Positions 1 through 64,000 of a stretch of 64,000 bases of DNA are shown piece by piece. The stretch's first letter is position 1; each line of letters begins with the position of its first letter. The DNA comes from Chrysochromulina parva. Taxonomy: Eukaryota > Haptophyta > Prymnesiales > Chrysochromulinaceae. The translations under genes were made by a program, and so were the position numbers. A model generated the notes under the pieces. The model was given only the letters and a program-made list of their open reading frames with translations. It made no database searches and was not told the origin of the DNA. The stretch spans positions 37,753 through 101,752 of the forward strand of contig PJAB01000001.1 in the NCBI GenBank assembly GCA_002887195.1, read 5' to 3'.

Positions 1-429
1 TGCGTGCCTAAAGCTACCGTGTTCTGGGTCGTGGCATCGGCTCTCTGTGGCTCGGAGGGGTCCGGTCGGACTCGGAGGGCGTATCCGCTGGGCCGTCGTG
101 ACGCGCGTTGGGTCGCACGCAACCACGTCATCGTTTGCGGCAAAATCCCCGAGTGTGGGCCCCGGCGGGGACCCTTCAACCCAGTGCCCGGGTAGGTTAA
201 TCCCTAACGGCCTCAGCCGGCCTCAAACTCAACGTACACTACAACCTAATGTGCATCTCATTGTACAGCACGATGTAACAAATAAAAGCGAGCACGGGGT
301 CCTGTCTCCTGTCTACTCATAGTTACGCGTGGCAGCCGGCACCGTCGACTCACCGCCGTGGCGCTGCGTGGCTGCGCTGTCCTGGCGCCAGTCACTGTGC
401 AGACGCCACACCGCCAAAGCCCACGCGCC
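1..429. other. 3' flank of the XAP5-like gene, no gene seen
   Basis: Open frames here are short and look non-coding. The stretch after about 200 is less GC-rich and lies just downstream of the stop of the minus-strand gene at 430, so part of it should be its 3' UTR. I see no RNA gene or repeat. Confidence 0.5.
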
Positions 430-1398
430 TCACTTCTTGGGCGGCGGCCGGTTCGGCTCGAGCCGATTGAAGGGGAGGCTGCGAGTGCGAACGTACTCGC
501 TCCAAAGCGGCTCGTCCGTGGACTCATACGCGCGCCAGTAGTTGAAGGGTACCAAGTGCTTCGACTGCTCGAAGTAGCGCCGCTCAACCACGACGATGCC
601 GTGCGCAAAGTTGTCAAAGAGCGGCTGCTGCGTGTCGGCCCACTTGCGAGTAGAGAGCTCGACGAGGGTGACGGAGCCTGGGATCGTGAATGTACCCTGC
701 GGCATGCCCGCGCAGGAGCAGCACAGGCGTACGTCACGCTCCTCGCGCACGCCGCCAATGACGATGGGCGCAAACTTGCCGCCTCGCTGCTCGACAGCGT
801 TGCGCACGGCGACCGCGACCTCGTCGGCGGTGAAGCCGCGCTTGACGAGCACCTCGCCGTCCACGTAGCCGCACGTGACTTCCTTCTGGGTCACAGCCGA
901 GCGATACGTGTACTTGAGCGTGATCTGCTCATCGCGAAGCGCCGCCTGCTGCTCCAGCAGCGCACGCATCGCGACGTCCTGCTTCGCGCTTGCCTCCTCC
1001 TTTTCGCGGGCATTGAGCTCGAGGAAGGAGACGTTGGCCTCCTGGCATTTGCCGATCTTCTTCGCGCCCACGGTTGGGCTCGCCTCGGCGGCCTCGGCGT
1101 CGAGGTCGTCTCCAAACGAGAGGCCGCCGAGCGCCGCGGCCTTCCTCTTCTTCTTCTTCTTGCTGTCGCTAGGAGGGTCGTCGGCTCCGGCTGCGGCCGC
1201 CGCTTCCGGCTGGCTACTCACGCCGCCGTCAGCCATCTTCTTGAGTGCAGTGAGAGCCTTCTCGCGCTCGATCTCCTCGCGCTTGCGTTTGTAGTCCTCC
1301 TTGGACTGGAAGCCGGCGGAGGACTGCACGAGCTCGCGCTCGAGGTCGTTGGAGGCCATAGCGGACGGTGAGTGCTTTTTGTCCAGAGCGACGAGCAT
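430..1398 (-). CDS. XAP5/FAM50-like nuclear protein
   Basis: Single-exon frame of 322 residues. An in-frame second ATG at 1359 (residue 14) gives a start (MASNDLERE) that looks more natural. The order of parts follows the XAP5/FAM50 family: a charged helical N-terminus, a basic KKKKKRK nuclear-type signal, a short LSFGDD acidic motif, a linker rich in E/K/A, then a C-terminal globular part beginning EQITLKYTYRS and ending with a YFEQSKHLVPFNYWRAYE segment that resembles the family's conserved YEKNKHIFPASRWEPYD end. FAM50/XCT proteins are nuclear and linked to splicing or transcription; that role is inferred from the family. The C-terminus is longer than usual and the middle is diverged, so family membership is likely, not certain. 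It is divergent from the anthranilate synthase gene, with about 104-143 bp between starts. Confidence 0.6.
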   Translation of the reverse strand: MLVALDKKHSPSAMASNDLERELVQSSAGFQSKEDYKRKREEIEREKALTALKKMADGGVSSQPEAAAAAGADDPPSDSKKKKKRKAAALGGLSFGDDLDAEAAEASPTVGAKKIGKCQEANVSFLELNAREKEEASAKQDVAMRALLEQQAALRDEQITLKYTYRSAVTQKEVTCGYVDGEVLVKRGFTADEVAVAVRNAVEQRGGKFAPIVIGGVREERDVRLCCSCAGMPQGTFTIPGSVTLVELSTRKWADTQQPLFDNFAHGIVVVERRYFEQSKHLVPFNYWRAYESTDEPLWSEYVRTRSLPFNRLEPNRPPPKK

Positions 1399-1502
1399 CT
1401 ATGATGCATCTCTACGAGAATACGCGAGAAATCGCATTCCCCTCCTGAGGCCACGTGCGTGTTTGCTGATGATCCTCGCACAAATTTTTCCATGTTTTCC
1501 AG

Positions 1503-4349
1503 ATGAAAGTTCGCAAGCCCCGAGGTCACCCCGGAGACGCAATGACCTCGGAGCCCCCTATTGCGTCTCCGCTCAAGCGTGGCGCTGCGGCCTTCGACGG
1601 CGCGCCGCGCGGGAAGCGCCTGCAGGGCGAGCTCCAAGGCGACGCGACGCAGCCTCAGCGCACTCTCGGCGCGCCGCGAGCACATGCACGCCTCGGCCGC
1701 TACGAGACGGCGGGAGGAGTGTTGGTCGACTGCAACTCGTCAGGAGTGGAGGACCCGAACGCCGCGCTCGAGGCCCTCATCGATAAGCTCGAATCGCACC
1801 GTGGCTGCCTCTTTGAGTCTTCGTACGACTTTCCCGGTCGTTACGCGCGCTGGACGATGGGCTTCAGCGACCCGCCGCTCGTGCTTGAGGCACGCGGACC
1901 AGCCTTTGATGTTACCGCGCTCAACGAGCGCGGGCGCGTGCTGCTGCCGGCGATCGTGGCCACGCTGCGCGCGAGTCCTGCGCTTGACACGCTCGTCGAG
2001 CAGGAGGGGCTGCTGCGCGGCACCGTCAAGCCGGCCGAGGCGGGCTTCACCGAGGAGGAGCGGTCGCGCCAGCACTCGATCTTCTCGATCGTGCGCGCGC
2101 TGCAGGCGCTCTTCGCCTTCGAGGACGAGCCGCAGCTCGGGCTGTACGGCGCATTCGGGTACGACCTCACCTTCCAGTTCGAGTCGGTCAAGCTGCACCA
2201 GAAGCGCGATGCCTCCCAGCGCGACCTTGTCCTCTTCCTGCCTGACGAGATTCTCGTGATCGACATCCTCTCGAACGCCGCATGGCAGCTGCGCTATGAG
2301 TTCTCCGTCGGCGGCCGCTCGGCCTGGGTGAGCTCCACGGCAGGGCTTGCGCGCGGCGGGGAGAGCGTGCCGTACGTGCCCACTCCCGAGGCGCAGATCG
2401 TCAAGCGGCGCGATCACGTGCCGGGCGCGTTCGCCACCAAGGTGCTCCGGGCCAAGGAGGAGTTCAAGGTCGGCAACCTCTTCGAGAGCGTCCTCTCGCA
2501 GACCTTCTTCGAGCCGTGCCCGCACGGGCCCTCGGCCGTCTTCCGCCGGCTGCGCAAGCGGAACCCGTCGCCGTACGGCTTCCTGATCAACCTGGGGAAC
2601 TCTGAGTATCTCGTGGGGGCCTCGCCTGAGATGTTCGTGCGTGTCGAGAAGAACGACAAGGGGTGGCGTTGCGAAACGTGCCCGATCTCGGGCACGATCA
2701 AGCGCGGTGCGAACGCGATGGAGGATGCGGAGAACATCAAGAAGATCCTGTCCGATGCCAAAGAGGAGAGCGAGCTGACCATGTGCACGGACGTCGACCG
2801 GAACGACAAGAGTCGCATCTGCCGTGCGGGCTCGGTGCAGGTCATCGGACGACGCCAAATCGAGATGTACTCGCGCCTCATCCACACCGTCGACCATGTC
2901 GAGGGCTACCTACGCGAGGGCTTCGACGCGATGGACGCCTTCCTTGTGCACACGTGGGCTGTCACCGTGACAGGCGCACCCAAGACGTGAGTGCTTGCTG
3001 ACGGCCGTTGATTTGAGTGCCTCCGTTTGTGCACCACTGTTTGAGTGCATGCTGATGGTCACTGATGACCACCCAAGACATGGGCCGCCGTCCGAGTCGT
3101 CGAAGAGAGGACTCCCTGACTGCCTCTGAGTGCATGCTGATGGGGACTGATGGCTACCCTCATCAGAGAGGACTCCCTGACTGCCTCTGAGTGCGTGCTG
3201 ATGGGGACTGATGGCTACCCTCATCAGAGAGGACTCCCTGACTGCCTCTGAGTGCATGCTGATGGGCACTGATGGCTACCCTCATCAGGTGGGCGATCCA
3301 ATTCCTGTCCGATCTCCCTCCGAGCCACTATGCTGATTGCATGCTGATTGCCTCCCTCATCAGGTGGGCGATCCAATTCCTGGAGGAGATGGAGGAGAGC
3401 CCTCGATGCTGGTACGGCGGCGCCGTGGGGATGCTCGGATTCGATGGGCACCTGAACACGGGCCTCACTTTGCGCACCGTGCGCATCGCGAACGGCGTGG
3501 CCGAGGTACGCGAAGCCGCCCCCTGCGCCGTCACCTGTGGGGAAATGGCGCCATGATGAGCACATGCATGCTGGTGTACCGCAGGTACGCGCCGGTGCGA
3601 CGCTCCTCTTCGACTCGGAGCCCGAGCTCGAGGAGCGTGAGACGGAGCTCAAGGCCTCTGCGATGCGCGATGCCGTGCTGCGGGATGATTCGGAGAGTGC
3701 GGCCGGTGCGCCCTCCACTCTGCCGGGCCCCGCAGCGCCGCCGCGGGCGCCCAACGCGGCGCGCATCTTGCTCGTCGACCACCAGGACTCGTTCGTTCAC
3801 ACTCTCGCCAACTACATGCGCCAGACGGGCGCGCTCGTCACGACGCTCCGTAACGGCTTCGCGCCGTCGGTCCTCGACACGCTGCAGCCAACTCTGGTCG
3901 TCCTCTCGCCCGGGCCAGGCAATCCGCGCGACTTCGGGCTCTCCGTGAGCATCGATCTCGCACTCGCACGCAAGCTCCCCATCTTTGGGGTGTGCCTCGG
4001 CCTGCAGGGGATCGTGGAACATTATGGAGGCGAGCTCGGAGTGTTGCCCCACCCACAGCACGGCAAGCCCGCACAGGTGACCATCCAAGAGCCGTGTGGG
4101 CCCCTGCTCGAGGGGTTGCCGACCTCCTTCCAGGTTGGCCGTTACCACTCGCTACACTCGAAGCCAGCCAAACAGCCGGCCTGTCTGCGCACGACCGCCA
4201 TCACCACTGACGGTTGCGTGATGGCCATCCAGCACACGTCGCTCCCCATCGCGGCCGTGCAGTTCCACCCGGAGTCGATCCTCACGCCGCACTCGCTCGG
4301 CATGCAGATGATCTCCAACGCTCTCAACAACCTCAAGTGGACCGAATGA
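1503..4349 (+). CDS. trpEG: Fused anthranilate synthase TrpE-TrpG, join(1503..2986, 3364..3505, 3585..4349)
   Basis: Spliced product is 796 residues. The TrpE (chorismate-binding) part ends with the VTVTGAPK motif at the end of exon 1. The TrpG glutamine amidotransferase part begins near residue 600 ([15 protein letters not shown]) and carries the class I triad: Cys679 in GVCLGLQ, and His770 and Glu772 in FHPESI. It should convert chorismate and glutamine to anthranilate in one chain, the first step of tryptophan synthesis, probably in the plastid, although I see no clear transit peptide. Exon joins are fixed by protein continuity: [14 protein letters not shown] across intron 1 and [14 protein letters not shown] across the last intron. 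The first intron region is composite: if the inner 75 bp (3289-3363) is kept as exon, 25 in-frame residues are added. Single-chain TrpE-TrpG enzymes are known from some bacteria such as rhizobia. Confidence 0.9.
2987..3363 (+). other. Composite introner-like intron region in trpEG
   Basis: Begins with a strong GTGAGT donor at 2987. The final acceptor CATCAG ends at 3363. Inside are (i) a copy of the exon-1 end, CACCCAAGAC (2977-2986), repeated at 3070-3079 and followed by ATGGGC, which resembles the exon-2 start; (ii) three 61-bp tandem units at 3106-3288, each ending CATCAG; and (iii) a 75-bp element 3289-3363 that starts with an exact 19-bp copy of the exon-2 start. Splicing may use the acceptor at 3288 or at 3363. 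Confidence 0.85.
3106..3288 (+). repeat. Three 61-bp tandem units inside an intron
   Basis: Units are 3106-3166, 3167-3227 and 3228-3288, differing by single bases (GCATGC or GCGTGC; GGGGACT or GGGCACT). Each begins AGAGGACTCCCTGACTGCC and ends CCCTCATCAG, so each supplies a possible 3' splice site. CTGATG inside each unit is complementary to its own CATCAG end. Confidence 0.95.
3506..3584 (+). other. 79-bp introner-like intron in trpEG
   Basis: Exon 2 ends GCCGAG, the intron begins GTACGCG, the intron ends ACCGCAG and exon 3 begins GTACGCG. AGGTACGCG is therefore present at both boundaries (3504-3512 and 3583-3591). Removal restores [11 protein letters not shown]. The interior carries TGCATGCTG, also found in the preceding intron. 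Confidence 0.9.
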
Positions 4350-4628
4350 CAAGGGTCGGTCACAGAGCCGCGGCGAGCCGGAGTGGCGGACATTCCTTCA
4401 AGGAGATGCAAACAACGAGCAGCGAGCACACCTTCTGAAACACGGAGGCACTCGTACAGTTTTACGCTTGGTTGGAGGGCGGGCGAGACGACGTGATCCA
4501 GATGTGACGTGAGCAATTGGACGTGAGACGACGTGCAATTACACAGCAAGGATTTATGAAGTCCTCACGACAAAAGCAGCTGTGTCGCGCTTCCATATTT
4601 TCCAAAAGTTGACTCCCCTTTAGCATGA

Positions 4629-5390
4629 CTATGCTGGGGCTACCGCCCCTACTTGCAACCCGGGACTGACAGCTTTGCCCATGCCCGAGGCGCCCGAGAG
4701 TACCTTGCTCATCGCGAGCTTGGCGCCCTTGATGGCAGCGCCGGCTGCGCCTTTGAGCTTCGCCACAGCGGCTTGGGTCGTGGCAAACACCACCAAGTCC
4801 GCCGACGTGCGCTCGGCCTTGTATTCCGACCAGGCCCCGTTGTACACCCAACGGACAGTAGGAAAACCACGTATGCCAAGCTTCTGCGCGAGACCAGGAT
4901 TGTCGTCGCTGTTGACTGCTGCGGTCTTGATGCCCAGACGCTTGAGGATCGATGCCGCCTTTTTGAATTCCGGCACCATTTTGATGCAGTGACCACACCA
5001 CGGCGCGTAGAACGTGACCAGTGTCCCGCCAGACTTGTCCTGTGCAAGTTCTTCTAGCTTTGCTGCATCGGCTACGATGACATCCGAGTCGCCGTACTCG
5101 CTCGGTTTGTCGGCTGCTGTGAGCTGTCGCGTAACGGCCTGCATACCAACCGCCGAAAACGCGGCTGCTGCCCTCTCGCAGGCCTCCTTCGGCCCCTGGA
5201 TCACCACCGATTTACCAGCTGCAGCAACCCGCTCGAGCAAGGGGTTTGCCTGCTCCGCGGTTACGCCCATGCTCTGAAACACCTTGAGCGCTTCGTTCGA
5301 GGAGACACCGTCCGTAGCATGCAGCTCAACGACGTGCTGCGCGCGTGTGAGTGCAGCCACCACAGAGACAAAAAATGTGAGCGCCCTCAT
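4629..5390 (-). CDS. Secreted thioredoxin-fold protein disulfide isomerase-like
   Basis: 253 residues from the ATG at 5390. An in-frame ATG at 5468 would add a basic, proline-rich stretch and hide the signal peptide MRALTFFVSVVAALTRAQ, so the inner start is preferred. The thioredoxin domain occupies roughly residues 110-215 with FYAPWCGHC, the classical PDI redox site, and the cis-proline in GFPTV. An N-terminal domain (residues ~20-90) with alternating helices and the ending AAAAFSAVGMQAV looks like the L7/L12-C or ClpS adaptor fold rather than a second thioredoxin; that is a visual impression. No KDEL-type retention signal is visible at the C-terminus, so location in ER, secretory pathway or plastid envelope is open. 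It is divergent from the EF-hand/coiled-coil gene, with 290 bp between starts. Confidence 0.8.
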   Translation of the reverse strand: MRALTFFVSVVAALTRAQHVVELHATDGVSSNEALKVFQSMGVTAEQANPLLERVAAAGKSVVIQGPKEACERAAAAFSAVGMQAVTRQLTAADKPSEYGDSDVIVADAAKLEELAQDKSGGTLVTFYAPWCGHCIKMVPEFKKAASILKRLGIKTAAVNSDDNPGLAQKLGIRGFPTVRWVYNGAWSEYKAERTSADLVVFATTQAAVAKLKGAAGAAIKGAKLAMSKVLSGASGMGKAVSPGLQVGAVAPA

Positions 5391-5680
5391 CGTCGTCGGC
5401 GGAGGTGTTGGCTGTCGACGAGGTTGCCTGTGGTGATTTCTTTTCTTCCAAAAGAAATGTCCTCGCAATCACGTTTCTAACATGAAGTCTCCTCTGTCCT
5501 CTGATGCGGTCTTGCAGGTCCGACGATGGAAAATTTCCCACCTGTACTGTACCGGGTAAGGGCGTTTCGCGTCTGCATCCTTTCAGAAAACTTTTTCGTG
5601 CGGTTCTCCATTTGCTTGTGAGTTGTGGCAGCACCACAGCCGGCGAAAGTGGGGGCCCGCGGTGTGGGCGACCACCCTCC

Positions 5681-8371
5681 ATGTCGGATTCGGGATCAAG
5701 ATATGACTCCGAGGAGGAGGGGGAGGAGTTAGGGGAGGAGTTCGACGAAGAATTCGCGCCGGATGCGGGTGGTGAAGCTGATCCAGAGGCTGAAGATGAG
5801 TACAGTTTTGTGGAGGAGGACGGACAGGTGAAGGCACGGTCTCCCTCCTCATCTGCAAGCTGGCAACGACGAGCAGGCGAGAGGGTTCGTGGAGTCGAGG
5901 ATGAGGCAGACGATGACGAGGAAGAATCATTCGTGCAGAACGAGGAATCTTTCGAGCAGCACGAGGATGACCACCAATTCGAGGAGAAAACAGCATCCTC
6001 GCTCACGTCCGACACGCCCTTTGTTCCCACACCCGGCGGCGTCTTTGCCATGCTAGCGAGCGTTTCGGACGCCGCCGGCGACCTTCCCCCGCTTTTTTTC
6101 CGGTCGTGTGCGCCTGCAGCTGCAGGCGTGTTGACTTCTCCGCAGGAAGTATCGAACGCGAGACGACGTTTGATGAGAATCTCGGAAGAGCCCAGTTCTC
6201 CTCCTGCAGAGTCAAGTTCTCCTCCCGCAGGAGACCTGGAAGCGGCACTTGAAGCCGACCAGGTTTCGGGGGAGGCCCCGGCTGATCTAGCAGGAGTTAC
6301 AGTGCGTGCGTTTGATGCAGATGGCGACGGAAAGCTTTCGTTCGGAGACATGGGAGCTATGCTCGATCAAGCGCTGGGCGGGGCGTTGGGTGGCGTGGCC
6401 GCGTTGATGGCATCTCTGCCGAACATGGCCGCGCCTGCGCCTGTGCCCAAACCTGCGCCAGCCCCCAAGCCTGTGCCAGCCCCCGAGCCTACGCCAGCGC
6501 CCGAACCTACGCCGGCGCCCGAGCCTACTGGATTTGAGGATCGCTTGGGGTTGCATTGGACACGGCTGGACCAGAAGCCCTTCGGTCGACGGCTCGAGAA
6601 TGCAAAGCTTTCCGCTGCCATCGCGGAAGGCAAGAGGACATTTACTCGAGAAGAGTTTGAAGGCTTGAAACTGGGTCGTGACCTGCACGATGATACCTTC
6701 TACATCGTCGCGAAAGGGGTCTACTATGAGCCGACGCCTCAGGAAGGCTCGATCCTCTGTCCGCTGTGCAAGCGCGTCTGGCTGACCGTCACGCTAGACG
6801 GATGGATTACGACCGAATTTGTGGGGAGCTTCGTCGGAACGGGCAAATCCTACAGGCTAGCCCAGGGAAGCCGGGACGACCACGTGTGTGCCGGACACTG
6901 CAACGTGGGCAGAATGAAGCTCGCGACAAGGGATCTGGCCTCACCTATCGAACTGCTGCGCGAGAGAGTGGATGCGATGCTTCGAGGCGGGACTTTGCAG
7001 CCCAGAAAGGAGGTGGAGGTGGCGGCCAAAACAGTACAAGACGTCTCGCCGACTCGACGTCACAGTCGAGATGTCTTGAACTTTACGGCCGAGTCGGCGA
7101 AAGTGAAAGGGCCTGCACATCGCCGCAAGAGCAGCAAGAGCAGCAAGACGCTGCCGACCTCAGCCCGTGGGAACTTAGCCCGGCCATGGCTTTCGTTGGA
7201 ATCCTCGACGACGTCGTCGGAGGCATCGCCGGGCGCACTGATTCGAGAAACAACTACGGAGGCCCTCGTTCGTCGATTCGAGGTCGAGCGAGCAAGACGC
7301 GAGCTGGGCGAAGAGGAGCGCCAGTTGCGCAGGGAGCGCCAAGAGTACCTCAAGCACGAGGCGGAGCAGTACAAGCAGCACTGCGTTACCGTGGTCGCTG
7401 CCGAGCGGGATCAAAAGACACGCATTGATGCTGCTAGGAAGAGTATCATCGAGGCGCGCACAGCGCGAGGGAAAGAGACCCAGCTGCAAAGCCATGCTAT
7501 CAGCGAGGAGCTCGAACAGCGGCGCCTCTCCTACGACATCCACCAGCGACGACGCGTGCAAGAGACGAAAAGCATGCAGGAGCGTGCCATCCAGAATGTC
7601 TTCGAGGTTGCTCGCGCGGGCGGGATACGTGCCCTTGAGGCAGGGCGTGTAGCAAAGCAGGAACAGCTGGTGAACGAGGTCGCTGTCGACCACGCGCGCC
7701 AGGCCAGACTCGAGGAGAAGCGCGAGCGAGCGCGCACGGCGCGCGAAGCGATGCCCGACAGGCTCGCTTCCTCCGCCGCTCTGTGGGCGCAGGATCGGGT
7801 GGTGGCGGGGCAGGTGCTGCGCGCCATCGCATCTGAGGGCAAGTTGCAGCGAGAGGCGGAGATCCAAGCTCGTCGCGAAGGCGCGCTTGTGTTCCGCGAC
7901 GAAGTGCGGTCGTGGAGGGACAGCAGCCGAATCGTCCGTGCGCAGATCGAGGAGGGCCGGAAGCAGCTCGCGCAGACGACGCGCGAGCAGCGCGTCGTCC
8001 ACGAGGAGGTGTGCCATCAGATCGTGCAGCAGGCGATGCTCGCGCGCAAGGTGTCGCACGACAGCGTCTGCCTCGCTCGGCAGGCAGATGAGGAGCTCGT
8101 GGTGGAGTACCAAGAGTTCCAGCACGCGATTGAAGCGGAGGCTCAAAGCTACACCGACAAGCGGGCAGCGGCCGCCAAACGGGCAACGGCAGCACGAAAG
8201 CGTGACCGGCGGCAGGAGCGTGGCCGCATGCGTGGCCTGTTGCTTCAGATTGCGGGCCGGCCGCCGCGTGTCGACTCCGTGCCGCACGCTCCGCTGAGCC
8301 TGACGCACCCTCCCCGACCGTGGCCCTTCAGCCCGCCGTCGCGCGAGGATAGGCTAGCCATTAGGATATGA
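5681..8371 (+). CDS. EF-hand and coiled-coil protein of unknown function
   Basis: 896 residues from the ATG at 5681. The frame is open upstream to 5504, but that part reads like 5' UTR and the start MSDSGSRYDSEEEGEE suits an acidic N-terminus. Order of parts: very acidic N-terminus (~1-100), one EF-hand loop DADGDGKLSF (~210), a pentapeptide-like PAPKPVPAPEP linker, then a ~63-residue domain (LGLHWTRLDQK to VYYEP; DNA about 6541-6738) that also occurs in the SMCHD1-like protein at 30.5-30.7 kb. A CPLCKRVW segment with a later Cys and His follows, possibly zinc binding. The last ~400 residues form a long Arg/Glu/Gln-rich coiled coil (SVRRFEVERARRELGEEE type). The coiled coil recalls axonemal or centriolar proteins, but I do not recognise the family. 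Confidence 0.75.
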   Translation: MSDSGSRYDSEEEGEELGEEFDEEFAPDAGGEADPEAEDEYSFVEEDGQVKARSPSSSASWQRRAGERVRGVEDEADDDEEESFVQNEESFEQHEDDHQFEEKTASSLTSDTPFVPTPGGVFAMLASVSDAAGDLPPLFFRSCAPAAAGVLTSPQEVSNARRRLMRISEEPSSPPAESSSPPAGDLEAALEADQVSGEAPADLAGVTVRAFDADGDGKLSFGDMGAMLDQALGGALGGVAALMASLPNMAAPAPVPKPAPAPKPVPAPEPTPAPEPTPAPEPTGFEDRLGLHWTRLDQKPFGRRLENAKLSAAIAEGKRTFTREEFEGLKLGRDLHDDTFYIVAKGVYYEPTPQEGSILCPLCKRVWLTVTLDGWITTEFVGSFVGTGKSYRLAQGSRDDHVCAGHCNVGRMKLATRDLASPIELLRERVDAMLRGGTLQPRKEVEVAAKTVQDVSPTRRHSRDVLNFTAESAKVKGPAHRRKSSKSSKTLPTSARGNLARPWLSLESSTTSSEASPGALIRETTTEALVRRFEVERARRELGEEERQLRRERQEYLKHEAEQYKQHCVTVVAAERDQKTRIDAARKSIIEARTARGKETQLQSHAISEELEQRRLSYDIHQRRRVQETKSMQERAIQNVFEVARAGGIRALEAGRVAKQEQLVNEVAVDHARQARLEEKRERARTAREAMPDRLASSAALWAQDRVVAGQVLRAIASEGKLQREAEIQARREGALVFRDEVRSWRDSSRIVRAQIEEGRKQLAQTTREQRVVHEEVCHQIVQQAMLARKVSHDSVCLARQADEELVVEYQEFQHAIEAEAQSYTDKRAAAAKRATAARKRDRRQERGRMRGLLLQIAGRPPRVDSVPHAPLSLTHPPRPWPFSPPSREDRLAIRI

Positions 8372-8869
8372 AGAGTAGCCAACATAACATTTACGTTTAC
8401 TTAAACGTTAGGTTGACTTAATGTACGCCGCGCAAACCCGCGCTACCGCGATCCGCGACACGTGGTCGGAGGCGTCGATTTTGCGCTCTATGCTTGGAAC
8501 GCGCGGCCGGCCATGGGCCATGCCTGGCGGGTGTACGATGGAGATCCCGACCGTGGTACCGCGTAGGTCTATGGATTTTCGGGCAACACGAGACGGACAC
8601 CCGAATCATTTCCGATTTCGAACCATGACCACGAGCTGGGAGCTGCGTGCGCTGGCCATGGGGTACCCTACGTGTGCACCCTACGTGCCTCAGTGGGGAT
8701 CTCGACCTGTAGTAGTTGTCTTGGTAGTTATACTGGTCAACTACACGGTGTGTCTGTGTCTCACAATAACTCACTAACTCTCAGGATTGGGGTATTATTC
8801 AGCCAAACTTTGCATTCACAGCCAATGTTTATAATCACACACCACGCGCCGCGGTTTGTTGTCAACGCT
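8372..8869. other. Intergenic region, no gene supported
   Basis: Frames of about 118 codons exist on both strands (8418-8777), but they are antisense shadows of each other with no recognisable domain. The segment joins the 3' end of one plus-strand gene to the 5' region of the next. ACGTTTACTTAAACGT near 8390 is a near-palindrome in an AT-richer patch. Confidence 0.5.
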
Positions 8870-10129
8870 ATGCCGAAGACCGTTGATGGTCGCGCAACCA
8901 AGTCGGCAATAGTGGTCGCTGGGTCGTCAAAATTGTTACGTCTGGTGCGGAGCGAAGCGGGCGGTACAACGTGGGCATTCGTGGAGCCGTCGAAGGTGGA
9001 AGGGAAGGCGGCGGCACCGAGCACCGCTGCCATCTCGAGTACCGCGGTGGCGAGCAAAGCTGCCAGCTCAAGCAACGCTGCCACCTCGGGCGCGTCATCC
9101 TCGTCGACGTCACACTTGGCGTCCTCCTCGTCTTCCACCGCCTCTCCTTCCAGTGCGATGCGATTCGAGCATGACGCCCCGTACGGCCAGTGTGTGGGCA
9201 CGCTGCGTTGGAGCGAGCAGGACCGATTTCCAGTGCTTGCGCCGTGGCCACGGGGCGAGGTGGCGGGGACACTCACGAATTGGCGCGACTACCTGGAGAT
9301 GCGCCTGCCGCCCGACGCGACGGGTACCATCCGCGTCGAGCCTCCCATGCTCGATGGGCTCTCGTATCCGCTGACGCTCGTTTACGCGCTCCAGCGGCTG
9401 CGGATGCAGCCGCCATCCCCCGGGCCGCTCACGCTGCTGGTTGTGGGCGCCTCGTCCAAGGCGGAGGAGAGGCTGATGCGTGAGTCCACGTACTGGTACG
9501 AGCTCACCCACTTCTTCCCAGGCACGCAGATCGAGCTCGTCTTCTGCGGCCCCGAGATCAGCCACGCGTCGCATGGACGCTCGACGCGCCATGCTGGGCG
9601 CCATGGTGCGCTGAGCTCACGCTGCTACCACGGCACGCTGGGCGAGCTGCTGCGCACGGAGCCGCATCACACGGCCGAGGACACGATCGTCGTGGGCTTC
9701 AACACGGGCATGGGTAACACGAGCGCGGGCATGGCCAAGGGGGGCTTCATGCTCATGCAATCGTGGCTCCCCGATCTCGTCGACCTTCTGCGCGTGGGTT
9801 TCGTAGCGATCTTCACGTGCGCCAACGACTACTCAGATCTGCGCGGCGAGCTCGCGATCTTCGCGCAGATCCTGCGCGCGGAGCTCGTCCTGCCGCCGCA
9901 GCGCTCGCCCTTCAAGGCCGCGACCGTCGTGCGCGAGTCCGACGCGGAGAAGTGTGAATGGTCATGCTCCTCCTGCTACCTGTACGCCGTGTGCGGCCGC
10001 GTCGACGGTGCGCCGCCGCTGCCCGCGAGCAGCATGCCCGGGGCGGAGGGCATGGCCGAGCTTGTTGCCAAGGTCAAGAAGGCGGCCAAAGCCCTTGCGC
10101 GCACGCAGACGGTGTCGAGCGTGCCGTGA
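8870..10129 (+). CDS. MSS51 C-terminal-domain-like protein
   Basis: 419 residues from the ATG at 8870; ATGs at 8825 and further upstream are in frame but add poorly coding sequence. After a Ser/Ala-rich stretch (~45-95) comes a domain with LTLLVVGASSKAEERL, ELTHFFPGTQIELVFCGPEI, DTIVVGFNTGMGN and IFTCANDYSDLRGE. This succession is typical of the C-terminal domain found in MSS51 and several MYND-finger proteins, where a Rossmann-like fold ends in a segment like SPFKAATVVRESD. The MYND zinc finger itself is absent. In yeast Mss51 controls COX1 mRNA translation; extending that role here would be a guess. It is convergent with the FkbM-family gene downstream. Confidence 0.65.
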   Translation: MPKTVDGRATKSAIVVAGSSKLLRLVRSEAGGTTWAFVEPSKVEGKAAAPSTAAISSTAVASKAASSSNAATSGASSSSTSHLASSSSSTASPSSAMRFEHDAPYGQCVGTLRWSEQDRFPVLAPWPRGEVAGTLTNWRDYLEMRLPPDATGTIRVEPPMLDGLSYPLTLVYALQRLRMQPPSPGPLTLLVVGASSKAEERLMRESTYWYELTHFFPGTQIELVFCGPEISHASHGRSTRHAGRHGALSSRCYHGTLGELLRTEPHHTAEDTIVVGFNTGMGNTSAGMAKGGFMLMQSWLPDLVDLLRVGFVAIFTCANDYSDLRGELAIFAQILRAELVLPPQRSPFKAATVVRESDAEKCEWSCSSCYLYAVCGRVDGAPPLPASSMPGAEGMAELVAKVKKAAKALARTQTVSSVP

Positions 10130-10470
10130 CGCGTGAGCCTGCCGACGGAGTGCCGTGACGCGTGTGACGTGAGAGCCGTGGCGCGGCGAGACCCAGATCG
10201 AGAGCACTCCCTTCGACGAGGATTTGACCCGCACTCGGGCGACTCAGAGCGCACATGGGCTCAGGCGGCGTAGCATCGGGAAGCGTAAAGCGGGCGGTGC
10301 GGTTTTTATGATCCTTCGAAGAGTCGATCCAGGGCTCTCCGAATATTAACCCTCGCGCTTATAAAGAACACTTCAACACAGACTTGCACCTGCCTTCCAA
10401 ATTTGACGCCGGGTCCACACGCGATTCAGCCGGTTTCGTTTAACGTTCAGCCGGTAATCCGGGTCCCGGT
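10130..10470. other. Convergent intergenic region
   Basis: Lies between two stop codons. It starts with a short imperfect direct repeat of GTGCCGTGACGCGTG (about 10120 and 10151). No gene is seen. Confidence 0.5.
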
Positions 10471-11916
10471 CTACCGCCACCTTGCGATGAAATGATGCAG
10501 GTCGGGCCTCCACGTTGGCCCCTTGTGGTGCACTTTGTGGCTGCCCTTGCCCTCGCCCCTGTGGTGCACCCTATGGCTGTGATGGCTCTCGCCTTTGTGG
10601 TGCACCTTGTGACCACTCTTGGGATCATCTTGACTCCCGCCCGCCGGCGCGACCTCGTCGCCGTCTGCCGTGCCATTGAGGCCGAGGTGGTGCGCAACGA
10701 GCGCATCGATGATAATCTCGGCATGCGTCTTGGTCGTCGTAATATTTTTCCAGTCGCTGAGCACGTCGTAGATGTGGCCGCCGTGCGCAAAAAGGTCGTT
10801 ATATGCATTACCATAGGCATTGTAGTGACCTTTGCCGCCGGGACCTCTTATCCACGATCCGCCTGACGCAAGCATCTTCATGCCAGCACCCTTCAACATC
10901 AGACGCACGCGGCCGTTTTTTTCGCGATCCGTTCCTTCCGCCTCGATCATCAACACTCGAAACGCAGCAATATCGGAAGTGTTCAGCGCCGCCTCCTCCG
11001 CTCCTTGCACGTCGATCGAACCAAAGTCCACGTGCCCATGAACGTTGGCGGCTACAAGCGTGCGAAGTTCTCTGCATGGCACTGGGACCTCACCGCTTTT
11101 TGCCAGGTGCCCTTGCCATCGATGGAGGTACGCCGGGGTCGTGAGTGATTTCACAGTCGCTACTGCGGCACTGCTTCCAATTAGATTGCTCACGAAGACG
11201 GTGCGCCCATTCTCGCACGCTGCCGCGTGCACCATCGCGGCGTTGCGACCCGAGGCGAGAAGATCACGGAAGCTACTTGGATTGGCTTCGATGAGGAGGC
11301 CTGTCCAGCCCAGGCACCGCTCGAGGGCATACGTGTTTGATCCATGCACGCCATCGAATGCACCAATCTCGAGAAACACGCCAGTACGCCGCTGGTCACG
11401 TGTGAGCTGGCGCATAAGAAGCGGCAGCACCGTGACGCTCTCATCTGTAGCCCAGCGCAAGAAGCAGTCTGTCTGCTGTGCAAGCCTCTTCACCACCTTA
11501 TCTGGAGCTCGTCTCATGGCCTCATGCGTCCGGATTCCGTCCGACAAGGCTCCGACGTATACCTCTTCGTCGCCCAAGCTGCCATATGCAAAGTGGCGTT
11601 GTAAATGCTTGAGACGTTCAAAGTTCACTTGATCACAGTTGCACTGTGTTGCTTGCGTGCGCTGCTTTGCTGAAGATTCGCTTGTGCAATGCGTGCGGCC
11701 AAGTGCCCCACATGAAAATACGCCCGAGCAGCCATTCCACACGGCAATTTTAGCATTGCCCACACACTCGTAACTGAAGCGGTACGCGCACGGATAAACT
11801 TTTGACATCGGCTGCAGAATGCTCACGTTGCAAGTATCGGTATAGGCATAGCTCAATTCAGGTGGATACCGGTGCAGACCAGCCACCGCAACGACGAGCG
11901 AGCGTGCGAGGCCCAT
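10471..11916 (-). CDS. FkbM-family SAM methyltransferase, probably luminal or secreted
   Basis: 481 residues. The N-terminus MGLARSLVVAVAGL is a probable signal peptide or anchor, followed by a Cys-containing segment (residues ~30-110) suggesting a luminal location. The methyltransferase core lies at ~165-390: GVFLEIGAFDGVHGSNTYALE is motif I, GLLIEANPSSF follows motif II, HAAACENGRTVF is next, and FGSIDVQGAEEAAL with FRVLMIEAEG match the typical FkbM (Methyltransf_21) end. Members O-methylate sugars or polyketides; a luminal member points to glycan modification. The last 60 residues are His/Lys/Gly-rich repeats (HKVHHKGE type) that might bind metal. It is divergent from the EF-hand/IQ gene, with 206 bp between starts. 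Confidence 0.8.
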   Translation of the reverse strand: MGLARSLVVAVAGLHRYPPELSYAYTDTCNVSILQPMSKVYPCAYRFSYECVGNAKIAVWNGCSGVFSCGALGRTHCTSESSAKQRTQATQCNCDQVNFERLKHLQRHFAYGSLGDEEVYVGALSDGIRTHEAMRRAPDKVVKRLAQQTDCFLRWATDESVTVLPLLMRQLTRDQRRTGVFLEIGAFDGVHGSNTYALERCLGWTGLLIEANPSSFRDLLASGRNAAMVHAAACENGRTVFVSNLIGSSAAVATVKSLTTPAYLHRWQGHLAKSGEVPVPCRELRTLVAANVHGHVDFGSIDVQGAEEAALNTSDIAAFRVLMIEAEGTDREKNGRVRLMLKGAGMKMLASGGSWIRGPGGKGHYNAYGNAYNDLFAHGGHIYDVLSDWKNITTTKTHAEIIIDALVAHHLGLNGTADGDEVAPAGGSQDDPKSGHKVHHKGESHHSHRVHHRGEGKGSHKVHHKGPTWRPDLHHFIARWR

Positions 11917-12122
11917 TTTATCGACCTACTTGTACAGTACCGGTATACCGCGCGGCGCGGAAACCAAATTTGGTAGGTGAACAGTGATCCGTTGGCGAAG
12001 GAGGACCGAGTGGGGGATCAAGCAAGAAGCTAAAAACTCGACTCGCCTTACGGTTGCGAGCGAAAAGAAGAAGAGCGAAAAGGACGCAAGCATGCTTTGT
12101 GGACGTTACATGTTGACTCCAC

Positions 12123-13922
12123 ATGTCAGCTCTGACATGCGGGATAGTGTACCAGCGCCCCAGACATGATGCATGGCTGCGTGAGAAGCTGATACCTATC
12201 GAGGGCAAGCCTGGCTTCTATTATCCGAACAAGGAGCACGCCCTACGAGCGCGCATACAAGGCCTCCGTGGGCAGGCTGTTGACTCAAACTTCAGGCTGA
12301 GTGCGAGCAATGGCATCAGCGTGGCCGACCAGCTCATGCAAGTGCTCGCAGTGAATCGCGTGCGAGTCATTAATCTGTTCAAGTCGTTCGACGCGAACGC
12401 GGACGGCCGGGTGACGCGAATCGAGTTCCACCGCGCGTTCGAGCATTTGGGCTACGCGGACTATCTGGAGGAGGTGAATGAGCTCTTCCTGAGCCTCGAC
12501 GAGGACGGCACGGGTGCCATCGAATTCGACGAGCTGCACCGCAAGCTGCGCCAGACGAGCCCACTCGCCTTGCGGACATCAAGTGCCAGCACCTCGCGGA
12601 CTTACTCGCGGACCAGCACGCCAGCGGTCGGCGGCATCCGATCGCCGCGCCCACCATCTTGCACGCAGAGCAGGCGGGGCCCCTCGGCGCTCACCTCGGC
12701 GCGCCAAAGCTCCAGCCGCGCCTCCAGCCGCGCGCCTTGCATCATGCCGGCCCTCTCGTCCACCTACGATGTCGGTTCCTTGTACGATGACTCGCGTCCA
12801 CGTTGTACGATTCCGATTCATTCGTCAGCCTGGACCAGCGAGACAAGCTTGCTCGTCAGTTCAGATCTCTTCGAGCTTCGCGACGAGCTGCGCTGGACGC
12901 AGGCGCAGCGGCGGCTCTGGGCAAGTCGACGGCAGGCGAATCTCTCTCGCTTGCAAGGCCTTCGCTGGCTGCAAGGCAAGCGAATGCCAGCTGGGTGCGT
13001 GCCACCGTCACTTTCCGACGACCCGCCCCTTTCGCCATCGAACCGCCCTTTCGCACCCGCGCCGCCGCAGCCGTTCTTTGCGATGCTTCCCACAGAGGCG
13101 ATCATCGATGCGCTCGTGCACGAGCGGCTCGAGGAGTCCCTCCGAGCACTTCAGACGTCGCGAAAGGCCATCCACACGGCGGAGGTAGAGGAGGAGAAGG
13201 CTGCTGAGGAAGGCGCGCGGCGAAATGCTGGCTCAGCCAAAGCAGAGGCGGAGGCAAGGGCAGCAGAGGAGTCAGAGGCGGCGACGAAGCTGCAGGCTCA
13301 AGTGCGCGGCCGTGGCGTGCGCCAACATGCAAGGGAGTCTCGATCGGAGCCAGAAGGGAGGACGAGCCTGAAGGTCATCGAGCATGCGGAGGAAGCGGCA
13401 GCGCCCTTGTCGGAGGAGGCGGCGGCGCCAGTGTCTGAGGAGGCGGCGCCTGCGTCTGAGGAGGCGGTGCCCGCGTCTGAGCTACAGCCCCGGCCAGAGG
13501 AGACGGTGCTCGGGACTGCGGAGGCGGCGCCCCTGAACATCATGGACGCGCCCATTATGGTCGCGGATGGACCAGGTCACTTACCAGATCACCGCCGGAA
13601 CTTTGTGGTCATCAGTGTCGATATCGAAGAGTCGAGCCACACGTTCATTGAGGTGAATGCACTCTCATCGCCTGACGCACTCGTGACCGTCGCCATCGAC
13701 ATCGAAGAATCATGCCACGCGTCCTTTGAGATCATGAACGCTCTCCCAGAAGGGCTCGTGAGCATCGAGTTGCCCGTGCGTCCTTCGAGTCGCGCGTCCA
13801 TGAGACTCGACATGGTCTCTGTCTCTGATGCGCTCGTGAGCGTCGATTATCTCGTGCGTCCTTCGAGTCGCGCGTCCGTGAGGCTCGAGACTCTCCCTGA
13901 CGTCGATGTCGATGCCAACTAG
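12123..13922 (+). CDS. EF-hand and IQ-motif protein
   Basis: 599 residues. Two EF-hands form a pair near residues 80-150: FDANADGRVTRIEF and LDEDGTGAIEFDEL, both with complete calcium-ligand patterns. A Ser/Arg/Pro-rich stretch follows, then an Ala/Glu helix and an IQ-type calmodulin-binding motif (ATKLQAQVRGRG, ~390). After it come short repeats of EEAAAPVSEEAAP type, and two pairs of diverged C-terminal repeats, IDIEESxHxxFE and SxELPVRPSSRASxRL. A calcium-sensing scaffold is the fair reading; no enzyme domain is seen. Sequence just beyond the stop still resembles the EEAA repeats. Confidence 0.75.
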   Translation: MSALTCGIVYQRPRHDAWLREKLIPIEGKPGFYYPNKEHALRARIQGLRGQAVDSNFRLSASNGISVADQLMQVLAVNRVRVINLFKSFDANADGRVTRIEFHRAFEHLGYADYLEEVNELFLSLDEDGTGAIEFDELHRKLRQTSPLALRTSSASTSRTYSRTSTPAVGGIRSPRPPSCTQSRRGPSALTSARQSSSRASSRAPCIMPALSSTYDVGSLYDDSRPRCTIPIHSSAWTSETSLLVSSDLFELRDELRWTQAQRRLWASRRQANLSRLQGLRWLQGKRMPAGCVPPSLSDDPPLSPSNRPFAPAPPQPFFAMLPTEAIIDALVHERLEESLRALQTSRKAIHTAEVEEEKAAEEGARRNAGSAKAEAEARAAEESEAATKLQAQVRGRGVRQHARESRSEPEGRTSLKVIEHAEEAAAPLSEEAAAPVSEEAAPASEEAVPASELQPRPEETVLGTAEAAPLNIMDAPIMVADGPGHLPDHRRNFVVISVDIEESSHTFIEVNALSSPDALVTVAIDIEESCHASFEIMNALPEGLVSIELPVRPSSRASMRLDMVSVSDALVSVDYLVRPSSRASVRLETLPDVDVDAN

Positions 13923-14371
13923 GAGTCAATCCAAGCACCTTTTGAGCACCCTTTGAGATCGATGCTATCTACACATGAAACGTCCGAGGCGGCGGGCGCG
14001 TCCTTGTCTGAGGAGGCGGCGGGCCGGCGGCGCCCGTGCCTGAAGAGGCGGCCCCGGCGCGCCCGCGGAGGCGGCGCCCGCGTCCGAGGCGGAAGCGCCG
14101 GAGGCGCACTGTAAGTGGTTGGTTACCAGCTAGTTACTTGTTTGTCACTACAGACTACTACTCACTATTAAGCGGCATCCGGCAAGTCACGTACCGGGCA
14201 AGTTACTACAACTAGCAAGTTACTAACAAGAGTCCACCGCGCACCGGTGACGTTTGAGCGCCTTGTGTTCTTTGCGTGGTAGTGGCAGAGGCGCGTAGCG
14301 TCTCAAACACACAGAGCTGACCTTTTCTCCTTGTACTTTTCTGATGAGTTCACGGACTTGAGGACGCCGAT
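13923..14371. other. Intergenic region with a repeat remnant
   Basis: The stretch 13975-14110 still reads as Ser-Glu-Glu-Ala-Ala-type codons in short frames interrupted by shifts, resembling the upstream gene's repeats. The rest (14110-14371) is AT-richer with several CAAGTTACTA/CTAGTTACT-like copies (GTTACT words at 14134-14225) and holds no gene. Confidence 0.5.
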
Positions 14372-15193
14372 ATGGACGATATGGAGGCACCAACATCCGC
14401 CGAAGTGCGTACTGCACCAGATGGCGCCGCCTACACCAAGGAAGAGTTCATGGCGTTCTTTGGCGGCACCCGGGAGTGGGACCAAGCTGCTCCGCGAGCA
14501 ACTAAGCATAATGCTCCGACGCACTTTGTCGCATTTCGCTTACCGTCTCCCGAGCTCCACGCAGAGGTTCAGAGGGTGCAACAGCTTGTTATTGGCCGTG
14601 ATGGGCGGCTTGCTGGCACCGATGTACCTCCGGAGAAATCTCATCTGACGGCATTCGTTCTTCATTGCGCCGATGACGAGGCTATGGCGCGTGCACGCGA
14701 AGCCATGAATGCGTGCGCTCCTCTGCTCATGGCGATTCCAAGACCGACGCTGCATCTTTGGGGCCTCGGAAGCTTTGGAACACGCGTGCTATATGTGAGC
14801 GTGGGCGAGTCTGACGGATATCGAGCGCGCTTGAGCACCATTGTTGATGATGTGGCAGCTCAATTTCGCGCCTTCGGATTGGCAGTGCAACATGAGACGG
14901 GCGCGTGGGTGCCACACGTGACGCTGCTCAAGACGAGCCGCGTCTCAGGTGGGCCTCGGGGAGCGTGGAGCTCGAGGAGGCACCGAGGCGGGGTACCTCC
15001 GCCCAGTATTGCCGCGGTTGCCTTCGACGATCTCGTGAACGAGGTCGATTTGGGATGGCACACATTGCCGAGCATGGAGCTGTGCGCGATGCAGGGCGTC
15101 GGCGCGGACGGCTTCTACCACGTCGAAGCAGCGCTGCCATTCCCCTCTATTTGCTCTTTTGATTTTGACGGTGCGGTGGACGGAGAGTCCTAA
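14372..15193 (+). CDS. 2H-superfamily phosphoesterase, AKAP7-like
   Basis: 273 residues. The two signature motifs of the 2H phosphoesterase fold are present: SHLTAFVLH (~90) and PHVTLLKTS (~185), with the family's usual spacing. The segment THFVAFRLPSPELHAEVQRVQQ at the start of the domain and LHLWGLGSFGTRVLYV between the motifs fit the AKAP7 nuclear-localisation-signal domain family, whose animal members hydrolyse 2',5'-linked oligoadenylates or bind nucleotides. Substrate here is unknown; RNA end repair or cyclic phosphate hydrolysis are the alternatives. There is no targeting peptide. The final FDFDGAVDGES tail is acidic. Confidence 0.75.
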   Translation: MDDMEAPTSAEVRTAPDGAAYTKEEFMAFFGGTREWDQAAPRATKHNAPTHFVAFRLPSPELHAEVQRVQQLVIGRDGRLAGTDVPPEKSHLTAFVLHCADDEAMARAREAMNACAPLLMAIPRPTLHLWGLGSFGTRVLYVSVGESDGYRARLSTIVDDVAAQFRAFGLAVQHETGAWVPHVTLLKTSRVSGGPRGAWSSRRHRGGVPPPSIAAVAFDDLVNEVDLGWHTLPSMELCAMQGVGADGFYHVEAALPFPSICSFDFDGAVDGES

Positions 15194-15453
15194 TTTTAAT
15201 GTTGAGCTGTAGACGACGTAAAGCTATGGCGTATGGGCGTCAGAGCCGTGCACGCGACGCCGAAGACGACACACAGGCACATGGCACACACACACTTGTA
15301 GGCACACGGCGCTCGGCGGGGCGGACGATAGTGGTCAGGTGTGCACATGCCACATCCGATTCTCGCAGTGCACATCGCAGCCCGGCGGTGCCGCACGGAG
15401 CGGCCCCAGCCGCGAACGCACGCGAGGCTACTTTCTCTAGCCATCGCCCTTGC

Positions 15454-16823
15454 TCAGATCTCGACCTCGCGCATCCAGCCGTGCCGATCCTCCTCCTCGC
15501 CGAGCTGGATGGCCATGAGCGTTTTGCGTAGCTCGTTGAGCACCTCGAACTTTCCAAACTCATACTTGACGTCGCCATCAGTGATGGAGGCGATCGGCGC
15601 GACCACCGTTGCAGTGCCGCACGCACCGACCTCATCCATGGTTTTGACCTCCTCCCAGCTCACAGGGCGCGGCTGTACGGTGAGGCCCTTGTCCTTGGCG
15701 AGCTGCATCAGCATTTTGTTGGTAATCGATGGCAGGATCGAAGGCGAGTGTGGCGTGACGTATTCACCATTCTTCGTGATGCCCAAGAAATTAGACACGG
15801 AGAACTCCTCGACGTACTGATTCTCCTTCGCGTCCAGGTACAGCGTCGTGCCGAAGCCACCCGCCTTGGCCAGCTTGAGCGGCAGGAGGTCGGCCGCGTC
15901 TGCGCAGCGTCCGTACGCACTCACCCACACACACGCTCTAATGAAGGAGGCACAAGAGAGAGAGAGAGAGAGGCAGGCAAGAGAGAGAGAGAAACAGGCA
16001 GCCGGCACGGCAAGGAAATCGCCGCTCTCTCGCCGCTGCGCGCGTGGTTCGAGGGAGGACGGACGCGGCGCGCACAGTTGCCGCCCGCCTTGACGCCGCC
16101 AGTTCCTCGCGGCGCCGCGCGGTCAAAGTCCTGGCAGATGACCGCGTGCACGCCGCTCTGCACACCCTTGCCAAAGTAGTTGCCCACAGGCGTGACAGCA
16201 ACCATGAATGTAAACTCGGGGCACGGCTGGAGGCCAAGGATAGGGCCCGAGCCCATCAGGAAAGGGCGGATGTACATCGAGCCACCCGACCCGTATGGCG
16301 GCACGAACTCCGCGTTAGCACGCACGGCCCAGTCGATGGCTTTGTTGAACATCTTCTTGGGCACCGGCGCCATGACGAGGCGCGCAGCGCCTGTGTTCAT
16401 GCGCGCTGAGTTTTCGTCGAGGTTGCACACGCGAATCCGGCCGTCCGCACACCGGAACGCCTTGCAGCCCTCGAAGAGCGTCATGCCATAGTGCAGAACG
16501 CCCGCGTGGATGTGCATGTTCATGTACGGGTCCCTGATGAAGCGGCCGGCGTCCCATGAGCTCGTCTTGCTGGACCATGTGTGCCGCACGTGCCCATTTG
16601 TCGGCAAGATGCCGAACGCCAGCTCCTCCCAATTAGTTATTCGCGCCGGCTCTGTGCGCGGCGGCAAATGCGCCTCTGCCTCAGCGAGTTTGCCTTCCAG
16701 ACGGCTCACCTGCAGTAGCAGCTCCAGCTCGCGAGGGCTGACGCTGGTCGCGTCACTGCCCAGCGTACGTATCTTCCACGATGCGACGGCGCTTCGTGGA
16801 AGAGCACGAGCGATGCCGAGCAT
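15454..16823 (-). CDS. Branched-chain amino acid aminotransferase (fold type IV PLP enzyme), complement(join(15454..15899, 16076..16823))
   Basis: 397 residues after removing one intron. The N-terminus MLGIARALPRSAVASWKIRTLG looks like a mitochondrial or plastid presequence. Conserved family motifs are LHYGMTLFEGCKAFR, the PLP-binding lysine in GTGGVKAGGNYAADLLP (this motif spans the splice junction and fixes it), LYLDAKENQYVEEFSVSNF, TPHSPSILPSITNKML and DEVGACGTATVVAPI. The enzyme swaps amino groups between 2-oxoglutarate and Leu, Ile or Val. Without the intron removed the frame would run into RRVRPPSNHARS and stop. The length is normal for eukaryotic BCATs. Confidence 0.9.
15900..16075 (-). 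other. 176-bp intron of BCAT with terminal inverted repeats and GA microsatellite
   Basis: On the minus strand the donor is T|GTGCGCG and the acceptor GCGCAG|ACGCGG. Near the two ends lie GCGCAGCGTCCGT (15902-15914) and ACGGACGCGGCGC (16059-16071), complementary at 12 of 13 positions. A (GA)n tract lies at about 15953-15993. Confidence 0.85.
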
Positions 16824-17420
16824 TGTCGACCCACGTTCACACCAGGCACGACCTTTCCGACTGTGAGTTGGTGCCTTCTCGGGGACCGCAAACTCCTGCT
16901 CACAGCCGTTTCACACAGAGCTGACGTTCACACATATGTTTGCATGTTGTGCTTCTCTGAGTTCTCTGCGTCTGGGTTGCGTCACAGTGTTCAATAAGCC
17001 TATGTAGAGGCAATTACCTGAGTAGTGAGAAGGTCCCCCTAGGTCAAAAAGTGCGCTCGGTGAGTCGGTCTAATCGGTCCCCCTGTGTGAACGGTCAAGG
17101 TGGCACCTTTTCAAAAGGACACGCTTACATCATGGTTCATGCGATACTAGAGAGGCTGGACGGGCGGGGCGGGGAACAGACTTGACTAAAAGTCGTGCCG
17201 TAAGAAAGTACTAGCACATGACCGCGGACGAGGGACGTCACGGTCCCCGGGGGCGAACGTGAAACGCGCGACCGTCCCCTCGCGCGCGCCCACCACACAC
17301 TGGGACCGGGCTCTCCGCCTACAAGAGGACGGAACTCGATCCCCACGCGGTGTCAACACAAGTACAGAGTACTCGCTCGCCGGGCTACGCTGCAGCGTGC
17401 AGAGCACCACGTCGGTCCGA
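16824..17420. other. Intergenic region, no gene seen
   Basis: Upstream of BCAT and downstream of the bestrophin gene, both on the minus strand. Frames are short. GGTCCCCCTAGG and GGTCCCCCTGTG near 17033 and 17084 form a short direct repeat. It probably holds the BCAT promoter. Confidence 0.5.
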
Positions 17421-18695
17421 TTAACTCACATTCACACTCGAACGCTCCAAGGGGGTACGTACGAGCGTTCGCATCCTGCGCACGTCGGCCATCAGCCACT
17501 TGTGGCACTTGATCAGTGGCAGGATCGCAAACGGCTCCTCGATCTGCACGGCAATGTCCTCTATCGAGAGGAAAATGAAGGAGACAAACATCATCGCCGC
17601 CGCGAGCCCTATCTGAGGCTTGTCGAACAAGTTGGTGGACGCGGCGCTGACGTCGGCAAAGGTGCTCGCAAGCGCAAACGGGAGCAGAGAGAGCCAAAGC
17701 CACAGGAAGCGCACCGAGTACCGCGTGTATCCGAGCGGGATGGGTACGCGGAGCAGATTCTCGCACTTGCCAAGTGCTGCAGTCACCTTGCTAAACTCGT
17801 CGTCGATGTTGACCTCCTGCCCCTCTGAGATGGAGGTCAGCCGGCGGGAGACCCCGATCGAGATCGCAGTGATCGCCAGGTAGGGCGTCGTTGCCACCTT
17901 GGACCCATCTGAGGGCACATTCTCGGCGCGCCCGGCGGCAAATCTGAGCAGCTGGGCCTCCTGCACCGCCTTGAGTGGCTTGCCGCGGAGGTACGAGCCC
18001 ATAATCCAACCATGCAGCAGCACGCAGGCGTCAATGAGCTCCAAGGCTGCGAGGCGCTCCGCATCGCTGAACTTATCGCGGCCGCTCCAGACCACCAGCT
18101 TGCGTATGATGGAACGGAGGGATGACGTGATCTGCCACACAGCCTCACAGCCATTGGTGAAGCGGTCGTTTGCCGTGTCGGTGCGGAACACCAGCAGCAG
18201 GCCCAACACAGGTGAGGTGAGCTCGAAGGGCGTCAAGGGCAGCTGAATCGACGGGAGATTCGTCAGCCACGGCAGCATAGGCTGGTCCATGCTCGCCACG
18301 GTCGAGGGATAGAATTGTGCAAAATCATTATAGAGCCCGATGAGAAAGGAGTAGACGACTAACGGTGCGACGGTGCCGCTAATGCGTCGGGTGGTAGGAC
18401 CGACCAAGATGCCAGGTATGAGACGAGAATATCGTGACGACGACCTGTGCTGGTCCCAGCGGGCGATGTCAAACGGCGCCTCATCATCGCGGTTGCCGTC
18501 AAACACCACTGGCTGCTCGGACAGCACACCACCGCGCGTGACGCTGGCCTCCTGGCGAATTTCATCGAGAAGGCTGCAGCGTGGCCGCGGGTGCCTCGGC
18601 ATGCTCCGAGGTGTCATCAAAGTGAGCACCCTCGGCATGCCCCGAGGCGTCATCAAAGCTAGGGCCAGCACTTCTGGCGAGACGATGAGCACCAT
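17421..18695 (-). CDS. Bestrophin-type anion channel
   Basis: 424 residues. The core (~75-420) matches the bestrophin/RFP-TM family: SRYSRLIPGILVGPTTRRI, the first membrane helix VAPLVVYSFLIGLYN, then PFELTSPVLGLLLVFRTDTANDRF, a variant of the conserved family segment before the second helix, and a WQITSSLRSIIRKL helix. Two later hydrophobic helices (FLWLWLSLLPFALAS and IGLAAAMMFVSFIFLSIEDIAVQIEEPF) complete the family's layout, the last containing the acidic IEEPF calcium-clasp-like segment. The first ~55 residues are basic, Pro/Arg-rich and internally duplicated, consistent with a plastid presequence. Plant VCCN1-type homologues carry chloride across the thylakoid; location here is inferred. 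Confidence 0.85.
   Translation of the reverse strand: MVLIVSPEVLALALMTPRGMPRVLTLMTPRSMPRHPRPRCSLLDEIRQEASVTRGGVLSEQPVVFDGNRDDEAPFDIARWDQHRSSSRYSRLIPGILVGPTTRRISGTVAPLVVYSFLIGLYNDFAQFYPSTVASMDQPMLPWLTNLPSIQLPLTPFELTSPVLGLLLVFRTDTANDRFTNGCEAVWQITSSLRSIIRKLVVWSGRDKFSDAERLAALELIDACVLLHGWIMGSYLRGKPLKAVQEAQLLRFAAGRAENVPSDGSKVATTPYLAITAISIGVSRRLTSISEGQEVNIDDEFSKVTAALGKCENLLRVPIPLGYTRYSVRFLWLWLSLLPFALASTFADVSAASTNLFDKPQIGLAAAMMFVSFIFLSIEDIAVQIEEPFAILPLIKCHKWLMADVRRMRTLVRTPLERSSVNVS
18595..18665 (-). repeat. 36-bp direct duplication in the bestrophin N-terminus
   Basis: CTCGGCATGC-CCGAGG-GTCATCAAAG occurs at 18595 and 18631 with a few substitutions. It encodes a doubled LMTPRxMPR unit. The 36-bp period keeps the frame. 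Confidence 0.85.
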
Positions 18696-18893
18696 TGAAA
18701 TCTTATTTCAGTCGCGAGTGAGGGAGCCGATCACCGATCACCCCACCAAAATCTGCAACCAAAATCTCAAAAGCGAGCACACCGGAGATTTTGTTCTCGA
18801 TACCGGGGATGTGTGTCCAAGAGAAATCGAGGCATCGAAATCTCCCAAGTCTTCCCGCGTACGCGGTAACTTTTTTCGACTGCCCGCTTTGTG

Positions 18894-19790
18894 ATGAGCG
18901 TCGTCCATGGATTTCTCGATCTCGTCGTAGCCGTCGCCGGCTTCCACGCGGTATCTTCACGTGGAGGGTCACTCATGATGGCTGACCGCGTCTTCGCTCC
19001 AGCAGAGGCCAAGGGCGGCATCCCGATCCACAATAGCCGGACGGCCCTTCTGTTTATTGAGTACCAGAATGAATTCACCTCAGAAGGCGGCAAGCTGCAC
19101 AGCGCAGTTCGCCCCTGCATGATGCAGAACAACATGCTCGAAAAGTCGGCCGCAATCATGAACGAAGGTCGTGCACGTGGGGTCAAAATATTCCACGTAC
19201 CCATCTCCTTCAAAACCGACGCAAGTGATAACCCGAACAGGAACCTCGGCATCCTGGCGGGCTGCGCGGCGGATTCGTTGTTCACCGAAAACACTTGGAA
19301 TGCTGCCTTTCATCCAAGCATGCAACCCGATCCCTCTGACATCGTCATCAAGGGCAAGAAGGGCCTTGATGCCTTTCCGGGTACAGATCTGGAGGCCCAG
19401 CTGAAAGCCCATGGCATCGAGACGGTGGCTCTGGCCGGCTTCTTGACGAACTGTTGCGTCGAGTCTACGATGCGCACCGCGTACGAAAAGGGTTTCAACG
19501 TGGTAACACTTGTGGATGCTACCGCGACAACCTCGGCGGAGGGGCAGGCGGTCACTTCGGGTAGCTACGGCATGTTCTCGCAGCCCATGACAGTCGCGGA
19601 GTTCTCGCGTCAAATCTCGCGTCAAATCTCGGTCGCACCCACAGGATCGATGTCGTCATCGCGCGAGAGTCACGGCGGCAAAGGCTTTGGCGGCGGTGAA
19701 GCTACGCGTGACCTTGCTCCAACGTACAAAGACCAGCACGACCCGAAGGGCAAGCAGCAGGCCATCCATAAGGCGCGGAGTCCTCTGTAG
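18894..19790 (+). CDS. Isochorismatase-like cysteine hydrolase
   Basis: 298 residues from the ATG at 18894; ATGs at 18975 and 18978 are also possible starts and would remove a hydrophobic FLDLVVAVAGFHAV signal-like segment. Catalytic elements of the family are visible: TALLFIEYQNEF at the strand where most members have Asp (here Glu), the lysine in VIKGKKGLDAF, and the nucleophile Cys in AGFLTNCCVESTM with the typical TAYEKGFNVVTLVDATAT after it. Such enzymes hydrolyse isochorismate, nicotinamide, ureidoacrylate or other amides; the substrate cannot be read. The Lys/Gly-rich C-terminus after the fold is an extra. The 198 bp upstream separates it from the bestrophin gene, transcribed the other way. 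Confidence 0.8.
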   Translation: MSVVHGFLDLVVAVAGFHAVSSRGGSLMMADRVFAPAEAKGGIPIHNSRTALLFIEYQNEFTSEGGKLHSAVRPCMMQNNMLEKSAAIMNEGRARGVKIFHVPISFKTDASDNPNRNLGILAGCAADSLFTENTWNAAFHPSMQPDPSDIVIKGKKGLDAFPGTDLEAQLKAHGIETVALAGFLTNCCVESTMRTAYEKGFNVVTLVDATATTSAEGQAVTSGSYGMFSQPMTVAEFSRQISRQISVAPTGSMSSSRESHGGKGFGGGEATRDLAPTYKDQHDPKGKQQAIHKARSPL

Positions 19791-20064
19791 AGTACCTCGC
19801 AAAGCGGACGGCCTGAACTCGCGGCTCGAATGTACTAACGAATGTACATATGTACCGGTACTATCCGAAACGAGTCGAAGAGGACTCATTGACATATTCG
19901 ACTCGTTGTTTCCGTTTTTGCGTTTTGTGGGACGCAAGGGTTTTCGCAGGTTGAGCCTCTTCCCTTGGTGCGTTGGTCACTTTTCGGCGCGGCTCTTAGA
20001 GAAACGCTCTCAAAGTTTCACAGGGTTGGTCTCAGGTGAGTGTTACCGTTCACACTTCTCGTTC

Positions 20065-21627
20065 ATGGCGGCGACCATCCCGGCGTCCCTCGCGTTCTTG
20101 GTCTGCCGTTGGGGCGGCTGGCCCGGCTGGACGCCTCTCCTGCTGCGCGGCTTCGCTCTTAACCCGACGGTCACATTCTTGCTCCTCTCCGATGCATCAC
20201 CGGCTGCGCTGCTACCTCCGAATGTGCAGTTCGTGCACGTGACCCTGGAAGCCCTCCTCAGCCGGCTGCGTTCAACGGTTGGCTGCACACTAAAATCGCT
20301 GCGCGCGTCGGGCACGTTTGCCTCTGGCCCATCCTCTGCCAAGACCAACGACCTCAAACCCTTTCTTGGTATTGTCTTTTCCGATTTGCTGCGCCCTTAC
20401 GCTTGGTGGGGCTATCTTCAGGAAGACCTGCTGGTGGGCGACCTGCGCGCCTTTGCCAACGAGGCGCTGCTCGCGCGCGCCGACGTCATCTGCCCGTACC
20501 TTGCGCCGCTCAACGCGTCGGGCGTCATGATGCTCTTTCGGAACACGGACGGTGTGAACAACGTTTGGCGGAAGTCGAGCGCGGTGAGACGAGTGCTGAG
20601 CGACCCCAAGTACTTGGTCTTCGACGAGTGGTGGGGGGCGCTGGCGAACGACGACAACTTTGCGCGCGTGCTTGGGCGCGAGGCGAGCGCCGGCCGGCTG
20701 CGTCTTCACATGGCGAGTGCTCGTTTCAAGTGGATGGCAGACGACAAGCTGTATCCGCGGACCAAAGGGGCGACTGTGACCACCAATCCGAATTTTGTGG
20801 CGTGCTGGGCGCGGGGCAAGCTGTGGACTGCGGCCGCGGGCGTGCCTACGCCGTGCGCAACGCCGGGGATCGGTTCCGGCGCTGCCGGGGGCGACAGCGA
20901 CGGCGGCGGCGACGGCGGCGGCGATGGCACCGGCGGCGGCAAGGGCGGCGGCAGGAGAGACGTAGCCATAGAGGTAGCCATCGTGCACTTCTCTCGGCTC
21001 AAACGGCGTCCGTGGCTCGCCACCCTGCGCCTCGACAGCATCGCAAGCGCCGTGCGCACTGCCGATACCTTCGCAGTCACCACCACGGGCGTCTTCCTCC
21101 CAGAGCCAGCGTGCGATGAGAACGCGACTTGGGCGAACCGTTACGGGCTCAGCTGCGCCGGGTACGAGGCGGAGGGGCACTGTGCGGATGGGAAGGCTTT
21201 GCCAGGCCATTCGTGGGCACTGGGTGCCGCCTTCGGACAGCCCGAGCGCGCGTGCTGCGCGTGCGGCAAGCTCCCTGAGCGCCGCGCGCGCCGCGGTGGC
21301 TCAGTGCGCCACTGGTGGCTGAGCGGCCTCCTGGACCCTGACGATCGTATCTCCGTGAGCTCCGCTGAGCTCTGGGGCCATGTGCGCGCGCTCGGGGAGC
21401 GCGACGCCGCCCTGCGTTGCGAAGGCGCGCGTGCGGTGTGCGCCCAGCGCCCACAAAGCTGCAATCCCCGGAGGGAGCGCACCCCATGCCTGGCGGTGGG
21501 TGAGCAGCCCGAGCTGCCGTGCGTGCACGTTGAGCGCGGGAGCCCGACGGCGGCGGACACGCTTGGAGCTCGCCCGTGCGCCGCAGCCAAAAGGAAAGGC
21601 AGCCGACACGCCTCGACATTTCCGTGA
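20065..21627 (+). CDS. DUF6625-like glycan-associated protein
   Basis: 520 residues from the ATG at 20065. The frame is open upstream through the 3' end of the previous gene, so only this start is sensible unless a 5' exon is missing; TCTCAG|GTGAGT at 20036 looks like a donor site in the leader. The N-terminal 260 residues carry LAFLVCRWGGWPGWTPLLL, NPTVTFLLLSD, LKPFLGIVFSDLLRPYAWW, DLLVGDLRAF and VMMLFRNTDGVNNVWRK, the order of motifs of DUF6625, a family of glycosyltransferase-like proteins. A Gly/Asp-rich linker follows (~275-295). A C-terminal Cys-rich module (WANRYGLSCAGYEAEGHC to CCACGK) is of an extracellular type common in algae. A secreted or Golgi role is likely; the activity is unknown. 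Confidence 0.65.
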   Translation: MAATIPASLAFLVCRWGGWPGWTPLLLRGFALNPTVTFLLLSDASPAALLPPNVQFVHVTLEALLSRLRSTVGCTLKSLRASGTFASGPSSAKTNDLKPFLGIVFSDLLRPYAWWGYLQEDLLVGDLRAFANEALLARADVICPYLAPLNASGVMMLFRNTDGVNNVWRKSSAVRRVLSDPKYLVFDEWWGALANDDNFARVLGREASAGRLRLHMASARFKWMADDKLYPRTKGATVTTNPNFVACWARGKLWTAAAGVPTPCATPGIGSGAAGGDSDGGGDGGGDGTGGGKGGGRRDVAIEVAIVHFSRLKRRPWLATLRLDSIASAVRTADTFAVTTTGVFLPEPACDENATWANRYGLSCAGYEAEGHCADGKALPGHSWALGAAFGQPERACCACGKLPERRARRGGSVRHWWLSGLLDPDDRISVSSAELWGHVRALGERDAALRCEGARAVCAQRPQSCNPRRERTPCLAVGEQPELPCVHVERGSPTAADTLGARPCAAAKRKGSRHASTFP

Positions 21628-21756
21628 AAGTGTGTTGTATATTATATGTGACGGTCTGAAGGTACCGGTACAGGACTCGCGAGTACAACCGATTGTGCGA
21701 GTCCCGAGTATGTTCCGGTTCGGCTGTTCTCGTGTTTCATTGTTCCCCCGGCTCCA

Positions 21757-21962
21757 CCCGGTGTAGACCCGGTGTTATTGTAGACCCGGGTAACCGGGTG
21801 TTTTTGAACCGGCTACCCATGTGTGTCCCGGCTACCCCCCGGTGTATTTGAACCGGAACGATGTCCCGGCAGCCCGGTGACTTTTTACCGGCACGATGAA
21901 TGTGTCCGTGATAGACCCGGCACCCCCCGGGTGTCTTTTTACCGGCACGATGAATCTCGTGG
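21757..21962. repeat. CCCGG/ACCGG minisatellite-like repeats upstream of the thioredoxin-EF-hand gene
   Basis: Four to five diverged units built on CCCGGC-CCCGGTGT-TTTTTACCGGCACGATGAA fill the segment just before the start codon at 21984. Closely related units lie at 63412-63580, and reverse-complement traces at about 61490-61510. Confidence 0.75.
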
Positions 21963-21983
21963 GGCAAGATTGACGAACGAAAG

Positions 21984-23051
21984 ATGGGCTTCGGCCTCCT
22001 CCTCGCGGTCGCAACTCCTTCGCTGCAATCGCAAGTCGTGGCAGCACCTCGGCACGCGCGAGGTGCAAATCTGCACGCATCACGCGCATGCGTGCGCCTC
22101 GGCGTGTGGCCGCCCATCCTCGACACGGAGAGCTTCCACGATGCGGTGCAAGGATTCGATGGGCTGACTGTTGTCAAGTTCTTTGCGCCCTGGTGTCGCA
22201 CGTGTAAAGCTGTCGCCCCAGCGTACGAACGCTTCGCCAGCAAAGCCGAGAATGACGCGCCGGGGCGCATCCAGTTCTTCCAGGTGAATTTCAAGCTGAA
22301 TAAGGAGCTCTGCCTTGGTGAGCGTGTGTACCAGCTGCCCACAGTCCACTTTTACACCAAGGGCCTCGGTCGCGTCAACCGCTTTGTGCTCACATCGCAG
22401 ACAGCAACGGCGCGCCTCACCACGCAAGTGGAGCGCTTCCTCGGCGCCTCGGGCCACCTGGAGCTGCTGCAGTCGCTGCGAGCCTCGGCGCTCAGCCCGT
22501 TGGTGCAGTACGTGGACCTCGTCAACGTGATGACCGCGCTAGCAGACGCGCCCAAGTACCTCGAGAAGGCCGACGACGCGACGATGGTGGCCAGCGCGCT
22601 CGGTGGTCCACAGAACCGAGAGAAGCTCGAGCGCCTCTTCGAGCGGCTGGATACGAATGCGAACGGCGTGCTCGACTCCGACGAGCTCGAGGCGATCGTG
22701 CGCGCCGTCGGCGGTGAGGAGCTCGCCATCGGAGCCAGGCCCTCGCTCCGCGCCGTCAACCTGCAGCTGGACAAGGAGTCCTTCGTCCGGCTGCTCAGCG
22801 CCAAGGCGGTTGCCGACTTTGACAAGCCCGATCAGGCGCTGCTCCCCGCCTTTGAGGCCTTGGATGTCGACGGCGATGGTGTGCTCACGCGCGACGAGGT
22901 GCTCAAAGCGATGCTGCGGCTGCCCGGCGGCGAGGAGCTCGTTCGCGAGAGCGAGCAAGCCTTCGATGCGCTCGACGTCGACAAGTCGGGCACGCTCGAT
23001 TACGAGGAGTTCGTCACGATGATGAGTGGCGGACGCTTCGAGGACGGCTAG
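21984..23051 (+). CDS. Thioredoxin domain fused to EF-hands
   Basis: 355 residues. An N-terminal hydrophobic leader (MGFGLLLAVATPSLQSQVVAA) is a probable signal or transit peptide. The thioredoxin fold (~45-155) has FFAPWCRTCKAVAP, so the redox site is CRTC rather than CGPC, and the cis-proline in YQLPTVHFY. Behind it are EF-hand loops DTNANGVLDSDE (~215), DVDGDGVLTRDE (~292) and DVDKSGTLDYEE (~330), all with good ligand patterns. The protein should be a redox protein whose activity or partners respond to calcium, perhaps in the plastid, where related CITRX-like folds work. Confidence 0.85.
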   Translation: MGFGLLLAVATPSLQSQVVAAPRHARGANLHASRACVRLGVWPPILDTESFHDAVQGFDGLTVVKFFAPWCRTCKAVAPAYERFASKAENDAPGRIQFFQVNFKLNKELCLGERVYQLPTVHFYTKGLGRVNRFVLTSQTATARLTTQVERFLGASGHLELLQSLRASALSPLVQYVDLVNVMTALADAPKYLEKADDATMVASALGGPQNREKLERLFERLDTNANGVLDSDELEAIVRAVGGEELAIGARPSLRAVNLQLDKESFVRLLSAKAVADFDKPDQALLPAFEALDVDGDGVLTRDEVLKAMLRLPGGEELVRESEQAFDALDVDKSGTLDYEEFVTMMSGGRFEDG

Positions 23052-23313
23052 TCCGGTCAGGATGTTGTACAGACTAGTACAGTTGTCGAGTGGGCGGTTT
23101 TCTAGATTCTACGACGCAACGGTTTGAACGCGGTCTTTTATTATCTTTTATAGGTGGTCTTATACTACATGTAGCTCTTATTAGAAGAAACCACCAGCCC
23201 GCCGACTTTGTTGGAGCGCATGCAGGCCCAAAGTCAAAGCTCCGACAGCATCGAGTGGCCCTTGGAGTGGCCCTGCGGCACGCGCGACGCGGGGGAGATC
23301 CGATCGGCGGTAC

Positions 23314-25248
23314 TCAGGGGATCAGTGTCATGGCGTGCCATTTCTCGGCTTCTTCTTGCGCTTCAGTCCAAGGCCTTTTTGTACCTTCTACCAAGGCCTC
23401 TGCCGCCGCATGCGCCTTCATCTCACCCTCTTGATTGCCCTTCTTCTCGGACGCAGTGCCAAGCGCCGTCTCGGGCACATCCGTCGCGTTCGACGGCCCC
23501 GCCGTTTGCCCATCAAGATTCGCGATTCGCTCATCGAGATCTCCCGCGAGTTGCTCGAGCCTGCTTGCCATCTGGGGCAAGTAGTCCGAGACTGATGGTA
23601 AGTAGTCCGAGAGCGACGGCCAGTCCGAGGACTCACCAGGTCCAGGAGTCACTGAGTAGGACTCTGACGACGACGGAGCTTCCGGCGTGACCAAGAGATC
23701 GGAGAAGACGTCATCCGGCGGTAACTCATCCGGCGGATCCGCGTACACATTTGGCCACTCTAATGGCCACTCCGAGGGTCTCGCCGAGGACTCATGTTCG
23801 GTGTGTACGCCGCCGTCGTGCTCGGCAGATGTCACGCTGCCGTCCTCAGTGCGCGCTGGGACGGGCTTGTTCTGTAGCGCGGAGTACAGGCGGCAGAATT
23901 CGAGGAGCTCGTCGGGCGTCGCGCGCAGCGCCTCGAGGACGGGAGCCCACTCTGAAGGCTCCGAGCCCAGGAGAGCGACCACAGATGGGTCCGAGAACAT
24001 TCTGGACCATTCCGAGGATGTGAATTCCGAGGATAGTTGAGAGGATAGTTGTCCTTGCTCGATGCCGTCGTCGTCGGCATGCATTGGCAGGGGCATGGCG
24101 CGCATCGCGGCGAACATTCGAGGCCATTTCGATGGCTCGTTGACAAGCATGTCGCGCAGTGCGGCGAACGACCATGGCCACTCCGAGAGGGAGATGGGGG
24201 AGAGCTCGTGCTCGGCGTGCGCGCTCCTGTCATCAGCAAATGTGGGGTTCGGCACGAGAGTGTCGTGCGCGCCGGGGCCAAGCGCTCCTTCCACGACCTT
24301 CCACGACCTTCCATGAGGTCCTTCCACGACCGCCAGCGCGACTGTGCGGCCAGCCTCGTCGATCTCGTCCTCACTCGCAATTCGAAGGGCCTCCTTGATG
24401 GCAGCCGCCGCGATGACGTTCCCTAGTGCGGTCTCCCCTGAGGTCTCCCCGAGCTCCTGCTTCTTGTGGTGGAGGGGCACGTCGACATTGACCTCCTCCC
24501 AGACCAACCGTGACGTGCGTGCGGGTGCGGCGGGTCCCTCCGCCGCCGCCTCCGCCGCCCTCTCTCGTCGGAGCTCCTCAACCTGGCGTGCCCGTCTTCG
24601 CTGGAGCTCGGCCCATTCCGCCTCCGTCCTCCTCTCCTCCGGCACCTCCTCCTCCGGCTCCTCGCCTTGGCGGCTTGAGATCTGGTCGGTGGGAGACCAC
24701 ATATCGTCAACATCATGCTCGACATCGAAGATGTTGTCGTCGTCGAGCATGGAGCCGACCGCGGCGTCGGCGAGCTCCGGTTCGTTGTTGAGGGGCACGT
24801 CGACGCTGCTTGGGATCTCGTCGGTGGGAGACCACATATCATCAACGTCATGCTCGACATCGAAGATGTTATCGTCGTCGAGCATGGGGCCGACCGCGGC
24901 GTCGGCGAGCTCCGGTTCGTTGTTGAGGGGCACGTCGACGCGGCCTGGGTTCTCGTCGACGTCATGCTCGGCATGAAGGATTCGGTCGTCGTCGAGCATC
25001 GCGTCGACCAAATCTTCCACAGTCCAAATCTTAGCTGGAATGGGGGCCGGGCTACTGGGCGCTGGACCGATGGCGTCGATCATGACCCGCCTGCGCCTCG
25101 CACGGGTCACATCCTGGCGGAGCCATCTGTTGCGGACAAACTCCTGGAGCAGCAGGCTCGCTTGCAATCTCCGATTCATGTTCATAACCTGCTCGAGCGC
25201 ATCCATGTCATCGGGTGCCGAGGCATAACCACCGGGCGAGAGCGGCAT
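23314..25248 (-). CDS. Acidic repeat protein of unknown function
   Basis: 644 residues with no recognised domain. Residues ~60-200 contain tandem 45-residue units, LDDDNIFDVEHDVDDMW-SPTD-VDVPLNNEPELADAAVG, encoded by a 135-bp repeat. The middle is a charged helix (EEVPEERRTEAEWAELQRRRA), and the rest is rich in Ser, Glu, Asp and Pro with recurring SEWPRMFA/SEWPWSFA motifs about 20 residues apart. The very low isoelectric point and repeats suggest a disordered protein. The gene is convergent with the thioredoxin-EF-hand gene. Confidence 0.65.
   Translation of the reverse strand: MPLSPGGYASAPDDMDALEQVMNMNRRLQASLLLQEFVRNRWLRQDVTRARRRRVMIDAIGPAPSSPAPIPAKIWTVEDLVDAMLDDDRILHAEHDVDENPGRVDVPLNNEPELADAAVGPMLDDDNIFDVEHDVDDMWSPTDEIPSSVDVPLNNEPELADAAVGSMLDDDNIFDVEHDVDDMWSPTDQISSRQGEEPEEEVPEERRTEAEWAELQRRRARQVEELRRERAAEAAAEGPAAPARTSRLVWEEVNVDVPLHHKKQELGETSGETALGNVIAAAAIKEALRIASEDEIDEAGRTVALAVVEGPHGRSWKVVEGALGPGAHDTLVPNPTFADDRSAHAEHELSPISLSEWPWSFAALRDMLVNEPSKWPRMFAAMRAMPLPMHADDDGIEQGQLSSQLSSEFTSSEWSRMFSDPSVVALLGSEPSEWAPVLEALRATPDELLEFCRLYSALQNKPVPARTEDGSVTSAEHDGGVHTEHESSARPSEWPLEWPNVYADPPDELPPDDVFSDLLVTPEAPSSSESYSVTPGPGESSDWPSLSDYLPSVSDYLPQMASRLEQLAGDLDERIANLDGQTAGPSNATDVPETALGTASEKKGNQEGEMKAHAAAEALVEGTKRPWTEAQEEAEKWHAMTLIP
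24696..24985 (-). repeat. 135-bp tandem repeat inside the acidic protein gene
   Basis: The word ATATCRTCAACRTCATGCTC begins units at 24701 and 24836 (exact period 135), and a shortened third unit follows at about 24957. The period is a multiple of three, so the frame is kept. Confidence 0.9.
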
Positions 25249-25427
25249 GCCTGCTGGCCGTGGACTGCGGAGTGGAGGGTTTCACGAGGTGGGCCGTGTT
25301 TGCGTGCAGTGTTTGCGTTGCAAATGCATTCCGATCCGCCGGTTCGTTTTCGAACAAGCGTCGAACCTCGATGCTCGAGTGTCGTGGTTCTCAAATAATC
25401 GTTACGAAAATTGCATGCCGATTCTGT

Positions 25428-26589
25428 TCATCTCAAACATAAACTCTTGGCCCACACATGCTGAGCGGCTCTGTGTACGAGTGCATGCCGGCGTGCGAGC
25501 GCAAGAGCGTCTCGATCATAGCCGCCTCCTATGACACAAGCGATGGGCACCTTTCGGCCCACGCACGTTTCGATGACGAAGCGATCGCGCTGGTAGATGC
25601 CGGCCGAGGTCAGGTTCAAATGCCCCAGCTCGTCGCCCTCGAAGACGTCAACGCCCGCGTCATACAGCACGAGCTCCGGGTGGAACTCATCGATGACCGA
25701 CGGCAGCACGAGCCGCAGCCGCCGCTGGTACTCTGCATCTCCAGTGCCACGAGGCAAGTCCTCGTCCCAATCCTGAGGCGCGGGGCAGGAGCATGGGGCG
25801 CAGACGCGCTGCCTGTCAGCCGGCGAGGCAGCCGAGGCAAGGGACGCGGAACGAGGCCTCTGGCTGCGTCGCGCCGTTACCGAGACCGCCTTGCGAAATG
25901 GAAAATTCGCGCCGCAGTGGAAACTCAACGTATAAACTTCTGGCTCGTCTGCAAAGATCGCAGCGGTCCCATCACCTGGTGAGTCTCAAGAGTACAAGAC
26001 CAGTCAGCGAGCGAGGCCAGTCGAGGCCCATGAGGAGTCACAAGGAGCAGCCCGCACGAGTTAGAGAAACGAGACGAGCCAGTGTACCCTGGTGTACGTC
26101 AAGGTCGACGATGAGGACCCTGCCAATGCCGGCGTTGTTGCGAGCCCACGCAGTGGCCACGGCGAGATCGTTGAGGATAGTGAAACCAGAGCCAAATGAG
26201 CGGTGTGCGTGATGCGTGCCGCCTGCTAAGTTGGCCGCCAGGCCATGCTCCAGGGCGAGCTCCACCGTGCGTACTGTGCCGCTGCACTCGAGGCGAGTGC
26301 GAGTGATGAGGGGTGCCTGCCGCGCCTCCTCGCGAAAGCCGATGCGTCGTTCCTGTACCTCACCGAGCTGGCCGTTGAGAAAGGCGCGGTAGTAGCTGGG
26401 ATCGTGCACAGCCTCAAACCATTGGTGCGGTGGATCATCCAGGGGTTGATGGACGTTCTCGTCCGTCGCCAAACCGAGACGACTAAGGTGCTGGTACAAG
26501 TCGGCGAATTTCCACATTGGAAATCGGTGCGTGCGCGGCCATGGGCATGAGTACATGGGATGGTACACGAGCGGCACTAGACGCGGCAT
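25428..26589 (-). CDS. Histone deacetylase family protein, complement(join(25428..25772, 25881..25975, 26088..26589))
   Basis: 313 residues from three exons. The ATG at 26589 is preferred because the frame above it has only a GTG. Domain motifs of arginase-fold deacetylases are in order: HPMYSCPWP, catalytic histidines in NLAGGTHHAH, zinc ligands Asp and His in LIVDLDVHQGDGTAAIF and the third ligand in LVLYDAGVDVFEGD, then YDRDALALARRHALVHRAA. Joins are fixed by HQG-DGTAAIF and FRKAVS-DWDEDLPRGTGD, both matching the class IV/bacterial-type family (HDAC11-like, with SFHCGANFPFRK). Substrates could be histones, other acyl-lysines or polyamines. It sits 195 bp downstream of the SMCHD1-like gene on the same strand. 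Confidence 0.88.
25773..25880 (-). other. Intron 2 of the histone deacetylase gene, 108 bp
   Basis: Donor TCG|GTAACGG, acceptor CCTCAG|GATTGG on the minus strand. No boundary direct repeat is visible. Confidence 0.85.
25976..26087 (-). other. Intron 1 of the histone deacetylase gene, 112 bp
   Basis: Donor CACCAGG|GTACACT, acceptor CTCACCAG|GTGATG. The heptamer CACCAGG lies at both boundaries (26088-26094 and 25975-25981), like the direct repeats of the introner-like introns. Confidence 0.85.
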
Positions 26590-26783
26590 GTGCGTCACGC
26601 TGAGTCTCGAGCGAGGGCACCAGCGATGTGGGTGTGAACATAACCATGACCAGTCTTTTCACACCCCAAAAGAAGGTTCATGATCAGGTTTTGCAGGTGT
26701 TGTGGGGCTTCTTCCGCAGGTGTGGTGGGGCCTCTTCCCTTGTCACCTCAGGGCCTGCTCAGTCAAGGGGCTTCCACTCTCAC

Positions 26784-29700
26784 TCAGTGCCTCGCTCGCT
26801 TCGAAGACTGAGCATGCATTCCCGCCTCTTCGGCGGAGCGCGATCGATCACGCAGCGAGTACCCTGGAGCCGTCGGAATTTCGTCGAGTGGGCCGCCGAG
26901 GCCATGCGCGGCCACCTGCTGCTGGCGCGCCTGCATGGCCACACCGAGGGCGCGGATCTTTTGCTCCTCGTCGTCTCTTCTTCGTTCTGCCTCCATTATC
27001 TGGCCGTGGCGATCACGTAGTTGATCGAGGAGCGTGCGCATCGTGGTCTCGTCCATGTCCATGCTGCTGCTGCAGCCCAAGTAAGGAAAGCTTTGCGGTA
27101 GCCTGTCGAGGCTGGTTTGTAGGCGACCCTTGTTTCCACCAAAGTACCCTTTCGACGCAAGCTTGAAGCCGTCGCGCAGGCACACAATTTCCGGGTTCGG
27201 TATTCCTTTCTGTGCCAACAACTTTTGGTAATCGAGGGCATCCTTCTCGGTAAACATGATGAGGACGTGAGCAAGTGGAGTCGCGCCGATGACTTTATTC
27301 TTGATTTCGTCCGCGAGCTGATACGCTGCTTGCATAGAGGACCCTTCGGCGGTGGCCCACTCGTTGATCTTCGCTGGCCGCACGCGCAGAATGTTGCCAG
27401 CGTATTGCGCCTTAGTGTGCAACTGTTGTAGTACCGGTTGACAAAGGTTATTGGCCTGGATCGTGAAGCCGCGATGTGGATTCTGGTCGAGGGCAAAGAC
27501 ACGCAATCTTGGGAGTGCCCGATTCGCGTGGATGCGAGAGGCCGAATCGCGGGTGCGTGTAACGACCATCCTTAGAGCCTCAACGCCCATGTAGTCGGCC
27601 AGCAAGGCAGTGAGGCTCTTCGCCTCCGGACTCCAGGTCTCGTCAAGGCACAGCTCGAAGATCTCCGCGACCGTACCCAGGCAGTCGGGCCGTTCGCGAG
27701 CAAGCTCCTGCTCTTCGGGCCGCGACAGGCCTAGCCGCGCAGCCAAGCGCAACTGCGCGCCTTGCTGTACTTTCTGCTCGAGGTCCTGTACGTAGGGTAC
27801 CAGCATGTGCGCGTTCTGCAGCGGCGTCACCTGTTTGTAGACACGCTGCAGGAAGCCGGCAGCCTCCTGGAGTCGAGCTCGACTTTCAGATTCAGCCGCG
27901 TCTTTCATCCGCCTGTAGGTGGCAAGCTTAGCGGCGTCTTTGCTGTGCGCCCTCTGCAGCTCCCCTCGCTGCTGGTCGACATGCGCCTGTCGCTCTCTCT
28001 CGAGCCGCTCAGCCTCGGCGAGACGCTCGGTGTTCTCAAAGCGAACGCGCATCGCAGCTTTCGGCATCTCCGGGATCTCAAGTTCGGCAGGCCACCCAAG
28101 GAGCTCGAGATCGAACTCCAACATGCAGTCCATGCCACCCTCACGAGCCCGCACAATGACCGGCTCAAGCGTGGCCACGCCATTCGAGTCGAACAGCGCG
28201 GCCGGTGGCAGGTCGAGTGGCACGGCGGTCGATGGGAGAGCCGTACAGGGCCCTTGGCCCAACGGCGCATTGGGGCGCGGGTCGTCGGTGACGACCATCC
28301 TGACCACCAGCTTCACGGCGACACCGGATGGCGCACTCGTCGGATTGTAATTCTCGTCAAAAATCTCGAGCGTCGAAGCAGGCATCGCAACGAGCTTGCT
28401 GGTGTTGTTGCACAGGTGCGCTGCTTTGTGCCTCCACGTGACGGCCGTTGGAGGCCCTGGTTGCACTCGGAAGCGAAAGAGCGTCAACTGCCCTATATGC
28501 GGCACATGAGTCTCGTCTGGCCAGCCCATCGCCGGCACCTCGGCCAATGCGGAACGGAAAGCCGCGCGCTTCTCCGTGTACCGCGCTTGCACCTCGTACT
28601 CGCCCGCTGCTGTCAGCAAGAAGTCCTCGCCTCCGCCGTATCGGCCGTGGCCCAAGTGCCCCAGCGGCTTTTTGTCCCTCTTCTTATTAAGCATGGGATG
28701 CACAAGCGTAATGCTCATCGAGGGGTCATCGGCAGTCGATGCCGCCGCCGCCGGTGCCAAGGGTGCCGTGGGCGCCGTGTTGGGCGCCATGGGGCTGTCA
28801 GAAGCGTCGCTGTCAAAAGAGGGGTGGGTGGACCGGCGCAAGGCGTACCCAAGGTCGGCCAATCTCGGACTCGTACCCATGGCCGCGTCCGACGCTGTTG
28901 CCGCCGTCGCCGGCTCCGCCTCAGCTTCCTGAGCGGTCACCGCAACACCGAAAAGCTCGTCGTGCGTCACCACTTCGCTGCTCTGGAGGCGATAAGCGAT
29001 TTCAAACTGGGGCACGGAGCTTCCCGCATCGAGGACCAACGTGCCCTGACGCAATCGCTCCACGTCCATGCCAGCGAGCTCAAGACTCTCAACCACCCGA
29101 CTCAGCGCGTTGCTGGTCTCCACGATGACCGGTTCGGCAGCTACCTTGAAGCTCTTGCCGTGGTGCTTCGCTGTCGCCTTGAAGAGCACCTGCTGCTTCT
29201 GCTTGAGGAGCGTAGGCACACGTCCGAAGCGCAGGCGAACCGCGTGGCACACATACAACCGCCCTCCGTCCTCTGCACGAAGCGCTGAGTCGAGCGCCAA
29301 GCTGAGCAAGGGCACCGTCTCGTCGGATGGCTCGATACGCGACACGTCGGGCGCGGCGAGCTGCAGATCCTCCACCACGAGCGGGTTGCCCGCGCAGTCG
29401 AGAACCTGGAAGCACACCTGGCCGTCGTCTACGCACCGGCGTGCGCCGGTGGTGGTTGGCGCGCGCAGCACGTCTATCGACGATGGACGGAGAACGAGCG
29501 AGCTAGGCTGCCCGAGCCCGAGCTTGAGCTTTACCACGGCAGGAGACAAAGTACCCTCTGGGTCGCTCACAGACAGGCTGTAGTCCCCTGCCAAGCCATG
29601 CACGCGCATGATCTGCGGCTGGAAGCCCGCCTCGGTCACAGCCTGCTGATAGTTTCGGCGCTGGGCGCCCGCCGAGCGGCGGCCGCCGCTAGCGCCCGTG

Positions 29701-32700
29701 GTGTCGACCGCCTCAGGTTTGAGTTCCATTCGGCGACGCGGAATGGCGTCCCTCGCATGCACTGCGGCCGGACCTTCGACAAAGTGCGGCACGCTTCGTG
29801 CGTCCTCGTCGTCAGTCATCGCTTCGTCGTCGTCGTGCTGGCCCAGCGCGCTGATCGCCAGCGTCGGCACGATGCGGGCCCCATCCGCACTATTGGGCGG
29901 TGGGCACGGGTTCCCGTGCTCGTCAACGGCCATCACTCGCAACACCTTATCCAGAGTGACGTCGACGCTCAGCTCGACGACTGACGCTTCGGGACTGGTA
30001 GCCCCGGCTGAACGCTGGACGAGCATCCATCGACGGGGCACGCCCGCTCGGGGCACGATGCGCACGCACAGCTCGACCTTGTGGTGCAGGCTCTGAGTCT
30101 GTGTGCGCGAGCGCGTGCCCGCGCTGTCGAGCACGTGCATCGCGATCGTCACCCGTCCTTCATCTTTCAGAGTGCTGGGCACGCGGAAGGGCGCTCGGCC
30201 GCTCGGGGTACTCTCGGGCAGCACGCCACGAGTGACGAAGGCGTCCTGCACGTTGTACGTGATCTTTTCGCCGTCAATGTAGAGCTCGGTCGTCGATGGA
30301 TCGTACGGAGGGCCGCGTGGTCTGCCCACCTCATCAAACGCGAGCAGCCGCAGCCCGCTGAGCTCGGTTCCAGTCTCGGCAGTGATGGTCACCATGTCCG
30401 GCACCTGTGCGGCTGCCGCAGAGCTGCCCATGCCCATCGGCACCTCCACATCGCCGTGCATGAGCATTAGCTTCTGCGGACGCCGAGAGGGCTCCACCGT
30501 CATGTACCGCGTGAGTGGTTGGAGTCCGGTGGTGGCGGGCCGGAAGTAGTGGGTGCCCGATAAGACATAGCTGTCGGGCCGCAGATCCTTGATGTCAAAG
30601 CTCGCCTTCTCTTCTTCTGTGAACAACGTCTTTTTCTCTAGAGCTTTTGCCAGCTTGGTGTTCTTTTTGATTGCTGTGCCTGTCGCGGGCTTCGAAGTGC
30701 CCAAATCCGTCCACTGGAGGCCGAGAGAAGTAAGGGCGCCCTCGAAACCTTGCGCAGGCGGCAAAGCTTGAGGATCCCGTGCTCCTGAGATGCTTGAGGA
30801 TCCCATGCTTCCATCATTGTACGGCACGACCTCGATGTCGATGTAATGGCGCACGCGCTGCTCCCCGCCATCGACCCGCTGCAGATATTCTTTGAGCGTG
30901 TCTGATGGGATGGCAAGGCTCAGGTGATCGAAATCGGCGTTGCCTTTCGGATCGAGCTTGGCGCGCGGAGCCGGCCCGTCCTTCCATAGCAGCTTGACGT
31001 GATCGCCTGGAGCGCCAGGCACAAAGGCGCCGTGCACGTCGAGCATCCGGACGGTCAGCTTGGGAAGCACTGAATGATTCTCCACCGGCTTGGAGGGATC
31101 GGGGTGTTCGGTGAGCCACGACTGGTCATGCAATGGCCCGCAAAGCACCATTCGGGGTGGCCCACCTGAGACGATCTTCAGGTCTAGCAATTTCAACTGA
31201 CGGCTGCTCTCAAAAAACTCGACCACGTCGCCGTCAGGCAGCGGCCCCGGGTGCTCTTTCCAACCTACCTTGGGTTCGGCAGCCGGCTTGAACATGACGA
31301 CGTCCACACCGTCTGGCTCGCCCAAGGCAGCAGCCGTGTACTGGATGTATGTGCCAGGAGCCAGCCTCGACCTGGCTGGGGCGTTGCGTGTTGGGTCAGG
31401 CTGGAGCTCGACGATGCGACAGCCCAGCACGCAAAGCTCCAGCTTGACCACCTTGGGGTCCTGACGAGCCTTATTATGCCACAGGGAGCCGATATGCTCA
31501 CACGGAAGGCAGCCATCCTTGTATCCTGGAGGCGTATCTTCAGGATAGCATCCATGCTTACAACGACCATCGATGCGAATCTTGAAGGTGCACCCGAGGA
31601 TGTTGCCGGCCACCGTCGTGTCCTCCACGTCGATGATGCCATTCACGCCGAACTGATCGCTCTTGACCGACATGAGTTCTGGCAGGTTCTTAAAGCGCGG
31701 CTGACGATCTGAGTCTTCGAGGCTGAACAAACTCCCCTGTGCATGGATAGCACTTCTGAGCAGCTGAATCTGCTGCTTGAGCACGCTCTCATTCAGGCGC
31801 ACGGCCTGCCCATTATGTCCGATGCACTTCAGCCGGAAACACGAGCGCGTCTGATTGAGGGGTAGCGGATCTTCATTCAACTTCTCCACCTCAAAGGTCC
31901 GCGGGCGTGATGCAGATACCTCCAGCCAGAGGTCCACGATCAGCCGCCCACCGGGCTTCCCGGGGCTCGCTTTCGAGTTGTTCTTCTTCAGGGGCGCTTG
32001 AGTGTACGTGAGCTTGTACAGCCCAGGCTCCGGCAGATCTACCGTCGCGTTTTCATTGAAGAGAAAGCCTTTGCTGGGGTCACCCTTGTTGTTCGTCGCG
32101 ACGTACTGCTTCTTAGTCTCGGCCCACGTGCGCTGGGTCTCGGCAGAAGCATCGGCCGCCATCTCGCGCTCCATCGTCTGCGTGATCTCGAGCGACTCGT
32201 ACTGAGCCTTGGGATTCCAATCTTTGTCAGGCGTCCAGTTGAAAACGATGGAGCCGGTCTCTGTGTTGCCGCTGGCGGCAGCCCCGGTTGCCGCCTTGCC
32301 GCGCTTGGCAAGCGGCTTCACAACTACCTGCGGGAAAGGCATATCAGCGCGTATGCGCAACGGCTGGTCCCGGCTCATGCCTTCAGCTTGACGCTCGACG
32401 CCCGTGGTCTGAAAGAACGCCTCCAGTCTCGAGGGCGCGGCATCTAAGCACTTCTCCATCTCTTCCTTGAGCTTCGACTCTTGGATCGTCTCTATTGACG
32501 CCGACGAGACGATGTAGAGGCCGCCAAAGAGTTCCTCGGGTTGCCGCACGATGAGACAGTGGCACGAGGGCCCTTTGAACATGATTGGTTTGCCCTTGTC
32601 ACGCGCGTTGCCCGAATAAGTGAAGCCCGAACGGTGCTCGTCGTCGCGCTCGACGAAGAAGGCGACAACCCTGCCGAGCATCGTTTTGGAGCGCGGTCCG

Positions 32701-35108
32701 TTGGTGCAGACCGGCTTTGTTTGCGCTTCCCCCTTCTTCGAAGACGTCTTGGCGAGATCAATTTTGAGGATGATATTATCGGTTTGGCGCGAAGTGAGTT
32801 TCGTACGGGCATCCAACTTCATCTCATCGAAGAAGACAAGCTGTTCGGAAGTGATTTCGTCTGGGAACGTGCCGGTTACTTTGAACATGCCGTCGCGATT
32901 CGCCTCTTCGATCTTCTGCTTCCACCTGTCCTCCTGCTCGAAGGTCAGCTCCGTCTGTGCAGTCGGCGTGCTTGCGCGGCCGGACTCGCCTGGGTGTACG
33001 ACGAAGCTCTTGTCGGCCACGCGGACCGAGATCTCGACGACCTTGTCGTACCTGGCGTGGCACGTCTCGGTCCACTCCTTGAACTTCACATGGAGGGACT
33101 CGGAATTTCGGCCTTCGCGGGTCTTGAGGTTCTCGGGCATTATGGGGTTCGTCAGGTCACGGTACGCAGGCTGCCAGCCCTGTCGTACGCTCTGTCCGCT
33201 CTCGTTGTCCGGGTTCTGATACCAATATGCAAAGTGGAATTCCTTGTGCGGGTCTGTCACCAACCCGGCGATCTGTTGTTTCCCCTTCATCGGGGGCGGA
33301 TACTTTTGCAGCAAAAGGTCGAGGTCATCTGAGATGTGGAACTTGGTCTGGTCGACCTGCGCGATGCCATCCATGAAGAGGATGAGAACCGTGCGCTTCT
33401 GCATCTGAATTTCCTCGGCTGTCAGCTTTCGGCCTCCTTCTGCTGACCACGTCATGAACGGCAGCAGCTGCGAGAGCTTTGCGTACGGGATGAGGCGACC
33501 CTTCCAGAAGATGATCGCGCGCGAGTCTTCATGCAGCTGCACGTGTTCGATCTTCTCGATACCACCCTCGCACGGCAGGTAGAGAACCATGCCCTCGATG
33601 TTGCCGAGCGCCCCGTGCACGAGGCGAAAGCGGAACAGGTCGGGCGCTGCCAGCTCGAAAAGCCTGTTGAGTCTGTCGACATTGGCCACGCCATGGCTCT
33701 CGGTAGAGGCGGTGAGAGGCGCAAGCCGCAGTTCATCCTTTTCGGGGACATCGGAGAAACGGAGCGACTTCTTCATCGCGACGGTTGCTTCCTGGTTACT
33801 CTGCTTCGCGACGTGGATCTGCACGTCGACCCGACCGTACCGGAATCTGAAGTCATAGTCCGGCCAGTCGTTCACATCCACGTCCAAACTTTGGCGCATC
33901 TTCTCTTTCACGGCGGCATGCAGGCCATCTGTGTACACGAAGTACATATCGCGCAGCTCACGCACGAGGTCCTGGCTCGCGTCCTGGCCTTTCCCGAGGG
34001 CCAGGTCGATGATGGTCTTCTCGCGCATCTCAGAGATGATGAAGAGCGTGAAGGACTGCTTCTTCTCCTCCACGCGCTGCATCAGATCGATCAGGTAGGA
34101 GCTCTGCTTCTCTTCTGCAGAGCGCATGGCTTCGAACTTCTGGCGCGAGTCCGCGTTGGCCTTGTCGTAGCCGGGGCGCATCTTCATTTTGTTATGCATC
34201 CAGTCCTCTCCGGTTTCGTGACTTGAGCTCTGCCTACGCTCGAACTCGCTCTTGGACAGCATCAGCTCGGAGACCCAATTGCTGTTCGGGCCGGCTTTGC
34301 CCAGGTCCTCGCGGTGCCTCGTGACCGCGCGCACGCTCATGCCGTAGAAGAAGCCGGCCTGCTTGGAGCCGACGCCGAACTTGCCGAGCTGCCCATCGGC
34401 ATGGCATGGATCCGACGTCCATTCGCCGCCCTTGTTGGCGATGGCCTCGCGGCGCGAGTCAGTGGGGTTGGCCATCTCTGCCCACTGCCGTAGCTGCTCG
34501 TGCGTCATCCCCGGCCCATGGTCAAGGATGACGATGTGCTTGAGTGGCCAATGCTGTTTGGTGGCCGCATCGTACCCGCCTGTGAGTCCTACCTGGCTGT
34601 AGACAAGATGGATCTCGATGGTGGCCGAATGGGGCGCATGCGGAGTCGCGTCCCACATGCGGCGCATCGCCTCGATCGAGTTGTCGATGAACTCGCAGAA
34701 GAGGATGCGCGCGGGTTCCTTGCCACCTGCCGCTTGAAAGGTCTTTGTCTCAGTCATCACGTTGTAGTGCGTGATGTGGCGAACCTTTATATTTAAATTT
34801 GCCTTCAGCGGCTCGTGCTGAAGGCCCAGCAGGACGGTGTCGCCTTGCTTGAGATCGGCGGCAGGGTTCTTGATCGGATCGGACTTGGGCGTGAGCAGCA
34901 TCCAGCTCTGTCCGTCCTTGTACAGCTTGTGCAGGCGCTCCGCCAGAAGCGGATGCCCGGCGAGAGTCTGCTTCAGCTTAGGCAAATCGGAGCGTTTGAC
35001 CTGCACAGTGGTAGCCTCCGTTCGGTCCTCGGATTTGATGTAAATGTGGAGGGTGCAGGTGTCAGGCGTTGATGATGGCACGGACGCCGAAGACGAGGCG
35101 GACGCCAT
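26784..35108 (-). CDS. SMCHD1: SMCHD1-like GHKL ATPase with SMC hinge
   Basis: 2,774 residues in one exon from the ATG at 35108; the frame is open to 35417 but that part overlaps the divergent gene and is basic junk. Residues ~10-85 look ubiquitin-like (TLHIYIKSEDR to DTVLLGLQ). The GHKL ATPase at ~105-330 has the N-box FCEFIDNSIEAM, the G1 box ILDHGPGMTHEQL and the G2-type GKFGVGSKQAGFF. A long middle of Ig-like and low-complexity segments includes a Cys-rich patch (CKHGCYPE to CLPCEH) and a 63-residue domain shared with the protein at 5.7-8.4 kb. Near the C-terminus (~2473-2680) an SMC-hinge-like domain runs from GTVAEIFELCLDE through YMGVEALRMVVTRTRDSA to CLRDGFKLASKGYFGGNKG. This order is that of SMCHD1 and plant GMI1. 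In animals SMCHD1 silences chromatin and acts at DNA breaks; here the role is inferred. Confidence 0.85.
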   Translation of the reverse strand: MASASSSASVPSSTPDTCTLHIYIKSEDRTEATTVQVKRSDLPKLKQTLAGHPLLAERLHKLYKDGQSWMLLTPKSDPIKNPAADLKQGDTVLLGLQHEPLKANLNIKVRHITHYNVMTETKTFQAAGGKEPARILFCEFIDNSIEAMRRMWDATPHAPHSATIEIHLVYSQVGLTGGYDAATKQHWPLKHIVILDHGPGMTHEQLRQWAEMANPTDSRREAIANKGGEWTSDPCHADGQLGKFGVGSKQAGFFYGMSVRAVTRHREDLGKAGPNSNWVSELMLSKSEFERRQSSSHETGEDWMHNKMKMRPGYDKANADSRQKFEAMRSAEEKQSSYLIDLMQRVEEKKQSFTLFIISEMREKTIIDLALGKGQDASQDLVRELRDMYFVYTDGLHAAVKEKMRQSLDVDVNDWPDYDFRFRYGRVDVQIHVAKQSNQEATVAMKKSLRFSDVPEKDELRLAPLTASTESHGVANVDRLNRLFELAAPDLFRFRLVHGALGNIEGMVLYLPCEGGIEKIEHVQLHEDSRAIIFWKGRLIPYAKLSQLLPFMTWSAEGGRKLTAEEIQMQKRTVLILFMDGIAQVDQTKFHISDDLDLLLQKYPPPMKGKQQIAGLVTDPHKEFHFAYWYQNPDNESGQSVRQGWQPAYRDLTNPIMPENLKTREGRNSESLHVKFKEWTETCHARYDKVVEISVRVADKSFVVHPGESGRASTPTAQTELTFEQEDRWKQKIEEANRDGMFKVTGTFPDEITSEQLVFFDEMKLDARTKLTSRQTDNIILKIDLAKTSSKKGEAQTKPVCTNGPRSKTMLGRVVAFFVERDDEHRSGFTYSGNARDKGKPIMFKGPSCHCLIVRQPEELFGGLYIVSSASIETIQESKLKEEMEKCLDAAPSRLEAFFQTTGVERQAEGMSRDQPLRIRADMPFPQVVVKPLAKRGKAATGAAASGNTETGSIVFNWTPDKDWNPKAQYESLEITQTMEREMAADASAETQRTWAETKKQYVATNNKGDPSKGFLFNENATVDLPEPGLYKLTYTQAPLKKNNSKASPGKPGGRLIVDLWLEVSASRPRTFEVEKLNEDPLPLNQTRSCFRLKCIGHNGQAVRLNESVLKQQIQLLRSAIHAQGSLFSLEDSDRQPRFKNLPELMSVKSDQFGVNGIIDVEDTTVAGNILGCTFKIRIDGRCKHGCYPEDTPPGYKDGCLPCEHIGSLWHNKARQDPKVVKLELCVLGCRIVELQPDPTRNAPARSRLAPGTYIQYTAAALGEPDGVDVVMFKPAAEPKVGWKEHPGPLPDGDVVEFFESSRQLKLLDLKIVSGGPPRMVLCGPLHDQSWLTEHPDPSKPVENHSVLPKLTVRMLDVHGAFVPGAPGDHVKLLWKDGPAPRAKLDPKGNADFDHLSLAIPSDTLKEYLQRVDGGEQRVRHYIDIEVVPYNDGSMGSSSISGARDPQALPPAQGFEGALTSLGLQWTDLGTSKPATGTAIKKNTKLAKALEKKTLFTEEEKASFDIKDLRPDSYVLSGTHYFRPATTGLQPLTRYMTVEPSRRPQKLMLMHGDVEVPMGMGSSAAAAQVPDMVTITAETGTELSGLRLLAFDEVGRPRGPPYDPSTTELYIDGEKITYNVQDAFVTRGVLPESTPSGRAPFRVPSTLKDEGRVTIAMHVLDSAGTRSRTQTQSLHHKVELCVRIVPRAGVPRRWMLVQRSAGATSPEASVVELSVDVTLDKVLRVMAVDEHGNPCPPPNSADGARIVPTLAISALGQHDDDEAMTDDEDARSVPHFVEGPAAVHARDAIPRRRMELKPEAVDTTGASGGRRSAGAQRRNYQQAVTEAGFQPQIMRVHGLAGDYSLSVSDPEGTLSPAVVKLKLGLGQPSSLVLRPSSIDVLRAPTTTGARRCVDDGQVCFQVLDCAGNPLVVEDLQLAAPDVSRIEPSDETVPLLSLALDSALRAEDGGRLYVCHAVRLRFGRVPTLLKQKQQVLFKATAKHHGKSFKVAAEPVIVETSNALSRVVESLELAGMDVERLRQGTLVLDAGSSVPQFEIAYRLQSSEVVTHDELFGVAVTAQEAEAEPATAATASDAAMGTSPRLADLGYALRRSTHPSFDSDASDSPMAPNTAPTAPLAPAAAASTADDPSMSITLVHPMLNKKRDKKPLGHLGHGRYGGGEDFLLTAAGEYEVQARYTEKRAAFRSALAEVPAMGWPDETHVPHIGQLTLFRFRVQPGPPTAVTWRHKAAHLCNNTSKLVAMPASTLEIFDENYNPTSAPSGVAVKLVVRMVVTDDPRPNAPLGQGPCTALPSTAVPLDLPPAALFDSNGVATLEPVIVRAREGGMDCMLEFDLELLGWPAELEIPEMPKAAMRVRFENTERLAEAERLERERQAHVDQQRGELQRAHSKDAAKLATYRRMKDAAESESRARLQEAAGFLQRVYKQVTPLQNAHMLVPYVQDLEQKVQQGAQLRLAARLGLSRPEEQELARERPDCLGTVAEIFELCLDETWSPEAKSLTALLADYMGVEALRMVVTRTRDSASRIHANRALPRLRVFALDQNPHRGFTIQANNLCQPVLQQLHTKAQYAGNILRVRPAKINEWATAEGSSMQAAYQLADEIKNKVIGATPLAHVLIMFTEKDALDYQKLLAQKGIPNPEIVCLRDGFKLASKGYFGGNKGRLQTSLDRLPQSFPYLGCSSSMDMDETTMRTLLDQLRDRHGQIMEAERRRDDEEQKIRALGVAMQARQQQVAAHGLGGPLDEIPTAPGYSLRDRSRSAEEAGMHAQSSKRARH

Positions 35109-35288
35109 TAGGGCCGAAGACTGTGGCTCGCGAGCGATCGCGCGGTCGTTCACTCGTCCCTCCCGGAAAGGGAGGGTCGCGACTTTCGCGCGTTTTCCTT
35201 CACATTCACAGACCAGGTTTGTACACCCATGCACCTTCAAGACACCGGACAGGCGTTTCACACCGAGCTTCACGCGAGGTGAACGGCG
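35109..35288. promoter_or_regulatory. Candidate bidirectional promoter, SMCHD1-like/TilS
   Basis: 180 bp between the start codons of two divergent genes must hold both promoters. A near-inverted repeat CTCGTCCCTCCCGGAAAGGGAGGG lies at about 35153-35174 (CCCTCCC...GGGAGGG). No TATA box is visible. The assignment rests on position alone. Confidence 0.35.
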
Positions 35289-37148
35289 ATGGCGATGGCC
35301 GCCTTCCAGCTCGCGACCATCTTGACCACGGTCACGATGCTGCGCTCGGGCCGCACCACGCTGCTGCGCGCGCCAAAGCAGTTCCGCTCCGGGCACGTCT
35401 CTTTGTGCTCGACGCAAAACAGTGCTGCTTCGTTACCGCTGGCCGTACTTCGTTCGATCCAGACGCACATGTGTGGCCTCGGTGCGGGAGCGCCGGTGCT
35501 CATCTCGGTCAGCGGCGGATCGGACTCGGTGGCTCTGCTGCGCGTGCTCGTCGAACTAAATTCACAGCTGCAGTGGGATCTCGCCGCGGTGCACTTCAAT
35601 CACGGGTTCCGCCGCGAGTCCGAGGAGGAGGAGGTCTTTGTGCGGTCGCTCGCGGCGGAGCACGGCGTGCCCATGCATGTGCGTCGCTTGGCGGAGGCCG
35701 ACCGCGCGCTGGCCAATGGCGTGCAGGAGCGCACACGTGCCTGGCGCCGCACGGAGAGCCTCGCCATCCTTTCGTCCCTCGATGCGGCGCCCGAGCATGG
35801 CTCGGGTGGCCGTGAGCAGCCGCGCGGTGCGGTCATGCTTGGTCACCATGCGGACGATCAGCTGGAGACGATTGTGCTCAAGGGGTTGCGCGGCTGCCAC
35901 CTGAGCAACCTGCACGGCATGCGCTGGCAGGACGGCCCGTTTGTGCGCCCGCTCCTCGGCCAACGCAAGTCCGAGCTCGTCGCGTACCTGCGCGCGCTCG
36001 GCCAAGAGTGGCGAGAGGACGCGAGTAACGCTGTGCCCAAGTACAAGCGCAATCGCGTGCGGCTGCAGCTGCTGCCGCTGCTGGAGGAGCTGACGGGTGG
36101 CGGGCTGCACGCGCGCATCGGCGTCCTCGAGCAACAGAGCGCCCAGCTGCGCGAGTGGCTGCACCAAGCGAGCCACGCCCACCTCACCGCCGATCCTTTC
36201 TGGTCGACGTCGGCAGGGGCGCGCGGGCTGAGTGTGGCGCGGCTACGGCAGCAGGTCCCGATGGTGCAGGACGAGGTCCTTCATCTCCTCGTGCGTGATG
36301 GCGTCGAGGCTGCTGAAAGCAGCGCCGCTGATGCGAGCGAGCTCGAGATGGAATCCCCGAGCGAGATCGGGGACGAGATCGAGTCGGTCGAGGGCGCCGA
36401 GGGCGTGCGCGTCGTCGCGGGCGCACCGGAGAGGCTGAGCGAGGGCAGCTCTGACGGTTATTCTGTGCCCTACGCCCAGCTCGTGCGGCTGCGTACGCAG
36501 CTCGAGCGCCCCAGCACGGAATGGACCCTCGATCTCGCCGGCTGCTGCATCGTTCAAAGGGTGGGCGATCTGCTGACCGTGGCGCCGACGCGCCCAGCAC
36601 GGCGCCCAGCAGAGACGACAACGGAGGACGAGGAGACGCTTCGCGGGAGCGTGGCGCTGGACGGCGTGACCGTTCGCTTCCCAGTCGGATGGGATGTGCG
36701 GGTGCGCTGGGCGGAGGATGGTGGCGGCGTCGCCGAGGCACATGCGACAAGTGCCGAAGCGGCGGCAGGGGCTGCCGGGGCGATTCCGGACGACGCGGCC
36801 GCTATGCACGAGGTGATCACGCTGCACAGTGTGCCACCCGATGCCGTGCTCGAGCTGCGCACGCCGCGCCCAGGCGACCGATTCCATCCACTGTGGCGCG
36901 AGGCCCCCATCGGACTGACCAACTTCCTGCGCGGGCAGCGTGTGGCGCTCGAGCGACGGCGCGCGACGCCTCTCGTGTGCCAAGCGGGCAGCCAGGAGGT
37001 GCTCGCTGTGCTCCAGCCGCGCCACGTCGCACGCAGCGCCAGCCGGCCAGGCGCGAACTCGACGGCGCCGTCCTCGCGAGTGCTCTGGCTCGCGGTGCGG
37101 GCCGCTATGCCTGTGATCGGAGACCACAACGCGATCTTTGAAGTTTGA
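35289..37148 (+). CDS. tilS: tRNA(Ile)-lysidine synthase, organellar
   Basis: 619 residues. The N-terminus (MAMAAFQLATILTTVTMLRSGRTTLLRAP) is a plausible plastid or mitochondrial presequence. The PP-loop ATPase motif SGGSDSVALLRVL is near residue 75. TilS signatures follow: HFNHGFRRES, HHADDQLETIVLKGLRG, WREDASN and YKRNRVRLQLLPLL. A long acidic insertion (~340-400, ELEMESPSEIGDEIESVE) separates this from a TilS C-terminal domain with LELRTPRPGDRFHPL, GLTNFLRGQRVALERR and an LAVL near the end. The enzyme changes the wobble C of the AUA-reading tRNA-Ile to lysidine, needed only in bacteria-derived translation systems, so it supports a plastid- or mitochondrion-bearing host with a nuclear-encoded copy. 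Confidence 0.9.
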   Translation: MAMAAFQLATILTTVTMLRSGRTTLLRAPKQFRSGHVSLCSTQNSAASLPLAVLRSIQTHMCGLGAGAPVLISVSGGSDSVALLRVLVELNSQLQWDLAAVHFNHGFRRESEEEEVFVRSLAAEHGVPMHVRRLAEADRALANGVQERTRAWRRTESLAILSSLDAAPEHGSGGREQPRGAVMLGHHADDQLETIVLKGLRGCHLSNLHGMRWQDGPFVRPLLGQRKSELVAYLRALGQEWREDASNAVPKYKRNRVRLQLLPLLEELTGGGLHARIGVLEQQSAQLREWLHQASHAHLTADPFWSTSAGARGLSVARLRQQVPMVQDEVLHLLVRDGVEAAESSAADASELEMESPSEIGDEIESVEGAEGVRVVAGAPERLSEGSSDGYSVPYAQLVRLRTQLERPSTEWTLDLAGCCIVQRVGDLLTVAPTRPARRPAETTTEDEETLRGSVALDGVTVRFPVGWDVRVRWAEDGGGVAEAHATSAEAAAGAAGAIPDDAAAMHEVITLHSVPPDAVLELRTPRPGDRFHPLWREAPIGLTNFLRGQRVALERRRATPLVCQAGSQEVLAVLQPRHVARSASRPGANSTAPSSRVLWLAVRAAMPVIGDHNAIFEV

Positions 37149-38153
37149 ACGATCGCGGCGCAGCCAATAGTGGTGGTCCTGATAAATCGTAGACGCCAAG
37201 GGCGCCTAGGGGCGCGGCGAGGAGTTTTCATGGGGCTTTCTAGGACGGGAAGCGAAGCCTGTTTAGTGTATATACCGTACTCGGTACGCTGGCAGTGGCA
37301 CGGGCCCATCCGATCCGCCGCGGCCGGCTCGCGGCTGCCGCGCGGTCGACCCGCGCGGCGGACCTGCTGCGCTGCTCTGAGTCTCTGACGACCGGAACTG
37401 TGAGCCGCCCGGACCCAGCGGCAGCGCGCCAAACCGCACAGCACACTACCTCGACTCCCTAGCGCGAGCGCGGACGTAGAGGTACCCATGAGCGAGGTAC
37501 CGTAGTAGTATCAAGTATGATTAGTAAGAAAGTTTTCGAGTTCTGATATCTGAAAGCGAAGTATCCTCGAGAGCCACCGTCGAGCGACATCCCACGCGGT
37601 CCGGGTCCCCGGCCGCCGTCGCGGTACGGTAGCGCGTTCCAGGGGCGTGCGTGGCGCGCGTTCATGCTTCATCTTCCGATGCCGACGGCAAGCCTCGCGC
37701 GGCGGGGCCGCCCTCGTCGGCGGGCCGCTTGTTTGTTGTTTCGATCCGGCGATCGTGCACGTCCGATCCTGCATGGTACATGATGGTATCAAATCGAGTA
37801 TCAAATGAATCGATACGGTTTCTATCCGCGCTCTAATCGAACTAAAATGCCCGGCGTGCGCGAGACGTCGCAAAAGCTCCACGCACCCGGACCGGACGAC
37901 GCACCGACACCGCAACACATGCCAACACGAGCTCGATCCTGAACGTGACCGCATCCTCTGAGACCGCGGTCCCGCGCCCTCGTTCTCTACGTTCCGGGCT
38001 TTCCGCGGCATCCGCGCTCACTCTCCTCCCATATCGTCTGCGACTCTACGTGCCAAATCGTATCGTGCTCTTACAACTCCAAGACGGGAGTCGCCCCCGT
38101 CCGCTGCCCGCCCGCTGGTCGCCACCCCTCGCGACGCCTTGGGCAGATGGAGC
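37149..38153. other. 1-kb convergent intergenic region, no gene seen
   Basis: Lies between the stop codons of tilS and the FIH-like gene. Frames up to 166 codons on the minus strand (37511-38011) have no recognisable content and poor codon regularity. Local features are short ATCAAATCGA/ATCAAATGA repeats at about 37789-37811 and several GTACC/GGTAC words. No RNA gene was recognised. Confidence 0.5.
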
Positions 38154-39830
38154 TCAGATCGGCTGGCCGGTCTCCTGATGGGCCAGCCGTGGGAACCGGC
38201 CCTCGACGAGCTCGCACAGCCATGCAGGCACGTCCGCGGCGGGCATCACGTGCGTGAGGAGCCTGGTCACCTCCTCTCGCAGCGCGCCCACCTCCGGCAC
38301 CGCCGACTCGGCCGGCTGCTCCGCGTCCGTGTGGCTCGCGAGCAGCGGTAGCACCAGCTGCGCCTTCGTGGCACCCAGCTTCTGTGCTACGAGCTTCTCA
38401 ATGTTTCGTCGCATCGCGAGGTGTTGCGAGGCTGAGAGCGGCAGCACCACCTTCTCGGGCTTGGCGCAGTCTTTGAACCAAAAGTTGAGCGAGACACACG
38501 CCTCGTCCAGGTTCTCGATGTGGTGCCACCAGTACTGCGGCAGGTAGAGCACCTCGCCCGGCTGCAAGATCGCTTCGAGGGGTCGTGCGGCGCGAAAGCG
38601 CGGGAAGCGGCTCAAGTCGGGGGCGTATAGGTCCACCTGGGACTGGCGGTCGCACGGATGGTGCATGGGGAACGGGTACAGGCAGCCAAAGTCCGCCGGC
38701 GAGAAGAGGATCACTCGCTTCGCGCCGTGCAGCTGCGCAAACAGGTTTTGCTGCTCGTCGTAGTGGCAGGGCGTCGTGTTGCCCTTTTGGCCGACGAGGA
38801 GCAGATTCGATGAGAGAGATCCCCAGCCGAGCCGCTGCTGCGTCGCGAGGACACCTTCCCAGTCGAAGGCGCGAAAGTCGGCCATCATCTCCGCACCTAC
38901 GCCGTCGACCAGCGCAGTCTGAAGATACAGCCGCTGGCTGCCGCTGCTGGCATCGCCGCCAGCCGCATCGCCGCCGTCACCCGCCGCTGAATCCTTGCTG
39001 TCGACGCCCTCGGCGGGCGCCGCGCTGCCCGTCGACGCGAGGCCGGCGAGCCGTCGACGGAATTCGTCGATGTCCATGGAGAGCTTGGCCGTGTGGTCGT
39101 CTGCCGCGAAGGGGTAACCCGCCTGGTTCTTCTCGTCGTCCCAGTAGCGGAAGTGGCGCGAGCTAGAGCTGTACACGGTGCACGGCAGCCCGTGCATCTG
39201 CTGGCACAGGTAGTCGAGCGTCCACTTGCTCGCGGCACCACCAACGAGCGTATGGTGCGTCAGGATCACCGGCTTGCGCTGCTCGAGCAGCGCGCGCGCG
39301 GCCTTGGAACCAAAGGGGCAACGCGGCACCGAGCGCATCGGCGCGCAATGCACCGACCGGAAGCAATCCGCGGGCAGGTGCTCGGCCGCACTCGGCACCT
39401 CGGGCCATGCGTGTGGATCGAAACCGCCAGGCGGCGTGTCCAGCGCCGGCGCTGGCGGTGGGCGCTTGCGCGTATCGAGCGGCGGCACAGTGGCCGCAGT
39501 TGAGGGCTTTGGCGCCGGCGAGGGCTTTGGCGCCGGTTTCGACGCCGGCGCGGGAGCAGGTGGTGGCGGTGTCAAGGCAGCCGGTGGCGGTGAGAGCGCC
39601 ACTTCGATTGCGGACAGCTGCTCACCAAGCGCGTGCCGCATCTCCTCCGTCTCACTCAAGCTGAGCAGCTGGCGCAGCTCGTCCGCATCCGCCTTGAGCT
39701 GCAACTCGATGCCCGTGATGGCCTCATTGAGCGCGTTGCGGGCCACAGGACCTAGGGCCCTTACGAGCGGCCGCAGCTCGGCCAGGGCCGCAATGGCTTC
39801 GGGGGCAGTCGGAGGGTCGCCCGACGCCAT
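38154..39830 (-). CDS. HIF1AN: FIH-type JmjC asparaginyl hydroxylase
   Basis: 558 residues from the ATG at 39830; the frame above is basic and lies over the promoter. The N-terminal 170 residues are Ala/Pro-rich. The JmjC/cupin-8 core follows with unusually strong similarity to factor inhibiting HIF: LLVGQKGNTTPCHYDEQQN holds the iron ligands His and Asp, then LFAQLHGAKRVILFSP, HHPCDRQSQVDLYAPD, PGEVLYLPQYWWHHIEN with the distal iron-ligand His, and LNFWFKD. The C-terminal helix pair that dimerises FIH seems present (residues ~500-555). FIH hydroxylates Asn in HIF and in ankyrin repeats using O2 and 2-oxoglutarate. An alga has no HIF, so ankyrin proteins or another oxygen-sensing substrate are more likely. 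Confidence 0.88.
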   Translation of the reverse strand: MASGDPPTAPEAIAALAELRPLVRALGPVARNALNEAITGIELQLKADADELRQLLSLSETEEMRHALGEQLSAIEVALSPPPAALTPPPPAPAPASKPAPKPSPAPKPSTAATVPPLDTRKRPPPAPALDTPPGGFDPHAWPEVPSAAEHLPADCFRSVHCAPMRSVPRCPFGSKAARALLEQRKPVILTHHTLVGGAASKWTLDYLCQQMHGLPCTVYSSSSRHFRYWDDEKNQAGYPFAADDHTAKLSMDIDEFRRRLAGLASTGSAAPAEGVDSKDSAAGDGGDAAGGDASSGSQRLYLQTALVDGVGAEMMADFRAFDWEGVLATQQRLGWGSLSSNLLLVGQKGNTTPCHYDEQQNLFAQLHGAKRVILFSPADFGCLYPFPMHHPCDRQSQVDLYAPDLSRFPRFRAARPLEAILQPGEVLYLPQYWWHHIENLDEACVSLNFWFKDCAKPEKVVLPLSASQHLAMRRNIEKLVAQKLGATKAQLVLPLLASHTDAEQPAESAVPEVGALREEVTRLLTHVMPAADVPAWLCELVEGRFPRLAHQETGQPI

Positions 39831-40061
39831 CCCTCCTCTCGAAGCAACGCGAGCGAGCGTGCGTGCGACGCGAAATGCGAATGCGAAACTTCGTGTGCGA
39901 CGCTCACGCGTACGTTTCGTCACAGGAAGGGTCACCAGTAACTGGCGACGCGGAGGATCCCACAACAGGCTCCGCGTCGGTGGTTCTTTGTCGATGAACA
40001 AAAGTTTGGATATCGAATCTCGGTGGTGTGCCCGCCGCGCCCGCCTCCGCCGCGTCGGTCG

Positions 40062-40685
40062 ATGGACGCACTCATACGGCGGGAGAAGGAGCTAGCGGAC
40101 GAGTCTGCGGCACGAGCTGCCAAAAAGCCGCCGCCATCAAAGCCCCAGAGCGCAGCTGATTTGCTTGTGGGCAGCCAGCGTCCACAAAAGAAGAAGGAGC
40201 GGAAGAACTTTGCTGCTGACCGGGGACCGTCGTCGTCGAAGAGCGCTGCGGCGGCGCAGCCCCAGTTGAAGGATGAGGCTCTCGACGACAATGACTACGA
40301 CGACGAGGAGGACGAGGACCTCCGCGAGAACGGAAACCTCATGCCGGAGCTGCTCGAGGACCCGCGCTCGGCGGCCGAGGCTGATGCAGTCGTGGGCCGT
40401 CGCGTTTACGTGGAGCGTATGGTGCAACGAAAGGACCTAAATCGTGGCAGCGCAACAGTGCTTGGTTGGAATTTAAAGCAGAATCGCTGGGAGATCGAGA
40501 TGGACAAGGGAGACGAGCGCGTATTGGTGCGCTCTGCCAATCTTGGCTTTCTCGACGTAGCTCCGCTGGCGATGCAGCCGAGCAGCGGCAAGAAGCGGCG
40601 TGCGGCGGAGGAAGGCAGTAGTGTGGAGCTCAATGAGAAGAAGAAGAAGAAGAACCTCAAGAAAGCGCGCGATCTTGATCCATGA
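40062..40685 (+). CDS. Small acidic/basic nuclear-type protein, unknown
   Basis: 207 residues from the ATG at 40062 (a GTG at 40023 lies upstream in frame). Lys-rich N-terminus, acidic central tract DDNDYDDEEDEDLREN, then a ~65-residue region GRRVYVERMVQRKDLNRGSATVLGW-WEIEMDKGDERVLVRSANLGFL that looks like a small beta-barrel of Tudor/SH3 type, and a C-terminal KKKKKNLKKARD signal. I do not recognise the family. The composition suggests a nuclear or nucleolar protein. It is divergent from the FIH-like gene, with 231 bp between starts. Confidence 0.65.
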   Translation: MDALIRREKELADESAARAAKKPPPSKPQSAADLLVGSQRPQKKKERKNFAADRGPSSSKSAAAAQPQLKDEALDDNDYDDEEDEDLRENGNLMPELLEDPRSAAEADAVVGRRVYVERMVQRKDLNRGSATVLGWNLKQNRWEIEMDKGDERVLVRSANLGFLDVAPLAMQPSSGKKRRAAEEGSSVELNEKKKKKNLKKARDLDP

Positions 40686-41095
40686 AGTGAATCAGCACTG
40701 ATGCCGTGATGCGCATGCGGGACACGACTCAGGACTCACGAGACTGCGGGACGACGGCAACAAGGGCCAAGGCCTAGCGAGAGCAATGCATTGAAATTGA
40801 CTGATAGCGTCGTGGCTCTTAGATTTGTATAATGGGCATACAGGTTGCTTTGGTTTTCAGATGCGTCCATCTCAAACGCGCGTAGAAAAGCCCAATACGG
40901 CGTCCCGCGGACGAAATGCGCTGAACGTTTTGCGAATTCCGCAAGAGGAAAAGGCTATCTTTGCTGTCTGGATACTCTGCCTGGCGAGGTCGTGCCTGAC
41001 GACCTTGACAGCGGCATCCAATTCTTAGGACCACTTGGAGGAGGCCCGCGGACCTCATTGAGTAGGAAACAGCCGCTCAAGTGCCGTCAGATCCC
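40686..41095. other. Intergenic region, no gene seen
   Basis: 3' flank of the small acidic protein gene and 5' flank of the acetyltransferase gene, both on the plus strand. Only short frames are present. The sequence just before the next start is less GC-rich than the coding DNA on either side. Confidence 0.45.
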
Positions 41096-44000
41096 ATGCC
41101 TCGGAAGGCTGCTGGAGCCGGCAGCTCGAGCTCGAGTGACCCACCACCTGAATCACCGCTGCCTACTTCCCCGCGCAGCCTGAATCGGCAGGCAAAGCTG
41201 CACAGATTGCTCAAGCAGCTGCATTCACACGCCGCAGAAGGCAGCAGCGAGGCCGAGGTGGCCGCAAAAGCTGCAGGCCACAGGGGGGCGCTCGGCCCTC
41301 TCGGCGACGGCACGGAGGAGGCGCAGCCTGCCATTGGCGCGGCCACGGCACACGCGGCCAGCGGCGGCCGCAAGGGCAAGGGTGGCAAGCGCAAGCGTGA
41401 GGACGAGGAGGCCGACGGCGACGAGTCCTCAGGCGTGGCCGCCTCGGGCGCAGGCGGCGGCCGCGGCAGCAGCAGCAGCAGCAGCAAGCTGCCAGGAGGC
41501 GACCTGCCACCGCCGCTCCAGGTGGACGTGGACGCCGCCAATGGCGAGCGCAGCGGCAGCGGCAGCGGCGGCGGTCGCGGCCGCGGCCGTGGCCGCGGCC
41601 GCGGCGGCCGACGCGGCGGTCGCGGTAGCGGTGGCGACGGCGGCGGTGGCGGTGGTGGCGGCGGTGGCGGCGGTGGCGGCGGTGGCGGCGGCGGCGGCGG
41701 TGGCGGCGGTGGCGGTGGTCGCAGCGCAGGGAGCAGCGGCGTGGGGTCGTCGTCGCAGCAGCCGCAGCCCAACTTTCGCGGTGGGCGCAAGGGCAAGCGA
41801 CCGCAGTCAGCCAACGCTGGCAGCAGCAGCGGTGGCCCTCAACTCTCGGCGCCGCGCTGTATCTTCAAAAACCATCACTTCACCTCCGACCCACCGCCGG
41901 AGGTGGCATACGAGTTCAGCTCTGTGCCAGCAGTCAAGGCTGATCTGGCGGGTTCGGTGCTACTGCGGCCCGTCTCGCGGCGGCAGTGGTTCGTGTGCAT
42001 CCAGGAGCTCGAGTCGCTCGCCCAGGAGAGTCTCGACAGACGCGCCGCGCGCCTCTCGATGAACGTGCCTTCGGGGCTGCCGCTCGTGTACATAGCTGAC
42101 CGGATGGACATCGATGACCCTCTCTGGGGCTACCAGCTGCGGTGCGAGTCGACGAGAGCAAGACCTCTGATGGCCCCTGATGACCCCTGATGGTCACTGA
42201 TGACCACTGATTGCCTCTTTCATCAGGTGCGAGTCGACGGGATGGCTGCAAGGATTCATCACGTGCACGACGTTCACGACGTGGACGCACTTCTTCGAGT
42301 GGAACTCGAAGCACCTCGCCTCGGGCATGGCAGCCGCGCGCGTGGCCAATTCGCTCGTGGGTCAAGAGGACCCGGCGCTCACGTGGTCAGAAGGCGGGGA
42401 GACGGTGATGCAGGTGGCGCACCGGTGCGACGTCAAGTCAGCAGACTTGGTCAAGTGGAACCTTGCGCGCTTCCCGAACATCACGGTCAACTCGCGCGTC
42501 CAAGCTGGCACCGCCTTTTTTATCACCGACCCGGGGCTCGTCGATACACTCACGCTTGAGAAGGCAGAGATGCCCAAGCAGGTGGCGAAGCGGTTGGGGA
42601 TCTCCGTGGACGATCTGCTGCAGCTGAACTCGGAGAAGCATCCGGATCTGACGGCGACGACGAAGCTCAAGCCGGGCGCGACGCTCATCGTGCGCGATCG
42701 CTCCTCGGAGCCCGACGTGTTCCTGCCGACGCAGAAGCAGGAGCGCGTGCTCGACGACGACGGCTCGCTCGCCGAGGAACTGCAGGCGCAGGAACACTCG
42801 GGCGACCCGATGACGACGGGCGTCGTGTGGCCGCGGATTGCGGAGCTCGGGCTACTCGCGGGCTTGGGCGCGGGCAAGCTGCTCGTGCGCCTGGCCCTCG
42901 AGGAGCTGCGCGCGAGCAGCGAGTACGATTTCGTCGTGCTGCAGGCGACGATGGCCTCCGTCTCGTTTTACGAGGAGCTTGGCTTTGTGCGCGTGGGTGC
43001 GATTGCTAAGTACCATCCAGAGGGCACCTCGATCGACCAGAACCCGATGCAGGGCTACCGGCACTGGGCGTGCGCCGACGAGTCGCGAGTCGATGAGTTT
43101 GGCGACACCTCGTACATGATGGCGCTCAAGCTGCAGACGATGACGCCCGACCATGCTGTCACGAAGATGCTCGCTAAGAGGTTAACGAGCGAGTGGCCTG
43201 CCGTGGACGGCGCGCCGTCGTCGGCGCGAAAGAAGGGCAAGCACGGCGGCTCGCACCACAAGAGCCACAACGCCGCGGGCATCCTCAAGCCAGTCGGCTC
43301 GTCGCTCCAAGTGGGCGACATGTCGCTCAACGTCGACGAGGGGGACGAGGCGCGTCTTCAGCTGCGGTACGAGGTCGAAAAGATCTTAGACTCAAAGGGA
43401 CCCCATGGGTCCACGCAGTACCTTGTGAAGTGGAAGCACCTGACAGTGGACGACGCGACGTGGGAGAAGGCAACGTCCGAGCTGATGCAGTCGAGCGCCG
43501 CCAAGGCGGCGCTCGCGCGCTTCCGCAAGCAGCCAAGCGGAGGCTCCAAGCGCTCGCACCACGGCCCTAGCGAGGGGAGTAGCAACGCGAAGCACGTCGA
43601 GGAGACGAGCACCAGAGGCGCGCCGTCGGCAACACCGCGCTGGTCGCACCGGATCGTGCGCTCGCTGCTTCACGACCAGGCGCCCGAGCCCGTGCTGGCA
43701 GGCGACCGCATCTTCCAGGGAGGTCTGGGTGAGATGCCGCGCATGCCAAACTCGGCGCTCGTGGAGGCCAACCCGTCTCACAGCCTCGAGCGCGAGCACC
43801 GCTTTTGGCTCGTGGTGCGTTACGCGCCCATCTCGAACAAGTGCACGCTCGTGCCCCTGCACGCCGCCGGCCGCTTTGGCGGCTGCGGCCGGCGTGCAGG
43901 GCGCATCCGTTGGCGCCCGGCGCCGCTCAAGGAGGGCTTCGAACGTGACGCGCAGGCGTCGACTCTCGAAGCCGTTATGGCGGAGGCAGTGCATGGCGCG

Positions 44001-44387
44001 CGCGAGGCGGAAGGGGAGGTGTGGTGCATCGACGAGCTCGACGTCGAGCAGGCTGCACGAGAGCAAGCGTCCTCCTCGCGTAACAAGCGCCGCCAGCTGC
44101 TTGACATTGAGCTCGAGCCGCACCTGGCGGCGTCTGCGCCTGCACTCGGCTCCGGCACGCGCTCGGGCAGCGTGCTGCGCGGGATGGACGGCACGAGCGC
44201 TGCCACGATGATGGGACTGACCTTCCCGCCGCGGCGTAAGCCATCGACGCCGCGCCCGCCGCGCGAGCCAGGCTCCGGCCCGCCGCGTAAGAAGAAGCGC
44301 CTCGCGCCAGCGTCGAGCTCATGCCTAGCGTGTACCAAAGGCAAGCACTGCGCGCACACGTGCGGCGTGCGGGGCAAGGCAGCTGAG

Positions 44388-44425
<38 letters not shown>

Positions 44426-44471
44426 GGGTGAGTCGGGTGCGGCTGACGAAAGCGGTGACAGCGGCGAGTGA
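41096..44471 (+). CDS. GNAT acetyltransferase-like protein with LysM pair and chromodomain, join(41096..42141, 42227..44471)
   Basis: 1,096 residues. The codon at 41081 is GTG, so the ATG at 41096 is used. Exon 1 has a Ser/Ala-rich start, an RGRGRGRGGRRGG tract and ~30 glycines, then the first part of a GNAT fold (SGLPLVYIADRMDIDDPLWGYQL). The junction QLRCESTGWLQGFIT continues it. Two LysM-like modules (~400-445, GETVMQVAHRCDVKSADLVKWN; ~450-500, EMPKQVAKRLGISVDDLLQLN) then interrupt the fold before its acetyl-CoA-binding part (ELGLLAGLGAGKLLVRLALEEL) and VSFYEELGFVRVG (~549-610). A chromodomain follows (~723-765, YEVEKILDSKG to YLVKWKHLTVDDATWE). The C-terminus carries CLACTKGKHCAHTCG, probably zinc-binding. 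A chromatin acetyltransferase is inferred. Confidence 0.8.
41630..41725 (+). repeat. GGC/GGT repeat encoding polyglycine
   Basis: Imperfect GGCGGTGGC trinucleotide repeat in exon 1 of the acetyltransferase gene, coding for about 30 glycines. Confidence 0.95.
42142..42226 (+). other. 85-bp introner-like intron with 13-bp direct repeat
   Basis: GTGCGAGTCGACG is found at 42142-42154 (intron start, supplying the GT donor) and at 42227-42239 (exon 2 start). The intron ends TTTCATCAG. Its interior is made of CTGATGRCCC/CACTGATGACC words like those of trpEG intron 1. Splicing joins QLR to CESTGW and keeps the GNAT fold intact. Confidence 0.92.
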
Positions 44472-45473
44472 GTTGGGGGGAGCAGTTGCCTAGTGGCACG
44501 GCAGACGTGGGGCGGCAAAATGTGGGGCGGCCACTAGTTGGCCAGCTATGAATGAATGGTCTCGTAGGAGGCGGCGTGGGCGTAGCAACGGGTCGAGGGC
44601 GTGCGAAAGCGCCGTCTCAGCGCGCGCGCGCCTGCTGCGGATGGCAGGCGTCCGAGGTTGCGGGGCGGTACAATGACGAGCGAGGGGTTGCAGCGACGCG
44701 AGCGGCAAGAGTCTCGTCGCTGCCTTTGGTTGTGTGTAGTGCGTGCACATGACATGCATCTTCCCATGTGGCGTATACCGTATCGCGGCTGCAGTGGCGG
44801 CTGGCAGGCTACGGCTATGGGGCACGTATCGTATCGATATCGTGGATGCGGATCCGGAAGCGGTCGCCCGTCGGGGGCGACACCTCCCGACTCCTGCGGG
44901 GGTGGACTGAGCCGAGACAGGCGACGTCTGGTGGATCCAATCCGTGTTAAAACTTATTTGCGTAGTGTGTCGTGCTGTCGTCCAGGGGCGCTTCGGGCGC
45001 AAGGACGCCCTGGTCCCCTCGGGTGTCTCTTTCGTCTTGGTCTAGGTGTCTCCACACGTTTCGGGTCGCGTCGTGGGTCGTGTCGCGTGTGGCGGAGGTG
45101 TCATGCTCATGGGCGGTGACCGGTGTCGGCGGTCACCTCGAGCGCCGTGTACTACATAAGTCGGACCGTGTGTGTTCCGTTCATCTTCATGCCGCCACGC
45201 ATTAAGTCATTAATAAATCGTAACCATAGGTAAAAACGTAAAATTCGTTATTTCAAAAGATAATCATATGATCGCATTTCAGTTAATAATATTAATAAAA
45301 ACCTTCCCGTTCGGGGTAGGCGATTCTACGGCGTTACGGCGGCGATTCCGTTCTCCATCTCGAACAGCCTAACATATGTGATTACGAGGAGTGAGCGCGA
45401 CCACGCGGGCATGATGGTTGATGCTGAAAAGGGTGCCTTCCGTGGTCCCTCAGTCTGACTGTGTATCCCACAC
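44472..45473. other. 1-kb convergent intergenic region with an AT-rich island
   Basis: Lies between the stops of the acetyltransferase gene and the SIZ/PIAS gene. No gene is seen. From about 45203 to 45310 the sequence turns strongly A+T-rich (TTAATAATATTAATAAAAACC), in contrast to all surrounding DNA. Confidence 0.55.
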
Positions 45474-45718
45474 TCACTCATCCTCGTCACTGCTCAGACA
45501 GATGGGATGGTCTTCGTCGTCGCCCGGGTCGATCTCAATGACATCCACCGCGGCTACTGTCCTGGCGGCGGGTGCAGAGCCGCCGACCTCTGCCTTGTCC
45601 GCCTCGACCGTCACGTCGGTGGTGGTGCTCTCTTGACTGCTGCCACTAGTGCCTCCATCACTCAAGGATGCGGCCGCGGCCGCAGCCGTGACTGCGCCGC
45701 CACTGCCACTGCCACTGC

Positions 45719-45767
<49 letters not shown>

Positions 45768-47276
45768 TGCGACGCCACTCCTGCCCACGCCGGCGCTGCC
45801 CGTGACGTCGCCGCCCTCTGAGGGTCGCTTGCGCTTGCGCCCCGAACCGGCGCCGTTCTTCGCCAGCTCACTCACATCGAAGTGAGCAAAGGCTCCGTTG
45901 GGCTGCACTTCGACTTCGGTCGCATCTGCGGGCAGGGACTCGAGCACGTGCGCCGTCCAGCTGTCCACGCGCAGCTGGTGTGGGCGCGCGGGCATCGAGC
46001 AGAGGGGGCACTGCCAGCGAGGGAAGGGCGTAGCCGTCGCCAGCTCGATGTAGGATTCGAGATCGAAACACTCGAGGTGGCGGCAACTGACTCCGCGCGC
46101 CGGGGTGGCGATGCGGCGCATCGAGAGGGGGCAGCGCAGTGAGACGCGCGAGGCACCCGCCACCACGTCGTCGTCGTCGTCCGCCGGGTCGCCGAAGGTG
46201 GCTCGCATATGCGCCTGGGCCGCCGAGGGCAGCAGCGTGTGCTTATCTCGCACCTCAGCCACGAGACTCTGCCACGTACGCGACGTAGTGGGCAGTACGA
46301 CGACGATGTGCGGCTGTGGGTCGTACGAGGTGAAGTACAGCCGGTTTGTGCCCGCGCGCAGTAGGTGCGTCGGCAGCACCAGCGGCGAGTCCTCACCACG
46401 GTCCTTGTAAGAGTGTCCGTCCCACGCCTGTTGCACCTGCTGCACCTGTTGCTGCGTCCCGTTGAGGAAGAGGACGCAGCCGAGCGGCCAGCGGTGGTTC
46501 TTGCGCATCTTGGGCGGCTCGACGAGCTGGTGCGCGAGGAAGCAGCGCAGCTCGAGGCGATGGCCGCTGCTTGGCGCCAGCAGCGACGGCTGGTATTCGA
46601 ACTCGATGTCCGCCATATGAGTTCCATGTCCTCCAAGCTGCAGCTGCGAGGAAGAGGAGCCCGGCGCGAGACGTATCTTGGGCCGCTGCAGCTCGGGCAG
46701 CCCGGGGGCAAAGGGCACGAGCGTGACCGCCATGCACGATGGGCACGTGAAGCCCGCCGGCGCGCTCCCGGCGGCTAAGGGGCCTAGGCCGAGGCATGCT
46801 GCGTGCACAGAGGCGCCGCACTCTGTGCAAAGCCAGTGAACGGCGGGCGGCGCCTTGCGCATATTGCCGTCGACGCAGATGCAGCGTACGCTCGGATCAG
46901 GCCACATGTTCGTGGGGGCAGCAGCCGCGGACGACGAGGGCCTCGCCTCAACCATGCTGCCTGTGGTGCTGCTGATGCTGCCGCCGCTTTCGCCGCCGCC
47001 GCCGCCGCCGGCTTTGCCGAGAACCTGCTGCACCGCGTTGCGCGCTAATGGCAAGTCTTGCTGCCATGCATGAACTATGCGGGTGATCAAATCGGCCTTG
47101 CGACCAGATATCCCCAACTTCGCCCGTCGACAGATCTCGCGAAGCTCCGGATCCAAGCGGGCATGGAAGAGTGCTTTCGGCACAGCAGGGTTAACTGCAG
47201 GGCCTGTATACGAGGACTTGATTTGGACTTCGAGGTCGTCGATATCGCCGAAGAAATCTTGAAAGGCCAGCATCAT
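45474..47276 (-). CDS. SIZ1: SIZ/PIAS-type SUMO E3 ligase
   Basis: 600 residues from the ATG at 47276. The frame is open to 48035, but that extension is an antisense copy of the neighbouring gene's 51-bp repeats. Order of domains: SAP-like helix pair (~30-65, ICRRAKLGISGRKADLITRIVHAW), PHD finger (~115-165, RCICVDGNMRK, WLCTECGASVHAACLG), PINIT region (~200-330, RCFLAHQLVEPPKMRKNHRWP to TNRLYFTSYD), and the SP-RING (~385-445, RVSLRCPLSMRRIATPARG, CRHLECFDLESYI, WQCPLCSMPARP). SAP-PHD-PINIT-SP-RING is the plant/algal SIZ1 layout; animal PIAS lacks the PHD. It should pass SUMO from the E2 to nuclear substrates. A polyserine tract of about 15 lies near residue 505, before an acidic C-terminus (IEIDPGDDEDHPICLSSDEDE) that fits a SUMO-interacting motif. 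Confidence 0.9.
45720..45766 (-). repeat. CTG/CAG microsatellite encoding polyserine
   Basis: Uninterrupted (CTG) copies, read on the minus strand in the AGC frame as serine within the SIZ/PIAS gene. Length variation would be in-frame. Confidence 0.95.
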
Positions 47277-47570
47277 GCGACTCCCGCGCTGTCCCCTCCC
47301 GTCGTACAGGCAAAGAGCGCGCCTTCTTCGATGGCGCCAACTGGTGCTTGAGAACCTAGCACGAGGCCGCCTGAGCGCAAGTGCGGAAATGTCCTCATCA
47401 GTTCGACATGTAACGTTCTCTTCGACATGTAAGAGCCTCCTCTGAAGCGAGCCGAAATCAAGCTCCCACAGTCCATCATGTACCTTGACTTTACGATTTT
47501 GACGAGACTCGTGCGCGTTGGATGTGACCGGATACATGTAGTATCCGATAGTTCTTTGAAAAAAATAGAA
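47277..47570. promoter_or_regulatory. Candidate bidirectional promoter
   Basis: 294 bp between the starts of the SIZ-like gene (-) and the repeat/coiled-coil gene (+). A directly repeated TTCGACATGTAA word occurs at 47402 and 47422 (TTCGACATGTAACG and TTCGACATGTAAGA). Function is assumed from position. Confidence 0.4.
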
Positions 47571-50105
47571 ATGCCGCCAGTACTGGTAGCGGGAGAGGCG
47601 GCGCCAGCACGTGCCACCGCTACGGCCACTGCCACGCCCGTGGCAGCCGCCAGTAGCGCTGCTCCTCGTGCTACGGCCACGGCCAGGGCAACAGCCACGC
47701 CTGTGGCCGCCGCCAGTAGCGCTCCTCGTTGTACGGCCATCGCCGTACCCGCCGCCGTAGCCACTAGCGATGCTCCTCGCGATGCGGCCAGTGGCGCACC
47801 CGTGGCTGTCGCCACTAGCGCTGCTCCTCGTGCTACGGCCACTACCGCACCCGTGGCTGTCGCCACTAGCGCTGCTCCTCGTGCTACGGCCACTGCCGCA
47901 CCCGTGGCTGTCGCCACTAGCGCTGCTCCTCGTGCTACGGCCACTGCCGCACCCGTGGCTGTCGCCACTAGCGCTGCTCCTCGTGCTACGGCCACTGCCG
48001 CACCCGTCGCCGCCGCCACTAGCGCTGCTCCTCATGCTACGGCGGCGGCCCAGCCCACCGAGTATGCGGATGCGTACGACTTTTCAGGCTTGAGCCAACA
48101 GCCGCGTCGCAGCTCGATCGGTGCCAAACACCCGCCCGATGCCGACAAGGAGGACGAGTATGACTTCTCATCGTTTCATGAGGAGCATGCATCGGGCGGC
48201 GGCTCAGACGCAGCACCCGCGCATGCATCGGGCGGCGGCTCAGCAGCAGCACCCGCGCGATCCATAGCAGCCGCTGCCACTTGGGATGACGTGGCAACTG
48301 CTCGCAAATCTTTCGCCTATGAGCCGAGCCCGGGCCAGGTCGCGGCCGCCGCAATGGGAGGCGAGGTACCGACGAGCACGGCGCCTCGGCCGCTACCGCG
48401 AAAGGCAGCATCGTCCACGACGCTAACGGCTGCGGCTCCCACCACAGCCGCTCCCACAGCTCCCACAGCTCCCTTCACAGCCACTCCTGCCGTTGCCGCT
48501 CCTGCCGCCACCGCCGTCGCCGCTCCTGCCGCCACCGCCGTTACCGCCACCGCCGCTGCCGCCGCCAACACCGCCGCCACCGCCGCCGCGGCCGTGGCCA
48601 GCACCGCCGGCAGCGCCATAGGGCCATCAGACGAGGTGATGGCACTACGCGCACGGCTCGAGGCGGCGCAGCACTCGATCACGGCGTCCGAGGCCCGTAG
48701 GCGCGCGGCCGTCGAGGCCACCGCAACTGCGCAGGCCCAGCTCGCCGAGAAGCACCGTGTGCTACGCGCGACGCGCGAGCGCCTGTGCGACCTCGCGGAG
48801 AATGTATCCGAAGCGCTCGAGGCGACGCTTGCGTCCGACCCGGAGGTGGCGCGAGAAGAGGAGACCCTGTTCATGCTCCGCGCGCGGCTGCGCTGTGCGC
48901 AAGAGGCCGTCGCGAAGCACCGCATGCGCCGCGATGAGATGAAGGCTAACCTAGACCTCATGCGGCGGGTCGCCGCGCTCGCTCCGACGACAGCCCGACG
49001 GCCATCGAGCGCGGCGCCTGCGATAGGCGGTAGCGACCACAGCGGCCGCAGAGCGACGCCGGCAAGCACGCGACTGAACGAGGACGGCTTACAGGCGATG
49101 ATGAAACGTCTGGTGCCCAGCAAGCACGAGCTCGCGCGCCGACCCGGGCTGCACCCCAACTCGCGCCGCCTCTTTGGCGAGCAGGGCGTCGAGGCACCGC
49201 CCGATCCGCCCGGGACGGCGCCGCCGGCCAACCCAGACGCGCCTAAGAAGCCGCCCAAGGTGCGCCGCGAGGACCTGATCCAGCATCTGTACGAGGGGCC
49301 GATGCAAAGGCTCAAGGAGCTCCAGAAGAAGCAGGAGCAAGAGCGGCAGCCCTCGCCGTCCGCGGTCATGAGCCAAGAGAGGCTCGCTGGGATGATGAAG
49401 CGGCTGCACGACGCGCCGGCGGCCTCAAAGCGTCGCGCGCTCGCGAGGGAGCGGACGGACGCTCAAGCTGCCGAGGCGGTCGGCGCGAGGACCCTGAACA
49501 AAGGGGCAAGCGTGGTCGGCGATCGGCCGCGAGACACGCCCCAGGTACGCGCGGCGGTCTTGCATGGTGGCCACGCGGCACGAGGCACGATGCGCGACCC
49601 GTTGGGCATGTACGGCCCGACAGCACCGGGCAGCGCTCAGGGCGGCGCTCAGGGCGGCACTCATGGCGGCGGGCTATTCCTGCCGGGCGGGACGCTCGTC
49701 GGCGGCGCGCGGGCGGAGGACATGGCGCTCGGCACGGCGTTTGCGGCTGACGACCCTTACTCCACCGGCTCCTCGCATGGCATCATGGTTGGGTCTCGGT
49801 CACCCGAGGCCCCGGTAAAGCCAGCGCCGAGGCCGTTGCCGAAGCATGCACCCGCGCAGCACTACGGCAACGAGCTAGCGCCGCCCTCCATACCGCCATC
49901 GCCGCCGTCGTCGTCGCGCCCGTCGTCGTCGTCGCCGTTCCCTGAGGGTGAACAGTACGAGCTCACCGTCCCCGAGGGCTACCGCGCTTGCGAAGACCTG
50001 CCTGTGGTGCTGCCAGACGGCAGGAGCATCCTCGTCGCTATCCCCGACGGACTTGGACCGGGCGATGACTTCGTCGCGCTCTTGCCGCGGGCGGGCCCGC
50101 TCTGA
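47571..50105 (+). CDS. Repeat-rich coiled-coil protein of unknown function
   Basis: 844 residues from the ATG at 47571; an ATG at 47478 is in frame but the 31 added residues look like leader. Residues ~1-160 are 17-residue repeats of the type AVATSAAPRATATAAPV. Two DAYDFSGLSQ/DEYDFSSFHE motifs follow, then a second Ala/Thr/Pro stretch. A coiled coil lies at ~360-460 (MALRARLEAAQHSITASEARRRA to AQEAVAKHRMRRDEMKANL). Short motifs MMKRLVPSKHEL and MMKRLHDAPAASK repeat. The final ~45 residues (YELTVPEGYRACEDLPVVLPDGRSILVAIPDGLGPGDDF) form a small module of a kind seen repeatedly in algal proteins. The paired YDF motifs could be peptide ligands for adaptor or actin-associated proteins; that is speculation. 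Confidence 0.7.
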   Translation: MPPVLVAGEAAPARATATATATPVAAASSAAPRATATARATATPVAAASSAPRCTAIAVPAAVATSDAPRDAASGAPVAVATSAAPRATATTAPVAVATSAAPRATATAAPVAVATSAAPRATATAAPVAVATSAAPRATATAAPVAAATSAAPHATAAAQPTEYADAYDFSGLSQQPRRSSIGAKHPPDADKEDEYDFSSFHEEHASGGGSDAAPAHASGGGSAAAPARSIAAAATWDDVATARKSFAYEPSPGQVAAAAMGGEVPTSTAPRPLPRKAASSTTLTAAAPTTAAPTAPTAPFTATPAVAAPAATAVAAPAATAVTATAAAAANTAATAAAAVASTAGSAIGPSDEVMALRARLEAAQHSITASEARRRAAVEATATAQAQLAEKHRVLRATRERLCDLAENVSEALEATLASDPEVAREEETLFMLRARLRCAQEAVAKHRMRRDEMKANLDLMRRVAALAPTTARRPSSAAPAIGGSDHSGRRATPASTRLNEDGLQAMMKRLVPSKHELARRPGLHPNSRRLFGEQGVEAPPDPPGTAPPANPDAPKKPPKVRREDLIQHLYEGPMQRLKELQKKQEQERQPSPSAVMSQERLAGMMKRLHDAPAASKRRALARERTDAQAAEAVGARTLNKGASVVGDRPRDTPQVRAAVLHGGHAARGTMRDPLGMYGPTAPGSAQGGAQGGTHGGGLFLPGGTLVGGARAEDMALGTAFAADDPYSTGSSHGIMVGSRSPEAPVKPAPRPLPKHAPAQHYGNELAPPSIPPSPPSSSRPSSSSPFPEGEQYELTVPEGYRACEDLPVVLPDGRSILVAIPDGLGPGDDFVALLPRAGPL
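47750..48040 (+). repeat. 51-bp coding tandem repeat
   Basis: Unit GCTGTCGCCACTAGCGCTGC plus 31 further bases, period 51, about five near-identical copies preceded by diverged ones from 47600. Because 51 is a multiple of three and no unit contains a stop, both strands stay open, which creates a false antisense extension of the SIZ gene. Confidence 0.92.
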
Positions 50106-50482
50106 GGCCTGGCAACTACGAGCTACGTGGAGCACGATCGTGCAATGCCTGTACCGTACCGCCGTGTCCGGTCGCGTAGCCGTACATACCAGCGAGCGGC
50201 GTGTGGAGCCGGCGGTCTGGCTGCCGTGCCCGGGGTTTTGCGGGTTCTGTACGGACCTACGCAGATTCCACGCGGGCCCCGGGTTTCAGATATTTGTCAT
50301 TAGGATATGAACCTCGACTGATATGACATGCACTTCTGTTTTCACTTACCATGTACGTATCGCTCGTGCTCCGCCAAAGTGCGGATCTCACCGCTGGCCC
50401 ATAAATCTCTCTCGCTCACGCACGTCTGACGAACAAACTCCGCTGAGAAACATACACACGCGCTCAGCATACGGGCCGACGA
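50106..50482. other. Convergent intergenic region, no gene seen
   Basis: Lies between the stops of the coiled-coil gene (+) and the dynein light chain gene (-). Moderately AT-rich at its right end, with no recognisable RNA or repeat. Confidence 0.5.
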
Positions 50483-51116
50483 CTAGATGGCCAGGCCGAA
50501 GACGGTGACTAGGCAGTACATGCTCTTATTCTCCCATCGCAGCGTGGCATTGCCGTCACATGAGTTGTCCCAGTGGCAGGACGTCGCCGTGTGCAAGCCC
50601 GCGCCGTTTTTCTGCATGATGACTGCCGTCACTGCGAGTGGTGCGGGAAGGAACGCGTCATGGTGGAGTCCATCGAACGACAGGGTCCGGAGGCGTGCGC
50701 GTTTGCGAGGTTGCGCTTACCAATGTACTTGAACGGCTTGTTCAGCTCCTTGAGGCGCTTGAGCGTGCCCTCGATGACCTGCAAACGGGAAGCGCATGGG
50801 CCTTAGCGAAGATGTTGCAGCGATAGTGCAGATCTGCGCGTGCTCACCATGGATGTCCAATTGGGCACCTTGGTGTGCACGTATGTAGTGTTGTTCAAGA
50901 CTTGTTCAGTGGCCTGCACAGGGCGGAGCAGCGGCGTGAGCCTCCATGGCAGCGCGGATTGCCGAGCAGTCAAAGCACTCGGTAGTTCGCGAGCCATGGC
51001 GCATGGGCTGTTGGCAGGGATGGCGCGCGCGCCTCCTTGATGATCGCCGAGATGTCGTCTGGGATGAAGGTTGTCTCCTCGGACTGCGTGTCATCCAGGA
51101 GACCGGCGTCCGCCAT
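50483..51116 (-). CDS. DYNLT1: Dynein light chain Tctex-type, complement(join(50483..50631, 50721..50778, 50848..50913, 51033..51116))
   Basis: 118 residues rebuilt from four small exons. Exon 1 gives [20 protein letters not shown] through IIKE; exon 2 gives [20 protein letters not shown] plus SM; exon 3 gives [19 protein letters not shown]; exon 4 gives [20 protein letters not shown] through [12 protein letters not shown] and the stop TAG. The Tctex1 hallmarks are all present: paired [32 protein letters not shown] and WENKSMYC. Length and alignment are gap-free against the animal family. It serves cytoplasmic or axonemal dynein as a cargo/intermediate-chain subunit, so the host probably builds flagella or at least uses dynein. 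Donors of exons 2 and 3 are GTGAGC and GTAAGC. Exon 1 needs a GC donor (GAG|GCGCGC); a GT donor at 50978 is possible but inserts 21 residues. Confidence 0.92.
50914..51032 (-). other. 119-bp GC-AG intron of the dynein light chain gene
   Basis: The gap-free family alignment (IIKE-ATEQVL) demands a cut at GAG|GCGCGC and an acceptor at GTGCAG|GCCACT. An alternative GT donor (CCGA|GTGC at 50978) keeps the frame but adds 21 residues in a conserved helix. Confidence 0.7.
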
Positions 51117-51341
51117 GAGTGCCAACAGGAAGCGCTATCGCGGGCGGATTTGCATCTAGCGGGCGAATCGGTAAAAAGTCCCCTCAGTCTTTCCGTTTCA
51201 CAATCACGGGGGACGAAGGAACAGGAAGGAAGGTCCCGACCGCATAACGTGAACGTGAGGTCCCGACCGCAGGGCCCCAACAACTCCAAGTTCAACACCC
51301 CGGGACACCGGGACGGACGCGCGCGCGCCGTGCGCGCAGCC
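51117..51341. promoter_or_regulatory. Candidate bidirectional promoter, dynein light chain/SMP-30
   Basis: 225 bp between two divergent start codons. GGTCCCGACCGCA occurs twice (51227 and 51261). The segment is also in frame with the SMP-30 gene, but that reads poorly and overlaps the dynein exon. Confidence 0.4.
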
Positions 51342-52556
51342 ATGTCAGCTCGCCGCGCCGAGGGTGCGGACTACATGGCCAAGCACGGCGTCGAGGAGGC
51401 CATCAAACGCGCCCTCGAGGAAATCTTGCGTGATCGGCCGGGCGATCCCGTCGTTGCGCTTGGGCAGCTGCTTCTGGCAGCGCCAAGCGCTGCCACGCCA
51501 AAGGAGGCGTCGTCCATGGTGGTGGTGGCTAAAGCCGATGCGGAGCTGGGCGAGGGTCCTATCTGGGACACCCGCCACAGCCGGCTGCTATTCCTCGACA
51601 TCCTGCAATCAAAGATCTTCTCCTACTCGCCCACCAGTGGCGACCTGGAAACGGTCAACGTCTCAAAGCACACGCCAATCGTCTCGACAATTGTGCCCGT
51701 GCTGGGGCCAGAGTGGGACGATGCCGTGATCCTCGGGACGCAGGACGGCGTCGCGCTCTTCGATCTGGATGAGGGCACCTTCGAGCGTCATCCGGCCAGC
51801 GGCACGCTGCACGCACTGCCTCACTCGCGAATGAACGACGGCCGGTGCGACTCCAATGGGCACCTGTGGATCGGTTCGATCGCGCGCCAAGGGCCCGGCG
51901 GCGCCGACCTGGTATCAGAGGGCTCCGCGCTCTGGGTGCTCGACAGCTGGGAGGCGACGCCCGTCAAGGTACTCGATCGCATCACCATCAGCAACGGCTT
52001 GGCATGGTCCGTTGATGGCAAGACAATGTGGTATACCGACAGCCCAACCTTCGGCGTGGACGCCTTCGACTTCGACGCCGACGCGCCCGAACCCGCGCGC
52101 AGGCTGCGCAACAAGCGGCGTGCCATCGAGGTGAGCTCGTCCTTCCCGCCAGTGCCCGATGGTTGCGCCCTCGACAACCAGGGCCAGCTCTGGGTGGCGT
52201 GCTTCGGCGCGGGCGTGGTGCGTCGATATGACCCAAGGTCCGGAGCGCTGCTATGTGCCTTCGAGGTGCCCCCAGAGGCGGGAACAGAGACGACAGCGTG
52301 CGCCTTTGGCGGCAACGAGCTCGACGAGCTGTACATCACGACCGCCCATGAGTTCTGGTCCGACGAGAAGAAGAAGCAGTTCCCGCTCGCCGGCAGCCTC
52401 TTCAAGCTCACCAAGGAGACGATCGCCGCCGCCTGCGGGCCCGGCGTCCGGGGCATCCAGCCGCATTACTTCAAGACTCCGCGAGGCCGCTCGCCGGCCA
52501 GATCGGAAGATGTTCACAGATCGGAAGATGTTCGGTTCCGCTCGACAGCGCTGTGA
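51342..52556 (+). CDS. SMP-30/gluconolactonase family hydrolase
   Basis: 404 residues from the ATG at 51342. After a short helical N-terminus, the six-bladed propeller (~60-385) has the family metal-site residues: Glu in AELGEGPIWD, Asn and the DG pair in SRMNDGRCDSNGHLWIGSI, Asn in ITISNGLAWSVDGKTMWYTDS, and Asp in PDGCALDNQGQLWVACF. These bind one divalent metal. Known members hydrolyse gluconolactone and other lactones or phosphotriesters. No signal peptide is clear, so it should be cytosolic. A 16-bp duplication (AGATCGGAAGATGTTC twice, from 52500) encodes RSEDVHRSEDV at the extreme C-terminus. Confidence 0.88.
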   Translation: MSARRAEGADYMAKHGVEEAIKRALEEILRDRPGDPVVALGQLLLAAPSAATPKEASSMVVVAKADAELGEGPIWDTRHSRLLFLDILQSKIFSYSPTSGDLETVNVSKHTPIVSTIVPVLGPEWDDAVILGTQDGVALFDLDEGTFERHPASGTLHALPHSRMNDGRCDSNGHLWIGSIARQGPGGADLVSEGSALWVLDSWEATPVKVLDRITISNGLAWSVDGKTMWYTDSPTFGVDAFDFDADAPEPARRLRNKRRAIEVSSSFPPVPDGCALDNQGQLWVACFGAGVVRRYDPRSGALLCAFEVPPEAGTETTACAFGGNELDELYITTAHEFWSDEKKKQFPLAGSLFKLTKETIAAACGPGVRGIQPHYFKTPRGRSPARSEDVHRSEDVRFRSTAL

Positions 52557-53048
52557 ACAAAGCCGCAGAAGAGGCGCACCAAAGGTCATGTGCCCCTCGC
52601 CACCGCTCACGGCCGCGATGGCGTCCAATTGCCGCGGAGACACTAAGCCGGTGCGGGGAGGCGGGCGCAAGCAACAGAATGCATGCGATGCACATGATAT
52701 CATTCCATGTACGCATTTAGGATCCCTAGTATCCGGATATCATTTCGTCTTCAGAATCGACGTTCAGAACGATAAGTCCGAAAACCGAAACGCACGTGCG
52801 CCAACAAAGCAACCAACAAGCAACCAATTTTAAAAACGACTTGACCGACCCGTACAGAGGGCGTAGCGCCCGCGCACGAACGTCGCGTGAGCGGCGGATT
52901 TGACCGTCCGCCACTCAGAACGTCCGTCGATACTTGAATCTAGGTTCCACTAACTGGCTAACATAACTGCTCGTCCTGAGGAAGCACTGCCGGGCCGTGA
53001 CGCGTGAGCCCGTGTGGTCGAAATGTGCCTTAAATGTGCCTTCGAGCT
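52557..53048. other. Convergent intergenic region, no gene seen
   Basis: Between the SMP-30 gene (+) and the glycosyltransferase gene (-). AT-richer in 52690-52840. Nothing recognisable on either strand. Confidence 0.5.
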
Positions 53049-55094
53049 TCATGGCTTCAAAACATATTTCGCAGCGTCGCCCACGGTGTACGGCATTCCT
53101 GCCTGGCCGTAATTCGCCTTGAATTTGCGCACATCGGCGCACGGGAAGCTGGCCACCTGGCGTGGGGCGCTCCCAGCACTGTAGACTTCGCGAGGCGGCA
53201 ACGCCTCGACGACGTTGCAGATGCAGATGTCGCGACCGAGCTCCTTGGACCAGCAACTCATCTTACCGGACGCGTCGCGCCAGTTGCCTTTTCGGATCAT
53301 CGCGCAGCTACCGCCACGGAGCTGCTGACACTCCTTGAGGAGAGCGTCTTCCTCCTTGAGAGCGAAGCCTTTCCACACGGCGGGCGGCACGTCGTGCACA
53401 TTCTTCATCCGTCGGAGCGTCGCGTTGGCGGCAGCTGAGTACACGAAACTCGCGTCGTACAGCCCCATCGAGGATGAGGGCCATCGGCATGTGATCGGCA
53501 GCGCACAGCTCGGCAGCTGCTGACAATAGTGCGTGATCGCGGGCCAAAAGCCTCTGCCCACCTCGGTGGTGTCGTGCAAGTAAAACCACTGCGTGACGCC
53601 GGGGAAGAGATCGCGCCGCTCGCCGATGTGCACGAGGCCGCTGAAGTCGATGCTGTCATGCTCAACCGCGTAGTAGCGCACACCCCGTGCGTCGGTGCTC
53701 ACGGCGGCGCGCCCGTCCCGATCGCCGCCAATGAAGACGTGCACCTGGTTCATCGGCACCCCGGCAAGCTCGAGAGAGCGCAGCAGGTGCTCGCGTGGCA
53801 CGCTGTAGCGTACGTTCGAGTTGATGGCCACCCCCAGCGTCGGACAAGAAGTCTCTCGGGAGGGTCCAGCATCACCCGACTGTGGCGAGGACCCGGTGGT
53901 GGAGACGTAGCGCTCGCCTCGCTGCACCAGCGCCGCTCCGAGTGCCGGCCTGCTCTCTTCGAGCTTGGCGCGCACCATGGCAAGCCGGCTCATCGCCGGT
54001 ACGTCGTACATATGGCAGACGAAGCTCGAAGAGCTCAGACAAGCCCACGAGCGTCCGAAACGGCTTTCGTTCGCGACCACCGTGGCGAGCACGCCAAGGT
54101 GCGTGTGCACGCGCGAGTCGAACCACGCAAAGCGCGCCGGATCGAACCATGTGGGCGTGTTGAAGACGGCCGCGTTGAGCACGTCCACCGCGTCTGGGAA
54201 GCGGCGCTGCATACGCTGAGCGCACAGCTGCTCACCGAGAAGTGCAATGGGCGGCGCGCGCGACGCAAACGGCTGAGGCGGACCGGATCGATCGGTGCGG
54301 GCCCTGGAAGCGGCGGGTCGATGCTTGGCTCGGTTGGAGGAACCTTTCGGCACTTCGATCGGATCGCAAGCGCCCTCACCGCCGCTTGCCCACCAAGCGA
54401 GCATGCGGCGGGCCTCGCCGCGAGCGTCGTTCTTCGCAAAGACGACACCCGAGTTGACCCACGAGCCATCGTTCCGCGGCAAGAGAGCGAGCTCGTCCGC
54501 AGGGCAATGGCCGGCGCGACAGCAGCGGCACGGCAGACAGTCGCCGTTGTGCCCAAAGGGCGAGTGGCACGCGAGCACAACTTTCACCGCCGCCGGGGCC
54601 TTCGAGAGATACGGCTGGAGCAGCACTTGCTCGACTGAGGCGCTCGCACGGTTTATGATCGCGTCGCCGTCGAGGAAGAAGACCCATGGGCATTCGTGCG
54701 GGCCGCGTTCGAGAAGCTCGAGCATTGCTCGAGGCTTGGCCCAGTTTATGGTCGCAGCTGAGGACCATGCACCAGCGCCATCGAGATGCACGCCGGGTGG
54801 CATCGCAGCGCTCACATTACGGTACGAATGAAGCTCACCAAAGAGGGTGTAGCGATAGCCATGAGAGAGCGCCCAATTGATAGCGATCTCAATCGCAAAC
54901 GCGCCCCACGAGATAGCACCGAGCAAGTTGCTGGTCATGACGCTCGCGATGCAACCGTGCGGCTGAACCGAGTGCGGTCTCCATTCTCTGATGTCGAAAG
55001 GCGGCGATGTGATGGCACTCTGTGCTGGTGCCGCGATCGCCACGGCTCCTGGGCACACGCCGTGGACGCGCTTGCATGACGAATGAAGCGGCAT
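53049..55094 (-). CDS. Double-domain glycosyltransferase-like protein (GT34-type N-terminal domain)
   Basis: 681 residues from the ATG at 55094; upstream in-frame ATGs reach 55454 but overlap the next gene's C-terminus. The first 25 residues (MPLHSSCKRVHGVCPGAVAIA) may be a signal anchor. The first domain (~40-330) has INWALSHGYRYTLFGEL, INWAKPRAMLELLE and CPWVFFLDGDAIINRA, where DGD is the metal-binding DXD motif of the galactosyl/mannosyltransferase GMA12/MNN10 (GT34) fold, followed by NDGSWVNSGVVFAKND and a downstream WFDPARFAWF. The second half (~410-681) starts CPTLGVAINSNVRYSVPREHLLRSL and contains HVFIGGDRDG and FYLHDTTEVG, another glycosyltransferase-like pattern I cannot name. Two catalytic halves would suggest polysaccharide assembly in the Golgi, for instance of scale glycans. 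Confidence 0.75.
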   Translation of the reverse strand: MPLHSSCKRVHGVCPGAVAIAAPAQSAITSPPFDIREWRPHSVQPHGCIASVMTSNLLGAISWGAFAIEIAINWALSHGYRYTLFGELHSYRNVSAAMPPGVHLDGAGAWSSAATINWAKPRAMLELLERGPHECPWVFFLDGDAIINRASASVEQVLLQPYLSKAPAAVKVVLACHSPFGHNGDCLPCRCCRAGHCPADELALLPRNDGSWVNSGVVFAKNDARGEARRMLAWWASGGEGACDPIEVPKGSSNRAKHRPAASRARTDRSGPPQPFASRAPPIALLGEQLCAQRMQRRFPDAVDVLNAAVFNTPTWFDPARFAWFDSRVHTHLGVLATVVANESRFGRSWACLSSSSFVCHMYDVPAMSRLAMVRAKLEESRPALGAALVQRGERYVSTTGSSPQSGDAGPSRETSCPTLGVAINSNVRYSVPREHLLRSLELAGVPMNQVHVFIGGDRDGRAAVSTDARGVRYYAVEHDSIDFSGLVHIGERRDLFPGVTQWFYLHDTTEVGRGFWPAITHYCQQLPSCALPITCRWPSSSMGLYDASFVYSAAANATLRRMKNVHDVPPAVWKGFALKEEDALLKECQQLRGGSCAMIRKGNWRDASGKMSCWSKELGRDICICNVVEALPPREVYSAGSAPRQVASFPCADVRKFKANYGQAGMPYTVGDAAKYVLKP

Positions 55095-55305
55095 GACGAA
55101 ACTGCGTTCACATGAATACACACAACACGTTAACGCTGCGTTCATTTCACTCCCTCTGCCACAGGAAGCTGTGTTCACTTCGTCGATTGCGCCTCGGGTA
55201 GGGGGGGAAGCAATAAAATGTGTGTTTTGACGCGACACAGCACGGCATGTTAAAAGGATATGTTCATATGTACAACATGAGTGTGCGCTGTGCCCCTCTC
55301 CCTTC

Positions 55306-57393
55306 CTACTTGTACACATCACGTCTGTTTTCGCGTCGCGTCGAGCGCCGCCAACTGTGCTGGCGTCCAGGTGAAGGCGATGCCTTGGATGCCATCTCCT
55401 CGGGAGCTGGCACCTTGGGCGATGCCGCGTCGAACTCCTTGTCAGGTGCACCATCGACGCGGGCCAGTCGTTGCGTCAATGGTTGCACTGGCACTAACAC
55501 TGGCACCCCTTTGGCCTTCTGAGCTTGCTTCGGAGGTACCGTAGGAGGCACCTTCGCCTTCGGATCGATACGGAAGGAAGACCCCACAGGGAGAGCCAAA
55601 CTTCCACGCTGCCAGCTCCAAACGCCCGTCTCTCCCTGCAGCGCCGCCTGAGCCTGCCTCAGATGTTCAAGCTCGCTCGGGGTTAAGCTCGGGCGCTCGA
55701 TCGGCTGCGGTGCCGGTGGCTGCATATTTTCCTCGGGCCCGAGGCCGTCTCGCTCGAGTTTGTCCTGATCTGTGGTCAACTCCGCGAACATCTTGTCTAG
55801 CTCCTCGAGTTTGCCAAGCTCCTCCGCCGTCTCAGCCGCCGCGGGCGAGTGGATCGGCTGCGGCGCTAGTACCGCCTCGGGCGACGCCTCGGGCGACGCC
55901 TCGGGCGACGCCTCGGGCGACGCCATGGGCGCGCGCGCCTCAATCCGTGTCACCGCCGTCGCCTCGGGCGCCGCTGCCTCTAGCGCGGGCGGCCCGGGCG
56001 CCAGCACTGCTGCTGCCTCGGGCGCAGGTACTGACGCGTTAACTAACGCGGGTACTAACGCAGCCTCGGGAGTGGGCGCCTCGGTCGAAGGGTCAGGCAC
56101 CGCCTCGGGCGATGCCTTGGGCGCCATCTCCTCGGGTGCTGTCACCTCGGGCGCCATCTCCTCGGGAGCTGTCACCTCTGGCGCCATCTCCTCGGGAGCT
56201 GTCACCTTGGGCGTAAGCACGTCGAATTCATCGGCATCATTGACGCGGAGCAAGAGCACGTCGTCATTCTCCATCCGGAGGAAGGAGTCGACGGGGTTGG
56301 TTTTGCAACTCGCGCTTGGCGTGACGTGCTTGCTGTAGTCTAGACGTACCTCGCCTGCGATCTTCTTCGCGCCCGCAGGGGCCATTGGCTGGGTCGACAG
56401 CCCGACCAACTGGAGAGCGTCACCAAGGCACTTGTTGGCACCTGTAGCGTTTGCCCAGCAAGTCTCGATCTTGATCCTGCCATCGGCGTAAGCATCCGCT
56501 GCGGCTGCGAACGTGCTTTCAGGGACGCGCGGGAAGTTGCAGTCGAACTTCGTGCCAACCGGCTGCGGCTGCGAGCGGAAGATTGAAAACTGCCTGTCGC
56601 GCTCGTCTCGGCTGATCTTGAGTGTCGCGACCTTCGGGTTCCTCTGGAATGACGCGAGCGCATCGCGCCACGACTTCATCGCCTTGCCGTTCAGGCTATC
56701 CTGGCACTTTGATGGCAAATCGTACTTCATCATCTGTCCGCCAGTGTTGCCGCTGACGAACTGCGGGAACATTTTGAGCGTGATCGTGCAGTTTTCGGGG
56801 GGGCAGACGTCGTTGGGCACTCTTGCGCAGACGAGATCCCGGGCGCGGACAAAGTAGTCTGCGAGGCTGTAGTTCAGACCCTCGTAGAGCGCGGGAGAGT
56901 CGGAGAGGTCCAAGCTGCGAAAGTGCACTGCGAAAGGTCCTGTTTGCATCTGCAGCTTGGACCTGAGCATGTACTGGAACCTCTTGGTCAGCTGGGGGTT
57001 GCTCGCCTGCTTGAGGGTGCCGGATTCCGCGTCGAAGATTGCGCCGGGAGTTTCCGTAGCGCACCCTGCGACCTTGCTCGTCGTCCACAACGTGTTGGTA
57101 TCCTTAGTGAGCGCGAACACCTCATCGAGGTTAAACATGCAAGGATGCATATTGAGTGCCAACCCAAAGTCCGTCGTGCCGCTTCCGTGGTCAGACACGA
57201 TGACTAGCACCTGCGGGCGTGTGCCAGCTGCTGTGACGCTCGCTGTGTTCGCTGTGGCGTTTGCTGGCGCCACCCTCAACTGGCACCAGTCGAACTGGCA
57301 CCACTTTCTTGAAAGCGGGACATCTGATGCTGGTCCCAAAACATGCTCTGGCGGCAGCACCACTCCGAAGAGCAATGGGAGGACTACTTGCAT
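55306..57393 (-). CDS. Sulfotransferase-like P-loop protein with long repeat-rich tail
   Basis: 695 residues from the ATG at 57393. MQVVLPLLFGVVLPPEHVLG is a signal peptide or membrane anchor. At ~55 is LVIVSDHGSGTTDFGLALNMH, whose SGTT-type loop followed by a helix and then FNLDEVFA matches the 5'-phosphosulfate loop of carbohydrate sulfotransferases. Residues ~60-380 contain a dozen cysteines and CPPENCTITLKMFPQF, consistent with a luminal enzyme. The C-terminal ~300 residues are low complexity: TAPEEMAPEV repeats, EASPEASPEASP, and short helices. The family call is tentative. Placed next to a Golgi-type glycosyltransferase on the same strand (211 bp between the genes), it suggests sulfated glycan synthesis. 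Confidence 0.55.
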   Translation of the reverse strand: MQVVLPLLFGVVLPPEHVLGPASDVPLSRKWCQFDWCQLRVAPANATANTASVTAAGTRPQVLVIVSDHGSGTTDFGLALNMHPCMFNLDEVFALTKDTNTLWTTSKVAGCATETPGAIFDAESGTLKQASNPQLTKRFQYMLRSKLQMQTGPFAVHFRSLDLSDSPALYEGLNYSLADYFVRARDLVCARVPNDVCPPENCTITLKMFPQFVSGNTGGQMMKYDLPSKCQDSLNGKAMKSWRDALASFQRNPKVATLKISRDERDRQFSIFRSQPQPVGTKFDCNFPRVPESTFAAAADAYADGRIKIETCWANATGANKCLGDALQLVGLSTQPMAPAGAKKIAGEVRLDYSKHVTPSASCKTNPVDSFLRMENDDVLLLRVNDADEFDVLTPKVTAPEEMAPEVTAPEEMAPEVTAPEEMAPKASPEAVPDPSTEAPTPEAALVPALVNASVPAPEAAAVLAPGPPALEAAAPEATAVTRIEARAPMASPEASPEASPEASPEAVLAPQPIHSPAAAETAEELGKLEELDKMFAELTTDQDKLERDGLGPEENMQPPAPQPIERPSLTPSELEHLRQAQAALQGETGVWSWQRGSLALPVGSSFRIDPKAKVPPTVPPKQAQKAKGVPVLVPVQPLTQRLARVDGAPDKEFDAASPKVPAPEEMASKASPSPGRQHSWRRSTRRENRRDVYK
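55875..56215 (-). repeat. 12-bp and 30-bp coding tandem repeats
   Basis: GCCTCGGGCGAC is repeated four times at about 55880-55925 (Ser-Pro-Glu-Ala). A 30-bp unit GCGCCATCTCCTCGGGAGCT plus 10 bases repeats three times at about 56118-56215 (APEEMAPEVT). Confidence 0.9.
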
Positions 57394-57553
57394 GGCACAA
57401 CAGATCCGGTTTTGGGTCGAAACTCTCGATGGCGCATGCAAGTCCTCGTCGTCTTTCTCGTGAGGGTCTCTTTCCAACGATGACTTCCACAACGAACCCC
57501 AGCGGAGGCCCCCGAGTATTAACAGGCAGTTCACACCGTGTGACCTGGGCGAG

Positions 57554-60406
57554 ATGGAGTTCACATCCCACCTTGGCCCGACGACGCACGTGAGCACCTC
57601 CTCAGCGGGCCAGCGCCTCCAACGCTTCGCGTCGAACGCCTTCCGCGAGCAGCTTGGACGGCTCGGCTCCTCCCGCTTGCACGCATCCTGTCGCAGCGCT
57701 GCCCACCAGCAGACCTTCCTCGTGAACGGTGTGGCGCAACAGGGGAGGCACTTGCTGGCCGCAGGTGATATCGTGACGCTCTTGGTAACTGAGCCAAGTG
57801 CACATCAGCAAGCAGATACGCCAACTGCGCCAGCCTCGCGCGCACGCATGGCGATCGGAGGTGCCACACCAGACGAGGATACGCGCGGGGATGGCAGTCA
57901 AAGCATTGCACTGAGCCCGTCGAGCGCCTTCGCTTGCTACTACGCGACGCAGCTGCCAGATCTTCGGTGGTCCGAGCTCGAGGCTGCGTGCGCGGCTCCA
58001 ATGCCGATGTGCGTGCGCCCCAACCTCTCGGTCAACTCGCAAGCCCTCGCTGTGCATGAGATTGCACGGATGCACGGTGCCGCGCTGCGGCGAGTGCCTT
58101 GGATGCCCGCGGCATGCATCGTAGCCTCCGGCGACCATGCCGGCGCGCCCAGCACGCCGTCGCCGACCGACCAGCCGGCGGCTGGCCCGTTGGAGTCGCT
58201 CGAGGCGGCTGTGTCGCAGCTGTTGCTGGAGGCGCAAAGCTGTGGGGAACTGGCGCTGCAGGAGGCAGCAGCGATGCTACCGGCACTGGCGCTCGCACCG
58301 AAGGCGGACCATCGCGTGCTTGACATGTGCGCGGCTCCGGGCGGCAAGACGCTGCAGCTGCTCGATGCGATGATGGCCGGCGCACTCGGAGCCTCCCCAG
58401 TCGGCGTGCGTGACCCGCACACTGCGCAGGAGGCCGCCCTCGCCTGGGCGACACGTCTGCTCGGAGCACGTGGTGTACTGCTCTCGAATGACGTGCAGTG
58501 GCAGCGGCAGGAGCGTACACTGCGCCGGGCGAGCTGTCAGCCGAGCACGCCGCTCGTCGTCACCTGTGGCGATGCCGCCGAGATCGGGAGCGCAGCACCG
58601 CAGCGCACGTCGGCAGCACTGTCTGGATTCGACCGTGTGCTCTGTGACGTCCCGTGCACAGGTGACGGGACGCTGCGCAAGAGTCCGGACGTGGTGGAGC
58701 GATGGAGTGTCACGCATGGCTTGCAGGCGCACGGGCGGCAACTGCGCATCCTGGAGCGTGGGCTGGATCTCCTCGCGCCCGCAGGTCGACTCGCGTATTC
58801 GACTTGCTCCCTTGATCCCCTGCAGAATGAGGCTGTCGTGCATGCGGCGATGCTCCGGGCCGCGCGTGCCGCATCGCGGGTCGGTGAGGCTCATCCGCGC
58901 TTTCGGCTCGTACCACCGGTCGAATGGCTCTCGCCGAGCGCCGCCTGTGCCGTCCAAGCGTATGCGGGGCTGCGTACGTGGCGCGTACCACACCCTGTGA
59001 AGGCTGACCCTGTGAAGGCTGACCCTATGAAGGCTGAGGATGTGCAGGGAGAAGCCACGCACGCGAGCGGGGCCGCTTGCCGCTGGTATGCTCGGTGGGC
59101 GGAGGTGCCTGAGGAGCTACGCGAGGCGGCAGGGGGGGCTCTGCAGCCGACCATGTTCCCGCCGGGCGGCGAGGCGGCTCCAGGCGCATCGGCTGATGCT
59201 CACGATTGCGGCACCGACACGATCGACCTGCGGGATGTGATCCGTCTGCTTCCGACCCGCAACGGCGCGGCTGATCACGGCGGCTTCTTCGTGGCAGTGG
59301 TGGAGCGGCTCGGGGTTACTGCTCCGGCGTCCGAGGCGGCGGCTGAGGATGCGACCCAGCCGGCGGCCCAGCCGACGGCTGAGGCAGCGGCCGAGGCGAT
59401 TGTCGAAGAGGCACTGTTGTTCGCCGACGGCAAGTATCCTGGGGCACCCTGTCCTGCCACGCTGGCGCATTTGGCGCGCTTCTTCGGCCTCAACCCGGAG
59501 CGCGAGCCAGCCCTCGCAAATACGGGACCGGCGCTGATCGAGGGGCGCCGCGCCGAGCCGTTGCACTTGCTCGGCAGCCTCGCGGTCACTGCGAGAGGCG
59601 GCGAGGGCGAGGGCAAGGGCGAGGGCGAGGGCGAGGGCGAGGGCGAGGGCGAGGGCGAGGGCGAGGGCGAGGGCGAGGGCGAGGGCGGTGAGCTGCTCCT
59701 CTCTGTGCTCAGCACGGGAGCACGGGAGCTACTCGCTTCCCTGACGCCGCCGCCTTCTAATCCGGATCGACCCGGCGGCAACGGCAAAACCGCATCTGCC
59801 CTGGCGGCAACGGATCCTGCCCATCCCGGCGATCGTGACAGCCACGGCACAGCTGCGCCAACCCTTAGCAGGGTGGCAACGCCATCTCCCGCCATCTCCC
59901 TGATTGGAGCGGGCCTGCCGCCATCTCCCGTCATCTCCCTGATTGGAGCGGGCCTGCCGCTTTTTGCGCGCATGCCCACAAGGTGCGACTGGTGGCCGCG
60001 CGAGGCGCCATGGCGCGTGTGCCAGGAGGGCGCGGCGCTCCTCGCTGCACAGCCGGCCCGGCGACGCACGCTGCGTGTGCTGACCGGCGCTGCCGCACTC
60101 GACTTGCTACGGCAGCGGCGCGTCCCATATGAGCGGCTCGTGGCTCTGAGCGCGCAGGGATGCCTCGTCGGGCTCGAGACGTGCTGGGGGCTCCATGGTG
60201 TCGTTGAGATGGGGGCCATCGTGCTTGCGCTGCCGAGCCATGGACCTTCGAGTGCGAACGTGCGGCTCCAACCCCTTGCAGTTGCTGGACTCCTCCTCGG
60301 GCCCCTCGATGACGAGCATCAGGCCACGCACACCACCTTAATGCTACTCGCCAACGAAGATGTCCTCGCGCGGTACTCGCGCGTCCTGTCTTCGACTGCG
60401 TTATGA
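57554..60406 (+). CDS. NSUN2: NSUN2-type RNA m5C methyltransferase with S4-like N-terminus
   Basis: 950 residues. The N-terminal ~85 residues (RLQRFASNAFREQLGRLGSS to FLVNGVAQQGRHLLAAGDIV) resemble an S4 RNA-binding fold. The catalytic part spans ~115-480: ILDMCAAPGGKT-type motif I appears as VLDMCAAPGGKTLQL, then GVLLSNDVQWQR, FDRVLCDVPCTGDGTLRKS with motif IV Cys, and GRLAYSTCSLDPLQNEAVV with the catalytic TCS Cys. The string HGLQAHGRQLRI after motif IV is diagnostic of the NSUN2 branch. NSUN2 methylates cytosines in tRNA and mRNA. The C-terminus carries a (Gly-Glu)n tract (~685-712) and a later conserved piece (RVCQEGAALLA to RVPYERLVALS). It is divergent from the sulfotransferase-like gene, with 160 bp between starts. 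Confidence 0.88.
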   Translation: MEFTSHLGPTTHVSTSSAGQRLQRFASNAFREQLGRLGSSRLHASCRSAAHQQTFLVNGVAQQGRHLLAAGDIVTLLVTEPSAHQQADTPTAPASRARMAIGGATPDEDTRGDGSQSIALSPSSAFACYYATQLPDLRWSELEAACAAPMPMCVRPNLSVNSQALAVHEIARMHGAALRRVPWMPAACIVASGDHAGAPSTPSPTDQPAAGPLESLEAAVSQLLLEAQSCGELALQEAAAMLPALALAPKADHRVLDMCAAPGGKTLQLLDAMMAGALGASPVGVRDPHTAQEAALAWATRLLGARGVLLSNDVQWQRQERTLRRASCQPSTPLVVTCGDAAEIGSAAPQRTSAALSGFDRVLCDVPCTGDGTLRKSPDVVERWSVTHGLQAHGRQLRILERGLDLLAPAGRLAYSTCSLDPLQNEAVVHAAMLRAARAASRVGEAHPRFRLVPPVEWLSPSAACAVQAYAGLRTWRVPHPVKADPVKADPMKAEDVQGEATHASGAACRWYARWAEVPEELREAAGGALQPTMFPPGGEAAPGASADAHDCGTDTIDLRDVIRLLPTRNGAADHGGFFVAVVERLGVTAPASEAAAEDATQPAAQPTAEAAAEAIVEEALLFADGKYPGAPCPATLAHLARFFGLNPEREPALANTGPALIEGRRAEPLHLLGSLAVTARGGEGEGKGEGEGEGEGEGEGEGEGEGEGEGGELLLSVLSTGARELLASLTPPPSNPDRPGGNGKTASALAATDPAHPGDRDSHGTAAPTLSRVATPSPAISLIGAGLPPSPVISLIGAGLPLFARMPTRCDWWPREAPWRVCQEGAALLAAQPARRRTLRVLTGAAALDLLRQRRVPYERLVALSAQGCLVGLETCWGLHGVVEMGAIVLALPSHGPSSANVRLQPLAVAGLLLGPLDDEHQATHTTLMLLANEDVLARYSRVLSSTAL
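59601..59690 (+). repeat. GAGGGC hexanucleotide microsatellite
   Basis: About 14 near-perfect copies of GAGGGC (one GGGCAAG variant) within the NSUN2-like gene, coding for Gly-Glu dipeptides. Confidence 0.95.
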
Positions 60407-60489
60407 CATTCGACCGTTTCGCTTCGTCAATTACTCTCTCTTTTCACACACTCTCGAACCCCACACACCGCAACGATCGACGACACGAC

Positions 60490-61242
60490 ATGACTCCGAC
60501 GTTCGTGGCGCTGCTCGCGGCGACTTGCACATCGGCAGCAACGATCCAGTCGTGTCAGAACTCAAGGGCAACTTTGCTGGTCGCCGCAGCGCCGGGCCCG
60601 ATCCTTCCGACGCCTGCTGCCAAGGTGCTCGACGTCGGCCTATCGACTGCATCGGAGACTGCGCTACTACTCATTGTTCTGAAGGTGGCCGCACTATTGA
60701 TCAAGGGAATGGAGGTTCGCGGCAGCGAAACACTGGCCAAGGTGTTTAGCCAGCTCACCTGGCTCGTGGTCGTCCAAGGGTCCGCTCGCCTTGCTGGGAT
60801 GGTGGGCGTGAACAACCAGATTGCCCGTCCGACCAAGGTGCTCAACCCCGCGTGGTACGACTCCCTCGCAAAGCCGTCTTGGAATCCGCCACCATGGGCC
60901 TTCCCTCTCGCGTGGATTCCACTCAAGATTCTGCAGACCTTCGCTGCCAACCTTGCGTGGACCACGAGCGGCCGCAAGGTCTTCTCATTGCCGATCGTGC
61001 TCTTCGTGACGCACATTGCGCTCGGCGACGTCTGGAACGCACAATTCTTCCTCAAGCAGCGGCCGTTGACGGGCGTCTTCGTCATCTCGATCTTCTGGTG
61101 CGTGCTCCTGGCGGCTACGCTGAGCCTCTACAACGTCAACCCGCTTTCCGCCTACTTGGTGGCGCCGACCATAGCATGGGTCTTTGTGGCCGCGAATCTC
61201 AACCTCGATGTTTGGTACCTCAACAAAGATCGGAAAAAGTGA
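60490..61242 (+). CDS. TSPO: TspO/MBR family protein
   Basis: 250 residues from the ATG at 60490 (an upstream in-frame ATG at 60403 overlaps the previous gene's end). The N-terminal ~95 residues include a signal or transit-like start and one extra membrane helix (TALLLIVLKVAALLIKG). The TspO core (~115-245) has WYDSLAKPSWNPPPWAFPLAWIPL, a good match to the family's first-helix motif, then VTHIALGDVWNAQFFLKQ, FWCVLLAATLSLYNVNPLSAYL and APTIAWVFVAANLNLDVWYLN, giving five membrane helices. TspO proteins bind porphyrins and sterols in the outer mitochondrial, ER or plastid membrane. It starts 83 bp after the NSUN2-like stop. Confidence 0.9.
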   Translation: MTPTFVALLAATCTSAATIQSCQNSRATLLVAAAPGPILPTPAAKVLDVGLSTASETALLLIVLKVAALLIKGMEVRGSETLAKVFSQLTWLVVVQGSARLAGMVGVNNQIARPTKVLNPAWYDSLAKPSWNPPPWAFPLAWIPLKILQTFAANLAWTTSGRKVFSLPIVLFVTHIALGDVWNAQFFLKQRPLTGVFVISIFWCVLLAATLSLYNVNPLSAYLVAPTIAWVFVAANLNLDVWYLNKDRKK

Positions 61243-61346
61243 CTCGCAAGAGGGACCTAAAAAGGGACTGGTATGTCAAACCCTTTATTTCTATGATGGC
61301 GGGCTTGAGCCAACAGCCACGCTTCGTCTGGTCGCAAGAGGGACCT

Positions 61347-61379
61347 AAAGGGATTGGCATGCCTGATGCCAGTCCCTTT
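61347..61379. other. Hairpin downstream of the TspO gene
   Basis: AAAGGGATTGGCAT and ATGCCAGTCCCTTT are complementary at 13 of 14 positions around a five-base loop (GCCTG). It lies 105 bp after the stop codon, so it could be a 3' UTR element. Confidence 0.75.
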
Positions 61380-61484
61380 AAAAATTTGCGGTTTGGGACC
61401 TTCCTCGAGCATGTTCTCATGACCGTACATGTAACGTAGCGCCCGTTCACACGCGGTGCACGGTCCGGGTGCGCGCGCGTGTTT

Positions 61485-61715
61485 GTGGTAAACTCGACAC
61501 CGGGGGGACGGGACACACACAGACTCGAAACACGTGGGAGTCGAGTCGGGACAACACGGTAGACACACGGGGACACACGACGTCGCGAGGACACACGGGG
61601 CACACGGATCACACATCGCATCGCGAACCTCACAACCAACCCAACCTACACCGCCACAACGCACCCGCACCGCACGACCGCGCGACGACCGGATCCGCGG
61701 CCGACTGCAACAAAG
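61485..61715 (-). repeat. Left (inverted) copy of the oxygenase-flanking repeat
   Basis: Read on the minus strand it contains GTCGGCCGCGG, GCGGTCGTGCGG, GCGGGTGCGTTG, GGTTGTGAGGTTCG, GTGTGATCCGTGTGCC and GTGTGTCCCCGTGTGTC in the same order as the plus-strand copy at 63163-63300. Confidence 0.85.
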
Positions 61716-62078
61716 CTCAGCCCGGCAGCCCCCCCGAAGCCGACCGCTCCCCGCGGCCGACTCTGAAGAGGCCGCCCCGCCTGCGAACCCGCGACCCTGC
61801 CGCCTCCCGCTGCCAGAGCGCCTCCCCACGCCTACCGGGTACTCAAAGGCGGTCAGCGAAATGAAGGCTGCAGACGTTACCGTACCGGTAATGAACAACA
61901 AATCTGTAGACACGTGTTAGAAGTCACACAGACACACATTCACATTCACGCACACACATTCACACCATGGCGGGTACCGCACGGGGGCGGCGGTTTTGAA
62001 GGGCGCGCGGCGCGGTGTGTGCCGGCGCATTTTCGGGGGAAAATTGAAAAGTCTCTTCCGAGGGCCGAGAGCGTGTCG

Positions 62079-63044
62079 ATGATGCTGCTCGCGACGCCGA
62101 CGATGCAAGACCTTGCATGGGTCACGATTATGAGCGTGCTCATCGTGACGGTTGTCTGGTACTTGGCCTCGCGCGCGTTTAGAAGCCATGGGCGCGTGAC
62201 GAGCAGTCGCAACCCACACATCAGTTCATGCTGCGAGGAAATGTTCATCAGCCCATCAGCAGCCTACACGGCCAACGCCACCGATGCCATTGTGAAGGGC
62301 TCATCGTTGATGCGGCTTCATGCGCTAGCATCACCGCTCGAGTGCAAGATGCTTCTCGAGGCAGGTACGAGCGCTGCGTCCGAGGAATTCGAGGGGCAAT
62401 CGCGACCGAGTGCAAAGTATGGGCAAACTGTTCCAGCGCGCGTAAGGATGCCAGTTGATCGCATCCTCGAATCGCTGGAACTGAAGCTCTGCGACCTAGT
62501 GTTGCGCCGAGCGCTCGCTCGCCTTGCCACCGATGCACCACAATTATGCCTGCGCCAGCTGGGCGCCTCCAATGAATCTACCCGTCGGCGCATTCTCGGC
62601 AATCCCGAGCTCATTTTCTCCGACGGAGAGCCTGCGATCAACGTCTATCGGGTGGGCGGCGACTTCAAGCCTCATCAAGACAAGATGAGCATGACGATTC
62701 TGGTACCGCTCTCCGACAACGCCTGCGGATCTTTTACGGGTGGCGGCACCGCGTTCTGGTCCGAGGCGGATAGTAGCGGCCCTGAACGCCCAGCACACGC
62801 ACAAGGTCTAACTCAAGGTCGGCCTCCGTCTTTTGTCGTGCAAGCATCGGCTGGATCTGCCCTCGTTTTCACCGGTTCGGTGACGCATGGCGCTATGCCA
62901 GTCCTCTCGGGGGAGCGTGCCATATTTGTTGCCAGCTTTGGTCCACAGGATTGCGTGAGCAAGGCACCCTCGAACTCTGCAGCACGGATCATAGCAGCGC
63001 TCTTGCTCGAGCAGTGGAGCACGATACGACACCGTCGGGACTAA
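62079..63044 (+). CDS. Prolyl 4-hydroxylase-like 2OG-Fe(II) oxygenase, membrane-anchored
   Basis: 321 residues from the ATG at 62079 (an earlier in-frame ATG at 61914 only adds a CACACA-derived leader). A signal anchor sits at ~15-30 (VTIMSVLIVTVVWYLASRAF), so the enzyme should face the ER or Golgi lumen. The double-stranded beta-helix is at ~185-315: INVYRVGGDFKPHQDKMSMTI supplies the iron ligands His and Asp, SFTGGGTAFWSE follows, and ALVFTGSVTHGAMPVLSGERAIF supplies the distal His and the 2-oxoglutarate-binding Arg. The family hydroxylates proline in collagen-like or hydroxyproline-rich glycoproteins; other substrates are possible. The gene lies between two inverted copies of a repeat. Confidence 0.82.
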   Translation: MMLLATPTMQDLAWVTIMSVLIVTVVWYLASRAFRSHGRVTSSRNPHISSCCEEMFISPSAAYTANATDAIVKGSSLMRLHALASPLECKMLLEAGTSAASEEFEGQSRPSAKYGQTVPARVRMPVDRILESLELKLCDLVLRRALARLATDAPQLCLRQLGASNESTRRRILGNPELIFSDGEPAINVYRVGGDFKPHQDKMSMTILVPLSDNACGSFTGGGTAFWSEADSSGPERPAHAQGLTQGRPPSFVVQASAGSALVFTGSVTHGAMPVLSGERAIFVASFGPQDCVSKAPSNSAARIIAALLLEQWSTIRHRRD

Positions 63045-63162
63045 AATCTGTGTGGTTTTCGTCGCGTAGACCTGTGTTGGGTGAGGGGCCATTACTGTAC
63101 TCCGGTTCTAGAACGCGACCGGGCGGACGAGAGCGGTCGGCTCCGCGGGGCTGCGGCTGTTG

Positions 63163-63300
63163 AGTCGGCCGCGGGGATTCGGTCGTCGACGCGGTCGTGC
63201 GTGCGGGTGCGTTGGTGGGTTGGGAAGGTTGTGAGGTTCGTCTGTGTGATCCGTGTGCCGCCGTGTGTCCCCGTTGTGTCCCCGTGTGTCCCGGCTGTCC
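63163..63300 (+). repeat. Right copy of the oxygenase-flanking repeat
   Basis: Matches the reverse complement of 61485-61715 over the words GTCGGCCGCGG, GCGGTCGTGCG, GCGGGTGCGTTG, GGTTGTGAGGTTCG and GTGTGATCCGTGTGCC. A shorter further copy (GTGCGTTGGCGG to GGTTGTGAGGTTCGAGATCC) follows at 63350-63395. Confidence 0.85.
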
Positions 63301-63411
63301 CCGCCGGTGTCTTCTTACCGCGCGGGGGTCGTGGCGAGGTCGTGCGTGTGCGTTGGCGGTTCGGGTTGGTTACGGGTTGGTTGTGAGGTTCGAGATCCGT
63401 GTGTCCCGTGT

Positions 63412-63580
63412 GTCTGTCCCGGCTCCCCCGATGTCTTTTTTACCGGTTCGCGACCAAGTTTACGGGTACCGGTACTGAATGTGTGTCCCGGCTCCCCCCG
63501 GTGTCTTTTTACCGGTACTGAATGTCCCGGCTCCCCGGAGCCTTTTTACCGGTATACCCGGTACCGGTACTGAAACGTCC
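63412..63580. repeat. CCCGG/ACCGG minisatellite-like repeats
   Basis: Units of the type CCCGGCTCCCCC-GGTGTC-TTTTTACCGG followed by GTACTGAATGT, two to three copies, closely related to the units at 21757-21962. The palindrome GGTACCGGTAC occurs twice. Confidence 0.8.
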
Positions 63581-63735
63581 GTCGCCGCGGAAGTGCGTTT
63601 GTGCTCTCCTCTACACCGTGGCCTGTGCTGGGTGCGATTTGCCGCTCTGCTCGGTTGCCCAATCACAACTGATCGACAGAGCCCGCCGACACTGCTGCCA
63701 TCTGCCTCACCGGCACTGCTGGACAGTCTCCAAAG

Positions 63736-64000
63736 ATGGCTCCACTGCTATCTCGGCAACAGTTGCTTGTGAAACGCTTATTGATTGCCTTTGCCATGAT
63801 ATCGTCAGTGGTGGGGCTGCAGCCGGCAACTTCGGCCCAGGCAGCTGAGGGCGAATGGCATATCATGCGGCAGCTCGCCATTTTCCCGCTGCCAACATTG
63901 CCGTATGGCTCGTGCTGGCTGCGGCACCCGTCGGGCTGTCCTTGCGCAGCTGGCAGCAACTGCGCCAATTCGAATAGCACCGCGTACTACCCGATAGGTT
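63736..64000 (+). CDS. Secreted protein, 5' part only (cut by window end)
   Basis: The frame from the ATG at 63736 is open for 88 codons to the end of the window. MAPLLSRQQLLVKRLLIAFA continues into ISSVVGLQPATSAQA, a convincing signal peptide with a cleavage site near residue 36. The mature part has Cys-containing segments (GSCWLRHPSGCPCAAGSNC), typical of small extracellular domains. No family can be named from this fragment, and an intron may follow. Confidence 0.5.
   Translation, partial: MAPLLSRQQLLVKRLLIAFAMISSVVGLQPATSAQAAEGEWHIMRQLAIFPLPTLPYGSCWLRHPSGCPCAAGSNCANSNSTAYYPIG

Follow-up and report, generated by a model that had tools for sequence, protein, structure and literature searches.

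On the forward strand of the window, by which we mean the whole 64-kb stretch of DNA analysed here (positions 37753-101752 of contig C1, in an assembly of 45.07 Mb and 2199 contigs from the haptophyte Chrysochromulina), a gene with LysM, weakly GNAT-like and chromodomain regions is divided by an 85-nt segment, GT...CATCAG. The segment starts with 13 bases that recur immediately after its end (Table 1). This repeat, GTGCGAGTCGACG, is exact in its two copies at a spacing of 85 bases; counting the G ahead of it extends the match to 14 bases, and allowing one mismatch gives 16 of 17. The filler that separates the left copy from the CTGAT units is, by eye, 0 to about 30 bases long at the same point in other copies of the element described below.

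Table 1. Features at the segment and at a related insert elsewhere in the window
Feature	Position	Strand	Basis
Exon 1 of the LysM / weakly GNAT-like / chromodomain gene, to ...DDPLWGYQL	41096..42141	+	ORF; P0017 has the same start Met; homologs align over the block preceding the junction
Putative 85-nt GT-AG intron (insert including left duplication copy)	42142..42226	+	removal gives a continuous conserved frame; retention gives a stop inside the segment
Left target-duplication copy, GTGCGAGTCGACG, putative 5′ splice site	42142..42154	+	exact repeat
Unrelated filler between duplication and array	42155..42166	+	sequence
Four 10-base CTGAT units, CTGATGGCCC, CTGATGACCC, CTGATGGTCA and CTGATGACCA, branch-point-like	42167..42206	+	sequence, repeat comparison
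Terminal CTGATTGCCTCTTTCATCAG, branch-point-like motif and putative 3′ splice site	42207..42226	+	18 of 20 bases as in the genome-wide 20-mer
Right duplication copy, first bases of exon 2	42227..42239	+	exact repeat
Exon 2, with GWLQGFIT block, LysM, weak GNAT and chromodomain	42227..44471	+	ORF, Pfam, homolog alignment
Second class member, 75 nt, ending in CTGATTGCCTCCCTCATCAG, carrying a 19-bp copy of the sequence that follows it and adjoining a 61-bp tandem array	3289..3363	+	

When the segment is retained, the reading frame stops after RCESTRARPLMAPDDP; when it is removed, the frame continues as YQLRCESTGWLQGF. The assembly also contains three paralogs that align with the joined frame at the DNA level, open and gap-free across the junction. 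Similarly, homologous proteins are continuous at this point in all 12 that cover it (14 of 92 matches were aligned, of which P0008 and P0009 do not reach across it), as illustrated by GYQLRCESSGWLQGF in P0001, the nearest homolog, which is 83% identical. Homologs with names come from the haptophytes Haptolina ericina, Prymnesium parvum and Emiliania huxleyi and from other algae, Triparma for example; they were compared as predicted proteins, and the gene model of a relative may have correctly removed an intron there. From this coding continuity we infer that the segment is spliced out. The open paralogs and the continuous proteins further indicate that the target exon was uninterrupted before the insertion. 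One homologous sequence, P0017 (a cluster of 12 members), has the same start Met, reads into the start of the putative intron and stops, much as the unspliced window would, with one residue that differs from the window; at least one sequence besides the window thus has the insert.

The original prediction held that removal of the segment restores a GNAT fold. What removal restores is the reading frame, as judged from the homologs and the three paralogs; the Pfam GNAT match itself is weak (19.2 bits against a cut-off of 23.6) and is confined to exon 2, about 630 bases past the junction, and the LysM and chromodomain matches likewise fall within exon 2. Folding of the 85-nt RNA gave nothing unusual (z 0.66), and scans of the whole window for Rfam families and tRNAs gave no matches. 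In the assembly, RVT_1 (reverse transcriptase) had five matches above cut-off.

Copies of the 3′ end in the assembly

Members of the class to which the segment belongs have a common anatomy: the first 11-41 bases of the exon downstream, which begin with GT or GC, are copied at the start of the insert, and CTGAT-type tandem units and then an acceptor near the 20-mer CTGATTGCCTCCCTCATCAG follow. Exact occurrences of this 20-mer in the assembly number at least 462, a count that excludes copies whose third following base is T; its reversed control has none. Among 100 places listed, the 20-mer was followed by GT in 71, by GC in 15 and by other bases in 14, and a 30-mer version had GT next in 37 of its 44 occurrences (both counted by hand). 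The simplest account of this GT/GC bias after CATCAG would be selection for insertions that splice. In searches with longer queries, the CTGAT stretch 42167-42206 had at least 77 matches in the assembly including itself (40 of 293 candidates scored), and the segment at 3289 at least 51, again including itself (40 of 125 scored), 14 of them with a perfect 36-base 3′ end. No match to the 20-mer plus G was found in viral_contigs or genome_contigs. Many similar introns thus occupy unrelated positions, with at least 462 copies of the 20-mer and differing genes around the copies examined, and their similarity is confined to the short 3′ end and the array.

We then considered the coding context of other members. 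When the flanks were joined at 25 inserts, fewer than 13 residues of open frame preceded the insert in five (L020, L045-5225, L027 and two in L015), which leaves their coding context uncertain. Pfam was run on six other genes, chosen for their conserved appearance; after removal of the insert a domain extended across the junction in five of them (Ion_trans, HSP70, FAD_binding_1, ketoacyl-synt and PKD_channel), and in the sixth (L018, MMR_HSR1) the domain begins at the junction.

Several layouts departed from the simple one. In the window, positions 3104-3288 hold three tandem 61-bp units that end in an acceptor-like CATCAG directly before the 3289-3363 insert, an arrangement suggestive of an intron unit multiplying in tandem. 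Tandem arrays of 65-83 bases per unit, consisting of exon start plus element, or close copies, were seen at L020, C48, C93, C271 (L058), C838, C999 and C1486; they suggest repeated insertion at one target or duplication of a unit. At L054, L058 and L059 the string ATCCTCGACC precedes a CTGATTGCATG array in all three, perhaps marking the 5′ end of one subfamily. At L045, about 5900-6014, a duplication-flanked insert is built of another 10-base unit, (TGGATTGCGA)n, and ends in CGCGAG.

Exon-start duplications and matched controls

In a 264-kb survey, sites with TCATCAG followed by GT were scored for an upstream copy of the bases after TCATCAG. At a score of at least 10, a copy was present at 6 of 13 sites and at 0 of 180 partner-shuffled pairings; two of the six lie in the window, and outside it the proportion is 4 of 10, of which three are in one 10-kb stretch (L045). 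Chance is accordingly an implausible origin for the exact 13-bp direct repeat at 42142, which the original prediction had correctly described. For TCATCAG followed by any base the count was 22 of 47 at a score of at least 13, against 3 of 194, many of these being tandem arrays. Sites with CAG followed by GTG, other than TCATCAG, gave 10 of 199 at a score of at least 12, against 1 of 3570; coding tandem repeats contribute to this figure, so no rate was drawn from it. A raw scan for repeat-flanked GT-AG pairs was rejected as evidence, being swamped by tandem repeats: it returned 12 pairs, no excess in view of the counts for all 256 pairs of dinucleotides, which average 9.1 with a median of 7 and a maximum of 46. 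Since coding and satellite repeats dominate such a count, it is not special for GT-AG, and the signal emerges with a matched null.

A sample of 20 copies was picked before their sequences were seen, from the first 56 listed rows of the 20-mer (19 of the 35 GT rows and one GC row), leaving out the window's own copy and mostly also members of close pairs. A duplication of the exon start with a score of at least 11 was found in 12 of the 20, against 10 of 3830 mismatched pairings of an upstream region with the exon of another copy, and several of these duplications are exact across 16-26 bases. The other eight sampled copies had no simple duplication; two that were scored as misses, L071 and L085, carry duplications in more complex layouts by eye. 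These eight also demonstrate that introns of the same composition exist without a simple duplication, as would be expected if the segment were an old intron sharing bases with its exon by accident. Such a coincidence is nevertheless highly improbable, given the null rates of the survey and of the sample, the three paralogs that lack the segment and the continuity of the homologous proteins.

We then aligned intron start and exon start in the 12 members with a duplication. Identity was 0.67-1.0 at positions 1-25, 0.58 at 26-27 and 0.25 at 28. Upstream of the junction it was 0.67 and 0.50 at the first two bases and 0.17-0.50 thereafter, so that background was reached within two bases. The left edge of the duplication thus coincides with the splice junction, where the intron begins with GT (or GC), and one splice site derives from the duplication. 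The earlier claim that the donor came from duplicated exon DNA and that the element brought only the acceptor stands in its first part; the second has to be widened, for the branch-point-like CTGAT units were brought too.

The sharp left edge also bears on a different origin, tandem duplication of an existing intron-exon border, by which a second copy of the exon start would have been made along with intron sequence. The tandem arrays of exon start plus element at L020, L058, C48, C999 and C1486 (65-83 bases per unit) are of the kind this process would leave, as is the CCCTCATCAG that precedes the 3289 segment. At 42142, however, exon and not an intron end lies before the left copy, identity upstream of the junction falls to background in the 12 sampled members as described above, and the paralogs have no intron at this site. 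We consider a border duplication very unlikely at this locus.

Duplication length was 13-41 bases, with a median of 26, among 22 rows that passed a filter (score of at least 12, no preceding CAG, under 45 bases, L032 left out) and that include the array member L020 and the antisense repeat L022. Ten copies whose 36-base 3′ end is perfect were also inspected, and a clear duplication was present in seven (L050, L051 and L055-L059) and lacking in L052-L054. Among six copies that are not followed by GT, L061 and L064 have duplications of 34 and 37 bases respectively, L062 and L065 are arrays, and nothing clear was found in L060 and L063. The L064 duplication starts ahead of a GTGAGC, and at L085 a second insert comes after an exon end that was duplicated with its GT; both long duplications include an existing 5′ splice site and thereby leave a duplicated exon end beside the insert. 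From these two layouts, the insertion process itself seems not to need a GT at its edge.

Microhomology at the 5′ junction of the element was tried as a further feature and rejected as weak: its mean was 1.0 against 0.46 in the 13 introns kept for periodic arrays, a value equalled or exceeded in 2% of 2000 shuffles, and two introns carry most of it.

Origin of the segment and comparison with known introns

The 85-nt segment is best explained, with a probability that we put at roughly 0.8, as a spliceosomal intron recently gained when an introner-like element inserted into an exon that was uninterrupted until then. This reading of the sequence agrees with the original prediction and draws on the multi-copy 3′ element, the site-specific duplications in 12 of 20 sampled copies and the three uninterrupted paralogs. 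The exact 13-mer suggests that the gain was recent, and the age of the intron is only loosely bounded, as the nearest homolog is 83% identical. In the proposed course of events, an element with a fixed 3′ end would enter the exon at a staggered break or nick, and fill-in would leave a target duplication of 13-14 bp here and of 11-41 bp in other members. Because the duplicated stretch begins with GT, its left copy could become the 5′ splice site, a GC start being also usable in the class. The element would contribute the branch-point-like CTGAT repeats and the CATCAG acceptor. Splicing would then take out the left copy together with the element, returning the original coding sequence exactly and leaving the protein unchanged.

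How the element is copied or captured is a separate matter, and the mechanisms considered here overlap with the explanation above, so that their likelihoods do not add up to one. The combination of a constant 3′ end and a variable 5′ boundary is consistent with retroposition; break repair and a transposase are possible routes as well. In one form of retroposition, target-primed reverse transcription would seed new introns by copying, at nicks in exon DNA, the 3′ ends of intron RNAs after their excision. The 3′ end that is constant exactly at CAG, the variable 5′ end, the long and variable duplication and the donor supplied by the target all match such a process. We regard this route as tentative and on balance rather unlikely. 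If it were true, introns could be gained by retroposition, a path different from both reverse splicing and introners that move as DNA transposons.

Somewhat more probable, while still well short of an even chance, is repair of a staggered double-strand break that captured filler, without any mobile element, the likeness of the inserts then reflecting a common satellite filler. Neointrons of Daphnia pulex with repeats of 4-12 bp in the adjacent exon have been ascribed to staggered breaks (PMC4202315). The range of duplication lengths (11-41), the varying 5′ boundary of the element, the frequent filler and the abundance of CTGAT arrays in the assembly would all suit this process. An identical 20-mer 3′ end at no fewer than 462 places, abutting the duplication at the AG in sampled members, is on the other hand not expected of random filler, though selection for a working acceptor could enrich one. 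The Daphnia pulex repeats described in that work are also shorter than many here (13 bp at 42142, median 26 in the 22 filtered rows), and the present inserts share a multi-copy 3′ end, the 20-mer being common to the copies.

A DNA transposon of MITE type, bounded by the short terminal inverted repeats CTGAT and ATCAG, is an unlikely source. CTGAT, found at or near many 5′ ends, is the reverse complement of the 3′ ATCAG, and signs of DNA transposition are described for most introner families in the literature; yet the length of the duplication is not fixed, and unrelated filler often occupies the 5′ end, as in the insert at 42142. As a candidate for the terminal inverted repeats that some introner families have, only the five bases of CTGAT/ATCAG were seen, and the 5′ end varies among members.

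Introners of algae and other protists have been described, with Chrysochromulina among the hosts (Gozashti et al. 2022, PMC9860276). As in that survey, many similar introns are inserted into exons here, and introners that take their donor from the target duplication are already known. The survey cites duplications of 3-9 bp for previously characterised introner families, some families being without any, and the duplications here are longer and variable (13 bp at this locus, 11-41 bp in the class). Its Chrysochromulina example has 4-bp duplications and a splice-site arrangement opposite to that of the present class, whose low-complexity interior is of the type that the survey removed by hand. 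We therefore file the class as a variant: it works like an introner, yet lacks the 3-9 bp duplications of the earlier families.

The introner elements of Amoebophrya (PMC7789003) resemble the class in their direct repeats at the boundaries and their spread through the genome. They are described as having direct repeats of 3-5 nt, inverted repeats of 8-20 nt and mostly non-canonical splice sites, whereas the present class has GT/GC-AG borders and no long inverted repeat was seen. In intron gain by tandem genomic duplication (reviewed in PMC3443670) a splice site likewise comes from duplicated exon bases; there the duplicated AGGT-bounded segment itself constitutes the intron, while here 13 of 85 bases are an exon copy. 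More generally, intron borders are reported to have direct repeats of 4-30 bp nearby (PMC11782384). Our literature search found no report of introners with duplications this long, which does not prove that there is none. The class acts like introners, and the length and variability of its duplications and its low-complexity interior set it apart.

The origin of new introns is a long-standing question. In the single assembly studied, with at least 462 element 3′ ends, the target duplication is readable in over half of 20 sampled copies, nearly all of them followed by GT. Long variable duplications beside a constant 3′ end discriminate between DNA transposition, break repair and retroposition better than duplications of 3-9 bp.

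The same pattern can also occur with other 3′ ends, for example at L045, L047 and, on the minus strand, 61344; the list of such cases also holds coding repeats, so no rate was derived. The last of these, at 61257-61344 on the minus strand of the window, is an 88-nt GT-AG segment with a 13-bp repeat of the exon start (18 with the five preceding bases), whose 3′ end, CCAGTCCCTTTTTAG, differs from that of the class; the duplicated stretch could have supplied both of its splice sites.
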